Assembly: GCA_947500385.1 (NCBI GenBank)
Contig: CANMSA010000017.1
Location: forward strand, 1 to 64,000
Reading direction: 5' to 3'
Length of the DNA stretch: 64,000 nt
Source of the DNA: an uncultured Flavobacteriaceae bacterium
GTDB lineage: Bacteria > Bacteroidota > Bacteroidia > Flavobacteriales > Flavobacteriaceae
The notes beneath the pieces were generated by a model, which worked only from the letters and a program-made list of their open reading frames with translations, made no database searches and was not told the origin of the DNA. Made by a program: the position numbers and the translations under genes. This document shows positions 1 through 64,000 of this stretch, piece after piece (within the stretch, counting starts at the first letter, position 1; each line of letters opens with the position of its first letter).

Positions 1-3000
1 ACCGCCGACGGATGTGCAACGGTCATAACCCTCACCGTACTGGGAAGCTGCGGCCCGGACGATACCGAGATAAGCCCCGAATACAATATCAACGGACGCT
101 GGTGCAGCCCCTGTGAGAGTGAGATTAGCATTAACGAGGGAGACGCGCTTACTCTTAGTTCCCTACCTAATTCCGTAGGCAGTTTTACGATCATAACCCC
201 AGAAGGTATTGCCTATTCAGGCGACCACACCTTCAATTCGGTCACCCCGTCACATTCGGGCAGGTATACCTTCGTTTCCGACCAAGGGTGCAATACCACC
301 CTGGACGTGACCGTGAACGAGGTAGACTGTACCACATTCGGTTTGGAGACCGAATACCAGATAAACGGTACTGGACCTTACATAACCGGTGCGAGCGAAG
401 TAACCTTGGATTTAGGAAGTTCCATTGCTTTAAGTGTAATTCCAAATGGGGTTCCCTTTTCAATAACCTCTACCGCTGCCAATGGAAACAGCAAAGATTT
501 CAATTTATTTGACTTGATTATTAACGATGTAGGTCCGGACGATGAAGGGCTCTATACCTTTACTACCAAAGCCGGTTGTGAGGTAACCTTACTTCTTAAC
601 ATTAGTGAACCACCGCAATGCGATGAGGATAGTATTATTCCCGAGTATCGTATCAACAGTACTTGGCTTAGTGGGGAGAACGATATTGTTGTGCAGGAAG
701 GCGATGTTGTGGTATTGAGCATGCTCCCAAATGATATTCCCTTAGAGTCGATAGAGTTATTGGATGGTACGTTGGTCGGGGACAATTATACGCTTGGCGC
801 GGTGAGTGTTTCGGACAGCGGTTCTTACTTGATAACTTCGAGTCAAGGCTGCAGCACGATCATCAACCTAACCGTATGTGATCCTCAGGCCGTAATACCA
901 GAGTATATTGTTGACGGTACGTCGCAGAGCGGTGCTGGGACCCTGAACGTTTTGGAAGGGCAATCGGTACAGTTGGGTATTCTTCCCTCTGGAACCGGTC
1001 TTTCGATCGAATTACCCGATGGCACGTTGGTAGGGGCTTCGCTCGATTTGGGAAATATAACTTTCGAACAACGAGGAACCTATACCTTTACTTCCGTAGA
1101 TGGCTGCCAATCGACCCTTTTTGTGGATGTCGAGTCTGAATTGGTCTGTCCGGATACAAGCATCATCCCGGAGTACCGCGTGAATAGTGCATGGCTAAGT
1201 GGTTCAAATGATTTAATCGTTCAGGAAGGCGATGTCGTAGTGCTCAGCATGCTTCCGAATACGATTCCGTTAGAGTCGATTCGTCTGTTGGATGGCACCC
1301 TGGTCGGTGACAATTATAGTCTCGGTGCGGTAACAGTCGCGGATAGTGGTGCATATCTTTTAACCTCTAGTGAAGGGTGCAGTACAACGATAAACTTGGT
1401 TGTAAGTGATCCTAATTGCGACCCTCAGAGTGTAATACCGGCGTATACCGTTGACGGGGTCTCCCAGAGTGGTGGTGGTACGCTCGACGTGTTGGAAGGG
1501 CAATCGGTACAATTGGATATTCTTCCTTTAGGTACGGGGCTTTCGATCGAGTTGCCCGATGGCACGTTGGTAGGTTCCTCACATGATTTAGGAAACGTTT
1601 CTGTTACCCAAGGCGGAACGTATACATTTACGACCGTCGATGGCTGTCAGTCTGCTCTTTTGATAACGGTAACATCCATATGTCCTCCGGACAGTGTGGT
1701 TCCAGAGTATACCATAGATGGTATTTCACAAAGTGGGTCTGATACCTTGAACGTGTTTGAAGGACAATCGGTGCAATTGGGTATTCTGCCTTTGGGAACC
1801 GGTCTTTCGATAGAATTGCCCGATGGTACATTGGTAGGTGCTTCACATGATTTAGGCAACGTAACCGATTTGCAGGAGGGTACATATGTTTTTACCTCCA
1901 ACGATGGGTGTCAATCCACGCTATTTGTGAATGTAGAACCTACACCTATTTGTCCTCCGGGAAGTATAATTCCCGAGTATCGAGTGAACAGCGCTTGGCT
2001 AAGTGGAGCGAACGATGTTTTTGTGCAAGAAGGCGATGTTGTTGTGCTGAGCATGCTTCCCAACAGTATTCCTTTGGAATCGATTCGCCTATTGGACGGC
2101 ACCCTGGTTGGCGATAACCATAGCCTTGGTTCGGTAACGCCCGCAGATAGTGGTAGTTATCTTGTAACTTCAAGTGAAGGTTGTAGTACGACCATCAACC
2201 TTATTGTAGGCGACCCAGACTGCGACCCGCTAGGTGTTGTCCCGGAATACATTGTTGATGGCATTCCTCAGAGTGGGGCAGGTAGCATAAATGTTACGGA
2301 GGGCCAAACGCTACAATTGGGTATACTTCCATTGGGTACGGGGCTTTCGATTGAGCTGCCCGATGGTACTTTGGTTGGGGCATCATATGATTTGGGCAGT
2401 GTGTTGTTCGAGCAACGAGGTACTTATACATTTACTTCTTTGGATGGTTGCCAGTCAAGCCTTGTTGTGGAGGTGGCTTCGGAGACCTCCTGTCCAGAAG
2501 GTAGCATCATTCCGGAATACCGGGTAAACAGCGCTTGGTTGAGCGGTAGTACGGATATTCAGGTAGATGAGGGGGATGTGATTGTACTCAGTATGCTCCC
2601 AAATACAGTTCCGGTAGCGTCCATTCGCCTTTTAGATGGAACCTTGGTAGGAGATAATCATAGTCTTGGGGCGGTTACCGTAAGTGATAGCGGTAGTTAT
2701 GTTGTAACCTCTACCGAGGGTTGCAGTACAACAATCAATCTGATTGTTGTTGGATCTGGCGGGTCCACGTCCAAGGAAGATACTACAAAGGGTATTTTGA
2801 ACGCAACGGTATCAAATACTGCGGCTGGTTTTCAAAAAACCGATTTGATATTATTTCCAAACCCTACCGCTGGGGTGTTATATATGAATCTCACAGGTTA
2901 TATGAGCACTAGTGTAGCGGTATCCGTGTTGGATGCAAAACAACAGTTAGTGAAAAAAGTAATGTTCAACCCGGATCATGGGCCAATCGAATCGCTGAAC

Positions 3001-3087
3001 TTGGATAATTTTGCGGATGGTTTGTACTCAATAGTGATTAGTAGTGCGAGAGGAATAGAAGTCAAATCAATTCTGCTGCATAAATAA
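1..3087 (+). CDS. Partial T9SS-exported Ig-like repeat protein (5' end outside window)
   Basis: The frame is open from base 1, so the start and signal peptide lie upstream; 1028 codons are visible. The visible part is the tail of one domain, ten complete domains of about 80-95 residues, and a C-terminal type IX sorting domain (about nt 2845-3087, with the usual PNP motif) that predicts export and cell-surface attachment. Each domain has Cys near the start, PEY, an EG turn, LPDG or LLDG, a DSGxY-like Ig hallmark and a closing GC, so an intradomain disulfide is plausible. Two subtypes run A-B-A-B-B-A-B-A over about nt 620-2750: A has AWLSG and VVLSMLPN, B has QSG and VQLGILP. B copies are close to identical at the DNA level. 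Function unknown; adhesion or glycan binding is a guess. Bases 1-400 are richer in G+C than the rest. Confidence 0.88.
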   Translation, partial: TADGCATVITLTVLGSCGPDDTEISPEYNINGRWCSPCESEISINEGDALTLSSLPNSVGSFTIITPEGIAYSGDHTFNSVTPSHSGRYTFVSDQGCNTTLDVTVNEVDCTTFGLETEYQINGTGPYITGASEVTLDLGSSIALSVIPNGVPFSITSTAANGNSKDFNLFDLIINDVGPDDEGLYTFTTKAGCEVTLLLNISEPPQCDEDSIIPEYRINSTWLSGENDIVVQEGDVVVLSMLPNDIPLESIELLDGTLVGDNYTLGAVSVSDSGSYLITSSQGCSTIINLTVCDPQAVIPEYIVDGTSQSGAGTLNVLEGQSVQLGILPSGTGLSIELPDGTLVGASLDLGNITFEQRGTYTFTSVDGCQSTLFVDVESELVCPDTSIIPEYRVNSAWLSGSNDLIVQEGDVVVLSMLPNTIPLESIRLLDGTLVGDNYSLGAVTVADSGAYLLTSSEGCSTTINLVVSDPNCDPQSVIPAYTVDGVSQSGGGTLDVLEGQSVQLDILPLGTGLSIELPDGTLVGSSHDLGNVSVTQGGTYTFTTVDGCQSALLITVTSICPPDSVVPEYTIDGISQSGSDTLNVFEGQSVQLGILPLGTGLSIELPDGTLVGASHDLGNVTDLQEGTYVFTSNDGCQSTLFVNVEPTPICPPGSIIPEYRVNSAWLSGANDVFVQEGDVVVLSMLPNSIPLESIRLLDGTLVGDNHSLGSVTPADSGSYLVTSSEGCSTTINLIVGDPDCDPLGVVPEYIVDGIPQSGAGSINVTEGQTLQLGILPLGTGLSIELPDGTLVGASYDLGSVLFEQRGTYTFTSLDGCQSSLVVEVASETSCPEGSIIPEYRVNSAWLSGSTDIQVDEGDVIVLSMLPNTVPVASIRLLDGTLVGDNHSLGAVTVSDSGSYVVTSTEGCSTTINLIVVGSGGSTSKEDTTKGILNATVSNTAAGFQKTDLILFPNPTAGVLYMNLTGYMSTSVAVSVLDAKQQLVKKVMFNPDHGPIESLNLDNFADGLYSIVISSARGIEVKSILLHK

Positions 3088-3110
3088 GATTAAAGATCAC
3101 CTTCCTAAGA

Positions 3111-3144
3111 AAAAGCTCGAATTTGTTTAATTCGAGCTTTTTTT
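3111..3144 (+). terminator. Rho-independent terminator after the Ig-repeat gene
   Basis: A perfect 12-bp stem (3112-3123 with 3129-3140) and a short loop are followed by a run of T. It lies 24 bp past the stop codon of the upstream surface-protein gene and separates it from the next one. Confidence 0.9.
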
Positions 3145-3252
3145 GTATCCCTTTTTGTCAACATTTGTCAGATTTTTTTTTGAAAAATTCCATCCATAGA
3201 AGTTGACCTTGAAATTCTGACATAATTTTCAGAGTATTAGCGGATTAAGTGC

Positions 3253-3260
3253 TATTTTTG
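3253..3260 (+). promoter_or_regulatory. Candidate -7 promoter element (TATTTTTG)
   Basis: The octamer matches the Bacteroidota -7 consensus TAnnTTTG exactly. No clear -33 TTG was found at the usual distance. It would drive the PQQ/Ig-repeat gene at 3455 with a long leader. Confidence 0.45.
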
Positions 3261-3454
3261 CCATCCTTTTATTTGGTGGTCAAAATGTTAAAAATGTTAA
3301 TTTTTTATACGTTTCATCGAATAAACTGAAAATTTCGTGGTGGTCGAAGACTTTTTGAGATATTTCAACGTACTAAAAGAGTATTTAATCGAAAATGTGT
3401 TCTTATTGATAGCGCAAAGTCTCAAGTAAACCCAAACAAACCCCCCACATTCCT

Positions 3455-6400
3455 ATGAGAAAAAATACTTTGATGTCGCTCTTGGCGATTATATTTTTCG
3501 GATCATTACTCGCTCAGGATCCAGTGACCTACGAATCGGCTTTTCCGAGTCTCAGCTTTGAATATCCGGTAGAACTACAAAACGCCGGAGACGGGACTAA
3601 TCGAATGTTCGTTGTGGAGCAACCGGGAAGAATTAAGGTGTTTCAGAATGCCTCCAACGTTACCCAGCAGCAGACTTTTTTGGATATTAGAAATATTGTT
3701 AGCTTTTCGGCGGGTCAGGAGATAGGGCTCTTAGGCCTAGCTTTTCACCCAAACTATCAACAGAACGGATATTTTTATGTGTATCACACCCGTACAAGTA
3801 GTGTGGCAAATGTAAGTGTAGAAATCGTTCTGGCACGATATCAAGTGAATTCTGGGAATCCAAACCAGGCCAATGCGTCTAGCAGGGTCGAGATTTTTAG
3901 TTTCGATAAGAACCAAGGAAACTCCAACCATAATGGCGGTAAAATTGCTTTTGGTCCTGATGGATATCTGTATATCTCTGTAGGAGATGGTGGTGGCGGA
4001 GGAGACCCCAATAAGAACGCACAGAATTTGAACAATGTTTTTGGGAGCATTTTAAGAATCGATGTGGATGTAGATGGGAACAATCCGTTAGAAACGAACC
4101 CAGATGCCCCCAACGGCAATTATGAAATTCCTTCCGACAATCCAAGATTAGGACAGAGTGGGCTTGATGAGCTGTATGCTTGGGGAATACGGAATACATG
4201 GAAGTTCTCATTTGATGATCAAACCAACAGATTATGGGGTGCCGATGTAGGTCAAAATCGATATGAGGAAATTAATTTAATTCAAAAAGGTGGTAACTAT
4301 GGTTGGAATCGGTTTGAAGCCACCACCAACCAGAATACATCTACCAACTTGGCCACCACCCCCGATATTAAACCTGTTTTTTATTATGGTAGAAACAATG
4401 GAGATATCTCAATTACCGGGGGATACGTCTACAGGGGTAGTAGTAGTAATACAAATATTAAGGATAAATATATTTACGCCGATTATGTTTCAGGCAGGGT
4501 ATGGGCGTTGACCTATAATGCAAGCAACAATACCGCCACCTCCAGCTTATTATTTAGAACAAGTGGGGAATATGTTTCCAGTTTTGGTTTGGATGAGTCC
4601 GGAGAGATGTATTTTAGCGGCTATGGCACTTCGGCCAAGATATTTAAGATAAATGCGGGGTCTACGCCTCCGCCTCCTCCGGGGCCAACAACTGTTGCGG
4701 TAGATGGTGTTGGACTATGGAAAGACTTGGAAAATGGAACAAATGGAACGGTAGAAGCGGTCGCATCCAAAGGCGACAATGTATACGTGGCAGGAAGCTT
4801 TTCCAATGCGGGGGGTGTCGCAGCGAATAATATTGCCGTGTATAACCGTACTACAGGTTGGAAATCCCTATCAAGTGGGGCCAATGGTACTGTTAAAGCC
4901 TTGGCAATAGCGGCTGATGGTAAGGTATATGCGGGCGGTAGTTTTTCATCTATAGGTGGTATTGCCGCTCAAAACGTGGCGGTTTGGAATGGTTCTTCTT
5001 GGTCTGCCTTGGGAGCCGGAGCAAACGGAACGGTAGCAAAGATTGGAATAGATGGTGCCAACAATGTATATGTTGGAGGCGCATTTGAGACGGCTGGAGG
5101 AATATCGGTCAAAAACATCGCGAGATGGAACAATGGTTGGTCTGCATTGGTAGATTCCGGAACGGGGGAAAGAGGTACCAATAATGAAATTAGGGCCATT
5201 GCTTTTGGAAGTAATAATCTGGTATATCTCGGTGGTAACTTTGACAGTGCGGGTGGAAAAACGGCAAATCGTATTGCCACATGGAACGGTAGCTCATGGG
5301 GAACACTAGGTCAAGGTACAAGTGGATTTGTACAAGCCATTGAAGTAGTTTCCGGATATGTATATGCTGGGGGGAATTTTAGCCTGGCAGGTGGTCAAAC
5401 CGTCAATAGGATTGCCCGGTGGAACCTTGGTTCTAGTCAGTGGGAAGCTATGGGGAATGGATTGAGCGGAAACGTTAATTCAATGGATCATGACGGAACA
5501 TACCTTTATGTGGGAGGTAGTTTTGAAACTGCAGGACAAGATAGCAGCACCAATTATATTGTAAAAAATATGGCCCGTTGGAGCGGTGGTGCTGGCTGGC
5601 AGGCGCTGGGCCCCGCCAAGAACGTTGGTGCAAATAATATCGTAAACGACATTGCGTTTTCCGATGATGACGACAGATTGTATGTTGGAGGTACGTTTAG
5701 TACCGCTGGTAATGTTAGCGCTAGCAGGTTGGGCGTTTGGGCACAAGCATTTGACTGTACGGATGAACAACTGATCATAGAATATCAAATCAACGGAGAT
5801 TGGTCCAGTGGGCAATCAGCACTAACGGTTGAAGTTGGTACGCGGGTCGTTTTGAGCTTGTTACCGAATAATGTACAGTTTTCCATTACCCTTCCAGACG
5901 GTTCGGTGGTAAATAACGATTACAGTCTTGGAGAAGTTGAAGTAGGGGATTCTGGAGCGTATGTTTACCGCACGCAAGACGGCTGTGAAACCACTTTGCA
6001 GTTAACCGTTACGGATCCCGGTGACCCCTGTACCGAAAATGGTATATTTCCCGAGTATAGAATTGACAATGGGAATTGGATTCAGGGCGATACCCAGATT
6101 ACGGTAGATGAGGGTACGAACTTAATACTGAGTATCTATCCCAATGACCAGCAGTTTACGGTAACCCTACCCAACGGTGGTGAAGTCCAAAATGATGTGA
6201 ATTTAGGGGCTGTAAGTCCAGATGAGGCCGGTTTATACCTGTTTACCTCGGCTCAAGGGTGTACAACTACCTTTACCGTTGTTGTTATTGAAGATCAGGA
6301 AGTATGTCCCGACGGTAGTATTGTTCCAGAATATACGGTCAATAATGTTACGAACTCGGGGACAGGGACCATTACAGTGAACGAGGGTGATGATTTGGTT

Positions 6401-8221
6401 TTAGGGTCTACCGCAAACGACCCCGGTTTAACCATCAGACTTCCAAATGGTTCTGAAGTGGGGGATAACTACCAGCTAAACAACATCGCTACTTCACAGG
6501 CAGGAACGTATGTTTTTATTTCCTCCGAAGGCTGTGAGGCCACTTTGGACATCCTTGTAAACGATATCGAAGTACCTACTTGCGAAATTCAGACCGAATA
6601 CAGACTAAATGGGCAAGCATGGATCGAAGGTGCAAGCAGTGTTACGGTCGATGAGGGAGACGACCTTATACTGAGTATAGTGCCCAACGGAGTTGCCTTT
6701 ACCATTACCGCTCCAAATGGTACAACCAGTTCAGGTGATCTGAACCTGGGTGATATTCAACCGACACAAGAAGGAGTGTATACTTTTACAAGGTTTGAGG
6801 GTTGCTCAACTACTTTGAATGTTATCGTAAACGCAGATCAACCGGCGAATTGTACCATTATTCCAGAATATCGTTTGAATAGGGTATGGTATAGTGGTGA
6901 AACGAATATAACGGTACAGGAAGGAACCGATGTAATGCTGAGTATTTTGCCTAACAATATTGGTTTAACGATTACCTTGCCAAATGGTCAAGTCGTATCG
7001 GATAATTATAGCTTGGGGCTTGTTACAGCTGAGGACAATGGTATCTATACCTTCACTACCGCCGATGGGTGTATCACAAGGTTAACGATTACCGTAGAGA
7101 CTTCCCAATGCGGGGGAATACTGATTCCCGAGTATCGTATTAACGGAGAATGGTCTAGCGGTGAGAATAGTATTAGCATTAATGAAGGGGCCGATGTGGC
7201 ATTGAGTATGCTGCCAAATGGAGTTGGTCTTAATATTACATTGCCCGATGGCACGGTTGTAGGTGATAATTATCGTCTTCCAAGCTTCACCGCTGCCCAG
7301 AATGGGATCTATACGCTGACCTCCGCTGAAGGATGTACAGAAACCTTGGAGTTAAGATTGGCGGATAACAATGGTGAATGTTCTGAAAATGTGATTCCCG
7401 AATACAGAATTGATGGTAAGTGGTTTAGTGGCGAAGAGAATGTAACGGTTGATCAAGGTACCAATGTAATGTTGAGTATGTTGCCCAATTCGATCGCGAT
7501 GACCATTACTAAACCCGACGGCACTGTGGTTGGTGATAATTACAACCTGGGTAGTGTGCAACCGGAAGATAGCGGTCTTTACATATTGAGATCTGCGGAT
7601 GGATGCACCAATACCTTAAACTTGAATGTGCGAAACCTTCCCAATTGTTCGGCAGGTTCGATAATATCGGAATACCGGGTAAACGGTCAGTGGCAGAGTG
7701 GTCAGGATTACTTGCAACTCACCGAAGGAACTGACTTTATAATTAGTGCCTTGCCGAATACCATAAACGTATCTATTGAATTGCCAGATGGGCGGGAAGT
7801 AGGGGATAACTACTATTTAGGAGCATTGACCCAAGAAGACAGCGGATTTTATATATTGACTTCTTCACAGGGCTGTAAGACGGTATTAGAGCTTTCGGTT
7901 GTCCAAAATGGAGGACAGAGAAATAGCGGGTTTGATGAATTTGGAGTGGATTTCGAAAATCCCGAACGGGCTACCGAATTGGTTACCGCTTATCCGAACC
8001 CTACAACAGATAAGGTGAATATCGACCTTTATAGCCTTAAAGGCCAAAAAGTAGATGTAGTCCTTACCAACACACAACAACAACAGTTGGTATTTAAATC
8101 CCTGAAAGAAGATCATCCTGTAGATTTGGAGCTTAGTTTAGGTAACTATAACGCGGGAACCTACTTTGTTATGCTTTTGGTAGATGGCGAGGTCATCACC
8201 AAAAAAGTAGTAAAGAGATAG
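3455..8221 (+). CDS. Secreted PQQ-type sugar dehydrogenase fused to propeller-like repeats, eight Ig-like domains and a T9SS sorting domain
   Basis: 1588 residues. Residues 1-20 form a signal peptide (MRKNTLMSLLAIIFFGSLLA). About residues 21-405 resemble glucose/sorbosone dehydrogenase, a soluble PQQ beta-propeller family that oxidises aldose sugars; visible marks are GDGTNRMFVVEQPGRI, HNGGKIAFGPDGYLYISVGD and YGWNRFE. About residues 412-765 hold roughly seven blades of the form VYVGGxFxxAGG...NIARWNG. About residues 766-1485 hold eight copies of the Cys-bracketed Ig-like domain found in the preceding gene. Residues about 1509-1588 are a type A T9SS C-terminal domain (YPNPTTDKVNIDL, ending VVKR). 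The protein is expected on the cell surface. Catalytic activity is inferred from the fold family; substrate unknown. Confidence 0.88.
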   Translation: MRKNTLMSLLAIIFFGSLLAQDPVTYESAFPSLSFEYPVELQNAGDGTNRMFVVEQPGRIKVFQNASNVTQQQTFLDIRNIVSFSAGQEIGLLGLAFHPNYQQNGYFYVYHTRTSSVANVSVEIVLARYQVNSGNPNQANASSRVEIFSFDKNQGNSNHNGGKIAFGPDGYLYISVGDGGGGGDPNKNAQNLNNVFGSILRIDVDVDGNNPLETNPDAPNGNYEIPSDNPRLGQSGLDELYAWGIRNTWKFSFDDQTNRLWGADVGQNRYEEINLIQKGGNYGWNRFEATTNQNTSTNLATTPDIKPVFYYGRNNGDISITGGYVYRGSSSNTNIKDKYIYADYVSGRVWALTYNASNNTATSSLLFRTSGEYVSSFGLDESGEMYFSGYGTSAKIFKINAGSTPPPPPGPTTVAVDGVGLWKDLENGTNGTVEAVASKGDNVYVAGSFSNAGGVAANNIAVYNRTTGWKSLSSGANGTVKALAIAADGKVYAGGSFSSIGGIAAQNVAVWNGSSWSALGAGANGTVAKIGIDGANNVYVGGAFETAGGISVKNIARWNNGWSALVDSGTGERGTNNEIRAIAFGSNNLVYLGGNFDSAGGKTANRIATWNGSSWGTLGQGTSGFVQAIEVVSGYVYAGGNFSLAGGQTVNRIARWNLGSSQWEAMGNGLSGNVNSMDHDGTYLYVGGSFETAGQDSSTNYIVKNMARWSGGAGWQALGPAKNVGANNIVNDIAFSDDDDRLYVGGTFSTAGNVSASRLGVWAQAFDCTDEQLIIEYQINGDWSSGQSALTVEVGTRVVLSLLPNNVQFSITLPDGSVVNNDYSLGEVEVGDSGAYVYRTQDGCETTLQLTVTDPGDPCTENGIFPEYRIDNGNWIQGDTQITVDEGTNLILSIYPNDQQFTVTLPNGGEVQNDVNLGAVSPDEAGLYLFTSAQGCTTTFTVVVIEDQEVCPDGSIVPEYTVNNVTNSGTGTITVNEGDDLVLGSTANDPGLTIRLPNGSEVGDNYQLNNIATSQAGTYVFISSEGCEATLDILVNDIEVPTCEIQTEYRLNGQAWIEGASSVTVDEGDDLILSIVPNGVAFTITAPNGTTSSGDLNLGDIQPTQEGVYTFTRFEGCSTTLNVIVNADQPANCTIIPEYRLNRVWYSGETNITVQEGTDVMLSILPNNIGLTITLPNGQVVSDNYSLGLVTAEDNGIYTFTTADGCITRLTITVETSQCGGILIPEYRINGEWSSGENSISINEGADVALSMLPNGVGLNITLPDGTVVGDNYRLPSFTAAQNGIYTLTSAEGCTETLELRLADNNGECSENVIPEYRIDGKWFSGEENVTVDQGTNVMLSMLPNSIAMTITKPDGTVVGDNYNLGSVQPEDSGLYILRSADGCTNTLNLNVRNLPNCSAGSIISEYRVNGQWQSGQDYLQLTEGTDFIISALPNTINVSIELPDGREVGDNYYLGALTQEDSGFYILTSSQGCKTVLELSVVQNGGQRNSGFDEFGVDFENPERATELVTAYPNPTTDKVNIDLYSLKGQKVDVVLTNTQQQQLVFKSLKEDHPVDLELSLGNYNAGTYFVMLLVDGEVITKKVVKR

Positions 8222-8240
8222 GCGAAGGTTTTAAGAACTA

Positions 8241-8283
8241 AAAAAGCCCTCTTTGGACCAAAATCCAAAGAGGGCTTTTTTTT
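8241..8283 (+). terminator. Strong Rho-independent terminator
   Basis: A 17-bp perfect stem (8241-8257 with 8264-8280) closes a short loop and continues into a T tract. It ends the PQQ/Ig-repeat transcript about 20 bp after its stop codon. Confidence 0.93.
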
Positions 8284-8290
8284 ATTAGAT

Positions 8291-8305
8291 TGGCACAACA
8301 ATTGT
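8291..8305 (+). promoter_or_regulatory. Sigma-54-like -24/-12 element upstream of lon
   Basis: TGGCACAACAATTGT fits the -24/-12 layout (TGGCAC, spacer, TTG) with the correct spacing, but the -12 dinucleotide is GT instead of GC. It lies 127 bp upstream of the lon start and just after the preceding terminator. No activator-binding site was identified. Confidence 0.35.
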
Positions 8306-8432
8306 CTTACTAAGTTGATAAAAGGTCAGGACCTCCTTGATTTCCAGTGGTATGGTAAATTTAAATGGCCAAAGAAAAACAAACTACAAATGATTTCTGT
8401 TTTTTTAATGACAGAATGACCGAAATTATACT

Positions 8433-10883
8433 ATGGACGATTCCAATTTTTCAAGTTTTGACAATATGTCGTTGCATACCTTTGATGAAGATGCAGAACT
8501 TATTCCATTATTAACAGCGGAAGACGAAGCGCAAATGAATAACGAAAGTCTTCCGGAGACGCTGCCTATTCTCCCATTACGAAATACTGTTTTATTCCCG
8601 GGGGTGGTGATACCGATTACAGCCGGTCGAGACAAATCGATCAACCTTATCAAAGATGCGAACAATGGATCTAAGGTCATCGGTGTTGTTTCGCAAAAAG
8701 ATGAGAATACCGAAAACCCAGATGTGAAAGACATCAATACCTTGGGCACTGTTGCCAGAATCTTACGGGTATTACAAATGCCAGATGGGAACACTACCGT
8801 GATCATTCAAGGTAAAAAACGCTTCGAGATTGCCGAGGTGCTTACCAAAAAACCCTATATGACGGCTACGGTAAGAGACACCAAAGAACAACGTCCTGGA
8901 GAGCATGATAAGGAGTTTTTAGCCATTATAGATACCATTAAAGAACTCTCTCTTAAAATTATCAAAAACAATCCGAATATTCCCAGTGAGGCTTCTTTTG
9001 CCATTAAGAACATCCAAAGCAACTCTTTTTTAATCAATTTTATCTCCGCTAATATGAATCTTAGTGTGGAGGAAAAGCAGGAATTGCTAGAAATTGGAGA
9101 TTTGCAGGAAAGGGCACTGGCCACCTTGCGATACATGAATGTTGAGTTGCAGAAATTGGAACTCAAGAACGACATTCAGTCAAAGGTGCGAAATGATATG
9201 GATCAGCAGCAACGTGAGTACTTTTTACATCAACAAATGAAGACCATTCAAGAGGAGTTGGGAGGTGTTTCATATGATGAAGAAATTCAAGAGATGCGAG
9301 TGCGGGCCAAGGATAAAAAATGGGACGGCAAAGTAGCGGAACATTTCGAAAAGGAGCTTTCCAAAATGCAACGGATGAACCCGCAAGTGGCCGAGTATTC
9401 CATTCAAAGAAATTATTTGGACCTGTTTTTAGACCTTCCTTGGAATGAGTTTTCCAAAGATAAGTTCGACCTTAAAAAGGCTGAAAAAATATTGGACCGC
9501 GACCACTATGGCCTTGAAGATGTGAAGCGACGCATCATTGAATACTTGGCGGTGTTGAAACTGCGTAATGATATGAAATCGCCCATACTCTGTTTGTATG
9601 GCCCTCCTGGAGTAGGGAAAACATCGTTGGGGAAATCGGTAGCGGAAGCGCTGGGAAGAGAATATGTGCGAATGTCGCTTGGAGGGTTGCGGGATGAGGC
9701 TGAAATTCGAGGGCATCGTAAAACATATATTGGTGCTATGCCCGGTCGTATTGTGCAAAGCCTTAAAAAGGCGGGCACTTCAAATCCCGTTTTTATACTA
9801 GATGAAATAGACAAACTATCGAACAGTCATCAAGGGGATCCTTCCTCCGCGATGCTGGAGGTTTTGGATCCGGAACAAAATGCTGAGTTTCATGACAATT
9901 TTCTTGAAATGGGCTATGACCTTTCAAAGGTAATGTTCATTGCGACCGCCAATAACCTAGCTTCGATACAACCCGCATTGAGAGATCGAATGGAAATCAT
10001 AAATGTATCGGGGTATACGATCGAGGAAAAAGTGGAGATAGCGAAAAGACATTTGTTACCAAAACAACTAAGGGAGCATGGACTTGAGGAAAAGCATTTA
10101 AAAATTGGAAAACCGCAGCTAGAAAAAATTGTGGAAGGATATACGCGGGAATCCGGAGTGCGCTCATTAGAGAAGCAAATCGCCAAAATGGTCCGTTATG
10201 CCGCAAAATCGATAGCCATCGAGGAGGACTATAGTGTGAAAGTAAGTTCAGACGATGTAGAGAAGGTTTTGGGCCCGGCCCGATTGGAAAGGGATAAATA
10301 TGAAAATAATGATGTTGCCGGTGTGGTGACCGGCCTGGCATGGACGAGTGTAGGCGGGGATATCCTATTTATAGAGTCCATTTTATCCAAAGGAAAAGGG
10401 CAATTGAATATTACGGGGAACCTAGGAAAGGTCATGAAAGAATCGGCGACCATCTCCATGGAATATATCAAGTCGAACGCCGACAGATTTGGGATTGACT
10501 CGGATATTTTTTCACAATACAATGTACATATCCATGTGCCGGAGGGTGCTACCCCAAAAGATGGGCCAAGTGCCGGTATCACGATGCTTACCTCCTTGGT
10601 TTCGCTCTTTACGCAGAGAAAGATCAAGAAGAGTTTGGCGATGACGGGAGAGATAACTCTACGCGGTAAAGTATTACCGGTCGGGGGTATAAAAGAAAAG
10701 ATTTTGGCAGCTAAACGGGCACGTATTAAAGAGATAATCCTATGTAGGGAAAACGAACGGGATATCTTGGAGATAAAAAAAGAATACTTAAAGGGGTTGA
10801 CCTTTCATTATGTCTCGGAAATGCATGAGGTAATCGATATTGCGGTTACAAAACAGAAAGTGAAAGCAGCTAAGAAACTTTAA
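8433..10883 (+). CDS. lon: ATP-dependent Lon protease
   Basis: 816 residues, normal length for LonA. Lon is a cytoplasmic hexameric AAA+ serine protease that degrades damaged and regulatory proteins. An N-terminal substrate-binding domain begins near [14 protein letters not shown]; the AAA+ module has Walker [10 protein letters not shown] and Walker [10 protein letters not shown]; the C-terminal protease domain has the catalytic Ser in PKDGPSAGI (S713) and Lys in GGIKEK (K756), spaced as in E. coli Lon. The first ATG is used; the acidic extension of about 40 residues is common in Bacteroidota. It is preceded by a terminator, so it has its own promoter, possibly the sigma-54-like site at 8291. 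Confidence 0.98.
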
Positions 10884-10944
10884 CTTTTTCGGGAGGATTG
10901 ACTAAATTTTAAAATTTGGTACACCAACCCTGTGTATTTCTGGT

Positions 10945-10952
10945 TATTTTTG
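10945..10952 (+). promoter_or_regulatory. -7 promoter element of cmk (TATTTTTG), implying a leaderless transcript
   Basis: This perfect TAnnTTTG match ends only 4 bp before the cmk ATG at 10957. Transcription starts a few bases after this box in Bacteroidota, so the mRNA would begin at or next to the start codon. No -33 TTG lies at the usual spacing; the nearest is 26 bp upstream. Confidence 0.5.
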
Positions 10953-10956
10953 AACA

Positions 10957-11649
10957 ATGGGAAAAATTACCATAGCCATCGATGGGTATTCCTCTACGGG
11001 GAAAAGCACCATAGCGAAACAGCTTGCCAAATCCTTGGGATACATTTATGTGGATACGGGAGCCATGTATCGGGCGGTTACCCTATTCGCAATGCGAAAC
11101 GGTGTTGAGGCGCATGCGGAAAAGCTAATTCAGTTGCTTCCGAAAGTACATTTGAAATTTGTATTTAACGAAGCTTTGGGGTATTCCGAGATTTACCTTA
11201 ACGGTGAGCATGTTGAAACTGAGATACGTACCTTGGCCGTTTCCAATCTGGTCAGTAAGATATCAGAAATAGAACAGGTGCGTATTAAGCTGGTAGACAT
11301 GCAAAGAGACATGGGAAAGTCTAAGGGTATCGTAATGGACGGTCGTGATATAGGAACGGTCGTATTTCCCGATGCCGAATTGAAAGTGTTCATGAACGCC
11401 TCTGCCGACGCAAGGGCTGCCAGAAGATATAAGGAGTTGCTGGATAAAGGTGAAAAAGTAACGTATCAGCAGGTGTTAAAAAATGTACAGGAACGCGACT
11501 ATATTGATTCTCACAGGGAATTCTCGCCATTGACGAAAGCGGAGGATGCCATTGAGTTCGATAATACCGATATGGGTTTAAAAGAACAATTTGAGCGGAT
11601 GCATGGTTTTGCGTTACGGGTCATAGAAAAGACAAAAGTCCGACCATAA
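10957..11649 (+). CDS. cmk: Cytidylate kinase
   Basis: 230 residues, typical length. It phosphorylates CMP and dCMP with ATP in pyrimidine salvage and recycling. Seen are the P-loop GYSSTGKST near the N-terminus, DTGAMYRAVT, and GRDIGTVVFPDAELKVF, all family hallmarks. The start is supported by the P-loop beginning about residue 8. The gene stands alone between lon and a convergent LysM gene; rpsA, often linked to cmk in bacteria, follows after that insertion. Its transcript may be leaderless. Confidence 0.97.
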   Translation: MGKITIAIDGYSSTGKSTIAKQLAKSLGYIYVDTGAMYRAVTLFAMRNGVEAHAEKLIQLLPKVHLKFVFNEALGYSEIYLNGEHVETEIRTLAVSNLVSKISEIEQVRIKLVDMQRDMGKSKGIVMDGRDIGTVVFPDAELKVFMNASADARAARRYKELLDKGEKVTYQQVLKNVQERDYIDSHREFSPLTKAEDAIEFDNTDMGLKEQFERMHGFALRVIEKTKVRP

Positions 11650-11680
11650 AAAAAGGGACGCTTCGGCATCCCTTTTAATC
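11648..11680. terminator. Bidirectional terminator between cmk and the LysM gene
   Basis: An 11-bp stem with one mismatch (11651-11661 with 11666-11676) closes a TTCG tetraloop. A/T runs flank both sides; the U tract is longer for the minus-strand LysM transcript than for cmk. Confidence 0.85.
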
Positions 11681-11699
11681 TTTCTTTATAATGAATCTC

Positions 11700-12080
11700 T
11701 TAAGGATTTGGAATGACCAACTCTTGGTCAGGATGGATCACATCAGGATTGCTCAAGATATTCGTGTTGGCCGCAAAAATTTGCTTGTACTTCATGGCAT
11801 CGCCGTAGTAGTGTTTCGCAATTTTACTCAAAGATTCCCCACCTTTAACAACATGTCTGTGGTAAACTGAACTATCGGCAACAGTAATATTGGCCTGGAT
11901 GTCGGAAGCACTCTCCCCACCTATTTCTTTGATTTTATCCCACATGAGATCCTTTTCATAAGGTGTTTTTGCCTCTCCTTTTATTTTAAGCACGCCACCG
12001 TCTTCGGTCACGTTTCCGTCTTTGATTCCTAATTGCTCACCAAGGTTCAAAACCCCTTGGTACTTTGCTTTGACACTCAT
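11700..12080 (-). CDS. BON-LysM protein, Kbp/YgaU-like
   Basis: 126 residues. The N-terminal half resembles a BON domain (about residues 10-70, with DGNVTEDGGVLKIKGEA) and the C-terminal half is one LysM module (about 75-125: HVVKGGESLSKIAKHYYGDA and HPDQELVIP). This matches the architecture of E. coli Kbp (YgaU), a small K+-binding protein. There is no signal peptide, which fits a cytoplasmic role and argues against wall binding. Function by homology only. A 7-of-8 match to the -7 box lies at 12115-12122 on this strand. Confidence 0.85.
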   Translation of the reverse strand: MSVKAKYQGVLNLGEQLGIKDGNVTEDGGVLKIKGEAKTPYEKDLMWDKIKEIGGESASDIQANITVADSSVYHRHVVKGGESLSKIAKHYYGDAMKYKQIFAANTNILSNPDVIHPDQELVIPNP

Positions 12081-12193
12081 ACTAATTTTATTTATTCGGT
12101 TAATATTTGAATTTGAAAGATACGCAATCTCGCCCTAATTTTACTTAAAATCGACAAAATAGTGGGTCAATGACCAACCTTCCCGTTTTAAGA

Positions 12194-12224
12194 TTGCTAA
12201 AACCGTAAAAATATTGTATTTTTG
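12194..12224 (+). promoter_or_regulatory. rpsA promoter (-33 TTG, 20-bp spacer, -7 TATTTTTG)
   Basis: TTG at 12194-12196 and TATTTTTG at 12217-12224 match the Bacteroidota housekeeping promoter. The predicted leader to the rpsA ATG at 12342 is about 115 nt, long enough for S1 autoregulation, though no specific structure was recognised. Confidence 0.65.
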
Positions 12225-12341
12225 CACTCCTTTTTTACAAAGAATCAAGAGGAAAAGGAATTGAATAAAATAGATAAAAACAACTTCCCTGCATATTGTT
12301 TTACTCTTGTAACTGCACGGAATACAAATGTGAATCAGCAA

Positions 12342-14171
12342 ATGGCTGAAGAAAAAGCAACTGCCCAAGTAGAAGAAACTACAGCGGCACCAGAAGAAAA
12401 AGCAGCACCGGCCCCGGTGCAAGACCCTCAAGAGTTTTTGGAAAATTTTAATTGGGAAAAGTACGAACAAGGCATTGAACGTGTTGAAGATTCCAAATTA
12501 GAAGAGTTTGAAAAGTTGGTCGCCGAAAATTTTGTCGATACGGCAGATGAAGAGGTGGTAACAGGTACCGTGGTGTATTTGACTGACCGTGAGGCGATCA
12601 TCGATATCAACGCAAAATCGGAAGGCGTTATTTCCCTAAATGAGTTCCGCTACAATCCTGGCCTAAAGGTTGGTGATAATGTAGAGGTATTGATAGATAT
12701 CCGCGAAGATAAAAGTGGTCAGTTGGTACTTTCGCACAGAAAGGCGCGAACGATCATGGCTTGGGAGCGTGTGAACAAAGCACACGACAAAGAAGAAGTC
12801 GTAAGCGGTTTTGTGAAGTGTAGAACCAAAGGAGGTATGATCGTTGATGTATTTGGCATCGAGGCGTTCTTACCAGGGTCTCAAATTGATGTAAAACCAA
12901 TTCGTGATTACGATCAGTATGTAAACAAAACAATGGAATTCAAGGTGGTAAAAATCAACCATGAGTTTAAAAACGTTGTTGTTTCACATAAAGCATTGAT
13001 CGAAGCGGATATTGAAGAACAGAAAAAAGAAATCATCAGCCAATTGGAAAAAGGCCAAGTATTGGAAGGCGTTGTCAAAAACGTTACTTCTTACGGAGTC
13101 TTTATCGATCTAGGTGGTGTAGATGGCTTGATCCATATTACGGATCTTTCTTGGAGCAGAATCAACCACCCGAACGAGGTGGTCGATTTAGATCAGAAAT
13201 TGAATGTGGTAATCTTAGACTTTGACGAGAACAAATCTAGAATTCAACTAGGATTGAAGCAATTGGAGAAACATCCTTGGGATGCCCTTAGCGATGAAAT
13301 CAAAATTGGTGACAAGGTAAAAGGTAAGGTAGTGGTCATCGCCGATTATGGTGCCTTTATTGAAGTTGTTGAAGGTGTTGAAGGTTTGGTGCACGTTTCT
13401 GAAATGTCATGGTCTACCCACCTACGCTCAGCGCAAGATTTTGTAAAGGTAGGAGATGAAATCGAAGCGGTTGTGTTAACCTTGGATAGGGAAGATCGCA
13501 AAATGTCTTTGGGCGTGAAGCAATTGAGCCCAGATCCATGGACCGATATTACAACGAAGTATCCTGTAGGTTCCAAACATACAGGTATCGTTCGAAACTT
13601 TACCAACTTTGGGGTATTTGTTGAACTAGAGGAAGGTATTGACGGATTAATTTATATCTCGGACCTTTCATGGACCAAGAAAATCAAACACCCATCTGAA
13701 TTTGTGACCGTTGGTGATAAATTAGAGGTAGAAGTACTTGAGTTGGATGTAGATGGTCGTAAGCTAAGCTTAGGGCACAAGCAGACTACCGAGAACCCTT
13801 GGGACAAGTACGAATCCGAGTTTGGTTTGGGAAGTGTTCACAAAGCTGCGATAACAGAGATTGTAGATAAAGGAGCCACTATCGATTTTAACGAGGATAT
13901 TACTGCCTTTGTACCGCAACGCCACCTTGAGAAAGAAGATGGTAAGAAACTTGGAAAAGGCGAAGAAGCCGAATTCAAGATCATTGAGTTCAACAAAGAC
14001 TTTAAGAGAGTGGTAGCAAGCCATACCGCTATCTTTAGGGAAGAAGAAGAGCGCAATGTGAAAGCGGCCGTGAAACGAGCCAAAACAAGTAGTGATGAGG
14101 CGAAACCTACCTTAGGGGATGCCAATGAAGCACTGCAAGCATTGAAAGATAAAATGGAAGGGAAGAAATAA
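12342..14171 (+). CDS. rpsA: 30S ribosomal protein S1
   Basis: 609 residues from the ATG at 12342, usual for Bacteroidota S1. S1 binds mRNA on the small subunit and aids initiation. An acidic Glu/Ala-rich N-terminus is followed by about six S1 (OB-fold) repeats, for example GVVKNVTSYGVFIDLGGVDG and GIVRNFTNFGVFVELEEGID, each ending near LGLKQ or LGVKQ. The frame is open further upstream to 12222, but that start overlaps the -7 box and adds an unrelated segment, so MAEEKATAQ is the real N-terminus. Confidence 0.97.
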   Translation: MAEEKATAQVEETTAAPEEKAAPAPVQDPQEFLENFNWEKYEQGIERVEDSKLEEFEKLVAENFVDTADEEVVTGTVVYLTDREAIIDINAKSEGVISLNEFRYNPGLKVGDNVEVLIDIREDKSGQLVLSHRKARTIMAWERVNKAHDKEEVVSGFVKCRTKGGMIVDVFGIEAFLPGSQIDVKPIRDYDQYVNKTMEFKVVKINHEFKNVVVSHKALIEADIEEQKKEIISQLEKGQVLEGVVKNVTSYGVFIDLGGVDGLIHITDLSWSRINHPNEVVDLDQKLNVVILDFDENKSRIQLGLKQLEKHPWDALSDEIKIGDKVKGKVVVIADYGAFIEVVEGVEGLVHVSEMSWSTHLRSAQDFVKVGDEIEAVVLTLDREDRKMSLGVKQLSPDPWTDITTKYPVGSKHTGIVRNFTNFGVFVELEEGIDGLIYISDLSWTKKIKHPSEFVTVGDKLEVEVLELDVDGRKLSLGHKQTTENPWDKYESEFGLGSVHKAAITEIVDKGATIDFNEDITAFVPQRHLEKEDGKKLGKGEEAEFKIIEFNKDFKRVVASHTAIFREEEERNVKAAVKRAKTSSDEAKPTLGDANEALQALKDKMEGKK

Positions 14172-14204
14172 ACATTTCCAACTTTTATTAAATTTCATAG
14201 TAAG

Positions 14205-14236
14205 AAGCCCTGACCGTCTACGTCAGGGCTTTTTTT
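14205..14236 (+). terminator. rpsA terminator
   Basis: A perfect 10-bp GC-rich stem (14205-14214 with 14222-14231) is followed by a T run, 33 bp after the rpsA stop. Confidence 0.93.
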
Positions 14237-14345
14237 GTAATGTGAATAGGCACATAATGCGGAACTATTTTTGGCAATCAGCAGACTTGGTGGTGCTCGG
14301 TGTGGGAATCGGGACGACGGAATAAGTTTATTAAAGAGAATTCCC

Positions 14346-14353
14346 TATTTTTG
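14346..14353 (+). promoter_or_regulatory. -7 promoter element for pyrR (TATTTTTG)
   Basis: This perfect TAnnTTTG match ends 16 bp before the ATG at 14370, giving a very short leader. It rules out the longer open frame that begins at 14271. Confidence 0.55.
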
Positions 14354-14369
14354 TGCTTCAAAAGTATTG

Positions 14370-14921
14370 ATGTCAGAGCCCATGGGTCAAAAAGTATTGC
14401 TTTCTTCCAAAGAAATAAACATCATACTGCATCGTTTGGCTTGCCAACTTCTTGAAAATCATTTGGATTTTAAAAATACGGTCTTGATCGGCTTGCAGCC
14501 TAGGGGTACCTATGTGGTGCAAAGGCTCGATAAGATATTGCGCGAAGACTACGGTGTAAAACACATAGATGTGGGTTTTCTAGATATCACTTTTTACCGT
14601 GATGACTTTCGTAGGGGAGATAAAACCCTTTCGGCCAATCAAACAAAAATCGACTTTTTGGTGGAAGATAAGAAAGTAGTACTCATCGATGATGTACTCT
14701 ATACGGGAAGAAGCATTCGCGCGGCACTGACCGCGATTCAATCTTTTGGAAGACCGTTGGAAATTGAACTTTTAACCTTGATAGATAGAAGATTTAGCCG
14801 GCATTTGCCCATTCAACCAAATTATAGGGGTAGGCAAGTAGATGCGATCAATGATGAGAAAGTAAAAGTGATGTGGCAAGAAAATGATGGGGAAGATACC
14901 ATCTATTTAATAGACAGGTAA
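14370..14921 (+). CDS. pyrR: Bifunctional pyr operon regulator / uracil phosphoribosyltransferase
   Basis: 183 residues from ATG 14370 (179 from the in-frame ATG at 14382, closer to the family length). PyrR-type proteins belong to the type I phosphoribosyltransferase fold; the PRPP loop VVLIDDVLYTGRSIRAA and the preceding LIGLQPRGTYVV are visible. In Firmicutes PyrR binds pyr mRNA to cause attenuation; whether it does so here is unknown, and I see no clear PyrR-binding loop. It sits upstream of pyrB with a 220-bp gap, which supports a role in pyrimidine metabolism. Confidence 0.93.
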   Translation: MSEPMGQKVLLSSKEINIILHRLACQLLENHLDFKNTVLIGLQPRGTYVVQRLDKILREDYGVKHIDVGFLDITFYRDDFRRGDKTLSANQTKIDFLVEDKKVVLIDDVLYTGRSIRAALTAIQSFGRPLEIELLTLIDRRFSRHLPIQPNYRGRQVDAINDEKVKVMWQENDGEDTIYLIDR

Positions 14922-14924
14922 GTG

Positions 14925-14960
14925 CAAACCAAAGACCTTTTGAAGTGGTTTGTATTTTTT
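14925..14960 (+). terminator. Weak candidate terminator after pyrR
   Basis: A 7-bp inverted repeat (CAAACCA at 14925-14931 with TGGTTTG at 14946-14952) is followed by a T-rich stretch. It could terminate or attenuate transcription between pyrR and pyrB; no alternative antiterminator pairing was found. Confidence 0.35.
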
Positions 14961-15141
14961 GAATTGAAGCGAAAATTATGTGTTTTGTGCTCGGATGAAG
15001 GCTTTTTTAAGTTGCACAGCTGGGCTACGGAGCGAGAAAAAGGCAAAATAAGGTTGCAAAACGGTCATTTTAGCCAATTTGAAAAAGCATAAACCATTTC
15101 ATTTATAACTATCATATAAAACAACCTAATAACCCATAAAA

Positions 15142-16068
15142 ATGAGCGAACTAAGTGTAAAGCACTTGTTGGGAATTAAATATCTGAAAGAACAGGATAT
15201 TCAACTCATTTTTGAAACCGCCGATAACTTTAAAGAGGTCATCAACCGATCTATTAAAAAAGTACCTTCTCTTCGAGACATCACCATCGCCAATATTTTT
15301 TTTGAAAACAGTACCCGTACCCGGCTTTCCTTTGAACTGGCCGAAAAGCGTTTGTCGGCCGATGTAGTGAATTTCTCGGCTTCACAATCGTCCGTTAAAA
15401 AAGGGGAAACGCTTATTGATACCGTGAATAACATACTTTCCATGAAAGTAGACATGGTGGTCATGAGACATCCGAATCCCGGGGCCGGTATTTTTCTATC
15501 CAGGCATGTGGAAGCATCTATTATTAATGCGGGAGATGGGGCGCATGAACACCCGACGCAGGCATTGCTCGATTCTTATTCGATCCGTGAAAAATTAGGG
15601 GATGTTGCCGGTAAAAACGTAGTAATTGTAGGTGATATTCTGCACTCTCGAGTAGCGTTGTCCAATATTTTCGCACTAAAATTGCAAGGTGCCAATGTAA
15701 AGGTTTGCGGACCAAGAACTTTACTTCCTAAATATATCGAAAGCTTGGGGGTAGCGGTAGAGACCGATCTTCGGAAAGCGTTAAATTGGTGCGATGTCGC
15801 CAATATGCTTCGTATTCAAAATGAGCGACTCGATATTAGTTACTTCCCCACTACCAGGGAATATACCCAACAGTTTGGGGTAAACAAGGTCCTATTGGAC
15901 AGTCTTGACAAGGAAATCGTAATCATGCATCCGGGACCGATCAATCGGGGCGTTGAGATTACCAGTGATGTGGCCGATTCAAAACAGTCGATTATTCTTG
16001 GACAAGTAGAAAACGGCGTGGCCATACGAATGGCAGTAATGTACTTATTGGCCTCAAAAATTAAATAA
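15142..16068 (+). CDS. pyrB: Aspartate carbamoyltransferase catalytic subunit
   Basis: 308 residues, normal for the catalytic chain. It condenses carbamoyl phosphate and aspartate in de novo pyrimidine synthesis. Seen are the carbamoyl-phosphate motif STRTRLSFE, HPNPGAGIF, GAHEHPTQALLD, and MHPGPINRGVEI. No pyrI regulatory chain is adjacent. Three further genes follow within 4-8 bp of each other, so pyrB probably heads an operon through rnz. Confidence 0.97.
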   Translation: MSELSVKHLLGIKYLKEQDIQLIFETADNFKEVINRSIKKVPSLRDITIANIFFENSTRTRLSFELAEKRLSADVVNFSASQSSVKKGETLIDTVNNILSMKVDMVVMRHPNPGAGIFLSRHVEASIINAGDGAHEHPTQALLDSYSIREKLGDVAGKNVVIVGDILHSRVALSNIFALKLQGANVKVCGPRTLLPKYIESLGVAVETDLRKALNWCDVANMLRIQNERLDISYFPTTREYTQQFGVNKVLLDSLDKEIVIMHPGPINRGVEITSDVADSKQSIILGQVENGVAIRMAVMYLLASKIK

Positions 16069-16076
16069 CATACCAT

Positions 16077-16409
16077 ATGATTTTCGATAAAGATGGTACC
16101 ACCACCATTGTATTTCAGGAGAATATAGATTTAAAAACCTTTTTGGAGAACTTGAACAAGGCATATCCGAAAATCAAGAACGATCATATAATTGTAAACC
16201 TCTTTTCATTTGACCGCCTGAGTGCAGGTGATGTGCTAGAATTCCTCCAATTATCAGACCAGCATAAAAATGCCAATAAGTCTTTTGTTTTGGTGACCAA
16301 TAAAGTCGGCTATGACGAAGTACCGGATACCATAATGGTGGTTCCTACCATCCAGGAAGCCAAAGATGTGGTGGAAATGGAGGAAATAGAAAGAGATTTA
16401 GGAATCTAA
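16077..16409 (+). CDS. Small conserved protein upstream of rnz, possibly STAS-like
   Basis: 110 residues, cytoplasmic, acidic, with alternating beta and helix character (IIVNLFSFDRL, KSFVLVTNKV). It starts 8 bp after the pyrB stop and ends 4 bp before the next gene. The pattern recalls an anti-sigma-antagonist (STAS) fold, but no signature motif is visible, so function is unassigned. Flavobacterial homologues near rnz are sometimes labelled ribonuclease Z, which this protein is not: it has no metal-binding HxHxDH. Confidence 0.8.
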   Translation: MIFDKDGTTTIVFQENIDLKTFLENLNKAYPKIKNDHIIVNLFSFDRLSAGDVLEFLQLSDQHKNANKSFVLVTNKVGYDEVPDTIMVVPTIQEAKDVVEMEEIERDLGI

Positions 16410-16413
16410 TAGG

Positions 16414-16884
16414 ATGATGATGCAACTCGCACAGGTAAATATTGCCCGCATGTTGGCGCCGATCGATGACCCGATAATGGCAGATTTTGTCAATAGTTTG
16501 GATCGCATCAACGCCCTTGCGGAAAAGAGTAACGGTTTTGTATGGAGACTTGCAGGGGAAGAAAACAATGCCACGGCCCTGCGGGTGTTCCAAGACGATT
16601 TTTTAATAATCAACATGTCCGTTTGGGAGTCAAAACATTCGTTGTTTGAGTTTACCTATAGTTCTGATCACGTAGCCGTGTTAAAAAGAAAAAAAGAATG
16701 GTTTCAAAAAATGACCGATATGCATATGGCTTTATGGTATGTGAAAATAGGGCACACACCAACGCCCGAAGAAGCGAAAAGCCGTTTACTTTATTTGAAT
16801 AAACATGGGGATACACCCCATGCATTCGGGTTTAAAGCAAGCTATGATCCGGCTGATGCAATCGCATATCAACCCTTGAGTTAA
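16414..16884 (+). CDS. DUF3291 family protein
   Basis: 156 residues. The start MQLAQVNIARM and the core GFVWRL, FLIINMSVWES, ALWYVKIGHTPTPEEA and GFKASYDPAD match DUF3291, a ferredoxin-like fold related to antibiotic-biosynthesis monooxygenases. The biochemical role is unknown. Three consecutive ATG codons open the frame; I take the first, but the third (16420) gives the usual family N-terminus. It lies in the pyrB-rnz run. Confidence 0.85.
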   Translation: MMMQLAQVNIARMLAPIDDPIMADFVNSLDRINALAEKSNGFVWRLAGEENNATALRVFQDDFLIINMSVWESKHSLFEFTYSSDHVAVLKRKKEWFQKMTDMHMALWYVKIGHTPTPEEAKSRLLYLNKHGDTPHAFGFKASYDPADAIAYQPLS

Positions 16885-16888
16885 GCCT

Positions 16889-17794
16889 ATGAAACTACAT
16901 ATTTTAGGGTGTTATGCAGCTACGCCTAGAACAATGACCAATCCTAGTTCCCAGGTATTGGAAATTAAGAATCATCTTTTTCTAATCGATTGTGGTGAAG
17001 GGACGCAAGTACAACTTCGGAAAAACAAAATAAAATTTTCGAGAATCAACCACGTTTTCATTTCGCATTTGCATGGGGATCATTTCTTTGGTTTGCCGGG
17101 TCTGATTTCAACTTTTCGGTTGTTAGGAAGGAAAAAAGAAATGCATATTTACGGACCAAAAGGAATCAAAGAAGCTATTACCCTACTGCTAAAACTGGGC
17201 GATTCTTGGACCAACTATCCCTTGATTTTTCATGAACTGGTGAGTAATGATTCCGAGTTGATCTTTGAGGATGCCAAGGTGACGGTAGAGACCATTCCGC
17301 TAGACCACAGAGTATATACCAATGGTTTTTTGTTCAAAGAAAAAATTGGAGATCGGAAGCTTAATATTGATGCAGTTACCAAGAATAAAATCGATAAGGC
17401 GTATTTTCAAAATATAAAAAATGGGAAAGATGTAGCACTGGCGAATGGTGTAGTGATACCCAATGCGAATCTTACTTTTGACCCTCCTGCGCCGATGAGT
17501 TATGCATACTGCAGTGATACGGCTATTCGAACGGAAGTAGTACCGCAGATTTCAGGGGTTGACATATTATACCATGAATCTACCTTTCTGGAATCGGAAA
17601 ACCATTTGACCGCAAAAACGAAGCATTCTACGGCCAAAGAAGCTGCCAGTATTGCAAGAGATGCTAAAGTAGGCACCCTCATACTAGGTCACTATTCTAC
17701 ACGATACAAGTCTATTGACCTTTTTAGGGAAGAAGCTGAAACCATTTTTGATACCGTAGAACTTGCCGATGATGGTAAATTATTTGAATTTTAA
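16889..17794 (+). CDS. rnz: Ribonuclease Z
   Basis: 301 residues, short-form length. It is a zinc-dependent metallo-beta-lactamase-fold endonuclease that trims tRNA 3' ends. The metal motif SHLHGDHFFGLPG is visible near residue 60, with further ligand regions at YCSDT and LGHYSTRY. It starts 4 bp after the preceding stop, so it is translated from the same transcript as its neighbours. tRNA 3' processing by RNase Z matters most where CCA is not encoded; no tRNA gene is present here to test this. Confidence 0.95.
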   Translation: MKLHILGCYAATPRTMTNPSSQVLEIKNHLFLIDCGEGTQVQLRKNKIKFSRINHVFISHLHGDHFFGLPGLISTFRLLGRKKEMHIYGPKGIKEAITLLLKLGDSWTNYPLIFHELVSNDSELIFEDAKVTVETIPLDHRVYTNGFLFKEKIGDRKLNIDAVTKNKIDKAYFQNIKNGKDVALANGVVIPNANLTFDPPAPMSYAYCSDTAIRTEVVPQISGVDILYHESTFLESENHLTAKTKHSTAKEAASIARDAKVGTLILGHYSTRYKSIDLFREEAETIFDTVELADDGKLFEF

Positions 17795-17925
17795 GCGTAC
17801 GCACCGATTTTTAGAACCTGCTTTTTTAGTTGAGGCAATCGGCGCCATTGCAAAAACCATATTCTAGTTTTGGTTGTGCATTCTTTTCCGGAACTTTGTC
17901 TATCTTCATTTCACAAAATAAACGT

Positions 17926-18573
17926 ATGCAGAAAGATTTAGGCGGTTATCGAAAATCCTATGAAAAGAGTGCATTGAGCGAGCAATCAATTTCAGCAAAT
18001 CCTTTAGAGGTTTTTCAGAAATGGTTCCACGAGGTAGAAGCGGCAGAAGGGGTCGACGAACCCAATGCTATGACGTTGAGCACCATTGGTGCTGACGGCT
18101 TTCCTAAAAGTAGGGTCGTTTTGCTAAAGCAATATACCCACGAAGGGTTTGTTTTTTATACCAACTATGAAAGTGAGAAAGGGAAGGCCATTGCGCAGAA
18201 CCCACATACGTGTATTTCTTTTTTTTGGCCTAATTTGGAAAGACAAGTGATTGTAAAGGGCACTGCCGAAAAAATTGCGCCTAATTTGTCTGATGGGTAT
18301 TTTGCTTCAAGACCCACCGGAAGCAAGCTCGGGGCAATTGTTTCAAAACAAAGTACGGTAATCGCTTCCAGAAACGAATTGGAGGATAGCCTAAAAGTAC
18401 TGGAACAGGAGTATCAAAACGGCGAAATACCGCGTCCTGACTTTTGGGGAGGGTATTTGGTGCGTCCCGTATCCATCGAGTTTTGGCAAGGACGCCCCAA
18501 TAGGTTGCATGACCGTATTCGATTTACAATACAAGCTGATTTAGCATGGAAAATGGAAAGACTGGCACCTTGA
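17926..18573 (+). CDS. pdxH: Pyridoxamine 5'-phosphate oxidase
   Basis: 215 residues from ATG 17926, the family length. It oxidises pyridoxamine or pyridoxine 5'-phosphate to PLP using FMN. Seen are NAMTLSTIGADGFPKSRVVLLK, split here as NAMTLSTI and PKSRVVLLK, then FYTNYESEKG, RPTGSKLGAIVSKQS and WQGRPNRLHDR. The frame is open to 17830 upstream, but the extension is hydrophobic and unlike the family, so the later ATG is preferred. Confidence 0.96.
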   Translation: MQKDLGGYRKSYEKSALSEQSISANPLEVFQKWFHEVEAAEGVDEPNAMTLSTIGADGFPKSRVVLLKQYTHEGFVFYTNYESEKGKAIAQNPHTCISFFWPNLERQVIVKGTAEKIAPNLSDGYFASRPTGSKLGAIVSKQSTVIASRNELEDSLKVLEQEYQNGEIPRPDFWGGYLVRPVSIEFWQGRPNRLHDRIRFTIQADLAWKMERLAP

Positions 18574-18653
18574 ACCAAATTGAAAACCAAGTTGGACCAT
18601 AGCATCGGAAGTAGATGAGCGTAACAAATAGGAGTACTTAAAAGGGAGATTAT

Positions 18654-19139
18654 ATGAAACAGTTAATTCTGGTACGGCACGGGAAATCCTCTTGGGAGCA
18701 TAGTGTGGGAGATAAAGACCGGCCATTGATAGAGCGCGGTATCACGGATGCCATATTGGTGGCCAACAAACTAAACGATTTGGCGATTACCGTTGATGCG
18801 GTCTTTTCGAGTTCGGCCAATAGGGCATTGCATACCAGTACTATTTTTCTTCGACAGTTATACCTCCCAACAGAGCAGCTTCAAGTCACAGATCGACTGT
18901 ATGATTTTTCGGGTGATGAGGTGCTCCGTTTGATACATGACCTGGACGACCAGCTTAAAAATGTGCTGATTTTTGGTCATAATCATGCCTTTACACATAT
19001 TGCCAATTTGTTGGGAAATACCTATATTGACAACGTTCCTACGAGCGGTCTTGTTTCGATTCAATTCGGTGAAGACAACTGGTCGAAGGTAGCAAAAGGT
19101 ACCACTGTACAAACCATTTTCCCAAAGCATCTCAGATAA
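18654..19139 (+). CDS. sixA: SixA-type phosphohistidine phosphatase
   Basis: 161 residues. It is a small histidine phosphatase of the phosphoglycerate-mutase superfamily; the catalytic LVRHGKSSWEH is at the N-terminus, with DRPLIERG, FSSSANRALHT and FGHNHAFT following. In E. coli SixA removes phosphate from phosphohistidine proteins. Here the stop is followed at once by the ppk1 ATG, which ties it to polyphosphate metabolism or phosphate signalling. Confidence 0.9.
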   Translation: MKQLILVRHGKSSWEHSVGDKDRPLIERGITDAILVANKLNDLAITVDAVFSSSANRALHTSTIFLRQLYLPTEQLQVTDRLYDFSGDEVLRLIHDLDDQLKNVLIFGHNHAFTHIANLLGNTYIDNVPTSGLVSIQFGEDNWSKVAKGTTVQTIFPKHLR

Positions 19140-21227
19140 ATGATCAAAGCAAAAAATCAGTATATAAATCGCGAAATTAGTTGGTTGCGATTCAATGAAC
19201 GTGTGTTACAAGAAAGTGCCGACCCCAATGTTCCTCTTATCGAAAGACTTAGATTTCTCGGGATTTTTTCCAATAACTTGGATGAATTTTTTAAGGTGCG
19301 TTATGCTACGGTAAAGCGAATTGTTGAATCCGGGAAAAAAGGGAAAAGTGTCTTGGGAGGAGAAAAAGCAAAGGACCTGCTTGCCGAGATAACTAAAATT
19401 TGTATCGGACAGCAAACACAAAGCTTACAGATTCTTAACGACATCGAGAAGGAACTGGAGGCGGAGAATATCTTTATTATCAGGGACTCGGAGCTAACCG
19501 AATCCCAAGCGGTTTTTGTAAAAAAATATTTTACGCAAAATGTGAGTCCACAACTGATGACGATTATTTTAAATAATCTGGCACAGTTTCCTACGTTAAA
19601 AGACACGGCTGCCTATCTGGCGATTAAAATGGTGCTAAAGCCCGATGATAGCCCTTTGGAAAATGATGAAAAAATAATTGAAAAGAAGTATGCACTGATA
19701 GAAATTCCCAAAGGCATTGATCGTTTTGTGGTGCTTCCCAAAAAAGATGGTAAAAACTATATTATCATTCTGGATGATGTGATCCGTTACTGTTTGGACA
19801 GTATCTTCACCATGTTCGATTATAGTTCCATTTCAGCACATATGATCAAGATTACCCGTGATGCGGAACTCGATATGGACAATGACTTGAGCAAAAGTTT
19901 TATTGAAAAAATTTCTGCCAGTGTCGCGCACCGCCAAATTGGGGATCCCGTACGTTTTGTGTATGACAAGAGTATCGAAGAAGATACCCTGCTCTTCCTG
20001 AAGGAGAAAATGAACATTGAGGATACCGATAGTGTGATACCGGGAGGTAGATACCACAATAGAAGGGATTATATGGGTTTCCCAAGTTTGGGCCGGCAAG
20101 ACCTACTATATAATAAAATCACGGCGTTGCCCGTAAAAGGCCTTTCGTTGGAAGGTAGCTTATTCGACCAAATTGCAAAAAAAGACTATCTCCAATACAC
20201 GCCGTATCATTCCTTTTCCTATATCATTAAATTCCTGAGGGAGGCTGCCTTGGATCCAAAGGTGCGGAGCGTTAAGATAACGGTGTATCGCTTGGCAAAT
20301 AACTCACAAGTGGCCGCCTCTTTGATCAATGCGGTCAAAAATGGCAAACAGGTTACCGTACAAATAGAACTTCAAGCGCGCTTTGACGAAGCTGCCAATA
20401 TTCAATATGCGGAACAATTACAGGCAGAAGGAGTGAAGCTTATTTTTGGTGTTCCAGGCCTAAAGGTGCACAGCAAAATATGTGTAATAGAAAGAGAAGA
20501 GGGAGACGGTTTTAAAAGATACGGTTTCATTAGTACCGGGAATTTCAATGAATCTACTGCGCGGATCTATACCGACTACACCTTGTTTACAGCCCATGAT
20601 GCGATCTTAAAAGAACTCAATAAAGTGTTCGATTTCTTTGAAACCACCTATAAAATAAATAAGTACAAACACCTGATTGTTTCCCCGCACTACACCCAGC
20701 GGGCTTTTGAAAAACTGATCGATAACGAGATTGAAAATGCGCTGGCAGGTAAAAAGGCATTTATCAAACTAAAAATGAACAGTTTTACGTCCTATAAAAT
20801 GGTCGATAAATTGTATGAGGCCAGTAGGGCGGGTGTTAAGATACAGATGATCGTGAGAGGCATCTGCTGCCTGGTTCCGGGTGTGCCGGGAATGAGCGAT
20901 AATATTGAGGCCATTAGTGTGGTAGATAAGTTTTTGGAACACTCGCGCATTTTTATATTTGGCAACAACGGGGATACCAAGATGTATATTTCCTCGGCAG
21001 ATTGGATGACCCGGAACTTGGACTATCGTGTAGAGGTGGGGTGTCCTATTTATGACGAGGAGGTAAAGCAGGAATTATTGGAAACCTTCGATATATCTTG
21101 GAAAGACAATCTAAAAGCGCGTGTTTTTAATGAGCAACAAGACAACGCATATCGCAAAAGCGACGAGAAAGCGTTGCGGTCCCAATTTGAGAAATATGAG
21201 TATTACCTTCATAAAATGAATTCGTAA
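19140..21227 (+). CDS. ppk1: Polyphosphate kinase 1
   Basis: 695 residues, typical for PPK1. It reversibly polymerises the ATP gamma-phosphate into polyphosphate. Seen are an N-terminal INREISWLRFNERVL, the middle SFSYIIKFLREAALDPKV, the phospholipase-D-like active-site region LKVHSKICVIER with its conserved His, and YISSADWMTRNLDYRVE. It starts directly at the sixA stop, so the two are co-translated. The convergent miaE follows. Confidence 0.97.
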   Translation: MIKAKNQYINREISWLRFNERVLQESADPNVPLIERLRFLGIFSNNLDEFFKVRYATVKRIVESGKKGKSVLGGEKAKDLLAEITKICIGQQTQSLQILNDIEKELEAENIFIIRDSELTESQAVFVKKYFTQNVSPQLMTIILNNLAQFPTLKDTAAYLAIKMVLKPDDSPLENDEKIIEKKYALIEIPKGIDRFVVLPKKDGKNYIIILDDVIRYCLDSIFTMFDYSSISAHMIKITRDAELDMDNDLSKSFIEKISASVAHRQIGDPVRFVYDKSIEEDTLLFLKEKMNIEDTDSVIPGGRYHNRRDYMGFPSLGRQDLLYNKITALPVKGLSLEGSLFDQIAKKDYLQYTPYHSFSYIIKFLREAALDPKVRSVKITVYRLANNSQVAASLINAVKNGKQVTVQIELQARFDEAANIQYAEQLQAEGVKLIFGVPGLKVHSKICVIEREEGDGFKRYGFISTGNFNESTARIYTDYTLFTAHDAILKELNKVFDFFETTYKINKYKHLIVSPHYTQRAFEKLIDNEIENALAGKKAFIKLKMNSFTSYKMVDKLYEASRAGVKIQMIVRGICCLVPGVPGMSDNIEAISVVDKFLEHSRIFIFGNNGDTKMYISSADWMTRNLDYRVEVGCPIYDEEVKQELLETFDISWKDNLKARVFNEQQDNAYRKSDEKALRSQFEKYEYYLHKMNS

Positions 21228-21279
21228 AGAGCTTTCCGGTAAAGTTTGGAAGGAGGTGGCAGTTGGTATCAGGGCGGCC

Positions 21280-21861
21280 CTATCCGTGAATAGTTTCCTT
21301 TTTGCTCAAGCCTTGCATAATTTCCGCTTCGAACTCTAACAGCGCCTGCCACTTTTTATCTACTTCCGCTTTCTCCCCGTATTGCCGGGCGAATTTTAGG
21401 AATAAGGTGTAATGGCCGGCCTCGCTGACCATTAATTTATGATAAAACTCGGCGAGATCCTTGTCTTTTAACGCTTCCGAAAGCAAGCGAAAACGTTCAC
21501 AGCTTCTTGCTTCGATTAAAGCGGCGTACAAAAGGCGATGCACCAATTGGGTAGTTCTACTGCCTCCTTTTGGGAAAAACTTTGTCAGTGCAACCACATA
21601 TTCATCTTTTCGGTGTTGACCAAGCGTTTTTCCGCGGGCAAGGATTCGGTCATGTACCATTTTAAAATGCCCCATTTCTTCCCTTGAAAGGGCGATCATT
21701 TCAGTAACCAACTCCGTATATTCCGGAAAACTGACTATCAAGGAAATAGCAGTGCTTGCCGCTTTTTGCTCGCAGTGCGCATGATCGGTCAAAATCTCAT
21801 CGATATTTTTCTCCGCTAGATGTGTCCATCTTGGATCGGTAGGCAATTTTAAACCTAGCAT
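21280..21861 (-). CDS. miaE: tRNA-(ms2io6A)-hydroxylase
   Basis: 193 residues. MiaE is a ferritin-like diiron enzyme that hydroxylates the isopentenyl group of ms2i6A at tRNA position 37. Ligand motifs are visible: CEQKAAS, SREEMGHFKM (ExxH), EARSCERF and SEAGHYTLF (ExxH). Length and motif spacing fit. It is divergent from the ebo operon, with a 160-bp shared upstream region. Confidence 0.93.
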   Translation of the reverse strand: MLGLKLPTDPRWTHLAEKNIDEILTDHAHCEQKAASTAISLIVSFPEYTELVTEMIALSREEMGHFKMVHDRILARGKTLGQHRKDEYVVALTKFFPKGGSRTTQLVHRLLYAALIEARSCERFRLLSEALKDKDLAEFYHKLMVSEAGHYTLFLKFARQYGEKAEVDKKWQALLEFEAEIMQGLSKKETIHG

Positions 21862-21949
21862 ATTTAGTTTTTTGTAAAATTAGCAAGAATCTTTTAGATG
21901 CCAATCGGTAATTTGCCCACTAAAATCACGGGGTTTGCCTTATTATATT

Positions 21950-21957
21950 TAGTTTTG
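21950..21957 (+). promoter_or_regulatory. -7 promoter element of the ebo operon (TAGTTTTG)
   Basis: This perfect TAnnTTTG match predicts a transcript with a leader of about 60 nt before eboA. No -33 TTG was found at the expected distance, so activity may depend on a regulator. Confidence 0.45.
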
Positions 21958-22021
21958 TACCATCTAGTTGCGAATAAGCATCTAAATACTTGAAAATCAA
22001 AGGTACAGCAGATAACTACCT

Positions 22022-22882
22022 ATGGAGTTTACCAATAGTGTCCGAAATCTTGAAATAGTATTGCAGCAAAACTTGGAAAGTCCGGCAATGGCTTGGCTGC
22101 AAGAGAAAATTGAACTGATTTGTAATACCGGTTCTACCAAAGACCTTTACCTCACCTATAGTGTATTGGCAAGTAAGATTTCAACTGCTGAAACAAATAC
22201 TGCTCCCTTAGAGGAAAATGCCTTGACACGCTATTTGAACGGCCAAAATGCCACGCTTCTTGAAGTCGCACGAATTTATTTGCTGTCGCAGGTTTTAGAG
22301 GCAGATTCGGTATTTTTTGAACCCAAAGTGGCCAATATAATTCAGGTAGCCGATACTGGAGAGTTCATTACGTTTTTGAAATATTTGATACTCTTGCCGA
22401 ATGCGGAAAACTATAAACAAGCGGCCGTCGAGGCGCTGCGAACCAATATTGCCCCTGTTTTTGATGCTATAAGCGCCTATAACCCGTACCCCGCTGCTTA
22501 TTTTAATGACCAGCAATGGAATCAGATGTTCTTGAAAGCGGCATTTATGGAGCGGGATTTATCGGCAATTTTGAAAATTGATGAACGTGCGAACAAAGAG
22601 TTGGCCCGGATTATTTCGGATTATGCGCATGAGCGGTGGGCCGCATCTAGGACGATAGAGCCGTTGTTCTGGAGACCCGTGGCGGGCTTTTTAGACAAAG
22701 CACTATTAAACGATATGCAGCGGCTGTTGGCGAGCAATGATCCCATGGAGAATAAAGCGGCTGCGCTGTGCTGTTTTCATTCCGAAAATGATACCGCCTT
22801 GGAACTATTAAATAGATACCCAAAAATGTTACAAGAAGTACAAATGGGCACAGTAACTTGGGAGACCTTAAAAAATAAATAA
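22022..22882 (+). CDS. eboA: EboA-family protein
   Basis: 286 residues, mostly helical, no signal peptide or membrane segment. I identify it from general likeness to EboA proteins and from its place as first gene of a run with recognisable EboB-EboF members; no catalytic motif is visible. The Ebo set was described in cyanobacteria, some eustigmatophyte plastids and various bacteria including Bacteroidota, and is proposed to help move or modify small-molecule precursors for export. EboA's own role is unknown. Its stop shares one base with the eboB start. Confidence 0.82.
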   Translation: MEFTNSVRNLEIVLQQNLESPAMAWLQEKIELICNTGSTKDLYLTYSVLASKISTAETNTAPLEENALTRYLNGQNATLLEVARIYLLSQVLEADSVFFEPKVANIIQVADTGEFITFLKYLILLPNAENYKQAAVEALRTNIAPVFDAISAYNPYPAAYFNDQQWNQMFLKAAFMERDLSAILKIDERANKELARIISDYAHERWAASRTIEPLFWRPVAGFLDKALLNDMQRLLASNDPMENKAAALCCFHSENDTALELLNRYPKMLQEVQMGTVTWETLKNK

Positions 22883-23790
22883 TGGAAGACAAATTACGAT
22901 TTATTGATCCGCATGTTCATATGACATCGCGCACCACCGACGATTATGAAGCCATGGCCGAGGCCGGGGTGGTGGCCATTATAGAACCTTCGTTTTGGTT
23001 GGGCCAACCAAGAACCCAAGTAGGTTCTTTTCAGGATTATTATAGCAGTCTTGTGGGCTGGGAACCTTTTCGAGCCAGTCAGTTTGGAATTAAACATTAC
23101 TGCACGATCGGTTTAAATTCAAAGGAAGCCAACAATGAAGCGCTGGCCGAGCAGGTAATCGAATTGTTGCCTTTGTACCTACACAAAGAAAATGTGGTGG
23201 CAATAGGTGAAATAGGGTATGATGACCAAACACCGGCAGAAGACAAATACTTTCGGATGCAGTTGGAAATGGCAAAAGAATTGGGAATGGTCGTACAGGT
23301 ACACACCCCACATCGCGATAAGAAGGCGGGCACCATCAAAAGTATGGAGGTTTGTCTAGAACATGGTCTTGACCCTTCAATGGTGGTAATCGACCATAAC
23401 AACGAAGAAACGGTACAAGAAGTGTTAGATCGGGGGTTTATTGCGGCTTTTACGATTTACCCGAAAACCAAGATGGGAAACGAACGTATGGTAGAAGTAG
23501 TACGTAAGTATGGAAGCCATAACATTATTGTGGACAGCTCCGCCGATTGGGGAGTAAGCGACCCGTTGGCGGTGCCAAAAACCGCCGGGTTGATGCTACG
23601 AAGCGGTATTGAAAAAACTGATGTAGTAAATACGTGTTACCAAAATGCCCTTGCTATATTTGGCAAGAATGGTAAAATGAAAGAATCTGACTGGATGAAC
23701 TCACAAGGAGTGAACCAAACACAACTCTTTAATGACAATAGCGTGCTAAGAGGACAAGAGCCCAAAATCGATTCTGATAAGATTGTATAA
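22882..23790 (+). CDS. eboB: EboB, TatD-like metal-dependent hydrolase
   Basis: 302 residues of the amidohydrolase/TatD superfamily. Seen are the N-terminal metal motif FIDPHVHMTSR, AIGEIGYDD, VQVHTPHRDK, VIDHNNEETV and IIVDSSADWG. The substrate is unknown; TatD proteins are often nucleases, but Ebo members are proposed to act on small molecules. Its ATG overlaps the eboA stop by one base and its stop overlaps the eboC start by one base, indicating translational coupling. Confidence 0.88.
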   Translation: MEDKLRFIDPHVHMTSRTTDDYEAMAEAGVVAIIEPSFWLGQPRTQVGSFQDYYSSLVGWEPFRASQFGIKHYCTIGLNSKEANNEALAEQVIELLPLYLHKENVVAIGEIGYDDQTPAEDKYFRMQLEMAKELGMVVQVHTPHRDKKAGTIKSMEVCLEHGLDPSMVVIDHNNEETVQEVLDRGFIAAFTIYPKTKMGNERMVEVVRKYGSHNIIVDSSADWGVSDPLAVPKTAGLMLRSGIEKTDVVNTCYQNALAIFGKNGKMKESDWMNSQGVNQTQLFNDNSVLRGQEPKIDSDKIV

Positions 23791-24680
23791 TGAATGCAGT
23801 GCTCAAGGGGTATTTGCGTCTGGCACGACCCGCGAACTTACCGACCGCCGCCGCCGATGTTTTTGCCGGTATTGCCCTAGCAGGTGTTTTTACCGGTCCT
23901 GAACTTTCAAGTTCACTTATTATTTCGGTAGGCATGTTGGTAATGGCGTCGGTTTGTTTATATGCAGGAGGAGTGGTGCTAAATGATGTATTTGACTATA
24001 AGATAGATCAAATTGAACGGCCAGAACGGCCCATCCCCAGTGGGTTGATTTCTAGAAAATCGGCCTCCTTTTATGGTTCTTTGCTTTTAGTGATAGGAGT
24101 ATGTTGTGCATGCTATGTTCGCCCAATTTGCGGTGTTGTAGGATTGGTTTTAGCCGTCTTGATTCTTTTGTATGATGGTTTCTCTAAGAAGTACGACTTT
24201 TTGGGCCCCTTTAATATGGGGCTATGCAGGAGTGCCAACTTGTTGTTGGGGATTACAATTCTAGGAACCTTCGACAGATGGGAATACGCTATTGTTCCAC
24301 TGCTATATATTTATGCAATTACAATGGTCAGTAGGGGAGAAGTGCATGGGAATAATAAAAATCACCTGATTTGGGCGGGGCTGTTATATACTTTGGTCAT
24401 TTTTGGCGTTCTAGGTATGCATCTAGTCGGTTCGGCCGGTTATTTGGAAAGTATTCCCTTTTTGGGCCTTTTTGCTTTTTTGATATACCGTCCCTTGCAC
24501 AATGCATATAAGACGAATACTCCCAAGAATATAAAAAAGGCCGTCATTGCCGGGGTACTGTCACTCATTGTGCTGGATGCGTCGATGGCCGTTGGTTTTT
24601 CGTTTTGGTGGTACGGATTACTGATCGTATTATTACTGCCGCTATCAATGGTATTATCAAAGTTATTTGCAGTTACTTAA
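23790..24680 (+). CDS. eboC: EboC, UbiA-family membrane prenyltransferase
   Basis: 296 residues with about eight hydrophobic segments, so an inner-membrane protein. The first Asp-rich motif of UbiA proteins is clear: NDVFDYKIDQIERPERPIPSG covers the NDxxDxxxD region, split here as NDVFDYKID and RPERPIPSG. The second motif is weaker, near LYDGFSKKYD. UbiA enzymes attach prenyl or similar diphosphate-linked lipids to aromatic or other acceptors. Donor and acceptor are unknown. It may prenylate a small molecule handled by the other Ebo proteins. Confidence 0.9.
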   Translation: MNAVLKGYLRLARPANLPTAAADVFAGIALAGVFTGPELSSSLIISVGMLVMASVCLYAGGVVLNDVFDYKIDQIERPERPIPSGLISRKSASFYGSLLLVIGVCCACYVRPICGVVGLVLAVLILLYDGFSKKYDFLGPFNMGLCRSANLLLGITILGTFDRWEYAIVPLLYIYAITMVSRGEVHGNNKNHLIWAGLLYTLVIFGVLGMHLVGSAGYLESIPFLGLFAFLIYRPLHNAYKTNTPKNIKKAVIAGVLSLIVLDASMAVGFSFWWYGLLIVLLLPLSMVLSKLFAVT

Positions 24681-24689
24681 GTTAAATTG

Positions 24690-25844
24690 ATGCAGTTAAA
24701 ACCTATAGAACAAACCTTTTCGGTCGCTTATGAATATAAGTTATACTTCACAGAGCACCTGTTCAACATTCAGAACCCGCTTTTCAAAGAGGTGCTGAAC
24801 GCCTATCAAAAGAATGTCGCTGTAAAGTTATTGTTCGTTATAGATCAGGGGGTGGCTGACTGTCATTCGGACCTGGTTTCCGATATTGAATCGTACTGCT
24901 TGCATCATAAAGCGCACCTAGCCTATACGACTAGTATTTTCGTACCTGGCGGAGAACAGTGCAAAAATGATTATGAACAGGTAAATCGAGTGCTACAAGG
25001 GGTAAATGATGCCCATATTGATCGTCATTCCTTTGTGGTCTGTATTGGTGGTGGTGCCGTAATTGACATGGTAGGGTATGCTGCGGCCATAGCGCATAGG
25101 GGTGTAAAGCTATTGCGTATTCCGACCACGGTACTCTCCCAGAACGATTCTGCGGTCGGGGTAAAGAACAGTATAAATACCTTTGAGAAAAAGAACTTTT
25201 TAGGCACTTTTGCCCCGCCATTTGCGATCATAAACGACCGTCATTTTTTGACGACGCTATCCCAAGTGGATTGGATATCGGGAGTTGCAGAGGCATTGAA
25301 GGTGGCCCTTATCAAAGATGTAGCCTTTTTTGAGTACATAGAGGCCAATGCCGTAAGCATCAGGGATCGGGATATGGAGGTGATGCAGTATGTCATCTAC
25401 AAATGTGCAGAGATGCATATGTACCATATTGCCCAAGGGGGCGACCCCTTTGAAAGTGGGTCTTCCCGACCGTTGGATTTTGGGCACTGGGCCGCCCATA
25501 AAATGGAACAAATGACTGGCTATGGCTTACGACATGGAGAGGCGGTGGCCAAGGGAATTGCCTTAGATGTTGTATATTCTAAACTAGCAGGCCTTATCTC
25601 GGCGCCCGTCCTTACCCGTATTTTACGGGTATTTGAAACCATTGGTTTTGATTTGCGAATTCCTGTCCAAACGACAAATGACGTGGATGTGTTGTTAGAC
25701 GGAATCCAAGAATTTAGGGAGCATTTGGGAGGGGAACTTTGTATTACCCTGATAAATGCTTTGGGTTCAAAAAAGGATGTGAATACAATTGACAATACAT
25801 TAATGAAAGAAGCTATTGATACTTTGAACGCTCGTAGTAAATGA
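24690..25844 (+). CDS. eboD: EboD, 3-dehydroquinate synthase-like cyclase
   Basis: 384 residues from ATG 24690 (a TTG directly before it is also in frame). It belongs to the dehydroquinate synthase / sugar phosphate cyclase superfamily. NAD-binding GGGAVIDMVGYAAAIAHRG and the segment PTTVLSQNDSAVGVKNSIN are visible, and all three metal ligands appear retained: E201 in GVAEALK, H266 in DFGHWAAH and H282 in LRHGEAVA. It therefore looks catalytically competent, making a cyclic product from a sugar phosphate. Being in this operon argues against it being the housekeeping aroB. It overlaps eboE by 4 bp. Confidence 0.9.
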   Translation: MQLKPIEQTFSVAYEYKLYFTEHLFNIQNPLFKEVLNAYQKNVAVKLLFVIDQGVADCHSDLVSDIESYCLHHKAHLAYTTSIFVPGGEQCKNDYEQVNRVLQGVNDAHIDRHSFVVCIGGGAVIDMVGYAAAIAHRGVKLLRIPTTVLSQNDSAVGVKNSINTFEKKNFLGTFAPPFAIINDRHFLTTLSQVDWISGVAEALKVALIKDVAFFEYIEANAVSIRDRDMEVMQYVIYKCAEMHMYHIAQGGDPFESGSSRPLDFGHWAAHKMEQMTGYGLRHGEAVAKGIALDVVYSKLAGLISAPVLTRILRVFETIGFDLRIPVQTTNDVDVLLDGIQEFREHLGGELCITLINALGSKKDVNTIDNTLMKEAIDTLNARSK

Positions 25845-27034
25845 AAATTAAGGACACTTTTCAACTAAGTTATTGTACAAATATCCATCCTGGAGCTAAC
25901 TGGGAACAAACTTTTGATAGTCTTAGGAAGTACGTTCCAGGGATAAAGGCCCAAGTAGCCCGTGAAACATCTTTTGGATTGGGATTACGCCTATCTAACA
26001 AAGCGAGCGAAGAACTCAATGAAGGGGAGAATTTAACGGAATTCAAAGAATGGCTAACGACGCACGATCTGTATGTTTTTACCATGAACGGTTTTCCCTA
26101 TGGAAATTTTCATGATGAACGGGTAAAAGATATGGTACATGCCCCCGACTGGACCACCACGGATAGGTTGGTGTATACCCAACGCTTGTTTGAACAATTG
26201 TCCCAGTTGTTGCCCGAGGGAATGTCTGGAGGTATTTCTACTTCTCCGATCAGTTACAAATACTGGCATGATACCGAAGATTTAAAAGATAAAGCTCTTA
26301 AAAAAGGAGCCCAGCAGTTGGCAGAAATTGTATTACAGCTAAGAGAGATAGAATCGAAGACGGGCCAATATCTTCATTTGGATATTGAACCCGAACCCGA
26401 TGGCCTGTTGGAAAATAGTGAGGAGATGTTGGCTTTTTTCGAAACCTATTTACGACCAATTGCTGTAAAAATTCTTCAGGATAAGGGTACGCTACCAAAG
26501 GAAAAAGCAATCGACTGTATTAAGAGATACATAACGGTCTGCTACGATATTTGTCATTTTTCACTGGCATATGAAGAACCGATTCATACGTTTAAAAAAT
26601 TTGAGGATGCCGGCATTAACATTGGGAAAATTCAGGTCAGCGCTGCTCTAAAGATTTTATATCAAGCAGAGAATGAGAGCACAATATGGGATGCATTGAC
26701 CAAGTTTGATGAGCCTACCTACCTGCATCAGGTTACCGAACTAGTTGATGGGAAAGTCAAAATCTACAATGACTTGCCGATTGTTTTAAAGGAACGAAAA
26801 AAATTCTCCGAACTGCGTGCACATTTTCACGTACCTATTTTTCTAGAAAAATTCGATGAACTTTTTTCCACCCAAGACCATATCCTAAAGGTGATAAAAG
26901 AATTAAAAAAGAGTCCCGTTACCGAACATTTGGAAATAGAAACCTACACCTGGGATGTTCTTCCGAAGGCTTTGAAAAGGGAATTGTCAGATTCAATCGT
27001 TCGTGAAATAGAGTGGTTAAAGAATAGACTCTAA
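25841..27034 (+). CDS. eboE: EboE, TIM-barrel sugar isomerase-like protein
   Basis: 397 residues resembling xylose-isomerase-type TIM barrels; Ebo literature calls it a metabolite traffic protein. Candidate metal-binding strands are HLDIEPEPDGLL and TVCYDICHFSLAYEEP. The start ATGA overlaps the eboD stop, a typical coupling signal. There is no signal peptide, so it acts in the cytoplasm. Substrate unknown. Confidence 0.88.
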   Translation: MKIKDTFQLSYCTNIHPGANWEQTFDSLRKYVPGIKAQVARETSFGLGLRLSNKASEELNEGENLTEFKEWLTTHDLYVFTMNGFPYGNFHDERVKDMVHAPDWTTTDRLVYTQRLFEQLSQLLPEGMSGGISTSPISYKYWHDTEDLKDKALKKGAQQLAEIVLQLREIESKTGQYLHLDIEPEPDGLLENSEEMLAFFETYLRPIAVKILQDKGTLPKEKAIDCIKRYITVCYDICHFSLAYEEPIHTFKKFEDAGINIGKIQVSAALKILYQAENESTIWDALTKFDEPTYLHQVTELVDGKVKIYNDLPIVLKERKKFSELRAHFHVPIFLEKFDELFSTQDHILKVIKELKKSPVTEHLEIETYTWDVLPKALKRELSDSIVREIEWLKNRL

Positions 27035-27040
27035 AAGCGT

Positions 27041-28414
27041 ATGCAAAAGACAGTAGTAATTAATGTGGTAGGCTTAACAAAGCGATTGATTGGGAAGCAC
27101 ACCCCTTTTATAAAATCGTTCCTGGAAAAAGGAAAATTTGCGTATGTTACACCAGTGTTGCCCGCGGTTACCTGCACTGCACAATCTACCTATCTCACGG
27201 GAAAGTACCCCTCTGAACATGGTATTGTAGGGAATGGCTGGTATTTTAAGGACGAGTGTGAGGTAAAATTCTGGCGGCAATCCAATAAATTGGTGCAAGG
27301 CGAAAAGCTATGGGAAAAATTAAAGAAGAAAAACCCGAATTTTAGTTGCGCTAATATGTTTTGGTGGTACAATATGTACGCGAATACTGACTTCAATGTC
27401 ACTCCAAGACCAAATTATTTGGCCGATGGCAGGAAGATTCCAGATGTTTATTCACATCCTGCTCAGCTACGAGATATCTTGCAAAAAGAGTTGGGAACCT
27501 TTCCCTTGTTTCAGTTTTGGGGACCAAAAACATCTATTAAATCAAGTCAATGGATTGCAGATGCCTCAATTCGCACCGATGAATTATACGATCCGACCTT
27601 GACCTTGATCTATCTCCCCCATCTTGATTATAATTTACAAAGACACGGACTCAATTTTGAGATTATTGCCAAAGACCTGATTGAAATCGACACTGTGGTG
27701 CAACAGTTGGTCGACCATTATCAAAAAAAGAACGCAAAAGTGGTGCTCTTGTCCGAATATGGGATTACCAACGTGGATCGTCCCATTCATTTGAATCGGC
27801 GCTTGCGAAAAGAGGGCCTCCTCAACATTCGTATGGAGCGCGGGTTGGAATTGTTGGATGCTGGGGCAAGCAAAGCTTTTGCGGTAGCAGACCACCAGAT
27901 TGCGCATATATACCTCAATGACCTGTCGGTCAAATCAAAGGTGAAAGAACTGCTTGAACGTATTCCCGGGGTGGAAAAAGTGTTAAGTGACACTGCTTTG
28001 GAAGATGCCAGACTGGCGCACCACCGTTGTGGTGACTTGGTCGTAGTGGCCGATGCTCGTTCCTGGTTTACCTATTATTTTTGGTTAGACGATGCGAAGG
28101 CTCCCGATTATGCGCGTATGGTAGATATTCACAAAAAACCTGGTTATGATCCCGTAGAGATGCTCACGGATCCAAAGGATAAACTAGTGGTGCCGAAAGT
28201 AATCGGGAAATTACTCAAGAAAAAACTAGGCTTTCGAACGGTGATGAATATTATTCCGCTAGAAGCAGAACTAGTGAGCGGTTCGCATGGGAGAATACCG
28301 GAAGACAAAGAAGATTACCCCATTTTTATTACAGATGGCAATTGCCTGAAAGACACCCATTTGAAACCCACTGAAGTATTCCGTATTTTAGAAGAACAAA
28401 TAACCCAATTCTAA
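27041..28414 (+). CDS. eboF: EboF, alkaline phosphatase / nucleotide pyrophosphatase-fold protein
   Basis: 457 residues of the type I phosphodiesterase / nucleotide pyrophosphatase family. The catalytic nucleophile region PAVTCTAQSTYLTGKYPSEHG is visible (TCTAQSTYLTGKYPSEHG), with metal-ligand regions LPHLDYNLQRHG, VVLLSEYGI, and VADHQIAHIY and SGSHGRIPED. The set of ligands looks complete. It begins 6 bp after eboE. It likely cleaves a phospho- or pyrophospho-linked small molecule related to the EboC/EboD product. Confidence 0.9.
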   Translation: MQKTVVINVVGLTKRLIGKHTPFIKSFLEKGKFAYVTPVLPAVTCTAQSTYLTGKYPSEHGIVGNGWYFKDECEVKFWRQSNKLVQGEKLWEKLKKKNPNFSCANMFWWYNMYANTDFNVTPRPNYLADGRKIPDVYSHPAQLRDILQKELGTFPLFQFWGPKTSIKSSQWIADASIRTDELYDPTLTLIYLPHLDYNLQRHGLNFEIIAKDLIEIDTVVQQLVDHYQKKNAKVVLLSEYGITNVDRPIHLNRRLRKEGLLNIRMERGLELLDAGASKAFAVADHQIAHIYLNDLSVKSKVKELLERIPGVEKVLSDTALEDARLAHHRCGDLVVVADARSWFTYYFWLDDAKAPDYARMVDIHKKPGYDPVEMLTDPKDKLVVPKVIGKLLKKKLGFRTVMNIIPLEAELVSGSHGRIPEDKEDYPIFITDGNCLKDTHLKPTEVFRILEEQITQF

Positions 28415-28418
28415 ACGA

Positions 28419-28775
28419 ATGAATCTAGTTTTTAAAAGTATCGGTTTTCTTTTTGCCGCACTCTTCTTTATTTCTGCTGGGCTACAATACAATGATCCGG
28501 ATGCGCTTGTATGGATTCTTATATGGATTGCGGGTGGTTTACTTGCTCTGGGATTTGCTTTGAACAAAGTTTCATATGGAGTGTTATTGATAGCGGGCTT
28601 CCTTGCCTTGGGGGGCTTTTTTTATTGTTACCCGGAAAAGTTTGAAGGTTTCGAAATCGGCGCAGGGAATATTAAAAATGTGGAAGAGGCCCGAGAGGCC
28701 TTTGGTTTGCTTATTATAGCAGTAGTGCTGTTGTTACTGGGATTGCGAAAACGCTTTGCCATATCAAAGGTCTAA
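28419..28775 (+). CDS. TMEM220-family membrane protein at the end of the ebo operon
   Basis: 118 residues with about four hydrophobic helices; the N-terminal FISAGLQYNDPDALVWILIW is characteristic of the transmembrane 220 family. Function unknown in bacteria. It starts 4 bp after the eboF stop, so it is probably transcribed with ebo. Its last 12 bp overlap the 3' end of the convergent dnaX. Confidence 0.88.
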   Translation: MNLVFKSIGFLFAALFFISAGLQYNDPDALVWILIWIAGGLLALGFALNKVSYGVLLIAGFLALGGFFYCYPEKFEGFEIGAGNIKNVEEAREAFGLLIIAVVLLLLGLRKRFAISKV

Positions 28776-30839
28776 ATCGAATTCTTTTCTTAGTACATCG
28801 ATGGCGGGGTTCTTTTCCCGTAGCTTTTCGTATTTTTCTTCAGGTGTAAAAGCGAATTTTTTAGCAGTTTCTTCGTTTACGGTTATCTTAAGTTCTATAA
28901 ACCGATTGTTTAAATTGGACCGCAAATGTTCCATAAGGTCAAACTGCTCCCGCTCTACCTCTTTCTTCATGGTACCATTTGGTAGTTCGATCCAAATAAC
29001 GTGGTCTTTCAGTAATTTTGGAACATCGGTGGCAAGGTTCGAAGCCAATATCTTTTGTCCTTTGGCATCGATGGTTTGTACGAATGCATCCCAATGTTTT
29101 TGCATCGCTTCCTCGGTAAAAGGCTCCTTCGGCAAATTTGCCTGATCTATAACATCATCTTTTTTCTGAAGTAGATGTTCTTTTTTCGTCTTGAGACTGG
29201 AAATGGAGAGGCCAGATACCCTTTTTGAGGGCATTTTTAATGCTATTTTTTTCTCTGCTACCGCTAATTGACTATCTGGCTCATGCGTTTCTAAGGTGGA
29301 AGGTAGAGGTGCTTGTTTTGCATTCGTCTCTGGCTGCAGCGGTTGCTGTACAACCGGTTGTTCTATTATACCGGCTTCAGTGTCGACCATCCCAGAGGAT
29401 TTGGTTTCCATGTTTGGGGAGATGGTTGTTTCTTGGGAGGGCGCTATGGGCCCTGGCTGCGTTTGTTCCATAACCGGCGACGTAGCGGGCTCCGTAACAA
29501 CCGCATGTTCCATTGAATGTTCCTGAGGCACACATGGAGTTTCTGACGGTGTTGTCCCTTCACCCTCTAAGGGCTCAGTAGTAGAGGCCGTAACGACTTG
29601 CTCGGAGGTTATTGGTATTTTGGTTTCGCCGGGGAGGGTGCTGATGCTGGGCGTGGCAGCGGATTGTGAGGCTTCAAGAACACTGGGTAAAACACCTTTT
29701 TTATCCTTGTAGAAGGCCGCAGGTGCGATAAAATCGACCGTTTTATTGGCGAGCGCTATCGATTCAGGATTTTTTTTTTCTCCCTCGAAATCAAGAGAGG
29801 CCAATTTCATCAGTGTGAGTTCTACAAGCAATCGTTGGTTCTTACTTGTTTTATATTTCAAGTCACAGTCGTTGGCCATGTCCAAGGCGCGTAACAAAAA
29901 AGAGCTACTGGTTTTCTGTGATTGTTCTAGATACCGTTGTTTAGCGGTGTCACCTACTTCCAATAGGCTAATTGTGCCTTGATGCTGACACACCATTAAA
30001 TCCCTAAAATGGGAGCCGAGACCGCTTATAAAATGATGACCGTCAAACCCAAGCGACAGCGTTTTATTTAAAAGTAACAGAAGGGAAGGGATATCGTGGG
30101 ATAGGATAAGGTCCGTAGCAGCAAAGTAGGTATCGTAATCCAACACGTTTAAATTCTCGGTAACCGCCTTTCTGGTAAGTTGTTTTCCAGAAAAGCTAAC
30201 GACCCTGTCAAAAATGGAGAGGGCATCACGCATGGCACCGTCTGCTTTTTGGGCGATAATGTGCAAAGCATCGTCCTCGGCTTGTATGCCTTGATTTTCA
30301 GCGATATACTTTAAATAGTTTGCGGCATCCTTCACGGTAATACGCTTGAAGTCAAAAATTTGACAACGAGACAGGATAGTAGGTATAATTTTGTGTTTCT
30401 CGGTAGTTGCCAAAATAAAGATGGCATGCTTGGGCGGCTCTTCCAAGGTCTTCAAGAAGGCATTGAAGGCCGATTGCGAAAGCATATGCACCTCGTCAAT
30501 AATATACACTTTGTATTTCCCTACTTGGGGCGGTATGCGTACTTGGTCAATAAGATTGCGAATATCATCTACCGAGTTGTTCGAGGCCGCATCAAGTTCA
30601 AAAATATTGAAGGCGAAATCCTCGTCGGGCCTTTGGGAGCCGTCTTCGTTTATTTTTTTGGCCAGAATTCTGGCACAGGTGGTTTTACCGACCCCTCTTG
30701 GCCCACAAAATAAAAGCGCTTGCGCAAGGTGATTATGGGCGATGGCGTTGGTTAGCGTATTGGTGATCGCTTCTTGCCCCACGACATCCTTAAAGGTCTG
30801 AGGTCTGTACTTACGTGCCGATACGATAAATGGTTCCAA
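28764..30839 (-). CDS. dnaX: DNA polymerase III subunits gamma and tau
   Basis: 691 residues. DnaX is the AAA+ clamp-loader ATPase. Domain I-II marks are YRPQTFKDVVGQ, Walker A GPRGVGKTT, and IIDEVHMLS; domain III ends near residue 350 (RLLVELTLMKLASL). The rest is a Pro/Glu/Thr-rich linker and a tau-like C-terminal domain. At codons 354-357 the coding strand has ten consecutive A; a slip adding one A stops after residue 358, and one losing an A stops after residue 360. Either gives a gamma-like product. AGGGAG lies directly upstream of the run. Confidence 0.96.
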   Translation of the reverse strand: MEPFIVSARKYRPQTFKDVVGQEAITNTLTNAIAHNHLAQALLFCGPRGVGKTTCARILAKKINEDGSQRPDEDFAFNIFELDAASNNSVDDIRNLIDQVRIPPQVGKYKVYIIDEVHMLSQSAFNAFLKTLEEPPKHAIFILATTEKHKIIPTILSRCQIFDFKRITVKDAANYLKYIAENQGIQAEDDALHIIAQKADGAMRDALSIFDRVVSFSGKQLTRKAVTENLNVLDYDTYFAATDLILSHDIPSLLLLLNKTLSLGFDGHHFISGLGSHFRDLMVCQHQGTISLLEVGDTAKQRYLEQSQKTSSSFLLRALDMANDCDLKYKTSKNQRLLVELTLMKLASLDFEGEKKNPESIALANKTVDFIAPAAFYKDKKGVLPSVLEASQSAATPSISTLPGETKIPITSEQVVTASTTEPLEGEGTTPSETPCVPQEHSMEHAVVTEPATSPVMEQTQPGPIAPSQETTISPNMETKSSGMVDTEAGIIEQPVVQQPLQPETNAKQAPLPSTLETHEPDSQLAVAEKKIALKMPSKRVSGLSISSLKTKKEHLLQKKDDVIDQANLPKEPFTEEAMQKHWDAFVQTIDAKGQKILASNLATDVPKLLKDHVIWIELPNGTMKKEVEREQFDLMEHLRSNLNNRFIELKITVNEETAKKFAFTPEEKYEKLREKNPAIDVLRKEFDLDL
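29770..29779 (-). promoter_or_regulatory. A10 slippage run within dnaX
   Basis: The coding (minus) strand reads GAA AAA AAA AAT in frame, ten A in a row, directly after the last helix of domain III. A ribosomal -1 slip or insertion of one A gives AAA TCC TGA; loss of one A gives ATC CTG AAT CGA TAG. AGGGAG at 29780-29785 precedes the run, as an SD-like element does in E. coli dnaX, although closer here. Confidence 0.6.
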
Positions 30840-30876
30840 ATTGGCTCTTAGTTTTAGGAATATGAATTCTGTGTTA

Positions 30877-30884
30877 CAAATATA
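30877..30884 (-). promoter_or_regulatory. -7 promoter element of dnaX (TATATTTG)
   Basis: This perfect TAnnTTTG match on the minus strand lies 37 bp upstream of the dnaX ATG, predicting a leader of about 33 nt. No clear -33 TTG. Confidence 0.5.
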
Positions 30885-30949
30885 AAAATAGCGCTCTATG
30901 ATGTGGTTGATTTGAACGCAGGAAAGTTAATTTTTATCAACAATTAGGA

Positions 30950-30957
30950 TACCTTTG
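30950..30957 (+). promoter_or_regulatory. -7 promoter element of rnpB (TACCTTTG)
   Basis: This perfect TAnnTTTG match ends 3 bp before the predicted 5' end of the RNase P RNA, the expected distance to a transcription start. Confidence 0.65.
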
Positions 30958-30960
30958 CAA

Positions 30961-31290
30961 CAAGCAGGCTACCTTATCGCTCTGGCGATTACTTTCAGAG
31001 AGGAAAGTCCGGACACCATAGTGCAGTATAGCGGGTAACGCCCGTCGTTCCGTTTCGATGACCATTGAAACGGAAAAGGACCAGTGCAACAGAAAGCAAG
31101 TACAGTTCGGCTGTAGTGAAACCAGGTAAACTCTATACGGTGAAACGTCACGTAAATCGGTGTTTGAGGGCTGCACGCCCGAATCGAAGGGTAGGCGGTT
31201 CGAGCCTTTGGGCGACCATTGGCCTAGATAAATGATAAGGAACCTTGATGCATTTCGAGGTGTACAGGATCCGGCTTATTGGCCTGCTTT
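30961..31290 (+). ncRNA. rnpB: RNase P RNA (catalytic subunit)
   Basis: About 330 nt. The conserved P4 5' strand GAGGAAAGTCCGGAC is at 31000-31014, and the 3' conserved region ACAGGATCCGGCTTAT lies just before the end. AAGCAGGC at 30962-30969 pairs with GCCTGCTT at 31282-31289 to form P1. Other conserved internal segments such as AACAGAAAGCAA are present. RNase P removes the 5' leader from pre-tRNA. The end of P1 runs into a T tract (31288-31294), which may act as the terminator. It is divergent from dnaX and convergent with rsmD. Exact ends are good to a few bases. Confidence 0.96.
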
Positions 31291-31438
31291 TTTTAACATC
31301 CCCAAGCGATACCCCACCGAGCGAAAATGCATGCTGTTACGTTCTGCTGTTTTTATTTAAATCGCAATAGCGGCTTGCCGTAGTTCGCAAGATTGGTACA
31401 TTCCTTCAAATACCCTTTTCGCGCACTTGAGACAATTG

Positions 31439-31981
31439 TTAGTCTTCTACTGTGAAAAAACTAAAGACACTCCCGCCATATTTACGACTGTTGTTAAAAT
31501 TAGGTAGGTTGCACAAGTCCGTTTTGTCCGAGTGTTCAATAATCAACCATCCTTCTGAAGTTATCAAATGTCTATCAAGGACTAGTTTTGAAATGCGTTC
31601 AAATTCACTTTTATCAAATGCATATGGGGGGTCGGCGAAAATTAGATCTACTTGAATATGGGTTTTTTCGAGGTACTTGAAAACATCGCTCTTGATGGCA
31701 TTGATAGGCAATTCAAGTTGGTTTGCGGTATGGTTTATAAAACGCACACAACCGGCATTCCCATCAACGGCCATGATACTGGTAGCACCGCGCGAAGCAA
31801 ATTCATAGCTAATATTACCGGTTCCGGCAAAAAGGTCAAGAACCCGCAGCTCATCAAAATAAAACTGATTGTTGAGAATATTAAAAAGTGCTTCCTTCGC
31901 CATATCGGTTGTAGGGCGAACCGGTAATTTTTTAGGAGCGGTAATTCGTCTGCCTTTATGTTTCCCCGATATAATTCGCAT
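31439..31981 (-). CDS. rsmD: 16S rRNA (guanine(966)-N2)-methyltransferase
   Basis: 180 residues. RsmD methylates G966 of 16S rRNA using SAM. Seen are the N-terminal MRIISGKHKGRRITAP, RPTTDMAKEALFNIL, the SAM motif VLDLFAGTGNISYEFASRG and the catalytic DPPY. Its ATG shares one base with the stop of the upstream DUF3822 gene, so it is translationally coupled. Confidence 0.96.
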   Translation of the reverse strand: MRIISGKHKGRRITAPKKLPVRPTTDMAKEALFNILNNQFYFDELRVLDLFAGTGNISYEFASRGATSIMAVDGNAGCVRFINHTANQLELPINAIKSDVFKYLEKTHIQVDLIFADPPYAFDKSEFERISKLVLDRHLITSEGWLIIEHSDKTDLCNLPNFNNSRKYGGSVFSFFTVED

Positions 31982-32817
31982 TAGAGAGCGTTCAATACAG
32001 TAAAATCGATAGTTTCCAATTCTTCTTCGGCCAACGGAATTTCGTAATTGGAGCTGGGATAAAAAACCGTTACCCGTTTTACATATTCATAGCATAGTTG
32101 ATACAACGCATCCCCTTCCTCAATAGCACCCAGTAATTTTAGATCAACGGTTTCGGTGTCTAGTTGAAGTTGTTCCAAGCTGAAAAGAAGGTAGTAAAGA
32201 AAGTCTTCCCGTGTGTCGTATTCGAAGTTGTTGAAAAACAACAGTCTTTTATTGGAAACCACTGTAACATCTATTTCTTTTTCAAAAACATGTACATAAA
32301 CGATGGGTTCTTTGACTCCGAGGTTTTCGGTCAGCAAAGATTGCAGAAGTACGGTGCCGTGGTGCTTGTAGGTAAAGGCTCCAAAAAGTTCGTACACGTA
32401 GTTATTGATGTTGACAAAGGGTACATACACATTTACAAGTTCATGCTCCTCCAATTCATCATAAGCGATATGATCGTTTGCTAAAATACGGGCATTGAAT
32501 TTTAGGTAATTCGCTAGTTCGTCGACATGAAACAGTGATTTCGGAACAAGACTGAATAGTTTATTGCGATGTATTACAATAACTTCATTAAAACGCTCCT
32601 TTGGAATGTTGTGTTTCTCTAATAACTTTTGAAGCTCTTTGAGGGTCTGGTAAGGGGTAAGTTCTTTATGAAACGTAACCCGGTCCGAAGAAATGACCGT
32701 GTTTTGTACCGTATCAAGAATACAAAAAGAAAGTCCATTCAAACTTATTTGAATGGACAGTCTGTAAAAGTCTTTTGACGGAGCGTCTAAATCGCTATTG
32801 TTCGTTTTTGTTGTCAT
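31981..32817 (-). CDS. DUF3822 family protein
   Basis: 278 residues from the ATG at 32817; an in-frame ATG at 32838 lies deeper in the upstream gene and adds only seven residues. The pattern (SIQISLNGLSFCILD, VPKSLFH, LLFFNNFEYDTREDFLYYLLF) matches DUF3822, a Bacteroidota family thought to have an actin-like ATPase fold. Function unknown; its constant neighbour is rsmD. It overlaps the upstream gene by 23 bp and rsmD by 1 bp. Confidence 0.85.
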   Translation of the reverse strand: MTTKTNNSDLDAPSKDFYRLSIQISLNGLSFCILDTVQNTVISSDRVTFHKELTPYQTLKELQKLLEKHNIPKERFNEVIVIHRNKLFSLVPKSLFHVDELANYLKFNARILANDHIAYDELEEHELVNVYVPFVNINNYVYELFGAFTYKHHGTVLLQSLLTENLGVKEPIVYVHVFEKEIDVTVVSNKRLLFFNNFEYDTREDFLYYLLFSLEQLQLDTETVDLKLLGAIEEGDALYQLCYEYVKRVTVFYPSSNYEIPLAEEELETIDFTVLNAL

Positions 32818-33445
32818 AAATTGGGGGCCAGTTACCACTGGTACTCACTTCTTCCAAAGATCCGACCAATATTGCAGGGCCGTTCACCTCTTCAACACTT
32901 GCTTCTAGTTTCTCTTTGGCCAATAAATCTTTTGGCTGATCGTACAAAACAATTTCCTTGTCAACCTTGGCTTCAAAAACCGGGGCCTTGTAACCACCTT
33001 TGTCAATAATGGCCGCTTTCATCGCTACTTTTTCGCCATTGGCAGCACCAGGAATTTCCATCATTCTTTTATAACGATCGTCTTTTTTGAAAAGCGAATC
33101 CCGTACAGATTCAACCCCTAGCGTATCGATGATAATAGTATCTACCTGCATGTCTATTTGATAGGTTTCGTTAAACCGCATGAAAGAAGAATCCCTTTGT
33201 TGCGTAATGGTATAATTTCCTTTGTCGACAAAACTTACCAATTTATTAAAATCGGGGGCATAGGTTCCGTTCACCGTTTTATAGGCCTCTTGCGCGTTTC
33301 GAATGTCTTTCAACTTAGAAATGACCTTTGCGTAACGCTCTTGCTTGGTCTTCTTAAACTCAATAGGGCCGGTTACCGACTTATAGATAAGATATCCAAA
33401 AACGATGCAGGCTATCCAAAGTACAATTTGTATTATGGTCTTCAT
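32795..33445 (-). CDS. Conserved membrane-anchored protein of unknown function
   Basis: 216 residues from ATG 33445; an upstream in-frame ATG at 33484 would put charged residues before the membrane segment and is less likely. Residues 1-22 form one transmembrane helix (MKTIIQIVLWIACIVFGYLI) followed by a charged, probably periplasmic domain. The conserved phrase LKDIRNAQEAYKTVNGTYA recalls the start of pilin-like domains, though no prepilin peptidase site was seen. It heads the DUF3822-rsmD operon. Confidence 0.8.
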   Translation of the reverse strand: MKTIIQIVLWIACIVFGYLIYKSVTGPIEFKKTKQERYAKVISKLKDIRNAQEAYKTVNGTYAPDFNKLVSFVDKGNYTITQQRDSSFMRFNETYQIDMQVDTIIIDTLGVESVRDSLFKKDDRYKRMMEIPGAANGEKVAMKAAIIDKGGYKAPVFEAKVDKEIVLYDQPKDLLAKEKLEASVEEVNGPAILVGSLEEVSTSGNWPPIYDNKNEQ

Positions 33446-33660
33446 TTTCCTTACTTTGTTAGTTAAATTTAGTGGTACACACAAATCTACAATTTTTTTG
33501 GAAACTGCCTAATTTTTTACAATCGAATTGCAGCACTTTTCAAAGGCACTGAATTCCAGTTTTTTATCGACTTTGGAAGAGTGCATTATTGCCAAAGTTC
33601 CTATTTATGGTGTATTGCACACCTTCTTGTATTTAAGCGTTTTCACAAGGAAATGATCAG

Positions 33661-33668
33661 TATCTTTG
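33661..33668 (+). promoter_or_regulatory. -7 promoter element of the helicase gene (TATCTTTG)
   Basis: This perfect TAnnTTTG match ends 7 bp before the ATG at 33676, so the mRNA would have almost no leader. A TTT at 33640-33642 sits at -33 spacing. Confidence 0.55.
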
Positions 33669-33675
33669 GCATTCT

Positions 33676-35115
33676 ATGGCCAGTCTCACAGATGCAAGCT
33701 TTTATAAGATACTAAAGGAAAAGTTTCCTCATGAGCCAACGGTGAATCAAAACATAGCGCTGCAGCAGCTGGCACAGTTTCTTTTATCGAAGGAGAAAGA
33801 CAGCTTGTTTCTTTTAAAGGGTTTTGCAGGTACCGGTAAAACTACGCTGATTGGTACTGTGGTGACCAATTTATGGCAAAGCAAGTTAAAGGCCGTATTG
33901 ATGGCTCCTACCGGTCGGGCGGCAAAGGTAATGTCGAATTATTCGAAAACCAGGGCTTTTACGATACATCGAAAAATTTATTTTCCAAAAAAACAGCAAG
34001 GGGGAGCGGTAAAGTTTGTTTTGGCACCCAATAAACACCGCGACACCATTTTTATCGTAGATGAAGCTTCCATGATTCCCGATACCCCTGCAGATTCTAA
34101 ATTGATGGATAATGGATCTCTTTTGGATGACTTATTAATGTTCGTGTATTCGGGTCACAATTGCAAGCTTATACTCATTGGGGATACCGCTCAATTACCT
34201 CCGGTTCGTTTGGACCTGAGTCCTGCGTTGGATGCCGACAAATTATCTTTATTATACAACAAGGAAGTAACCAAACTCGAATTGGACGAAGTAGTGCGGC
34301 AGGCGGAAGACTCGGGAATATTAATGAATGCGACCAATCTACGGGCGCAGTTGCAGAGTGAGTTCTATGAAGGTTTTCAATTTAACGTTGCTCCGTACAA
34401 AGATATCGTACGCCTTATAGATGGCCATGAGATCTTGGAAGCGATCGAAACCTCCTATAGCGAGCAGGGTAGGGAAGAAACGGCCTTTATCGTACGCTCT
34501 AACAAGAGGGCCAATTTATACAATGAGAATATTCGCGCTCGCATCCTGTATCTCGAAAATGAACTGGCCGTGGGGGATTACATGATGGTGGTCAAGAACA
34601 ACTACTTTTGGCTCGATCCTTCGACCGAAGCGGGTTTTATTGCGAATGGTGATATCATAGAAATTCTGGAAATTTTTGCGATTAAGGAAATCTATACGTT
34701 TAAATTTGCCGAGGTAAAGGTCAAAATGGTCGATTATCCAAATCAAAAACCCTTTGAGACCGTTTTATTGTTAGATACCATCAAGGCCGAAGCGCCTTCT
34801 TTGCCCTATGAAGATTCCAATCGCCTGTATCAAGAAGTGATGCAAGATTACGCCGATGAAAAATCGAAGTACAAAAAGTTCCTTTCCGTAAAGAGTAACA
34901 AGTATTTCAATGCGCTGCAAGTAAAGTTTTCCTATGCAATTACCTGTCACAAATCACAAGGGGGACAGTGGGATACCGTTTTCGTTGAACAACCTTATTT
35001 GCCAAACGGGGTAGACAAAGAGTACCTGCGCTGGTTATATACAGCAGTAACAAGAGCGAAGGGTCAATTGTACTTAATAGGTTTTAAGCGTGATTTTTTT
35101 GTTGGGGAGGAATAG
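33676..35115 (+). CDS. RecD-like superfamily 1 DNA helicase
   Basis: 479 residues, compact SF1 helicase. Walker A GFAGTGKTTLIGTV is near residue 55; motif Ia APTGRAAKVM, motif II VDEASMIP, motif III LIGDTAQLPPV, and a C-terminal UvrD_C_2-type segment YAITCHKSQGGQWDTVF with YTAVTRAKGQLYLIG follow. It lacks the N-terminal domains of RecD2, so it is a short RecD/Dda-like helicase; specific role in repair is inferred. Confidence 0.92.
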   Translation: MASLTDASFYKILKEKFPHEPTVNQNIALQQLAQFLLSKEKDSLFLLKGFAGTGKTTLIGTVVTNLWQSKLKAVLMAPTGRAAKVMSNYSKTRAFTIHRKIYFPKKQQGGAVKFVLAPNKHRDTIFIVDEASMIPDTPADSKLMDNGSLLDDLLMFVYSGHNCKLILIGDTAQLPPVRLDLSPALDADKLSLLYNKEVTKLELDEVVRQAEDSGILMNATNLRAQLQSEFYEGFQFNVAPYKDIVRLIDGHEILEAIETSYSEQGREETAFIVRSNKRANLYNENIRARILYLENELAVGDYMMVVKNNYFWLDPSTEAGFIANGDIIEILEIFAIKEIYTFKFAEVKVKMVDYPNQKPFETVLLLDTIKAEAPSLPYEDSNRLYQEVMQDYADEKSKYKKFLSVKSNKYFNALQVKFSYAITCHKSQGGQWDTVFVEQPYLPNGVDKEYLRWLYTAVTRAKGQLYLIGFKRDFFVGEE

Positions 35116-35154
35116 ACTAAATTCGTTCTGGCAACAACAAAGAATCCTTTTAAA

Positions 35155-35739
35155 ATGACCTCGGAAACCATCATAAGTATTTTTTTGGGCATTGGCCTGG
35201 CGGCTTCCGTGGGGTTTCGCGTGTTTTTACCCTTGTTTGCCTTGAGTTTGGCATCCTATTTCAATATGTGGGAACTCAATGATAGTTGGGAATGGATCGG
35301 AAGCTTGGCAGCTGTTGTTGCGCTCGGGGTAGCCATGTTGGTAGAAATCTTTGCCTATTTTATTCCATGGGTAGATAATCTACTGGACAGTGTAGCAGTA
35401 CCGCTGGCGGCCATTGCAGGTACAGCTGTGATGGTTTCAACTGTAGCTGATCTTGATCCGGTGGTCACATGGGCGTTGGCGATCATCGCAGGTGGTGGAA
35501 CGGCGACTGCCATCAAAGGGGCCGGTGCTACCGGTAGGCTCGCCAGCACGGCCACTACCGGTGGTTTGGCAAATCCTGTTGTTTCCACGGTTGAAACGGG
35601 TACGGCCGTTGTGGTATCCACCGCTTCTATTTTTGCTCCCATTCTTGCCGCTGTCCTGGTTATCATAATTTTAGGGATTATTTTTACCATATATAGAAAA
35701 TTGCGCCCAGCCAGAAAAAGAACAGATGAAAACGAATGA
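35155..35739 (+). CDS. DUF4126 membrane protein
   Basis: 194 residues with about five hydrophobic segments and a basic tail (RKLRPARKR). The N-terminal [19 protein letters not shown] and the [14 protein letters not shown] stretch match DUF4126. Function unknown. Its last 14 bp overlap the kdsB start. Confidence 0.87.
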
Positions 35740-36472
35740 TACGTTAAAAGCTATTGCCATGATACCCGCGCGCTACGCTGCGTCCCGGTTTCCTGCAAAA
35801 TTGATGCAAGACCTACAGGGCAAACCAGTAATTGTGCGTACATATGAAGCGGCCGTCCACACCGGTTTGTTCGATGAGGTATATGTGGTAACCGATAGCG
35901 TCCAAATCCATGATACAATAGTTAAGGCAGGTGGGAAGGCAATGATGAGCATTAAGGAACACGATTGCGGTAGCGATCGCATAGCGGAGGCGGTCACCAA
36001 TATAGAGGTAGATATTATCGTGAATGTGCAAGGTGATGAGCCGTTTACCGATAGGCAAAGTTTAAAGGCGGTACTGGAAGTTTTCGAGGAAGATCCCGAA
36101 AAAGAAATTGATTTGGCCTCCTTAATGGTTGAGATTACCGATTGGGACGAAATCAACAACCCGAATACAGTGAAAGTAATCGTTGATAATCGGAAATTTG
36201 CGCTCTATTTTTCAAGGTCGCCCATACCCTTTCCGAGAAATCGGGAAACCGATGTTGCCTACTATAAACATAAAGGAATATATGCGTTCCGAAAAAGGGC
36301 CTTAATGGATTTTCAAAGGTTGCCCATGCTATCCCTGGAAGCGACCGAAAAGATAGAGGCTATTCGATATCTAGAATATGGAAAAAAAATAAAAATGGTA
36401 GAGACCCATGTAACCGGTATAGAAATTGATACGCCAGAAGATCTGGAGAAAGCGCAGCGTGCATGGAAATAG
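35726..36472 (+). CDS. kdsB: 3-deoxy-manno-octulosonate cytidylyltransferase
   Basis: 248 residues. KdsB activates Kdo (or 8-amino-Kdo) as the CMP sugar for lipopolysaccharide inner-core synthesis. Seen are [46 protein letters not shown] and the C-terminal [11 protein letters not shown]. The presence of a kdnB-like gene two genes downstream raises the possibility that the substrate is 8-amino-3,8-dideoxy-Kdo. It overlaps the next gene by 10 bp. Confidence 0.93.
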
Positions 36473-37161
36473 ACTTTTCAGATATTAAGGTTATTGGTTT
36501 TGATGCCGATGATACCCTTTGGGTAAACGAAACCTATTTTAGGGAAACTGAGGAGCGTTTTGCAGCATTACTGGAAGGGTACGAAACCAAAAACAAGATT
36601 GATCAGGAGCTCTTTAAGATGGAGATGAAGAATTTGGAGCTCTATGGGTACGGTATAAAGGGATTCATGCTTTCGATGATCGAATCGGCCCTTGAATTAT
36701 CGAATAATGAGGTTTCTCAAGCAACGCTTTTGGAAATTCTGGGTCTTGGTAAAAAGATGATTTCGCACCCGGTAGAAGTATTGGAAGATGTAGAGGAGGT
36801 TTTGAACAAACTCTCGACGAAGTATCGGCTAATCGTTTTGACCAAAGGAGATTTGTTAGATCAGGAACGAAAGTTAGAACGCTCCGGTTTGGCACGCTAT
36901 TTTCAACATGTAGAAGTGTTGAGCGATAAAAAGGAGGCCAACTATAGTGGTTTGTTGGCTCACTTGAATGTAGATATCAAGGAGTTTCTAATGATAGGGA
37001 ATTCATTGAAGTCAGATGTATTGCCCATTACGAATATGGGTGCGAAAGCGGTGCATGTGCCATTTCATACCACTTGGCAACACGAAGAAGTATCCGTTGA
37101 AGAAGACCGTCGAAATTATTTAAAAATAAGTAGATTAAAAGAAATACTAGCATACCTCTAA
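36463..37161 (+). CDS. HAD-family phosphatase in the kdsB-kdnB cluster
   Basis: 232 residues. HAD motif I is GFDADDTLW near residues 12-20, motif II is likely LTKGD, and the acidic motif is [13 protein letters not shown] helical cap lies between motifs I and II, as in YjjG-like phosphatases; KdsC proteins are shorter and cap-less, so this is not a classic KdsC. Its ATG lies inside the kdsB stop region (10-bp overlap), so the product probably acts in the same pathway, possibly as an alternative sugar-phosphate phosphatase. Confidence 0.85.
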
Positions 37162-37169
37162 ATCGTTTT

Positions 37170-38297
37170 ATGGAGATAAAGAAAGACATCCAAGGCCAAC
37201 AAATATTGAACAAACAGGCCGTAGGGTATAGAAACTTCCCAATGGTGCCCAAAGTGGTTTATGGGAGAGGGAGTTTTGATCAATTAGGCGAAATTTTGAT
37301 GCCTAAGCGTAAAAATTCCGATGCTGCCTGTATCTTTTTGGTCGATGATGTTTTTGAGGGAACGTCTTTACTCACAAGACTACCGCTGATTTTTAATGAC
37401 CAGGTGATTCTGATCAGCGCTGATGAGGAACCAAAAACGGATCAGGTAGATGCATTGGTAGCCAACATCAAAAAAGAGCATTCCGAACTACCCTCTGGAA
37501 TTATTGGTATCGGCGGTGGTACATTGCTCGATTTGGCAAAGGCGGTGGCGATAATGTTGCAGAACGAGGGCAGTGCTTCAAACTATCAAGGATGGGACTT
37601 GGTGCGCAAGCCTTCCGTTTACCATGTGGGAATCCCTACCATTAGTGGCACTGGGGCCGAAGTAAGCAGAACAACGGTGCTCTTGGGGCCAGATAAAAAA
37701 TTGGGGATCAATTCGGATTATACGGTTTTTGATCAAGTGGTATTAGACCCGGATTTGGCTCAAGGTGTTGATAAGGAACAGTGGTTCTATACCGGTATGG
37801 ATTGCTTTATCCATTGTATCGAATCTTTGAATGGCACGTACCTCAACGCCTTTAGCCAAAGTTATGGGGAAAAAGCCCTGGAACTCTGTAAGGAAGTCTA
37901 TTTGGGCGAGCTGTGCGATTCCGAATCTAGGGAAAAATTAATGATGGCTTCATGGCATGGAGGAATGAGTATTGCGTATTCCCAAGTAGGTGTAGCACAT
38001 GCCATGAGTTATGGTCTTTCCTATCTATTAGGAGTGAAACATGGTATTGGGAATTGTCTGGTTTTTCAACATCTAGAGGCATTTTACCCGGAAGGGGTGG
38101 CTTTGTTTCATCAAATGAAGGCCAAACACGACATTCAGCTACCTACGGGAATATGCGCCGGGTTATCCGATGCTGACTTCGATGTCATGATCAAGGTATC
38201 CCTTAGCATGGAACCATTATGGGAAAATGCCCTTGGTAAAGACTGGCGAACCAAAATAGGTCCTGAACAGTTGAAAGCCATCTATCGTAAAATTTAA
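37170..38297 (+). CDS. kdnB: KdnB-like 3-deoxy-manno-octulosonate 8-oxidase (iron-type alcohol dehydrogenase)
   Basis: 375 residues of the Fe-dependent alcohol dehydrogenase family. It closely resembles, as I recall it, Shewanella KdnB, which oxidises C8 of Kdo before amination to Kdo8N: shared stretches include KVVYGRGSF, IGIGGGTLLDLAKAV, YQGWDLVRKP, GIPTISGTGAEVSRT, YTVFDQVVLDP, WFYTGMDCFIHCIESL and KHGIGNC. It starts 8 bp after the HAD gene, with kdsB upstream, as in the kdn cluster. The aminotransferase partner kdnA is not adjacent. Confidence 0.85.
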   Translation: MEIKKDIQGQQILNKQAVGYRNFPMVPKVVYGRGSFDQLGEILMPKRKNSDAACIFLVDDVFEGTSLLTRLPLIFNDQVILISADEEPKTDQVDALVANIKKEHSELPSGIIGIGGGTLLDLAKAVAIMLQNEGSASNYQGWDLVRKPSVYHVGIPTISGTGAEVSRTTVLLGPDKKLGINSDYTVFDQVVLDPDLAQGVDKEQWFYTGMDCFIHCIESLNGTYLNAFSQSYGEKALELCKEVYLGELCDSESREKLMMASWHGGMSIAYSQVGVAHAMSYGLSYLLGVKHGIGNCLVFQHLEAFYPEGVALFHQMKAKHDIQLPTGICAGLSDADFDVMIKVSLSMEPLWENALGKDWRTKIGPEQLKAIYRKI

Positions 38298-38392
38298 GCG
38301 TAGAAAACCTCCGAGAACCGTTTGCAATGCCTTGCCCCAAGTCGAGACGCTCAACGGAACTAACCTTCTAAAATTTATGTATGCTACAGGCA

Positions 38393-38926
38393 ATGGCCAA
38401 ATTCATTTACTTCAAACTATTGGGCTGGTCTGTCGAAGGGACCTTCCCTTCGCATATAGAAAAATGTGTGATCGCAGTGGTACCACATACCAGTTGGGTC
38501 GATTTTTTTCTGGGATTGTTGATTCGTAGGGTTTGGAACGAACAAATTAATTATGTGGGAAAGAAAAGTTTGTTCAAAGCGCCCTATGGATGGTTTTTTA
38601 GATGGATGGGAGGTGCGCCCGTAGATCGCAGTAAAAACAGTGATACCGTAAGTGCTACGGCCGAAGTGTTTAAAAAAAGAAAAAAATTCAGACTTACTTT
38701 GGCCCCCGAAGGAACTCGAAAGAAGGTAACCAAATGGAAGAGTGGTTTTTATTACATTGCAAAAGCGGCCGAGGTACCTATTCTTTTAATAGCGTTCGAT
38801 TTTGGTAAAAAACAGGTGAAAGTATCCGAACCCTATTTTACTACAGATGATAAGGAAGCGGACTTTAGGGAATATGAAGCTTTTTTTAAGGGCGTCGTGG
38901 GCTATGTTCCAGCGTATAGTTATTGA
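38393..38926 (+). CDS. 1-acyl-sn-glycerol-3-phosphate acyltransferase family protein
   Basis: 177 residues from ATG 38393; ATG 38381 adds four residues and is equally possible. Acyltransferase block HxxxxD is VPHTSWVDFF, block III is APEGTRKK, and a C-terminal PILLIAFDFGKK follows. It is shorter than PlsC and resembles the small lysophospholipid acyltransferases of Bacteroidota. Placed 95 bp after kdnB, it may be involved in envelope lipid synthesis. Confidence 0.87.
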   Translation: MAKFIYFKLLGWSVEGTFPSHIEKCVIAVVPHTSWVDFFLGLLIRRVWNEQINYVGKKSLFKAPYGWFFRWMGGAPVDRSKNSDTVSATAEVFKKRKKFRLTLAPEGTRKKVTKWKSGFYYIAKAAEVPILLIAFDFGKKQVKVSEPYFTTDDKEADFREYEAFFKGVVGYVPAYSY

Positions 38927-38935
38927 TTCGGGTTC

Positions 38936-39445
38936 CTAAAGCTTGTTCTTTTCTATCAGTTTTTTTGCACCAATTTCATCCTTCTTTTTTTCGTTCCCGG
39001 GAAATACCAAACTGGTGCTTGAATAGGTGGTGCCAAAGGTGGCACTCGCGGCGTAGACCTGGTCGATCGCGTCCAATACCTGATGCTCCGATAGTTCTTT
39101 TAACGGGTGTATAAAAACCGACCAAATGACTTCATCGCTTAAGGCATATTTGACATCCAAGGCAGAATGGAAGTTCGCCACCAGGGCGTTGAGCAATTGT
39201 TCCTCCTCTACTTTTTCCCTTTCCACGATGGGGGAGATAATCCGCATGCGATTTGCGTTTTCATCATATACACAAATCAAAAAAGCTTCTTTATACACAA
39301 AACGCATCGAATTTCCATTCGCTTCCACAGTATCCGCCACTTTGGTAATCAGTTGTTCCAACTTTGCCGGATTCATTTCTTGGGCTGTCAAGAAAAAACT
39401 GTTAAAGAAGAACATCAAGGTTAGAAATGAGAAGGTCTTTTGCAT
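38936..39445 (-). CDS. Secreted protein of unknown function
   Basis: 169 residues. The first about 21 residues are a signal peptide (MQKTFSFLTLMFFFNSFFLT, then AQE). The mature part is mixed helix and strand with no recognised domain; it has one Cys and a Lys-rich tail. It is convergent with the acyltransferase gene, with 9 bp between stops. Confidence 0.75.
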   Translation of the reverse strand: MQKTFSFLTLMFFFNSFFLTAQEMNPAKLEQLITKVADTVEANGNSMRFVYKEAFLICVYDENANRMRIISPIVEREKVEEEQLLNALVANFHSALDVKYALSDEVIWSVFIHPLKELSEHQVLDAIDQVYAASATFGTTYSSTSLVFPGNEKKKDEIGAKKLIEKNKL

Positions 39446-39717
39446 CGGAATTGTTTTTAAGTTGGTCGTTTATCCTTGCCTTAGTTTACAATGGTTACTG
39501 AAAAGATACGGCAAGAAATGGGGGAAGTCAAATGGGGAATGATTTGATGGGAATTCTTACGGTGCTGTAGTCCGTTGTCCGAGGTATAGCGATGCACTGT
39601 TTTTTAGCGAACTAAAAGATTGAGATAGTCGACTTTATGAGACCTTTTATCGAATTAACCCTCACTGCGGGGTAACATAAAAATATCTTCGGGTATTACT
39701 GTATAAACCAAACCTTA

Positions 39718-42700
39718 ATGAGAATATTTTTACGCCCATCGCTCTTCTTTTTTCTTCTTTTTATTGCTACACCAACAAATTCATTCGCCCAGGAAAACTG
39801 TGAAGGAATACCGGCTCCTTGGACTAGTCAAGACATTGGCAATGTAGGCATTGAAGGAACCGCCTGTGAATTGAATGGCATTTTTGAAGTAAATGCTTCC
39901 GGAGCGGACATTTGGGGAACCAACGATGAGTTTCACTTTGTATATCAAGCCATCTCGGCAGATGGTGAAATAGTAGTGCGAGTTGATGGGTTGGAAAATA
40001 CCAACGACTGGGCCAAAGCTGGGGTTATGATGCGCAATAGCACTGCAGACGATGCCGCAATGATTTTGTTATCTATATCACCTAATCCAAAAGGTTTGGG
40101 ATTGGGGTATACCTTACAGGATAGACCCTTTGATGGGGCCACCATGAATTCGGCCCAAAACAACATTGGCCCGCAACCGATCAATGACTATCCTTTTTAT
40201 CTGCGATTGGTACGTGAAGGCAACACTTTTTCTGGGTATGGCTCGGCTACCAATGGTAATTGGGTTTTGTTGGGTACCAAGACGATTTCTATGAATGAGG
40301 AAATCTTGGTTGGAATGGCGACTACCTCGCATAGTAATCAGGAATTAACCACGGCTAGTTATAGTAATGTGAGTATTGAATCAGAATCGCTGGATCAGGA
40401 GCGTCCTTTTATAACCACTTGGAAGACCGATAATAATGGGGCTTCGGGAAATAATCAAATAACCATTCCCACATATCCCGGAGAAGCTTATAACTATAGT
40501 ATAGATTGGGGAGATGGTACTTCGGATATCGGAGTAGCTGGCGACATTACACATACTTATGAAAATGTTGGAATTTATGATGTGGCCATTACAGGAGAAT
40601 TTGCTGGTATTTATTTTAATAGCCCCTTTGATAGCAGTTCACGTGATAATGAAAAACTTCTATTAATCAAACAATGGGGCACGGTTGAGCTGAAGCGCAT
40701 GGATAGCGCATATGCTGGATGCCTAAATCTAGATATCGTGGCTCTTGATGCGCCTAACCTTGAAAATGTTAATACGTTGAACGCCACCTTCCAAAGATGT
40801 ATCTCATTAATAGGAACCGATGCATTCGATGACTGGAACACCTCTTCTATTGTCGCGATGTACGAAACTTTCTTTGAAGCTACTTCGTTTAATGCACCTA
40901 TTGGCAGATGGGACATGAGTAATGTTGTCGGTATGAACTTTATGTTTGGGAACGCCAATAGCTTTAATCAAGAAATTGGAGATTGGGACGTTCGTAGCGT
41001 GAATGAAATGGCATTTGCTTTTACAGGTGCCTTGGAGTTTAATCAAGATATTTCCAATTGGGATGTGAAAAATACAGGTGTCTTTGCCAATCTATTTTCG
41101 GGTGCGGCTAAATTTAATCAAAATCTCGAATCATGGAATTTAAGCAATGCTCGTGAATTGGCTGGTATGTTCGAGAACTCTGGGTTGTCTACCCAAAATT
41201 ATGATGCTTTACTAAATGGTTGGAGTCGCTTGGAACTGAATAGTGGTTTGTTCTTTGGAGCAGGAAATATCCAATATTGCCAAGGGGAAGCAGCCCGCCA
41301 AAAGTTGATTGATGATTTTGGCTGGAATATTATGGATGGTGGTAAAGCTACTGAAAACTGCTTTGCCACCGGCGCATTTGTAACTACCTGGAAGACTGAT
41401 AATCCGGGTGGTTCCGAAGACAACCAAATTACTATTCCCACGGCTTCCGGGGAGACGTATGACTATACGGTCGATTGGGGCGATGGAACAATTACCACTG
41501 GTGAAACGGGAGATGCAACACATACCTATGGTGTTCCGGGTACGTATCAAGTTTCAATTTCAGGTGTATTTCCGAGAATCTTTTTTAATGGAATCACAAC
41601 TACCGACACTGATGCGAATAAAATAGTTACAATTAACCAATGGGGTAATATACGATGGACATCAATGGAACGCTCCTTTGAAGGCTGTGGTAATTTAGAT
41701 GTTACTGCCACAGATGCTCCAAATTTGGAGTTAGCTACCAGCCTTTCACGGATGTTTAGTGAATGCACTTCTTTGGTTGGGAATGAATCGTTCGGTTTTT
41801 GGGAGGTAGGGACGATTGAAGATATGTCTTATATGTTCAATGTTACATTTTTGTTCAAACAGGATATTGGCAATTGGGATGTGAGTAATGTTCGAACCAT
41901 GAACCATATGTTTCATTTTGCAAGATTTAATGAGGATTTAGCGGCTTGGAATGTGAGCAACGTCACAGATATGGGATCAATGTTTGGTCAAAGCAGTTTT
42001 AATCAGGACATAGGAAGATGGAATGTAGTTAATGTACGTAATATGAGTTTTATGTTCTTTGATTCGAACTTTGATCAGAACCTTGGTAAATGGAGTGTTA
42101 TAAATGTTGAAAACATGAATTCTATGTTCGAATTCTCAGCACTTTCTGTTCAAAATTATGATGGCCTCTTACAAGGTTGGAGTAGACAATCCCTCCAAAA
42201 CGGAGTGGTTTTCGGAGCTAATAACAGCCAGTATTGCCTCGGAGAAGCGGCCCGCCAGAAGTTGATCGATGATTTTGGTTGGAATATTACGGATGGTGGC
42301 AGAGCTACTGAAAACTGTTTTGCCGCTGATGCCTTCGTAACTACGTGGAAGACTAATAATCATGGTGTTTCTGAAGATAATCAAATAGAACTACCCCTTA
42401 TATATGGTGGAGACTATATGATTGATTGGGGAGATGGCACGAGTGATAGCGGAACTACTATTCACACCTACGAAGAAGAAGGTATTTATCAAGTTGCTAT
42501 TTCTGGGGACTTTTTTGGGCTTCAGTTTGGTAGTTACCCCGGAGATACACAAAGCGACGCGCATAAGTTGCTAGAAGTAAACCAGTGGGGCGACATGGTA
42601 TGGACAACCATGTTAGCTGCATTTTCGGGATGTGAGAACCTGGATGTTGTAGCCACAGATATCCCAAATCTTTCTACGGTGGATTCTTTTTCTTCTGCCT

Positions 42701-45700
42701 TCTCTTATTGTACGAACCTTAAAGGAAACCAAACATTTAATAGTTGGGATGTAAGCTCGATAACAGATATGACCCAGTCATTTTACGTTTGTACAAATTT
42801 TGATGCAGACATTTCTAATTGGGATGTAAGCAATGTTACTTCTATGGCCAATATGTTTTTGAGATGTGAGAACTTCAATCAGGATATTTCATCGTGGAAG
42901 GTAGGAAACGTTACAAAAATGAATGGTATGTTCAGTGCAGCGCGAAAATTTGATCAGCCAATCGGTAATTGGGACGTTTCAAACGTAACAAATATGTCGT
43001 CAATGTTTCAGGGCTCTGCCTTTAATAGTGATATTGGGTCGTGGAACGTTTCAAAGGTAACTGAGATGGGCGGCATGTTTAATTTTGATTCGAAGTTCAA
43101 TCAAGACATTGGTAGTTGGAATGTCTCAAATGTAGTCGATTTGCAGAGTATGTTTTACAATAATAGAAGTTTCAACCAAGACTTAAGTGACTGGGATGTA
43201 AATAGTGTTGCGAATATGTACCTAATGTTCTCAGGCGCGACTGGGTTCGATCAAAGCCTGGGCAATTGGGACGTATCTAGTGTTACAAGAATGGACGATA
43301 TGTTCTTCGAATCGGGCCTAACGACTGCAAATTATGACGCTACGTTGATCGGTTGGGCCTCCCTCCCTACATTACAACCCAATGTACCATTTGATGGGGG
43401 AAACACCCAGTACTGCGAATCGGAAGCGGCTCGCCAGAAGTTGATCGATGATTTTGGTTGGAACATTACCGATGGTGGTAAGAGCTCCGAAAATTGTAAC
43501 ACGGAAGTATGCACCGACGCTCTTGAAAACGAAGACCCGTCGATAGTATTGTCGGAAGGTAGGTTCGTGGCCGGTCTTGATGTAGTGGTCGGGACTTCGG
43601 AAGAGACCAACAACAGCACTTGTGCATTGATAGTAACCAATAGCGATGAGGGGCCATCTGTTGCACGCTACCATATCCCTATTGATTTGGCATTGAATGG
43701 TATTGAAGCTGGAGATGAGCTTTTCATCGGTATTGATGGGAACAGTTCCCAAGGCCGTGCCCGAATAGAACTTAATCAGGATAATTCCGTAAATAGTGCG
43801 CTGGCGGCAAACACCTTTGGTTCGGATTGGAGCCGCTACGAGTCTACCATAACAGTACCTTCGGGAATCTCCACCTTGGATATCTGGTTGTTCAGCAACT
43901 ATTTGGAGAGCGAGCCCGGTTCAGCAGTGTATGATAATCTGATCGTTAGAAAAGTGGATGCTGGCTTAAAACCATTTATTACCGTCTGGAAAACGGACAA
44001 CCCAGGAGTTTCAGCCGACAACCAAATCACCATTCCCACTTTTACGGGCGAAACCTATAATTATTCAGTAGATTGGGGTGACGGTTCATCTAGTACCGGG
44101 GTGGCGGGAGGCATAACGCACACCTACGAAAGTGCGGGGACTTATGAAGTGGCCATTACAGGTGAGTTTCCAAGAATATTCTTTAATGGTTTCGTTGGTT
44201 TTGATCAGGACGATTACGGCAAGTTATTGGAGGTGAAACAATGGGGCGATATTTCATGGACCTCTATGAAGTCCGCCTTTGATGGTTGCTATAATTTAAA
44301 CGTTACGGCCAACGATGTTCCGGATTTATCTGGGGTAACAAGTCTTTTAAACATGTTCATATCCTGTAATTCATTACAGGACAATCCAAGTTTTAACGAC
44401 TGGGATGTAAGTACCATTACCAGTATGTCCGGCATGTTCTTTGATTCCAGCTTCAATTCGAATATAGCGGATTGGGACGTATCGAACGTGGAGGAGATGG
44501 TTTCCATGTTTTTTTCCACACCTTTTGACAAGCCTCTAGAAAATTGGGATACCGGCAAGGTTCGGTTTATGGGGAGTATGTTCTATGATGCTGCTTTTGA
44601 TCAGGATATTTCCCAATGGGATGTATCGGAAGTAGAGGATATGCAAGCAATGTTCTTTGGTGCAGGTCTTTCAACTTCCAATTACGACAAAACCCTTGTG
44701 GGCTGGGCAAGTTTGCCCACATTGCAACCGAATGTATCTTTTGACGCGGGCAACAGTCAATTTTGCCAAAGCGAAGTCGCTCGGCAAAAACTGATCGATC
44801 TTTTTAATTGGGAAATCGTTGATGGGGGCAAAAGTCCTGAGAACTGCACTAATGAACCGTGTCCAAACTTTCTTGAGAATGAAGACACATCCGTATCGCT
44901 ATCCGATGGCAGGTTCGTCGCGGGCTTGGATTTTGTCAATGGCACGTCTGAGGATACCAATGGCAGTGCGTGTAGCTTAGAAGTTATCAACATCAATGAT
45001 GGAAGTTCCGTTGCCCGGTACCATATTCCAATTGATTTGGCCGCGAACGACATTCAGGCCGGAGATGAATTATTCATCGGTATCGATGGTAAAAGTGCTA
45101 CGGGTAGAGCCCGTATAGAGCTCAATCAAAACAATTCCGTCAACAGCGCACTTGCTGCCCATACTTTTAGTGCGAATTGGAGTCGTTATGAGTCGACCAT
45201 CACGGTACCGGAAGGAATAACCACCCTCGATATATGGTTGTTTAGCAATTACTTGGAGAGTGAAGCGGGCTTTGCCTTATATGATAACCTTACGGTAACC
45301 AATCTGAGCGCAGGTCCTGAACTTCCCAACGTCGAAAAGATAACTTTGGCGGTTGGCATACCCGGTGACCCGATTCAATATCTTTCTTATGAACTGGTTG
45401 AAGGGGGAATCTTGGACCCTATTCGGGATGCAGGCGGCTACAACTTCGACCTTCGGGCCAATGTAAACGACCTTACCCAAAGTGTACTGTTCGAACTTAA
45501 CGGAGAAAGAGCTATCACGCGCATTGATTCCACAGACCCTTTTATGGTGTTCGGGGAAGAAGTAATTTTCGATATGTATAACTTTGAGCAGGGCAGCTAC
45601 CAATTGCGGGCAACACCCTATGATGGTCCCAACGGTACGGGTATTGCAGGGGAGGAAATCGTCATCAATTTTACGGTACAATTGATCCAAAACTGCCCTG

Positions 45701-46431
45701 AAGGTCTTGACAACGATGCTCCATCAATTGTACTTCCTGTAGGCAATCTAGTAGCCGGTTTGGATTTTGCTGAGGTCAACTCCGATGCAACCAACAATAG
45801 CCCGTGTGGTCTGTCGATTTCCAATTTTGACTCGGGTGCCTCTGTAGCGCGTTATCATATTCCTATAGACCTTGCTGCCAATGGTATTGCTGCAGGTGAC
45901 GAATTGTTTATTGGTATTGATGGTAAAGATTCTGGTGGCCGTGCGCGAATTGAGCTAAACCAAGATAATAGGGTGAACAGTGCATTGGCAGCATATACTT
46001 TTGCTTCCGATTGGAGTCGCTATGAAGCTACTGTCGTAGTGCCTGTAGGTATTACTACCTTGGATATTTGGCTTTTTAGTAACTATCTCCAGAATGTCCC
46101 TGGGGCATCGCAATATGACAACCTTACCGTTGTAAATTTAGGTACTGCGGAAAATGTATCCAAAAATGGAGCACCCGAAGCTGGTGGACTGAACATATAC
46201 CCGAACCCCTCTAGCCGCGTGACTACCATTGGTTTGGAAAACCCTACAAGTGTGGGCATTTTTTATGTCTACGATATGGCTGGGCGACTAATGCAGAAGG
46301 TAGATGTAGATATAAAGGCGCAACAAGGGTATGAGATGAACGTACAAAGCCTACCGATAGGCACCTATGTGGTAATCGCTACGGACAATGATGGGCAAGT
46401 GTTCACGAAACAATTGGTTATTAAACGGTAG
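39718..46431 (+). CDS. Giant BspA/DUF285 surface protein with carbohydrate-binding-like domains and a T9SS sorting domain
   Basis: 2237 residues with a signal peptide (1-25, ending NSFAQ). Residues about 26-225 resemble DUF1349-type laminin-G-like domains. Four blocks (about 227-545, 554-870, 872-1260, 1417-1715) each begin with a PKD-like strand pair (TTWKTDN, DWGDGTS, HTYE), continue with 26-residue DUF285 repeats (NWDVSNVTxMxxMF, FNQDIxxW) and end in a QKLIDDFGWN unit closing with ENC. Three copies of a CBM4/9-like domain (SVARYHIPIDL, GRARIELNQ, LDIWLFSNYL) lie at about 1264-1415, 1715-1863 and 1994-2143. Residues 2150-2237 are a T9SS type A domain. Likely a surface adhesin or glycan-binding protein; DUF285 repeats occur in BspA-type surface proteins. 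Confidence 0.9.
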   Translation: MRIFLRPSLFFFLLFIATPTNSFAQENCEGIPAPWTSQDIGNVGIEGTACELNGIFEVNASGADIWGTNDEFHFVYQAISADGEIVVRVDGLENTNDWAKAGVMMRNSTADDAAMILLSISPNPKGLGLGYTLQDRPFDGATMNSAQNNIGPQPINDYPFYLRLVREGNTFSGYGSATNGNWVLLGTKTISMNEEILVGMATTSHSNQELTTASYSNVSIESESLDQERPFITTWKTDNNGASGNNQITIPTYPGEAYNYSIDWGDGTSDIGVAGDITHTYENVGIYDVAITGEFAGIYFNSPFDSSSRDNEKLLLIKQWGTVELKRMDSAYAGCLNLDIVALDAPNLENVNTLNATFQRCISLIGTDAFDDWNTSSIVAMYETFFEATSFNAPIGRWDMSNVVGMNFMFGNANSFNQEIGDWDVRSVNEMAFAFTGALEFNQDISNWDVKNTGVFANLFSGAAKFNQNLESWNLSNARELAGMFENSGLSTQNYDALLNGWSRLELNSGLFFGAGNIQYCQGEAARQKLIDDFGWNIMDGGKATENCFATGAFVTTWKTDNPGGSEDNQITIPTASGETYDYTVDWGDGTITTGETGDATHTYGVPGTYQVSISGVFPRIFFNGITTTDTDANKIVTINQWGNIRWTSMERSFEGCGNLDVTATDAPNLELATSLSRMFSECTSLVGNESFGFWEVGTIEDMSYMFNVTFLFKQDIGNWDVSNVRTMNHMFHFARFNEDLAAWNVSNVTDMGSMFGQSSFNQDIGRWNVVNVRNMSFMFFDSNFDQNLGKWSVINVENMNSMFEFSALSVQNYDGLLQGWSRQSLQNGVVFGANNSQYCLGEAARQKLIDDFGWNITDGGRATENCFAADAFVTTWKTNNHGVSEDNQIELPLIYGGDYMIDWGDGTSDSGTTIHTYEEEGIYQVAISGDFFGLQFGSYPGDTQSDAHKLLEVNQWGDMVWTTMLAAFSGCENLDVVATDIPNLSTVDSFSSAFSYCTNLKGNQTFNSWDVSSITDMTQSFYVCTNFDADISNWDVSNVTSMANMFLRCENFNQDISSWKVGNVTKMNGMFSAARKFDQPIGNWDVSNVTNMSSMFQGSAFNSDIGSWNVSKVTEMGGMFNFDSKFNQDIGSWNVSNVVDLQSMFYNNRSFNQDLSDWDVNSVANMYLMFSGATGFDQSLGNWDVSSVTRMDDMFFESGLTTANYDATLIGWASLPTLQPNVPFDGGNTQYCESEAARQKLIDDFGWNITDGGKSSENCNTEVCTDALENEDPSIVLSEGRFVAGLDVVVGTSEETNNSTCALIVTNSDEGPSVARYHIPIDLALNGIEAGDELFIGIDGNSSQGRARIELNQDNSVNSALAANTFGSDWSRYESTITVPSGISTLDIWLFSNYLESEPGSAVYDNLIVRKVDAGLKPFITVWKTDNPGVSADNQITIPTFTGETYNYSVDWGDGSSSTGVAGGITHTYESAGTYEVAITGEFPRIFFNGFVGFDQDDYGKLLEVKQWGDISWTSMKSAFDGCYNLNVTANDVPDLSGVTSLLNMFISCNSLQDNPSFNDWDVSTITSMSGMFFDSSFNSNIADWDVSNVEEMVSMFFSTPFDKPLENWDTGKVRFMGSMFYDAAFDQDISQWDVSEVEDMQAMFFGAGLSTSNYDKTLVGWASLPTLQPNVSFDAGNSQFCQSEVARQKLIDLFNWEIVDGGKSPENCTNEPCPNFLENEDTSVSLSDGRFVAGLDFVNGTSEDTNGSACSLEVININDGSSVARYHIPIDLAANDIQAGDELFIGIDGKSATGRARIELNQNNSVNSALAAHTFSANWSRYESTITVPEGITTLDIWLFSNYLESEAGFALYDNLTVTNLSAGPELPNVEKITLAVGIPGDPIQYLSYELVEGGILDPIRDAGGYNFDLRANVNDLTQSVLFELNGERAITRIDSTDPFMVFGEEVIFDMYNFEQGSYQLRATPYDGPNGTGIAGEEIVINFTVQLIQNCPEGLDNDAPSIVLPVGNLVAGLDFAEVNSDATNNSPCGLSISNFDSGASVARYHIPIDLAANGIAAGDELFIGIDGKDSGGRARIELNQDNRVNSALAAYTFASDWSRYEATVVVPVGITTLDIWLFSNYLQNVPGASQYDNLTVVNLGTAENVSKNGAPEAGGLNIYPNPSSRVTTIGLENPTSVGIFYVYDMAGRLMQKVDVDIKAQQGYEMNVQSLPIGTYVVIATDNDGQVFTKQLVIKR

Positions 46432-46483
46432 GCAAAAAAAATGTAAAATTCAGGTTTGTGGCTAAGAAATAGGAAAGACGAAT

Positions 46484-47794
46484 TTACTCGTATTTTATAC
46501 GTAATAGCCCTCTTCCAGATACGATTACTTTGTTTTCCGCAAATTGGATGTCTCGAATGATATCCTCTGGCTGAAAAACCAGTTCGTCTTGCCAAGTAAT
46601 GCCGCCGTCCTTGGTACGGATCAACACGTTTTCCTCATTTACCGCCCACCATTCCAAGCGGCTTCGTATGAAAAAGCGTTGCACTTTTATTCCTGGAAGG
46701 TTGGTCCATGATGCCCCTAAATCCGAACTTTTTGCCAAGATATTATCCTCATAATTGGTCAATATCAAATCGGTGTCAATGAATTTGGCTTTGGTTAACT
46801 CCAAACCAGGAGTGATACTATCTACAACATCCCAGTCGAGATAATTAACCGATTTCATAACAAGATGGTCCCTGTCTTTGAAACTGCCCAAACCATAAAT
46901 CTCATCGTTATGTGTTTTGCCAAAGGACTTGATACGACCAATAGGGCTATGGCCTATTGCTTCCCCTTCATCGTTAAAACTTCGAAGACTCATATAATCC
47001 AAAATTCGTTTTTCAAAATTTTCCCCACCATCTACGGATAAAGTGTGAATCGCCATTTCAGTGGTGATAAAAATATGGTCTTCCTCGATTATAAAAGTAG
47101 GCGCTTGTGAATCAGGGTCCGATGTTTCGAATAACACTTGAGAAGAAACGTCTTGGAAAAAGTTATCGGAAAGAAATAGTAATCCTCCCCTTAAAGCGAC
47201 CGATTTTCCGCTTTCCGAAACTTCAAAACGTCTAATACCTGATAAAATTTCAGACTGTTGAAATCCTTGTTCTCCAGCATCGTATTTAATGATGTCGGTT
47301 ATGGAAAATGTGAGAAGCGGTTCTTCGTCGGAGAGCTCCATGATGCCCACATAAATATCCTGATTGTTGTTTAAGAGACGAACGTTTAAATACTCCTTTT
47401 GATCGTTTGTTGGGAGTACTTTCCATTCTTTGATTTGATAATAAAGGCTTTTTACATTGCTCTCCCTATCGGCGACTTGCACCACTAGGTTCAAAGGGCC
47501 ACTTTCTGTTTGCCCTAAGATGTCAAGCGTGATCCTGGTATTTGTAATCGAATTGGAACTTGTCTCCACATTATTGACAAATACCGTAGTTTGGGCTTCC
47601 GAATCAACGAAATTTTCCCCTTCGATGACCAAGGTGTTTCCCTCAACTAGAAATTCTGTGGACAAGGAAGCTATTAAAGGGGGCTCGACCGTATCTTCTG
47701 GATTAGTTCCGTCTTGGCCAGGGTCATTTTCGTTACTGCTACAGGCTGAAATACAAAATAGAATACTAATCAAAAGGTATTTGGGGAATCTCAT
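46484..47794 (-). CDS. Lipoprotein with an IPT/TIG domain and BNR-like repeats
   Basis: 436 residues. A lipoprotein signal ends with the lipobox ISAC, followed by SSNENDP; the acidic residues after Cys may favour surface export in Bacteroidota. Residues about 40-120 look like an IPT/TIG Ig-fold (GNTLVIEGENFVDSEAQTTV). The remainder is probably a beta-propeller with BNR/Asp-box-like turns (SSDLGASWTNL, TKDGGITWQD). No enzyme motif is visible. Convergent with the giant surface gene, 52 bp apart. Confidence 0.85.
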   Translation of the reverse strand: MRFPKYLLISILFCISACSSNENDPGQDGTNPEDTVEPPLIASLSTEFLVEGNTLVIEGENFVDSEAQTTVFVNNVETSSNSITNTRITLDILGQTESGPLNLVVQVADRESNVKSLYYQIKEWKVLPTNDQKEYLNVRLLNNNQDIYVGIMELSDEEPLLTFSITDIIKYDAGEQGFQQSEILSGIRRFEVSESGKSVALRGGLLFLSDNFFQDVSSQVLFETSDPDSQAPTFIIEEDHIFITTEMAIHTLSVDGGENFEKRILDYMSLRSFNDEGEAIGHSPIGRIKSFGKTHNDEIYGLGSFKDRDHLVMKSVNYLDWDVVDSITPGLELTKAKFIDTDLILTNYEDNILAKSSDLGASWTNLPGIKVQRFFIRSRLEWWAVNEENVLIRTKDGGITWQDELVFQPEDIIRDIQFAENKVIVSGRGLLRIKYE

Positions 47795-48103
47795 AAGCGT
47801 ATGGTAATGGTGTTACTACAACGCAAGAAATTAAAAGAAATTATAGGCTTTTAATAGAATAGTTTCCGCGGGAATACTGTTAAAATATAGAAGTCACACG
47901 GTTTAAGGCATTTCACGACTAGTTTGGAGGTCTGGCTTGGGTAACAACCAAAAGTGGAAAGACCATTTTGCATTGCTGTATTTTAAAATTGAAGTATGCG
48001 TTATGCTCATTTTTTTGGAATACCCGACAAAGACTACCGGCGTAGTTGTCAACGGAAAAGCACGAAAGAATAGTACTATTTTATGGTCGCGGTATACGCT
48101 AAT
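47795..48103. other. 309-bp intergenic region with no supported gene
   Basis: It lies between the lipoprotein and yebC genes, both on the minus strand. A short open frame on the plus strand (47937-48122) lacks family features and runs into yebC antisense; I do not accept it. A small inverted repeat, ACTAC...GTAGT, lies near 48030. Nothing else was recognised. Confidence 0.5.
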
Positions 48104-48814
48104 TTACTCCTGCATGGTATGATACACATTTTGCACGTCATCGTCCTCTTCGATTTTCTCCAAAAGTTTTTCTACGTCCGCTACTTGTTCCTCATTCAGC
48201 TGCTTCGTTACCTGTGGGATTCGCTCAAAACCGGAGGAGAGAATTTCGATTTCCCTGTTTTCCAATTCTTTCTGGATAGCACCAAAGCTCTCGAATGGGG
48301 CATAGATCAAAATGCCATCTTCATCCACAAAAACCTCTTCTGCGCCAAAATCGATCATTTCCAACTCCAACTCTTCCGGGTCGATACCTTCGGCAGGAAT
48401 TCGGAAGTTACAGGTGTGGTCGAACATAAATTCTACGGAGCCCGAAGTTCCCAAACTTCCGTTGCACTTATTAAAGTAGCTGCGCACATTTGCTACAGTA
48501 CGGGTATTATTATCGGTAGCGGTTTCAATTAAAATTGCAATGCCATGCGGCGCATAGCCCTCGAACAATACTTCTTTGTAATCTCCCAGGTTTTTATCGG
48601 ACGCCCGTTTTATAGCACGCTCAATATTATCTTTCGGCATGTTAACTGCCTTGGCATTCTGAATAACTGCACGAAGGCGCGAATTGGAGTCGGGATCCGG
48701 ACCACCTTCCTTTACAGCGATCACAATGTCTTTTCCAATTCGTGTAAACGCTTTCGACATGGCCGACCAGCGCTTCATTTTTCGTGCTTTTCGAAATTCA
48801 AAAGCTCTTCCCAT
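48104..48814 (-). CDS. yebC: YebC/PmpR family regulatory protein
   Basis: 236 residues. The start MGRAFEFRKARKMKRW, DPDSNSRLRAVIQNAKAVNMP, and GYAPHGIAILIE are family hallmarks. YebC proteins are DNA-binding regulators in some bacteria and have been reported to help ribosomes pass polyproline stretches in others; which applies here is unknown. It stands alone; a near-consensus -7 box (TATATTTT) lies just upstream. Confidence 0.95.
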   Translation of the reverse strand: MGRAFEFRKARKMKRWSAMSKAFTRIGKDIVIAVKEGGPDPDSNSRLRAVIQNAKAVNMPKDNIERAIKRASDKNLGDYKEVLFEGYAPHGIAILIETATDNNTRTVANVRSYFNKCNGSLGTSGSVEFMFDHTCNFRIPAEGIDPEELELEMIDFGAEEVFVDEDGILIYAPFESFGAIQKELENREIEILSSGFERIPQVTKQLNEEQVADVEKLLEKIEEDDDVQNVYHTMQE

Positions 48815-48921
48815 AGTAAAATATAATGTTTAGATCAATAGAAACAAATGTAACAAAATCGGTGGCAAGTTCAAGAAGGTTTGTACTATTACTGTTTAAG
48901 AAATCCTTGCTTTCCACTCGT

Positions 48922-49209
48922 TTAGTCTCCAAAAATAATTTTTTCGATGGTCTCGGCCAACTGAAAATCTTTCACCGTTACCCCACCCACATCATGGGTG
49001 TTCAACCGTATGTGCAGCGAATTGTACACATTGCTCCAATCGGGGTGGTGTCCTTGTGCTTCGCATTCAAACGCAATTCGGGTCATTGAAGCAAAGGCTT
49101 CTTTAAAATTGCCAAATTGTAGTGAGGTTTCGATGGCTCCGTCTACATATTCCCAACTATCCATTCCGGTCAATTTCTCTTCTATTTGTGCTATTGTTAG
49201 TTTTTCCAT
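48922..49209 (-). CDS. phhB: Pterin-4a-carbinolamine dehydratase
   Basis: 95 residues from ATG 49209; an upstream in-frame start at 49254 adds a non-conserved stretch. It dehydrates 4a-hydroxytetrahydropterin in cofactor recycling for aromatic amino acid hydroxylases. The active-site pattern GHHPDWSNVYNSLHIRL and THDVGGVTVKD is complete. No phenylalanine hydroxylase gene is adjacent. The symbol follows common usage. Confidence 0.93.
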   Translation of the reverse strand: MEKLTIAQIEEKLTGMDSWEYVDGAIETSLQFGNFKEAFASMTRIAFECEAQGHHPDWSNVYNSLHIRLNTHDVGGVTVKDFQLAETIEKIIFGD

Positions 49210-49279
49210 TGTGATATTTTTTTTAAAGTTACACAAACTAGCAGGGCCCACCATATACTACGAGTTCTGTTATGCCATA

Positions 49280-50101
49280 TCAATGCAAAACATGATGATC
49301 AATGATTTCCTGATAGGTAATTCGGTAATTTTTGGGCAGCTTGTTCTCTTTGGGCAAGACGGCAAGGTAACGTTCATTATTGGTAGTATAGACTCTTTTG
49401 AAGATGGGGGTGAAATTCCCGATGCGTTCCGTTACTTCTTTAATAAAATCGTCGTGATGCACCAGGTCGGAACTTCCCAAGTGGTAGATGCCGCTTTTAT
49501 TTCTATTGATCAAATAGTGCACTTGCTGGGTGAACTTATCATCGTTGGTGACATTCATAACGAGATTTGGAAAAACTTCGACCGGAATGTTGTTCAAAAC
49601 ATTTTCCTTGAGTTGTTTGATACGGGGTGATTGGTTTCCAAACACCATGGGTACCCTTAGAATCCCCATTTTCTTTTTGGGAAGTCGTAATAACATGTTT
49701 TCGATCTTGATTTTCAAACGCCCGTAAATACTTTCGGAAAGTGTTTTATCGAACTCGTAAGAAGGGTATTTGCTATAAGAGTCAAAAACATTGGCAGAGG
49801 AAATAAAATATATTTTGCAATCGTTTTTTGACACATATTCCACAAGGTGCTGATGTGCCAATACCTGACCGGCAAAATTTCCGCGAAGCGCAGAAATAAT
49901 TAGGTGGGGTTTTACCTTTTCCAACACTTCAAAGATGTCATCTTCCTGTAAGTCGTACCGAAAGAACTGTTGGTTATTTTCGAAGGCCCTGCGTGCCGTA
50001 AAATAGGTCCCATAGGTATCGAAATAGGAACGTAGCTCTTTATACAGGGCATTGCCCAAAAAACCACTACCGCCTAATATGAGGATTTTTTTAGTTTGCA
50101 C
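49280..50101 (-). CDS. NAD(P)-dependent sugar-nucleotide-type reductase (RmlD/SDR family)
   Basis: 273 residues, extended short-chain dehydrogenase. The Rossmann motif LGGSGFLGNALYKEL is at the N-terminus; the catalytic pattern is S in FISSANVF and YGRLK (YxxxK); GIYHLGSSDLVHH is a substrate-domain stretch. It resembles dTDP-4-dehydrorhamnose reductases, but the surrounding genes (gcvT, glsA) do not concern sugars, so substrate is open. It follows glsA by 5 bp. Confidence 0.85.
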   Translation of the reverse strand: MQTKKILILGGSGFLGNALYKELRSYFDTYGTYFTARRAFENNQQFFRYDLQEDDIFEVLEKVKPHLIISALRGNFAGQVLAHQHLVEYVSKNDCKIYFISSANVFDSYSKYPSYEFDKTLSESIYGRLKIKIENMLLRLPKKKMGILRVPMVFGNQSPRIKQLKENVLNNIPVEVFPNLVMNVTNDDKFTQQVHYLINRNKSGIYHLGSSDLVHHDDFIKEVTERIGNFTPIFKRVYTTNNERYLAVLPKENKLPKNYRITYQEIIDHHVLH

Positions 50102-50106
50102 CCTTT

Positions 50107-51021
50107 TTAAAATATTGATTGCCCGGTCTTGGTGGTAAGCTTCTCCAGCACTTCCATTCCTAATTTTGAATTTCCTTTGGCATTAAGTCCCGGGGCCCAG
50201 GTAGCAACACAATATTTGCCTGGCAGCAGGGCTACAATACCACCCCCGACACCACTTTTTCCTGGGAGGCCTACCTCAAAGGCAAATTCGCCCGCCTCAT
50301 CATAAAATCCACAGGTCAGCATAATGGAGTTTATTCTTTTGGTTTGTTGTTGGGTAAGATGGGTACGGTTCTGCAGACATTTTCCTTGGTTCATGAACGG
50401 GTAGAAGGCTTGGGTCAACTGTTTACAACTCATTGCAATGGCACATTGATGAAAATAAAAGTCGAGTACCGTTGTGACATCGTTTTCAAGATTTCCAAAT
50501 GATTTAAGCAAATAAGCGGTGGCATAGTTTCTAAAACCTGTACGTTCTTCTGAATTGGCTACCGCATGATCAAAATTTATGGTGTGATCCCCGGTAAGTG
50601 TGCGCACAAAATTCAAGAAATCCTGTTTTGGGTTTTTAAGTTGTGAGACTAATATGTCGGCCACCACAAGGGCACCTGCATTGATCAATGGATTCCTTGG
50701 AATACCGTTTTCTTGTTCTAAAAGTGATAAGTGATTAAATGGATCGCCAGAGGGTTCCACCCCCACTCGTTTCCAGATATCGGCGCCAAGCATGCCGAAG
50801 GCTTGGGCCAGGGTCAATACTTTTGAAATACTTTGCACAGAGAAGGTTTCGGTAGCATCTCCCGACGAATACGTATTCTTATCCGAATCGATCAGGTGTA
50901 TTCCCAGTTTATCGATATCAACGTTGGCCAATTCCGGGATGTACGTCGCGACGACTCCTTTTTGCACAGATAAAGCACAATCGGTAGTGATTTCCGATAA
51001 AACCTTTTGATAGTCGATCAT
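50107..51021 (-). CDS. glsA: Glutaminase A
   Basis: 304 residues. It hydrolyses glutamine to glutamate and ammonia. The serine-dependent motif SVQSISKV contains the Ser-x-x-Lys pair; [23 protein letters not shown], and [18 protein letters not shown] are conserved. Its ATG overlaps the gcvT stop by 4 bp. Confidence 0.96.
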
Positions 51022-52103
51022 TCCTTGTAAAAGGGTAGTTTAACCACCGTAGCGGGGATGGCGTTTTTTCGGATTTGAATATGTATTTTGCTGCCAATTT
51101 CAGAAAATACACTTGGTACATACCCCAATCCAATACCTTTTCCCAGCATTGGGGACATTGTACCAGAGGTGACGATTCCGATTTTCTTGCCCTGCCCATC
51201 TACTATGTCATAGTCGTGGCGTGGAATTCCCCGATCCTCTAACTCAAAGGCGACCAATTTGCGTTCGGCACCACGGGCTTTTTCTTTTGCCAATGCTTCA
51301 CTATTTACAAAGTCTTTGGTAAACTTGGTAATCCAACCCAAACCCGCTTCAAAAGGTGAGGTGCTGTCGTTGATATCATTTCCATAGAGACAGTATCCCA
51401 TTTCTAAACGCAGGGTGTCGCGCGCCGCTAGCCCTATCGGCTTAATTCCAAAATCGGCTCCAGCTTCAAATACCTTGTCCCAAATGTGCAATACCTCCTC
51501 ATTTTTGCAATAAATTTCAAACCCGCCAGCGCCGGTATAGCCGGTAGCCGAAATAATTACATGTTCAACGCCGGCAAAATCGGCCACTTGAAAATGATAA
51601 AACTTTATGGCCGAAAGGTCGACCGAAGTCAACGACTGCATGGCTTCAACAGCCTTGGGGCCTTGGATCGCCAAAAGGGAATACCCTTCGGAAATATTGC
51701 GCATTTCAGCCTTGTATTCTGAATTATAGGACGAAATATGATTCCAGTCTTTATCAATATTAGCCGCATTCACCACTAATAAATATTGCTCTTCTTTTAT
51801 CCTATAAACAATCAGATCATCAACGATACCCCCCGTTTCGTTTGGCAAACAGCTGTATTGAGCTCTCCCTATCGTGAGTTTTGATGCATCGTTCGAACTT
51901 ACTTTTTGAATCAGGGCCAAGGCATTGGGTCCCGATATTAAAAACTCCCCCATATGGGAAACGTCAAATACGCCCACACCTTTTCGCACCGTTTCGTGTT
52001 CAATGTTCACACCTTCATAGGAGACAGGCATATTATATCCCGCAAAAGGAACGATTTTGGCACCCAACGCCTCATGGGTAGCGGTCAAGGCAGTATTCTT
52101 CAT
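51018..52103 (-). CDS. gcvT: Glycine cleavage system T protein (aminomethyltransferase)
   Basis: 361 residues, normal length. GcvT transfers the aminomethyl carbon from lipoyl-GcvH to tetrahydrofolate. Seen are [39 protein letters not shown] (folate-binding region), [14 protein letters not shown], and [10 protein letters not shown]. No gcvH or gcvP is adjacent. It heads the operon with glsA and the dehydrogenase gene. Confidence 0.96.
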
Positions 52104-52123
52104 GGAATTGATTTTTACAATGA

Positions 52124-52152
52124 CAAATCTATTGAAAATATGGTTGCCCCAA
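52124..52152 (-). promoter_or_regulatory. gcvT promoter (-33 TTG, 18-bp spacer, -7 TAGATTTG)
   Basis: On the minus strand TTG (52152-52150) and TAGATTTG (52131-52124) match the Bacteroidota promoter at good spacing. The predicted leader to the ATG at 52103 is about 17 nt. Confidence 0.65.
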
Positions 52153-52408
52153 AGTGAAGAGGTGTATGTTTTTGTTAAAAAATAACAACCTGAACGGGTT
52201 GAAGAAATTTACGATCGATCAACAGGCCTGGGACAAATGCTTACTGCTATAATAACATGGAAATAAGCACATAACGAAGTGTTTAACAGGCTAGGAGCGA
52301 TTTGGGACGAATTGAATATTTCTAATTTAAATGTACTGTTAACTGGCTATTTGACGAATTTTTAACCTTTTTCTTACACTTTTAAGGATTTATTTGTAAT
52401 ATTGAAAT

Positions 52409-52460
52409 TGGTAAACCAATCTGGTGATCCAAATTGGTGATCCAATCTGGTGATCCAATT
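52409..52460 (+). repeat. Four tandem copies of a 13-bp operator-like repeat
   Basis: Units begin at 52409, 52422, 52435 and 52448, all of exact 13-bp period with core TGGTGATCCAATC (first unit TGGTAAACCAATC). Extended by two bases, unit 1 reads ATTGGTAAACCAAT and unit 3 ATTGGTGATCCAAT, both inverted repeats of ATTGG and CCAAT half-sites. Such symmetry is typical of GntR- or LacI-family operators. A near-consensus -7 box, CAATTTTG (52456-52463), overlaps the last unit with a TTG 19 bp upstream. Confidence 0.85.
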
Positions 52461-52903
52461 TTGAAGTTGTGCAACACCAATATTCTATGAACTATAAACC
52501 TTAGATTTTTATGAAACACCTTTTTAACGAGCGCACCGTTCTATCGATCCAACGAAACCCTTGTGTGATATAACTAGGGGCCTTGATGCGTTGGCCGAGA
52601 GGACTTAAAATTGCAAGGGGAGCACTTTTCCATTGTGTCACAGTTTCCCATTACGGTCAATAGCACCTATATGCCGAATGCGGCAATTCATGATGGGATA
52701 TACTGGAATAGGACATCAAGGTCTCAGCGCACCTACTTCCTGTTTGCTTAAGCAGTGCTGCCCCAGTAACAAGATGGCGTTTGATTTTTATCATGGAAGT
52801 AAAAAATGAAAGAGTAGCACAAAACATTTATGAATAGGCAACCCAAATGGATGTGCCAGAGGCCGTTGCCGTTAACAAAATAATCTAATCTAAAAACAGT
52901 GTA

Positions 52904-54619
52904 ATGAAAAACAATTTGAAAAGTAAAATCTTAAAAAGACTAAGTCTACTAATACTATTTGTTGTCTTAATCTTTTCTTGTACGCGAGAAGAAGAGCCGC
53001 TGGAAGCAGGTCTTGGAGAAGATTTTATTGTTGCTAACTTAAACAGCAATACCGTACAAGCTGAAAACTATGATGCGCAAAGCGGAATTCAAAAAAGCAA
53101 TGGGGGTACCGCGGTAGGCTATGTCAATACGAATGACTGGATTCGATTTGAAGACTTCGATTTTAAAGGTGCAAATGCCGTATCGGTTCGGGCCTCTAGC
53201 GGTAAAAGTGGCGGAACAATAGAGTTTAGGGCTGGCGGCACCGGTGGTGATTTGCTAGGTAAGGTAACGGTTAACAATACGGGAGGCTGGACGAATTTCA
53301 AAACATTTACCGGCAGTATTGACGACAACTCCAATAATTCGGATCTCTATTTGGTGTTCAAAGGAGGTAGTGGTTATTTATTCGATGTTGATTCATTTAG
53401 CTTTAGCGGATCCGGTGGTTCATCTTCCGGGGGAGGAACTAATTTGGCATTGGGCAAAACAACGCAACAATCTTCAACTGCTTTTGGTGGCGCTTCAAGC
53501 AGGGCGGTTGACGGAAATACTTCCGGGATATGGAATCAAAATAGTGTTACCCATACTCAAAATTCGGTTCGCCCTTGGTGGCAAGTACGATTAGGGCAGG
53601 AGTATGAGATAGGGGAAATCAAAATTTGGAACAGAACAAACTGTTGCGCGAGCAGGCTAAGCAATTTTGATGTTTTTGTATATAACAATGCAGGCAATCA
53701 AGTGTTTAAAACTACCATTACCGATACTCCGAGTCCTTCTATAACTATCAAAACAGACGGAGTCAAAGGTTCTAGGGTTCGTATCAAATTAAAAGGCACC
53801 AACCCTTTATCGTTGGCAGAAGTGCAAGTTTTTGGGGCAGAAGGCGATGGTGGTACTGACGGTGGCGGCGATGGCGACGCTGAAATCCCATCGGATCTAA
53901 TGCCCAATTGCAAACAATGGAAAATTACCTATCCAGATGGGGGGGAAGATAAGACCCTTTGTGGAGAGAATAACAATGAGTATTTCTATGTAAATAATGC
54001 TGGTAACGGGATTGTTTTTAGAGCACCCATACGTTCCAATAATGGCACCACTCCCAACTCTGACTACATTCGTTCCGAATTTAGGGAGCGCGAAAAGGAC
54101 GGTAGCAAGGATATTTACTGGGATACGAATGGGGAGCACTTTATATATGTAAAGCAGGCAATTACTCATTTGCCGATCGTGAAAGACCATCTTGTGGCGA
54201 CCCAAATTCACGGAAACAAAAGTGAAGGAATTGACGATGCGATGGTGTTGCGTCTAGAAGGGGATCATCTGTTTCTTAGTTTCAACGGTGGAAAGTTGAG
54301 AAGCGACTTAACCATTAAAAGAGGCTATAACTTAGGAACGATACATGAAGTAATATTTGAGGTCAAAGACGGTAAACACTATGTATACTACAGCGAAAAT
54401 GGTACTCTTAAAAATGCATACAACGCTGGTAATGCTTCTTCTTACCTCGTTAAAGACGGCAATAAAGCGGTCTTGTTGGATAGGGCTTACGGTGACGCCT
54501 ATTTTAAAATTGGTAATTATACACAGAGTAATGCCAATGTGGAAGGTAGCCAAGCCAATAAACCCAACAACTATGGTGAAGTAGTCGTCTATGATTATGA
54601 TTTAGATCATAAAAACTAA
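52904..54619 (+). CDS. Lipoprotein alginate lyase, CBM6-CBM32-PL7
   Basis: 571 residues. The signal ends in a lipobox (LIFSC, Cys26) followed by TREEEP, so the enzyme is probably membrane-anchored, likely at the surface. About residues 49-168 are a CBM6-type module (VQAENYDAQSGIQ, NTNDWIRFEDFDF), 176-313 an F5/8 type C (CBM32) module (NLALGKTTQQSS, RPWWQVRLG), and 325-571 a PL7 catalytic domain with RSEFRE (about 390), QIH (about 435) and YFKIGNYTQS (about 533). PL7 enzymes depolymerise alginate by beta-elimination. No SusC/SusD or other alginate genes lie nearby. Confidence 0.94.
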   Translation: MKNNLKSKILKRLSLLILFVVLIFSCTREEEPLEAGLGEDFIVANLNSNTVQAENYDAQSGIQKSNGGTAVGYVNTNDWIRFEDFDFKGANAVSVRASSGKSGGTIEFRAGGTGGDLLGKVTVNNTGGWTNFKTFTGSIDDNSNNSDLYLVFKGGSGYLFDVDSFSFSGSGGSSSGGGTNLALGKTTQQSSTAFGGASSRAVDGNTSGIWNQNSVTHTQNSVRPWWQVRLGQEYEIGEIKIWNRTNCCASRLSNFDVFVYNNAGNQVFKTTITDTPSPSITIKTDGVKGSRVRIKLKGTNPLSLAEVQVFGAEGDGGTDGGGDGDAEIPSDLMPNCKQWKITYPDGGEDKTLCGENNNEYFYVNNAGNGIVFRAPIRSNNGTTPNSDYIRSEFREREKDGSKDIYWDTNGEHFIYVKQAITHLPIVKDHLVATQIHGNKSEGIDDAMVLRLEGDHLFLSFNGGKLRSDLTIKRGYNLGTIHEVIFEVKDGKHYVYYSENGTLKNAYNAGNASSYLVKDGNKAVLLDRAYGDAYFKIGNYTQSNANVEGSQANKPNNYGEVVVYDYDLDHKN

Positions 54620-54650
54620 TGCATTAATCAATAGCTATAAGCGCGTATCC

Positions 54651-54685
54651 AAGGGGCGGAGTATGTATTCCGCCCTTTTTTATTT
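54651..54685. terminator. Terminator between the alginate lyase and thrC genes
   Basis: GGGCGGA (54654-54660) pairs with TCCGCCC (54669-54675) and is followed by a T run on the plus strand. The thrC stop codon (54680-54682) lies in this T run, so the signal mainly serves the lyase transcript. Confidence 0.88.
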
Positions 54686-55972
54686 TAACAAGTACGCTTT
54701 CAAGTCCTGGTAGGTGGTAATGCTGGTAGCATACTTCTCTTTATCCATTACCTTTTGAATCTGTGGCGGAATTTCAAGCGAAACTCCCAAGGTATCTTCC
54801 ACGATGTTCAGGAATTTTACCGGATGCGCTGTTTCCAAGAAGATACCGTAGCTTTCGGGATGGGTCGACTGATACTTCTTAAGCCCCAGGTATCCAACTG
54901 CTCCATGCGGATCCGCGATATAATTGGCATCTTTATAAATCTCTTTCATAGCGGTTTTGGTCTCGGCATCCGAAAAAGAATAAGAAGAAAACATTTGTTG
55001 TAGCAGGCTCAGGTTATTTTGATACAAATGCTGTATGCGAATAAAGTTACTGGGGTCCCCAACATCCATGGCATTACTAATGGTCGCGGTTGACGGTTTG
55101 GGCGAATATTTTCCGGTCTCCATAAATTGGGGTACCGTGTCATTTACATTGGTCGCGGCGATAAAATGCTTCACCGGCATGCCTAGTTTTTGAGCCACCA
55201 TTCCAGCGCAGATATTTCCAAAATTGCCACTTGGCACTGCGAATACCATTTCCTTGCCCTTTTGTTTTGCCTGTTTAAAGGCGAACAAGAAATAGAATAG
55301 TTGTGGCAACCATCGAGCGACGTTGATAGAATTTGCCGATGTCAGCTTCTTTGCCGCTAACAATTCTGCATCTACAAAAGCAGTTTTCACCATTTTTTGG
55401 CAGTCATCAAAGGTGCCGGCTACTTTCAATGCACTTATGTTTTGTCCCAAGGTAGTGAGTTGTCTCTCCTGAATGTCACTTACCATACCTTCTGGGTATA
55501 GAATAACGACTTGTACCCCCTCGACCCCTAAAAAACCATTGGCGACCGCACCTCCCGTATCGCCGGATGTTGCCACCAGTACGGTAACTTCGGTAGACGT
55601 ATTTTTTGAAAAATAGCCAAGACACTGTGCCATAAAACGTGCACCTACATCCTTAAAGGCCATGGTAGGTCCATGAAACAACTCTAAAGTGCCCGTATTG
55701 ACATCAATAGGAACAACTGGAAATTCAAAATCGAGTACCTGTACCAGTATTTCTTTGAGAACTGGTTCGGGAAGATCCGCTTTTACAAATTGATGAATCG
55801 CGCGAAAGGCGATTTCATGATTTGATAGCGTTGTGATTTCTTCAAAAAACGATGAGGGTAATGTTATAATTTCCGAAGGGAAATACAACCCCCGATCAGG
55901 GGCTATTCCGTTTATGACGGCCTCTTTAAAAGAGACCTTTGGCGCACTGTTATTCAGGCTGTAGTAGTTCAT
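54680..55972 (-). CDS. thrC: Threonine synthase
   Basis: 430 residues. ThrC is a PLP enzyme converting O-phosphohomoserine to threonine. The start MNYYSLNNSAPKVSFKEA, the PLP-lysine region HGPTMAFKDVGARFM, VATSGDTGGAVANGF and VPSGNFGNICAG are visible. It is the last gene of thrABC; its ATG directly follows the thrB stop. Confidence 0.97.
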   Translation of the reverse strand: MNYYSLNNSAPKVSFKEAVINGIAPDRGLYFPSEIITLPSSFFEEITTLSNHEIAFRAIHQFVKADLPEPVLKEILVQVLDFEFPVVPIDVNTGTLELFHGPTMAFKDVGARFMAQCLGYFSKNTSTEVTVLVATSGDTGGAVANGFLGVEGVQVVILYPEGMVSDIQERQLTTLGQNISALKVAGTFDDCQKMVKTAFVDAELLAAKKLTSANSINVARWLPQLFYFLFAFKQAKQKGKEMVFAVPSGNFGNICAGMVAQKLGMPVKHFIAATNVNDTVPQFMETGKYSPKPSTATISNAMDVGDPSNFIRIQHLYQNNLSLLQQMFSSYSFSDAETKTAMKEIYKDANYIADPHGAVGYLGLKKYQSTHPESYGIFLETAHPVKFLNIVEDTLGVSLEIPPQIQKVMDKEKYATSITTYQDLKAYLLK

Positions 55973-56896
55973 CTAGTCCAATATTTTTATTCCTTCAGCA
56001 TTAATTTTAGAAACATGCACATCATAATCAACTCCAATATCCCGATACGTTTTTTTCATGCTTTCCCCCACATTTTGTGCCATTTCATCCCCCTTGCTCA
56101 AAGCGAAGATAGAGGGTCCCGAACCAGAGATACCACATCCCAAGGCACCGGTTTGTAGGGCACCAGATTTTAGATCGTCAAACCCTGGAATAAGAATCGA
56201 TCGAATGGGCTCAACAATATGATCCTGTAGGGAACGGCCGATCAGGGCGTAATCTTTTAGAAACAAACCTGCAATCAACCCCCCAACGTTTCCCCATTGT
56301 TTGATACCATCTTGTAAACTAATATTGGTCTTCAGTATTTTTCTGGAATCCGCGGTCTTCACTTCGATTTGTGGGTGAATAACAGTGGCGAACAATTCGG
56401 AAGGAAACGGAATCTGAACAATATCCAAAGGGTGGTAACTACGCACCAGGGTAAAACCTCCGAATAATGCCGGCGCTACGTTGTCGGCGTGGGCTACTCC
56501 GCTCGCCAGTCGTTCTCCTTCCATTGCAAATTCAACCAATTTCGCAGTGCTAAAAGGGTTGCCCAACAAGGTGTTCATTGCCCAAACCGCCCCGGCCGAA
56601 CTGGCTGCACTACTGCCGATACCACTGCCCGCTTTGATTTTTTTATAAATTTCGATATCAAAGCCTCCCTGGTATTCACTTTGTTCCAACAAGGCCAAAC
56701 CTGCAACCCCTGCAACATTCAAATGCGTTTCCATGGGCAGTTTTTGCCCCTCAAGTTTCGTAATGCGAATACCTTTTTCGGATCGTTTGCGAACGACCAT
56801 TTCATCGCCAACGGCATCCAAGGCCAAACCAAGTACATCAAAACCACAAGATACATTTGCAATCGTCGCCGGACAGAATATTTTTAATGTTTCCAT
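55973..56896 (-). CDS. thrB: Homoserine kinase
   Basis: 307 residues of the GHMP kinase family. It phosphorylates homoserine. The N-terminal IFCPATIANVSCGFDVLGLA and ATP-binding KAGSGIGSSAASSAGAVWA are clear, with GCGISGSGPSIFAL near the C-terminus. It begins 2 bp after the thrA stop. Confidence 0.97.
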   Translation of the reverse strand: METLKIFCPATIANVSCGFDVLGLALDAVGDEMVVRKRSEKGIRITKLEGQKLPMETHLNVAGVAGLALLEQSEYQGGFDIEIYKKIKAGSGIGSSAASSAGAVWAMNTLLGNPFSTAKLVEFAMEGERLASGVAHADNVAPALFGGFTLVRSYHPLDIVQIPFPSELFATVIHPQIEVKTADSRKILKTNISLQDGIKQWGNVGGLIAGLFLKDYALIGRSLQDHIVEPIRSILIPGFDDLKSGALQTGALGCGISGSGPSIFALSKGDEMAQNVGESMKKTYRDIGVDYDVHVSKINAEGIKILD

Positions 56897-56898
56897 GG

Positions 56899-59343
56899 TT
56901 AAAAATTTCCAATTCGAATGATGTCGGCAAAAATACCAGATGCAGTAACCGCAGCACCCGCACCTGCACCTTTTATGATCATGGGCTGGTCGGGATATCG
57001 TTCGGTATAGAACAACACAATATTATCACTTCCCTCAAGGTTATAGAAATCATGCCCTTTGGGAATTTCCTGTAGCCCCACTCGGGCTCTTCCATCTACG
57101 AATTGCGCTACATACTTCAGCTTGCTATCCTTCGCCTTGGCCTCGCTATAGCGTTTTTGAAATGATGCCTCTTCTTTTTTGATCGCGGCAAAGAAATCTT
57201 CATTCGTTGTCGTTTCAAGACTTTCTTTTGATAAAAACGAGGTATTTTCAATATCCTCTATCTCAAGTCGATGTCCACTTTCTCTTGCCAGGATTAGAAT
57301 TTTTCGCATCACATCGATTCCGCTCAAATCTATTTTCGGGTCGGGTTCTGTATAGCCTTCTTTCTGCGCCCGCAATACAATGTCATGAAACGTATGTGAT
57401 TCATTGAAATTATTGAATACAAAATTGAGACTCCCGGAGAGTACCGCTTGAATTTTGAGTACTTTATCACCTGAGGCAATCAAGTTTTTCAGAGTATCCA
57501 ATATGGGGAGACCGGCCCCTACGTTGGTCTCGAACAAAAAGGGTGCATTGTACTTTCTGGATAGTACTTTTAGCCCATGATAGTTTTCATAGGCCGATGA
57601 ACAGGCTATTTTATTGCAGGTAACGACCGAAATACTACTCTCAAGGTAATCGGCATACATTTTTGAAACTTCGTCACTCGCCGTATTATCGACAAAAATA
57701 CTATTGCGATAATTAAGACGGTTTACCCATTGCATAAAACGTTTTTGATCGGCCTTTTCCCCGTTTGCCAGTTGTGTTTCCCATTGATCCAAATCGATGC
57801 CATTTTCATCAAAATGCATCGTCCGGGAATTCGAAATTCCAATGATTCGAATGGCAAGTCTTAGATGGTCTCTAAGGTATGATTGTTGCTGCCGTACCTG
57901 TGCCAAAAATTTAGCCCCAACATTTCCTACCCCCATTACAAATAGGTTGAGTTGCTTTATATTTTCTTCGAAAAAGGCTTCGTGTAAGGAGTTTAACGCT
58001 TTTTTTACGTCATCCTTTGCTATTACTGCGGAAATATTTCGTTCCGAGGCTCCTTGGGCGATAACACGGATATTTACGTTGTTCCGTCCCAACGTACTGA
58101 ACATTTTTCCGCTCAACCCCTGGTGGCTTTTCATATTATCGCCTACTAAGGCAATGATTGCCATGTCTTTTTCGGCCAGTACAGGTTGAATTTTCTTTTG
58201 CGCGATTTCAAAGGCAAAGGCGTCGTTCACTACTTGAACGGCTTTGTCAATATCGGCACTTGAAATGCCCACACAAATAGAATGCTCGGAAGAGGCTTGG
58301 GTAATAAGTACCACGCTTATTGCCGCGTGCGAAAGTACCTCGAAAAAACGCTTTGAAGTACCGGGAACACCCACCATTCCGGGACCTTGTAGGGATAACA
58401 AGGCTATCTCATCAATATGACTTATTCCCCGTACGGTCTTGTTTTTTTCGTTTCTGTTTTTTGTGATAAGGGTACCTTCGGCTTGTGGTTCAAAGGTATT
58501 TTTGATTACAATAGGAATCCCTTTTGAGAGTACCGGTTGAATTGTAGGGGAGTACAACACTTTCGCACCAAAATGGGAAAGTTCCATGGCCTCCTCAAAG
58601 GAGATATGGGGAATTGCTTGTGCTTGTTTAACAATTTTGGGATTGGCAGTGTACATACCGCTCACATCCGTCCATATTTGCAATAAGTCTGCGTCCAAGG
58701 TAGCAGCTAAGATGGCCGCGGAATAGTCAGACCCGCCTCTACCCAAAGTTGTAGACATGCCCTCCTCTGTCGAAGCAATAAAACCACCCATTAAAACAAT
58801 CTTGGCAGAAACATTTTCAAAATAGTCTTGGCAACATTTTTTGGTGAGTTCAAAATGTACCGCCGCTTTACCATAGTTGTCATCCGTTTTTATGAGTTCC
58901 CTGCTGTCTTTATAAACGACATCCAACCCTTCGGAACTAAAATATTCACTGATAATATAGGAGGACAACAACTCTCCAAAACTGACAATTTTATCCAGTA
59001 GTTTAGGGGTCGTTTCGCCAATTAAGAAGGCACCTTCGAGCAAGGTTTCCAGCACGTTCAACTCACTTTTCACTTTGCTTAAAACCGTACTTTGAGACTT
59101 GATCGGCAGCAACGATTTGATAGTTTCTAGATGCCTTTTTTCAATATCGGGTACGATAGAGGTATAACTTTCGTCTTGCAAAGAAGCCATTGAAGCGGCC
59201 GTTAATAAGAGATCGGTAACACCACCGAGGGCAGAAACGACCACAATAATTCGTTTGTCGGAAGCCTCGGAAACGATCTTCTTTACGAGGGATATATTTT
59301 TTGCATTGGCAACAGAAGTGCCGCCAAATTTTAATACTTGCAT
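56899..59343 (-). CDS. thrA: Bifunctional aspartokinase / homoserine dehydrogenase
   Basis: 814 residues. The N-terminal aspartokinase (QVLKFGGTSVANAKNI, TLGRGGSDYSAAIL) is followed by ACT domains around residues 310-450 and a homoserine dehydrogenase domain (LFVMGVGNVGAKFL, SGSLNFVFNNF, EGYTEPDPKIDLSG). It catalyses the first and third steps from aspartate toward threonine and methionine; the ACT region is where threonine feedback usually acts. It heads thrABC and has its own promoter and a Thr-rich leader frame. Confidence 0.98.
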   Translation of the reverse strand: MQVLKFGGTSVANAKNISLVKKIVSEASDKRIIVVVSALGGVTDLLLTAASMASLQDESYTSIVPDIEKRHLETIKSLLPIKSQSTVLSKVKSELNVLETLLEGAFLIGETTPKLLDKIVSFGELLSSYIISEYFSSEGLDVVYKDSRELIKTDDNYGKAAVHFELTKKCCQDYFENVSAKIVLMGGFIASTEEGMSTTLGRGGSDYSAAILAATLDADLLQIWTDVSGMYTANPKIVKQAQAIPHISFEEAMELSHFGAKVLYSPTIQPVLSKGIPIVIKNTFEPQAEGTLITKNRNEKNKTVRGISHIDEIALLSLQGPGMVGVPGTSKRFFEVLSHAAISVVLITQASSEHSICVGISSADIDKAVQVVNDAFAFEIAQKKIQPVLAEKDMAIIALVGDNMKSHQGLSGKMFSTLGRNNVNIRVIAQGASERNISAVIAKDDVKKALNSLHEAFFEENIKQLNLFVMGVGNVGAKFLAQVRQQQSYLRDHLRLAIRIIGISNSRTMHFDENGIDLDQWETQLANGEKADQKRFMQWVNRLNYRNSIFVDNTASDEVSKMYADYLESSISVVTCNKIACSSAYENYHGLKVLSRKYNAPFLFETNVGAGLPILDTLKNLIASGDKVLKIQAVLSGSLNFVFNNFNESHTFHDIVLRAQKEGYTEPDPKIDLSGIDVMRKILILARESGHRLEIEDIENTSFLSKESLETTTNEDFFAAIKKEEASFQKRYSEAKAKDSKLKYVAQFVDGRARVGLQEIPKGHDFYNLEGSDNIVLFYTERYPDQPMIIKGAGAGAAVTASGIFADIIRIGNF

Positions 59344-59413
59344 GATGCGTTGAAATTAGGATGTATTTTGTTTAGGGAGCGATGAATCGCGAGGATCGGA
59401 AGTATATAGCAGT

Positions 59414-59497
59414 TTACCCCAACGGGGTAATAGTACAGGTGAATGTACGACGGATGCTTGGTAAGCTACAATCTAAATTTGTGACTACTAGATTCAC
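59414..59497 (-). CDS. Candidate threonine-operon leader peptide
   Basis: A 27-codon frame starting with GTG lies in the predicted thrA leader, about 20 nt after the inferred transcription start. Near its end the codons read Thr-Phe-Thr-Cys-Thr-Ile-Thr-Pro-Leu-Gly-stop, so four of seven codons are ACN. The stop falls in a hairpin (TTACCCC / GGGGTAA). No T run follows, so a simple Rho-independent attenuator is not seen. No ATG exists in the leader. Interpretation is inference. Confidence 0.4.
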   Translation of the reverse strand: MNLVVTNLDCSLPSIRRTFTCTITPLG

Positions 59498-59520
59498 AGG
59501 GTTTAATTTCTTGTGAATCT
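59490..59520 (-). promoter_or_regulatory. Inverted repeat at the thrA transcription start
   Basis: AGATTCACA at 59490-59498 and TGTGAATCT at 59512-59520 are perfect 9-bp inverted repeats with a 13-bp gap. On the minus strand the repeat begins right after the -7 box and covers the GTG of the leader frame. It could be an operator or an mRNA hairpin hiding that start. Confidence 0.6.
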
Positions 59521-59551
59521 CAAAAGTAGTACATTTAGCGCCTCAACCAAA
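59521..59551 (-). promoter_or_regulatory. thrA promoter (TTTG, 19-bp spacer, TACTTTTG)
   Basis: On the minus strand TTTG (59551-59548) and TACTTTTG (59528-59521) match the full Bacteroidota consensus at 19-bp spacing. The leader to thrA would be about 175 nt. Confidence 0.75.
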
Positions 59552-59605
59552 TGTTTATCGGTATTTTTACGGAATTGGTAAATTTTGTCAGGATTTTTTA
59601 GCAAG

Positions 59606-61159
59606 ATGAAAATATTTTCAGGGAAACAGATTTACGAGGCGGATGCCTACACTATTCAAAAACAAGGTATTAGTAGTGACGCACTGATGGAAAGGGCGGC
59701 CATGCAAATTTTTAATTGGATCCATCTTCGCATGCAAGGGGCCCCCGTGAAAATTCATCTTTTTTGCGGTATTGGGAATAATGGGGGAGATGGCATTGCC
59801 TTGGCACGTCACCTGCTGGAACATGGATATAACATTGGGGTGTATGTTGTAAATTATAGCAAGACCCGGTCCAAAGACTTTTTAATTAATTTGGAACGCC
59901 TAAAGGCGCGAAAAGTATGGCCTGCATTTTTGGAATCTGACTGTGAACTTCCGGTAATCGGAAAAGATGATATTATCGTAGATGCCATTTTCGGTATAGG
60001 GCTCAATAGGGCGCCCGATGCATGGGTGGTTCGCTTGATGGAACATTTGCATAGCACACAGGCCTTTATACTTTCTGTCGATATCCCATCCGGAATGTAT
60101 ACCGATAAGGGCGTTGTGGATTCCAACGCCGTGATCAAGGCGAATTTTGTACTAAGTTTTCAAGCCCCTAAACTAACATTTTTTTTACCTGGTACCGGTA
60201 TTTACAGCAATCAGTGGGAAGTACTGGATATCGGGTTAGATCCGGAATATCTGCTTACCACAGAAACCGATTATGAGCTTATTGGTAAAAATGAGGTGTT
60301 GCCATTATATGTGCCAAGGGAAAAGTTTGTCCACAAAGGTACTTTTGGACATGTCCTCGTCATAGGAGGTAGTTTGGGTAAAATAGGTGCGGTTCATTTA
60401 GCTGCCAAAAGCAGTTTACGCACCGGTAGTGGGTTGGTATCTGTCTATGTGCCCGAATGTGGACTCTTACCGTTACAGACAAATGTGCCGGAGGTAATGG
60501 TTGCTACCGATAGTGGTGCGCACTTCCTATCGAATATCGATTGTAAACTTGATGGTAAAACAATTGCCATAGGAGTAGGTATGGGCCAAGAGACGGCCAC
60601 GGTAAATGCCCTTTCGCACTTCTTGGACCAAGTGGACAGTCCGATAGTTGTTGATGCCGATGCTTTGAACATCCTGTCAAAAAAGAAAATACTTCTTAAG
60701 AAACTACCGAACGATTCAGTACTTACACCACATCCAAAAGAACTGGAACGTTTGATAGGAAAATGGAAGGATGATTTTGAAAAGTTAAAAAAGGCCAAAG
60801 CCTTTTCGAAGAAATATCATTGCATCTTAGTTATAAAAGGCGCACATACCATTACCTTACACGGCGGAAAGGGATACATCAATATGACGGGCAATCCCGG
60901 GATGGCCACCGCCGGAAGCGGTGATGTGCTTACCGGGGTCATTGCAGGTCTCATGGCACAAGGCTATGCACCCTTGCACGCCGCCATATTCGGTGTGTAC
61001 CTGCATGGCAGGGCAGGAGATATCGCGGTTGAGGCAAGCGGATACCAAGCACTGTTGGCTTCCGATATTTCCAACGCAATCGGAAAAGCTTTTATCGATC
61101 TTTTTAAAGTACCGGAGGGACCGCCGCAAGCGGAGGAGTCACAGGAAGAAAATGGATGA
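59606..61159 (+). CDS. nnr: Bifunctional NAD(P)H-hydrate repair enzyme
   Basis: 517 residues from ATG 59606; the longer open frame starting at 59585 uses TTG and overlaps a promoter-like sequence. The N-terminal YjeF_N epimerase domain (about 1-215) has FCGIGNNGGDGIALARHL and VDAIFGIGLNR; the C-terminal ADP-dependent dehydratase has HVLVIGGSLGKIGAVHLA, TPHPKELERL and GNPGMATAGSGDVLTGV. It repairs hydrated NADH/NADPH. It is divergent from thrA. Confidence 0.96.
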   Translation: MKIFSGKQIYEADAYTIQKQGISSDALMERAAMQIFNWIHLRMQGAPVKIHLFCGIGNNGGDGIALARHLLEHGYNIGVYVVNYSKTRSKDFLINLERLKARKVWPAFLESDCELPVIGKDDIIVDAIFGIGLNRAPDAWVVRLMEHLHSTQAFILSVDIPSGMYTDKGVVDSNAVIKANFVLSFQAPKLTFFLPGTGIYSNQWEVLDIGLDPEYLLTTETDYELIGKNEVLPLYVPREKFVHKGTFGHVLVIGGSLGKIGAVHLAAKSSLRTGSGLVSVYVPECGLLPLQTNVPEVMVATDSGAHFLSNIDCKLDGKTIAIGVGMGQETATVNALSHFLDQVDSPIVVDADALNILSKKKILLKKLPNDSVLTPHPKELERLIGKWKDDFEKLKKAKAFSKKYHCILVIKGAHTITLHGGKGYINMTGNPGMATAGSGDVLTGVIAGLMAQGYAPLHAAIFGVYLHGRAGDIAVEASGYQALLASDISNAIGKAFIDLFKVPEGPPQAEESQEENG

Positions 61160-61206
61160 TAGCTGGTTTCGGTGTTGGTTGGTCGGTGTTGATCGTTATA
61201 GCGGTC

Positions 61207-61608
61207 TTAACGACCTTTAACCCTTCTTTTTACCCAAGCCAAGGCGTTGTCATATTCAATAAAGAATTTCATCGGTTTCTTGTAGAAGAGCTTTTCGATC
61301 TTGAAGTTATGCATATCCATTTCTTTGATAGAAACAATTGCAAAGGCCTTTAAGTTTTCCAGTTCCCTAACGTATGAGTAGATGGTAGGGTCAATTGCAA
61401 ATGCATTTTTGCGAAGGCTTATATAACCGAAATCGCGGTTTCGAAAATGAATTTCCGAAATTCCGATAATTTGGTAGGCCCTTTCCAAGGTTAATGTTGC
61501 CCCTTCGTCAAAAATAGAAACCATATGGTTTTCATACACTTGTATTTTACCTATCTCTAACTGATATTCTCTTACGACTATCTTTTTCTTAGATTTTCCC
61601 ACTTTCAT
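61207..61608 (-). CDS. Small cytoplasmic protein of unknown function
   Basis: 133 residues, basic ends (MKVGKSKKKIVVREY at the start, WVKRRVKGR at the end), mostly alternating strands and helices, no signal or membrane segment. It may have an SpoIIAA/STAS-like fold, judged only from the pattern. It is convergent with nnr (47 bp apart). No function is proposed. Confidence 0.72.
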   Translation of the reverse strand: MKVGKSKKKIVVREYQLEIGKIQVYENHMVSIFDEGATLTLERAYQIIGISEIHFRNRDFGYISLRKNAFAIDPTIYSYVRELENLKAFAIVSIKEMDMHNFKIEKLFYKKPMKFFIEYDNALAWVKRRVKGR

Positions 61609-61758
61609 TATGCGTATTTTAATAGTGTCTCGAAACGAAAGTAGCGGTATGTGCAGACATGAAGTAAAATATTAGATTAAAGGCGTAAATATCGTTTATA
61701 CTGCTATCTATTGTATTTGGGCGTCTTTTTTCTTACTTCTTGAATACTGATCAATAAA

Positions 61759-61785
61759 AAAAGGGACGATTATCTCGCCCCTTTT
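61759..61785 (-). terminator. clpC terminator
   Basis: An 11-bp stem (61775-61785 with 61759-61769), perfect on the minus-strand RNA when one G-U pair is allowed, is followed by a U run. It lies about 25 bp downstream of the clpC stop. Confidence 0.85.
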
Positions 61786-61808
61786 CGGTGTTCTTTTCCT
61801 ACTAAATA

Positions 61809-64000
61809 TCAGGCTTTCGAAGATTTCGTCGCTTTTTTGATCTTAATGGTCAATTCTTCTTTTTTAGCGTCGAAATCCATAAAGATGCTATCGCCTTCTA
61901 CCAACTTGGAATTCACGATTTCTTCGGCCAAGGCATCTTCTATATACTTTTGAATAGCTCTTTTCAAAGGCCTGGCCCCGTACTGTTTGTCGAAACCTTT
62001 ATCGGCGATGTAGTCCTTGGCCTTATCTGTTAGGCTAAGGTCGTATCCGATATCTTTTATTCTGGCGAACAGTTTTTCAAGTTCTATATCGATGATTTGG
62101 TGAATGTCTTCCCGTTCTAGCGGATTAAAGACCACTACATCATCGATTCGATTCAAGAATTCTGGTGCGAATGCCTTTTTAAGGGCATTTTCGATGACAC
62201 TTTTCTGATGCGTATCGGCCTGCGAAATTTTGGCCGAGGTTCCAAAACCGACTCCCTGTCCGAAGTCTTTTAATTGACGCGCTCCAATGTTCGATGTCAT
62301 GATAATAATACTATTCCTAAAGTCGATCTTACGACCTAAGCTATCGGTAAGGTAGCCATCGTCCAATACTTGCAAAAGCATATTGAACACATCTGGATGG
62401 GCTTTTTCCACCTCGTCCAACAAGATTACGGAATAGGGTTTTCTACGTACTTTTTCTGTTAATTGTCCGCCTTCTTCATAACCCACGTATCCCGGAGGTG
62501 CCCCAACCAATCGGGAAATGGCGAATTTCTCCATGTATTCGCTCATATCAATGCGTATCAATGCATCTTCCGAATCAAAAAGTTCTTTGGCCAGTACTTT
62601 GGCAAGTTGTGTTTTTCCCACCCCTGTCTGCCCAAGGAAAATAAAAGATCCTATTGGTTTGTTGGGGTCTTTAAGTCCGGCACGGTTGCGTTGTATCGCC
62701 TTGGCTACTTTCGCAACGGCTTCGTCCTGGCCGATCACATTGCCTTTAATAAGTTCGGGTAACTCGGCCAATTTATTGCTCTCGGTCTGCGCAATGCGAT
62801 TTACGGGAATTCCGCTCATCATAGAGACTACATCGGCAACATTGTCTTCGGTGACCGTCTCTTTGTGCAGTTTGCTATCGTCTTCCCATTTTTCTTGGGC
62901 AATGGCGAGGTCTTTTTCGAGTCTTTTTTCATCGTCGCGTAACTTGGCCGCTTCCTCGTACTTTTGCTTTTTGACCACACTGTTCTTTAGTTCTCGAACA
63001 TCTTCCAACTGTTTTTCGAGCTCTAAGATTTGTTTGGGCACATCCATGTTGACGATGTGTACGCGAGAACCCGCTTCGTCAAGCGCATCGATGGCTTTGT
63101 CCGGTAAAAACCGATCGGTCATATAACGATTGGTCAATTTTACACAGGCAACGATTGCTTCGTCGGTATAGAGTACGTTGTGGTGGTCTTCGTATTTACT
63201 TTTGATATTTTGCAATATCTCGATCGTTTCCCCTACGGAGGTAGGTTCTACGATGACTTTTTGAAAACGTCGTTCAAGCGCTCCATCTTTTTCAATGTAC
63301 TGTCTGTACTCATCCAAGGTCGTGGCACCGATGCATTGTATTTCTCCTCTTGCCAAGGCAGGTTTGAACATATTGGAGGCATCCAAACTTCCCGTGGCAC
63401 CCCCGGCGCCTACAATGGTATGGATTTCATCAATAAAGAGAATTACATCATCGTTTTTCTCCAATTCGTTCATGACCGCTTTCATACGCTCTTCGAACTG
63501 GCCACGGTACTTGGTACCTGCCACCAAAGACGCGAGGTCTAGGGTTACTACCCTTTTGTTGTAGAGTATGCGGGATACTTTTTTATTAATAATGCGCAGT
63601 GCAAGCCCTTCTGCAATGGCACTTTTACCGACTCCCGGTTCCCCGATGAGCAAAGGGTTGTTCTTTTTACGGCGGCTTAAGATCTGCGAAACCCGCTCGA
63701 TTTCCTTTTCCCTACCGACCACGGGATCCAACTTATTCTCTTCGGCCATCCGTGTCAAATCCCTACCGAAATTGTCAAGGACCGGAGTTTTTGATTTTTT
63801 ATTTCCTTTTTGATTTCCAGTGGAAGAAAAATTCCCTTCCTTACTCTCGTTGCCATCGTCCGATTCGTTCGGGAACGACTCGGAAGTAGGGGCGTCCACG
63901 ATTTCATCATCGCTGGTAATCATAAATTTGAATTGCTCTTTTACCCCATCGTAATCCACCTTAAGCTTATGTAACAGCTTAGTAGTGGGGTCGTTTTCAT
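61809..64000 (-). CDS. clpC: ATP-dependent Clp protease ATP-binding subunit ClpC (N-terminus outside window)
   Basis: The frame is open to the right edge: residues before the internal GTG at 63959 read NDPTTKLLHKLK, which fits the ClpC N-domain, so the gene continues beyond 64000. About 730 codons are visible. AAA-1 has IGEPGVGKSAIAEGL, a UVR-type coiled region has EEAAKLRDDEKRLEKDL, and AAA-2 has LGQTGVGKTQLAK and LLDEVEKAHPD. ClpC unfolds substrates for ClpP. An acidic Ser/Asn-rich linker lies between the N-domain and AAA-1. Confidence 0.97.
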   Translation of the reverse strand, partial: ENDPTTKLLHKLKVDYDGVKEQFKFMITSDDEIVDAPTSESFPNESDDGNESKEGNFSSTGNQKGNKKSKTPVLDNFGRDLTRMAEENKLDPVVGREKEIERVSQILSRRKKNNPLLIGEPGVGKSAIAEGLALRIINKKVSRILYNKRVVTLDLASLVAGTKYRGQFEERMKAVMNELEKNDDVILFIDEIHTIVGAGGATGSLDASNMFKPALARGEIQCIGATTLDEYRQYIEKDGALERRFQKVIVEPTSVGETIEILQNIKSKYEDHHNVLYTDEAIVACVKLTNRYMTDRFLPDKAIDALDEAGSRVHIVNMDVPKQILELEKQLEDVRELKNSVVKKQKYEEAAKLRDDEKRLEKDLAIAQEKWEDDSKLHKETVTEDNVADVVSMMSGIPVNRIAQTESNKLAELPELIKGNVIGQDEAVAKVAKAIQRNRAGLKDPNKPIGSFIFLGQTGVGKTQLAKVLAKELFDSEDALIRIDMSEYMEKFAISRLVGAPPGYVGYEEGGQLTEKVRRKPYSVILLDEVEKAHPDVFNMLLQVLDDGYLTDSLGRKIDFRNSIIIMTSNIGARQLKDFGQGVGFGTSAKISQADTHQKSVIENALKKAFAPEFLNRIDDVVVFNPLEREDIHQIIDIELEKLFARIKDIGYDLSLTDKAKDYIADKGFDKQYGARPLKRAIQKYIEDALAEEIVNSKLVEGDSIFMDFDAKKEELTIKIKKATKSSKA

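Follow-up and report, generated by a model that had tools for sequence, protein, structure and literature searches.

A conserved run of ten A in dnaX of Flavobacteriaceae and other Bacteroidota, a putative site of programmed transcriptional slippage

Introduction

Transcriptional slippage in dnaX of Thermus thermophilus was reportedly described by Larsen et al. in 2000. In this gene the slippage takes place on a run of nine A and leads to a short, gamma-like product (PMC1088944, PMC5009743). The RNA-DNA hybrid in RNA polymerase is 9-10 bp long, and on a run of nine A or T slippage by the bacterial enzyme is highly efficient in vivo (PMC5009743). In a Roseiflexus IS630 element, slippage is made possible by a stem loop immediately 5' of the motif (Penno et al. 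2015, in PMC5009743). Escherichia coli dnaX uses a -1 ribosomal frameshift at A_AAA_AAG with an upstream Shine-Dalgarno (SD) sequence and a 3' stem loop (PMC1088944, PMC3711429). Furthermore, in the GeneTack survey 12 genera contributed 17 split dnaX genes, of which 12 genes had poly-A and nine had 10 A; tau needs a -1 frame transition in these genes, and slippage was inferred for those with poly-A (Antonov et al. 2013, PMC3711429). Three Chlorobium/Chloroherpeton species are named among the carriers (PMC3711429); the nine A10 genes may include some of Bacteroidota.

Here we analyse a 64,000-nt stretch of DNA from an uncultured Flavobacteriaceae bacterium (hereafter the window), whose dnaX gene carries ten A on the coding strand directly after domain III. 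This run most probably serves as a programmed transcriptional slippage site giving both tau and a short gamma-like product. As the sources describe it for Thermus dnaX, the A-run lies on the sense strand, stops are present in both other frames and tau is read in the 0 frame; however, the Thermus run is an A9 located seven-eighths through the gene, whereas that of the window is an A10 right after domain III, about half-way. Also unlike Thermus, many Flavobacteriaceae possess a hairpin abutting the run on its 5' side, many relatives show a reversed layout, and slippage is here a prediction from sequence. The position of the hairpin is that described for Roseiflexus IS630, although that element slips on T5C5, with the deletion of one base, as against an A10 in a replication gene. 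The resemblance to the GeneTack dnaX genes, as far as these are described, lies in the poly-A (10 A in nine of them) and in tau being out of frame in split genes; beyond that set, intact and split genes appear here as one system across Bacteroidota, with interchange between the layouts, +1 splits, selection on the stops and the hairpin. The predicted outcome, a short form without the C-terminal part of tau, is that of E. coli dnaX, but instead of a single heptamer there is a run of A9-A13, with no SD at working distance, little 3' structure and both shifted frames closed. A search of the open-licence literature returned no account of a phylum-wide dnaX site, of frame interchange or of a 5' hairpin in dnaX. 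What looks new is thus the breadth, the frame interchange and the hairpin, the principle of slippage being known from Thermus and GeneTack.

Materials and methods

Searches for dnaX gave hits in 9 of 10 genomes of the genus, 148 of 149 of the family, 95 of 98 of the order and 196 of 198 of the phylum. All 148 family hits were read (30 + 118 loci), plus seven further loci from the genus. The order hits were read in part (27 new loci minus six repeating family genomes, plus 20 more), and 8 of the 40 loci in the "order" set belong to the window's own family. From the phylum search, all 28 class-level genomes and 32 of the 149 phylum-level ones, chosen to spread over families, were read. The named set consists of the best 80 loci of a longer list (79 after duplicate removal) and was found with six peptides, one of which, DFEGEKKN, biases it slightly towards the motif. 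In all, 336 loci were mapped; removal of the exact duplicates L191 and L276 reduced the number to 334.

For each locus, we scored the longest A-run in the 120 nt following the domain III anchor and took the longest open frame after the run as the tau frame. To obtain expected numbers of stops, intact (tau-in-frame) genes were recoded synonymously according to the codon usage of each gene. Changes of layout were counted on a tree that FastTree had built from N-terminal DnaX sequences. Some quantities were set aside: the numbers of AAA and AAG lysine codons within the run are circular, as the run itself defines them, the count of GAA follows from the run, and the "A>=9 observed" figure of the recoding test is conditioned on the run being present.

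Results

The dnaX gene of the window

The product of the gene matches the AAA+ clamp loader and its lid, and E. coli DnaX chains match it at E 3.2e-59, while the Pfam match to domain III (residues 222-348) is weak (24.2 bits vs a curated cut-off of 24.4). The original prediction, made from the letters of the DNA, had placed ten A at codons 354-357 with AGGGAG in front of them. Both are found as described (Table 1), with AGGGAG (29780-29785) directly abutting the run, and the codons around it read GAG GGA GAA AAA AAA AAT CCT. The ends of the short products were correctly foreseen as well: one extra A or a -1 slip leads to EKKKS-stop with 358 as the last residue, and the loss of one A leads to EKKILNR-stop with 360 as the last residue. 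As domain III extends to residue 348, a short form ending at either position would consist of the AAA+ core and domain III and little else. An uninterrupted run of about nine or more A located in dnaX after the clamp-loader core, as in the Thermus type, is therefore present.

Table 1. Features of the dnaX region in the window.
Feature	Position	Strand	Remarks
dnaX, DNA polymerase III subunits gamma/tau, 691 aa	28764..30839	-	TTG start called mechanically
RNA hairpin CUCUCUUG-AUUU-CGAGGGAG, 8 bp, 4-nt loop	29780..29799	-	directly 5' of A10; predicted fold
A10 run, putative slippage site (coding strand; T10 on +), codons 354-357	29770..29779	-	read from sequence
TGA stop, product 358 aa	29764..29766	-	reached by one extra A or -1 shift
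TAG stop, product 360 aa	29756..29758	-	reached by one A lost, two extra A or +1 shift

The window contains nine A/T runs of at least 8, and only the one in dnaX reaches 10 or more; the whole 6.03-Mb genome has 20 distinct A/T runs of this length. Other coding-strand A10 runs in open frames of at least 150 aa of this genome were found in L353, L354, L363, L366, L369 and L370 (at residues 258, 18, 16, 1, 129 and 173, respectively), which are candidates for slippage or phase variation. The gene for a class A RNase P RNA (RF00010, 182 bits; 30961-31294, + strand) lies about 120 nt from the dnaX start in divergent orientation.

Conservation of the run

A run of at least nine A (9-13 A) is located at the end of domain III in 299 of the 334 Bacteroidota loci read, that is, in 154/155 of the genus/family set, 36/40 of the order set, 69/79 of the named set (best listed loci), 26/28 of the class set and 14/32 of the phylum set. 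The run is 10 A long in 240 loci, 9 in 28, 11 in 28, 12 in one and 13 in two, whereas the longest run is 7-8 in five loci and shorter or missing in 30. The modal length of 10 equals the length of the 9-10 bp hybrid. A synonymous G in close relatives, by which the original prediction was to be judged, does not interrupt the run: all nine genus loci have A10, and the family and genus together lack a run of at least nine A at one locus only. Upstream of the site, the dnaX genes of the family/genus set are free of A-runs of nine or more (0 in 158,592 nt), and those of all sets contain five in 345,240 nt, all five in the order set; the corresponding numbers for the 600 nt downstream are 2 in 92,432 nt (family) and 10 in 198,280 nt (all sets). 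Orders differ in where the run lies and in its codon register, and a protein motif therefore does not explain it.

The 35 loci without such a run comprise L152 in the family, four in the order set, ten in the named set (including the Bacteroides-like L223, L245 and L248), two in the class set and 18 among the 32 phylum-level loci. In L152 (family genome G026), a stop closes the frame immediately behind domain III, and only the short form would be produced from the gene in its assembled state. In the named set, the A-run is missing from several Bacteroides-like and other Bacteroidales dnaX genes (L223, L226, L245, L248, L256); the second product may have been lost there or may be made otherwise.

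Stop codons in the shifted frames

Both non-tau frames stop within six codons in 255 and within ten codons in 282 of the 299 run-bearing loci. In all nine genus loci, the -1 frame is closed 2 codons on and the +1 frame 4-6 codons on. Synonymous recoding of the intact family genes would give both stops within six codons in 18.4 of 132 genes, whereas 121 have them; for the intact genes of the other sets, 15.9 of 90 were expected and 70 observed. Taken separately, a stop within six codons is present in the -1 frame in 131/132 intact family genes (60.8 expected) and in the +1 frame in 122/132 (41.3 expected). As all three stop codons are in use at these positions, the stop itself is kept rather than a fixed sequence. 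Near stops under selection in both non-zero frames, as for a Thermus-type site, are thus found here, and the proposal that a short product is selected for in this lineage is supported by this excess together with the retention of the run.

Intact and split genes

The tau part is in frame in 222 of the 299 run-bearing loci, in the -1 frame in 67 and in the +1 frame in ten. Therefore, 77 genes are split at the run and can give full-length protein only through a slip. A length of exactly 10 A is seen in 183/222 loci with tau in frame, in 53/67 with tau in -1 and in 4/10 with tau in +1. The downstream part matches the profile of intact tau C-termini in all but four split loci (L128, L264, L285, L339); in L128 and L264 the tau part is 12 and 65 aa long, respectively, apparently because the contig ends there. 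Among the ten +1 splits, some of which could be homopolymer sequencing errors, L143, L167, L176 and L211 keep A10, and the -1-frame stop is far off in L285 and L286 (20 and 28 codons). In the latter two loci, from 0.6-Mb genomes of the same order, A11 is followed by TGA and the long frame lies in +1. Slippage rescue has been described for insect endosymbionts, and by analogy the layout of L285 and L286 could represent such a rescue.

Whole groups are split, namely genus g111 (9/9 sampled, open frames of 363-412 codons), the neighbouring family f4 (15/15 sampled, 361-374 codons) and the named Flavobacterium loci read (5/5, L198-L202), and this uniformity speaks against an accident of assembly. 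The layout changed at least 40 times on the tree of 299 loci and at least 37 times if six doubtful loci were dropped (293 loci); with branches under 70, 80 or 90 support collapsed, 33, 31 and 26 changes remained for these 293 loci. The corresponding means for shuffled labels were 64.6 (uncollapsed), 61.9, 59.3 and 46.2. The changes are thus many, yet fewer than with shuffled labels, and the layout appears partly inherited and partly fluid.

The hairpin upstream of the run

The predicted hairpin of the window, whose 3' arm is formed by AGGGAG, has a folding energy of -8.8 kcal/mol (z -2.65), and the 40-nt stretch that includes the run one of -10.3 kcal/mol (z -2.28). Compared with synonymous recoding it ranks at 14.5%, which is not significant for this gene alone. 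Over the 154 family loci, the 40 nt before the run have a folding z of -1.77 +/- 0.09, as against -0.42, -0.24 and -0.24 at three 40-nt control positions. For the 30 nt before the run, z is -2.08 +/- 0.11 in the family, -1.40 in the named set (best listed), -1.00 in the order and -0.78 in the class set, the class value being no lower than that of one control position (-0.82). A perfect helix of at least 6 bp whose end lies no more than 3 nt from the run is present in 114/154 family loci (5.9% at control positions). Measured against synonymous recoding, z is -1.62 +/- 0.09 in the family (control -0.07 +/- 0.08), -1.02 in the named set (best listed), -0.76 in the order and -0.39 in the class set. 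The phylum set is without a hairpin signal by either measure (-0.29 for the 30 nt, +0.41 against recoding). One common arm, GATGGAG, is shared by 81 of the 154 family loci, and the loci are hence not independent; the other 73 have a z of -1.02 +/- 0.13 against recoding.

Hairpins beyond the constraint of codons and protein are therefore a property of Flavobacteriaceae and not of every relative. Like the stem loop of IS630, the hairpin stands immediately 5' of the motif in the window and is in excess in the family, but not all relatives have it. Even within the genus it is patchy (stems of 8, 8, 8, 5, 4, 8, 3, 6 and 0 bp in the nine loci), and as it is also not significant in the window gene, it can be at most an enhancer.

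The evidence from covariation is mixed. Among 104 distinct family 24-mers, 71.2% of the cells are paired (permutation mean 64.6, maximum 67.3; slid pairings 35.9-57.1%), and 66 cells show double changes (permutation mean 35.4, maximum 48). As slid pairings reach 33-62 double changes, the number for the hairpin is not conspicuous, and the effect of relatedness is removed by neither control. With respect to uniformity of synonymous codons near the run, only GAT (91/96) and ATC (95/113) come up to roughly the 95th percentile among background columns, whereas those for Ala, Ser, Thr, Phe and Gly are below it.

Discussion

We propose that slippage of RNA polymerase takes place when rA:dT pairs occupy the whole of its 9-10 bp RNA-DNA hybrid, which would produce dnaX mRNAs with differing numbers of A. 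Messages with 10 (or 10 +/- 3n) A would be translated to tau (691 aa), whereas other numbers would lead to a stop within 2-4 codons and to a gamma-like product of ~358-360 aa, terminating just behind domain III and devoid of the tau-specific C-terminal part. In this species, tau would be the unslipped product; in roughly one in four of the relatives with a run that were read, it would be the short form that arises unslipped, and tau would require the slip. In Flavobacteriaceae, the hairpin of the nascent RNA abutting the run probably raises slippage. The level of slippage, as well as the presence and role of the short protein, we infer from the features described above.

Slippage of the polymerase rather than of the ribosome is favoured by the run lengths, by the occurrence of tau in either shifted frame and by the reported blindness of the ribosomes to SD sequences. 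Antonov et al. similarly took two frame directions as a sign of slippage (PMC3711429). The alternative, programmed -1 ribosomal frameshifting at A_AAA_AAA in the style of E. coli dnaX, would give the short product and, in split genes, tau; we regard it as unlikely. It would suit the preponderance of -1 among the split genes and for the -1-frame stop missing from a single intact family gene. An SD-like 4-mer abuts the run in 112/154 family loci, while about 7.7 would be expected from upstream windows. Any run of nine or more A contains A_AAA_AAA in phase, which the ribosomal shift requires, and for this reason the phase of the run relative to the codons cannot tell ribosome from polymerase. However, a ribosomal slip heptamer needs only 7 nt, and runs of 7-8 A, though sufficient for ribosomes, are nearly absent (5/334). 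The stops of the +1 frame are selected too, although a -1 shift needs none, and ten split genes have tau in +1. In E. coli dnaX the SD-like element lies ~10 nt upstream of the slippery heptamer. SD-like 4-mers at such a spacing are present here in 2/154 family, 2/36 order, 6/69 named (best listed), 4/26 class and 3/14 phylum loci, and AGGGAG, which the original prediction had likened to the E. coli element, is unlikely to act as an SD stimulator, as it abuts the run and forms the 3' arm of the hairpin. The 40 nt downstream of the run show little structure (z -0.22 +/- 0.08 in the family, -0.55 in the class set, 0.32 in the window), so that a 3' stem loop of the E. coli type is lacking and a downstream stimulator hairpin was rejected as a candidate. 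In addition, the ribosomes of Bacteroidia reportedly fail to recognise SD sequences, the reported exception being ribosomes without bS21 on a very strong SD (PMC9976891). An SD-stimulated ribosomal shift was thus rejected as the main reading because of the spacing, the poor conservation and the published sequestration of the anti-SD. The 3' end of 16S rRNA was sought in this genome, and the single match, with two mismatches, was not used as evidence.

Phase variation, in which gain or loss of A in the DNA switches tau on and off in the population, is very improbable. A10 is a hypermutable kind of tract, and the layouts do interchange between species. Nevertheless, the length is exactly 10 in 240 of 334 loci, the short open frame is found in every sampled member of g111 and f4, stops are kept in both frames, and dnaX is a core replication gene. 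Still less credence can be given to a constraint on the protein only, with the lysines needed and the A-rich codons and stops there by chance: EKKN/EKKK is common in Flavobacteriaceae and ~58 of 132 recoded genes would still have at least nine A, but this explanation is already refuted by the excess of both-frame stops and by the 77 genes split at the run, which is moreover kept in other registers and positions where the flanking protein differs. Equally hard to sustain is the notion that split genes yield two distinct polypeptides, gamma and a C-terminal piece with a start of its own, or are pseudogenes or assembly errors: some splits are single-locus, and in 23/77 the tau frame offers a possible start codon (ATG, GTG or TTG) close to the run (ATG in 7/77), but 54/77 have none between the upstream stop of that frame and a point 20 codons beyond the run, some groups are split in all members sampled, the homologous tau part is kept in 73/77 and the run is exactly 10 A in 57/77 (at least nine in all 77 by definition).

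Beyond the window, we consider it an even chance that the frame of dnaX in Bacteroidota is not fixed where domain III ends and that the polymerase sets the gamma/tau ratio across most of the phylum. Slippage at A10, boosted by the hairpin in Flavobacteriales, would then be efficient both ways, and changes of the frame by one base would be nearly neutral; selection would hold the length of the run (equal to that of the hybrid) and a stop in each non-tau frame, but not the frame. Split dnaX genes, e.g. those of Flavobacterium (L198-L202), should not be annotated as broken. If slippage takes place as proposed, the dnaX series is a natural set in which selection sees run length and stops rather than frame, and RNA polymerase slippage becomes testable in tractable laboratory species. 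A short clamp-loader subunit would be kept by selection across the phylum, which bears on the old dispute over the function of gamma.
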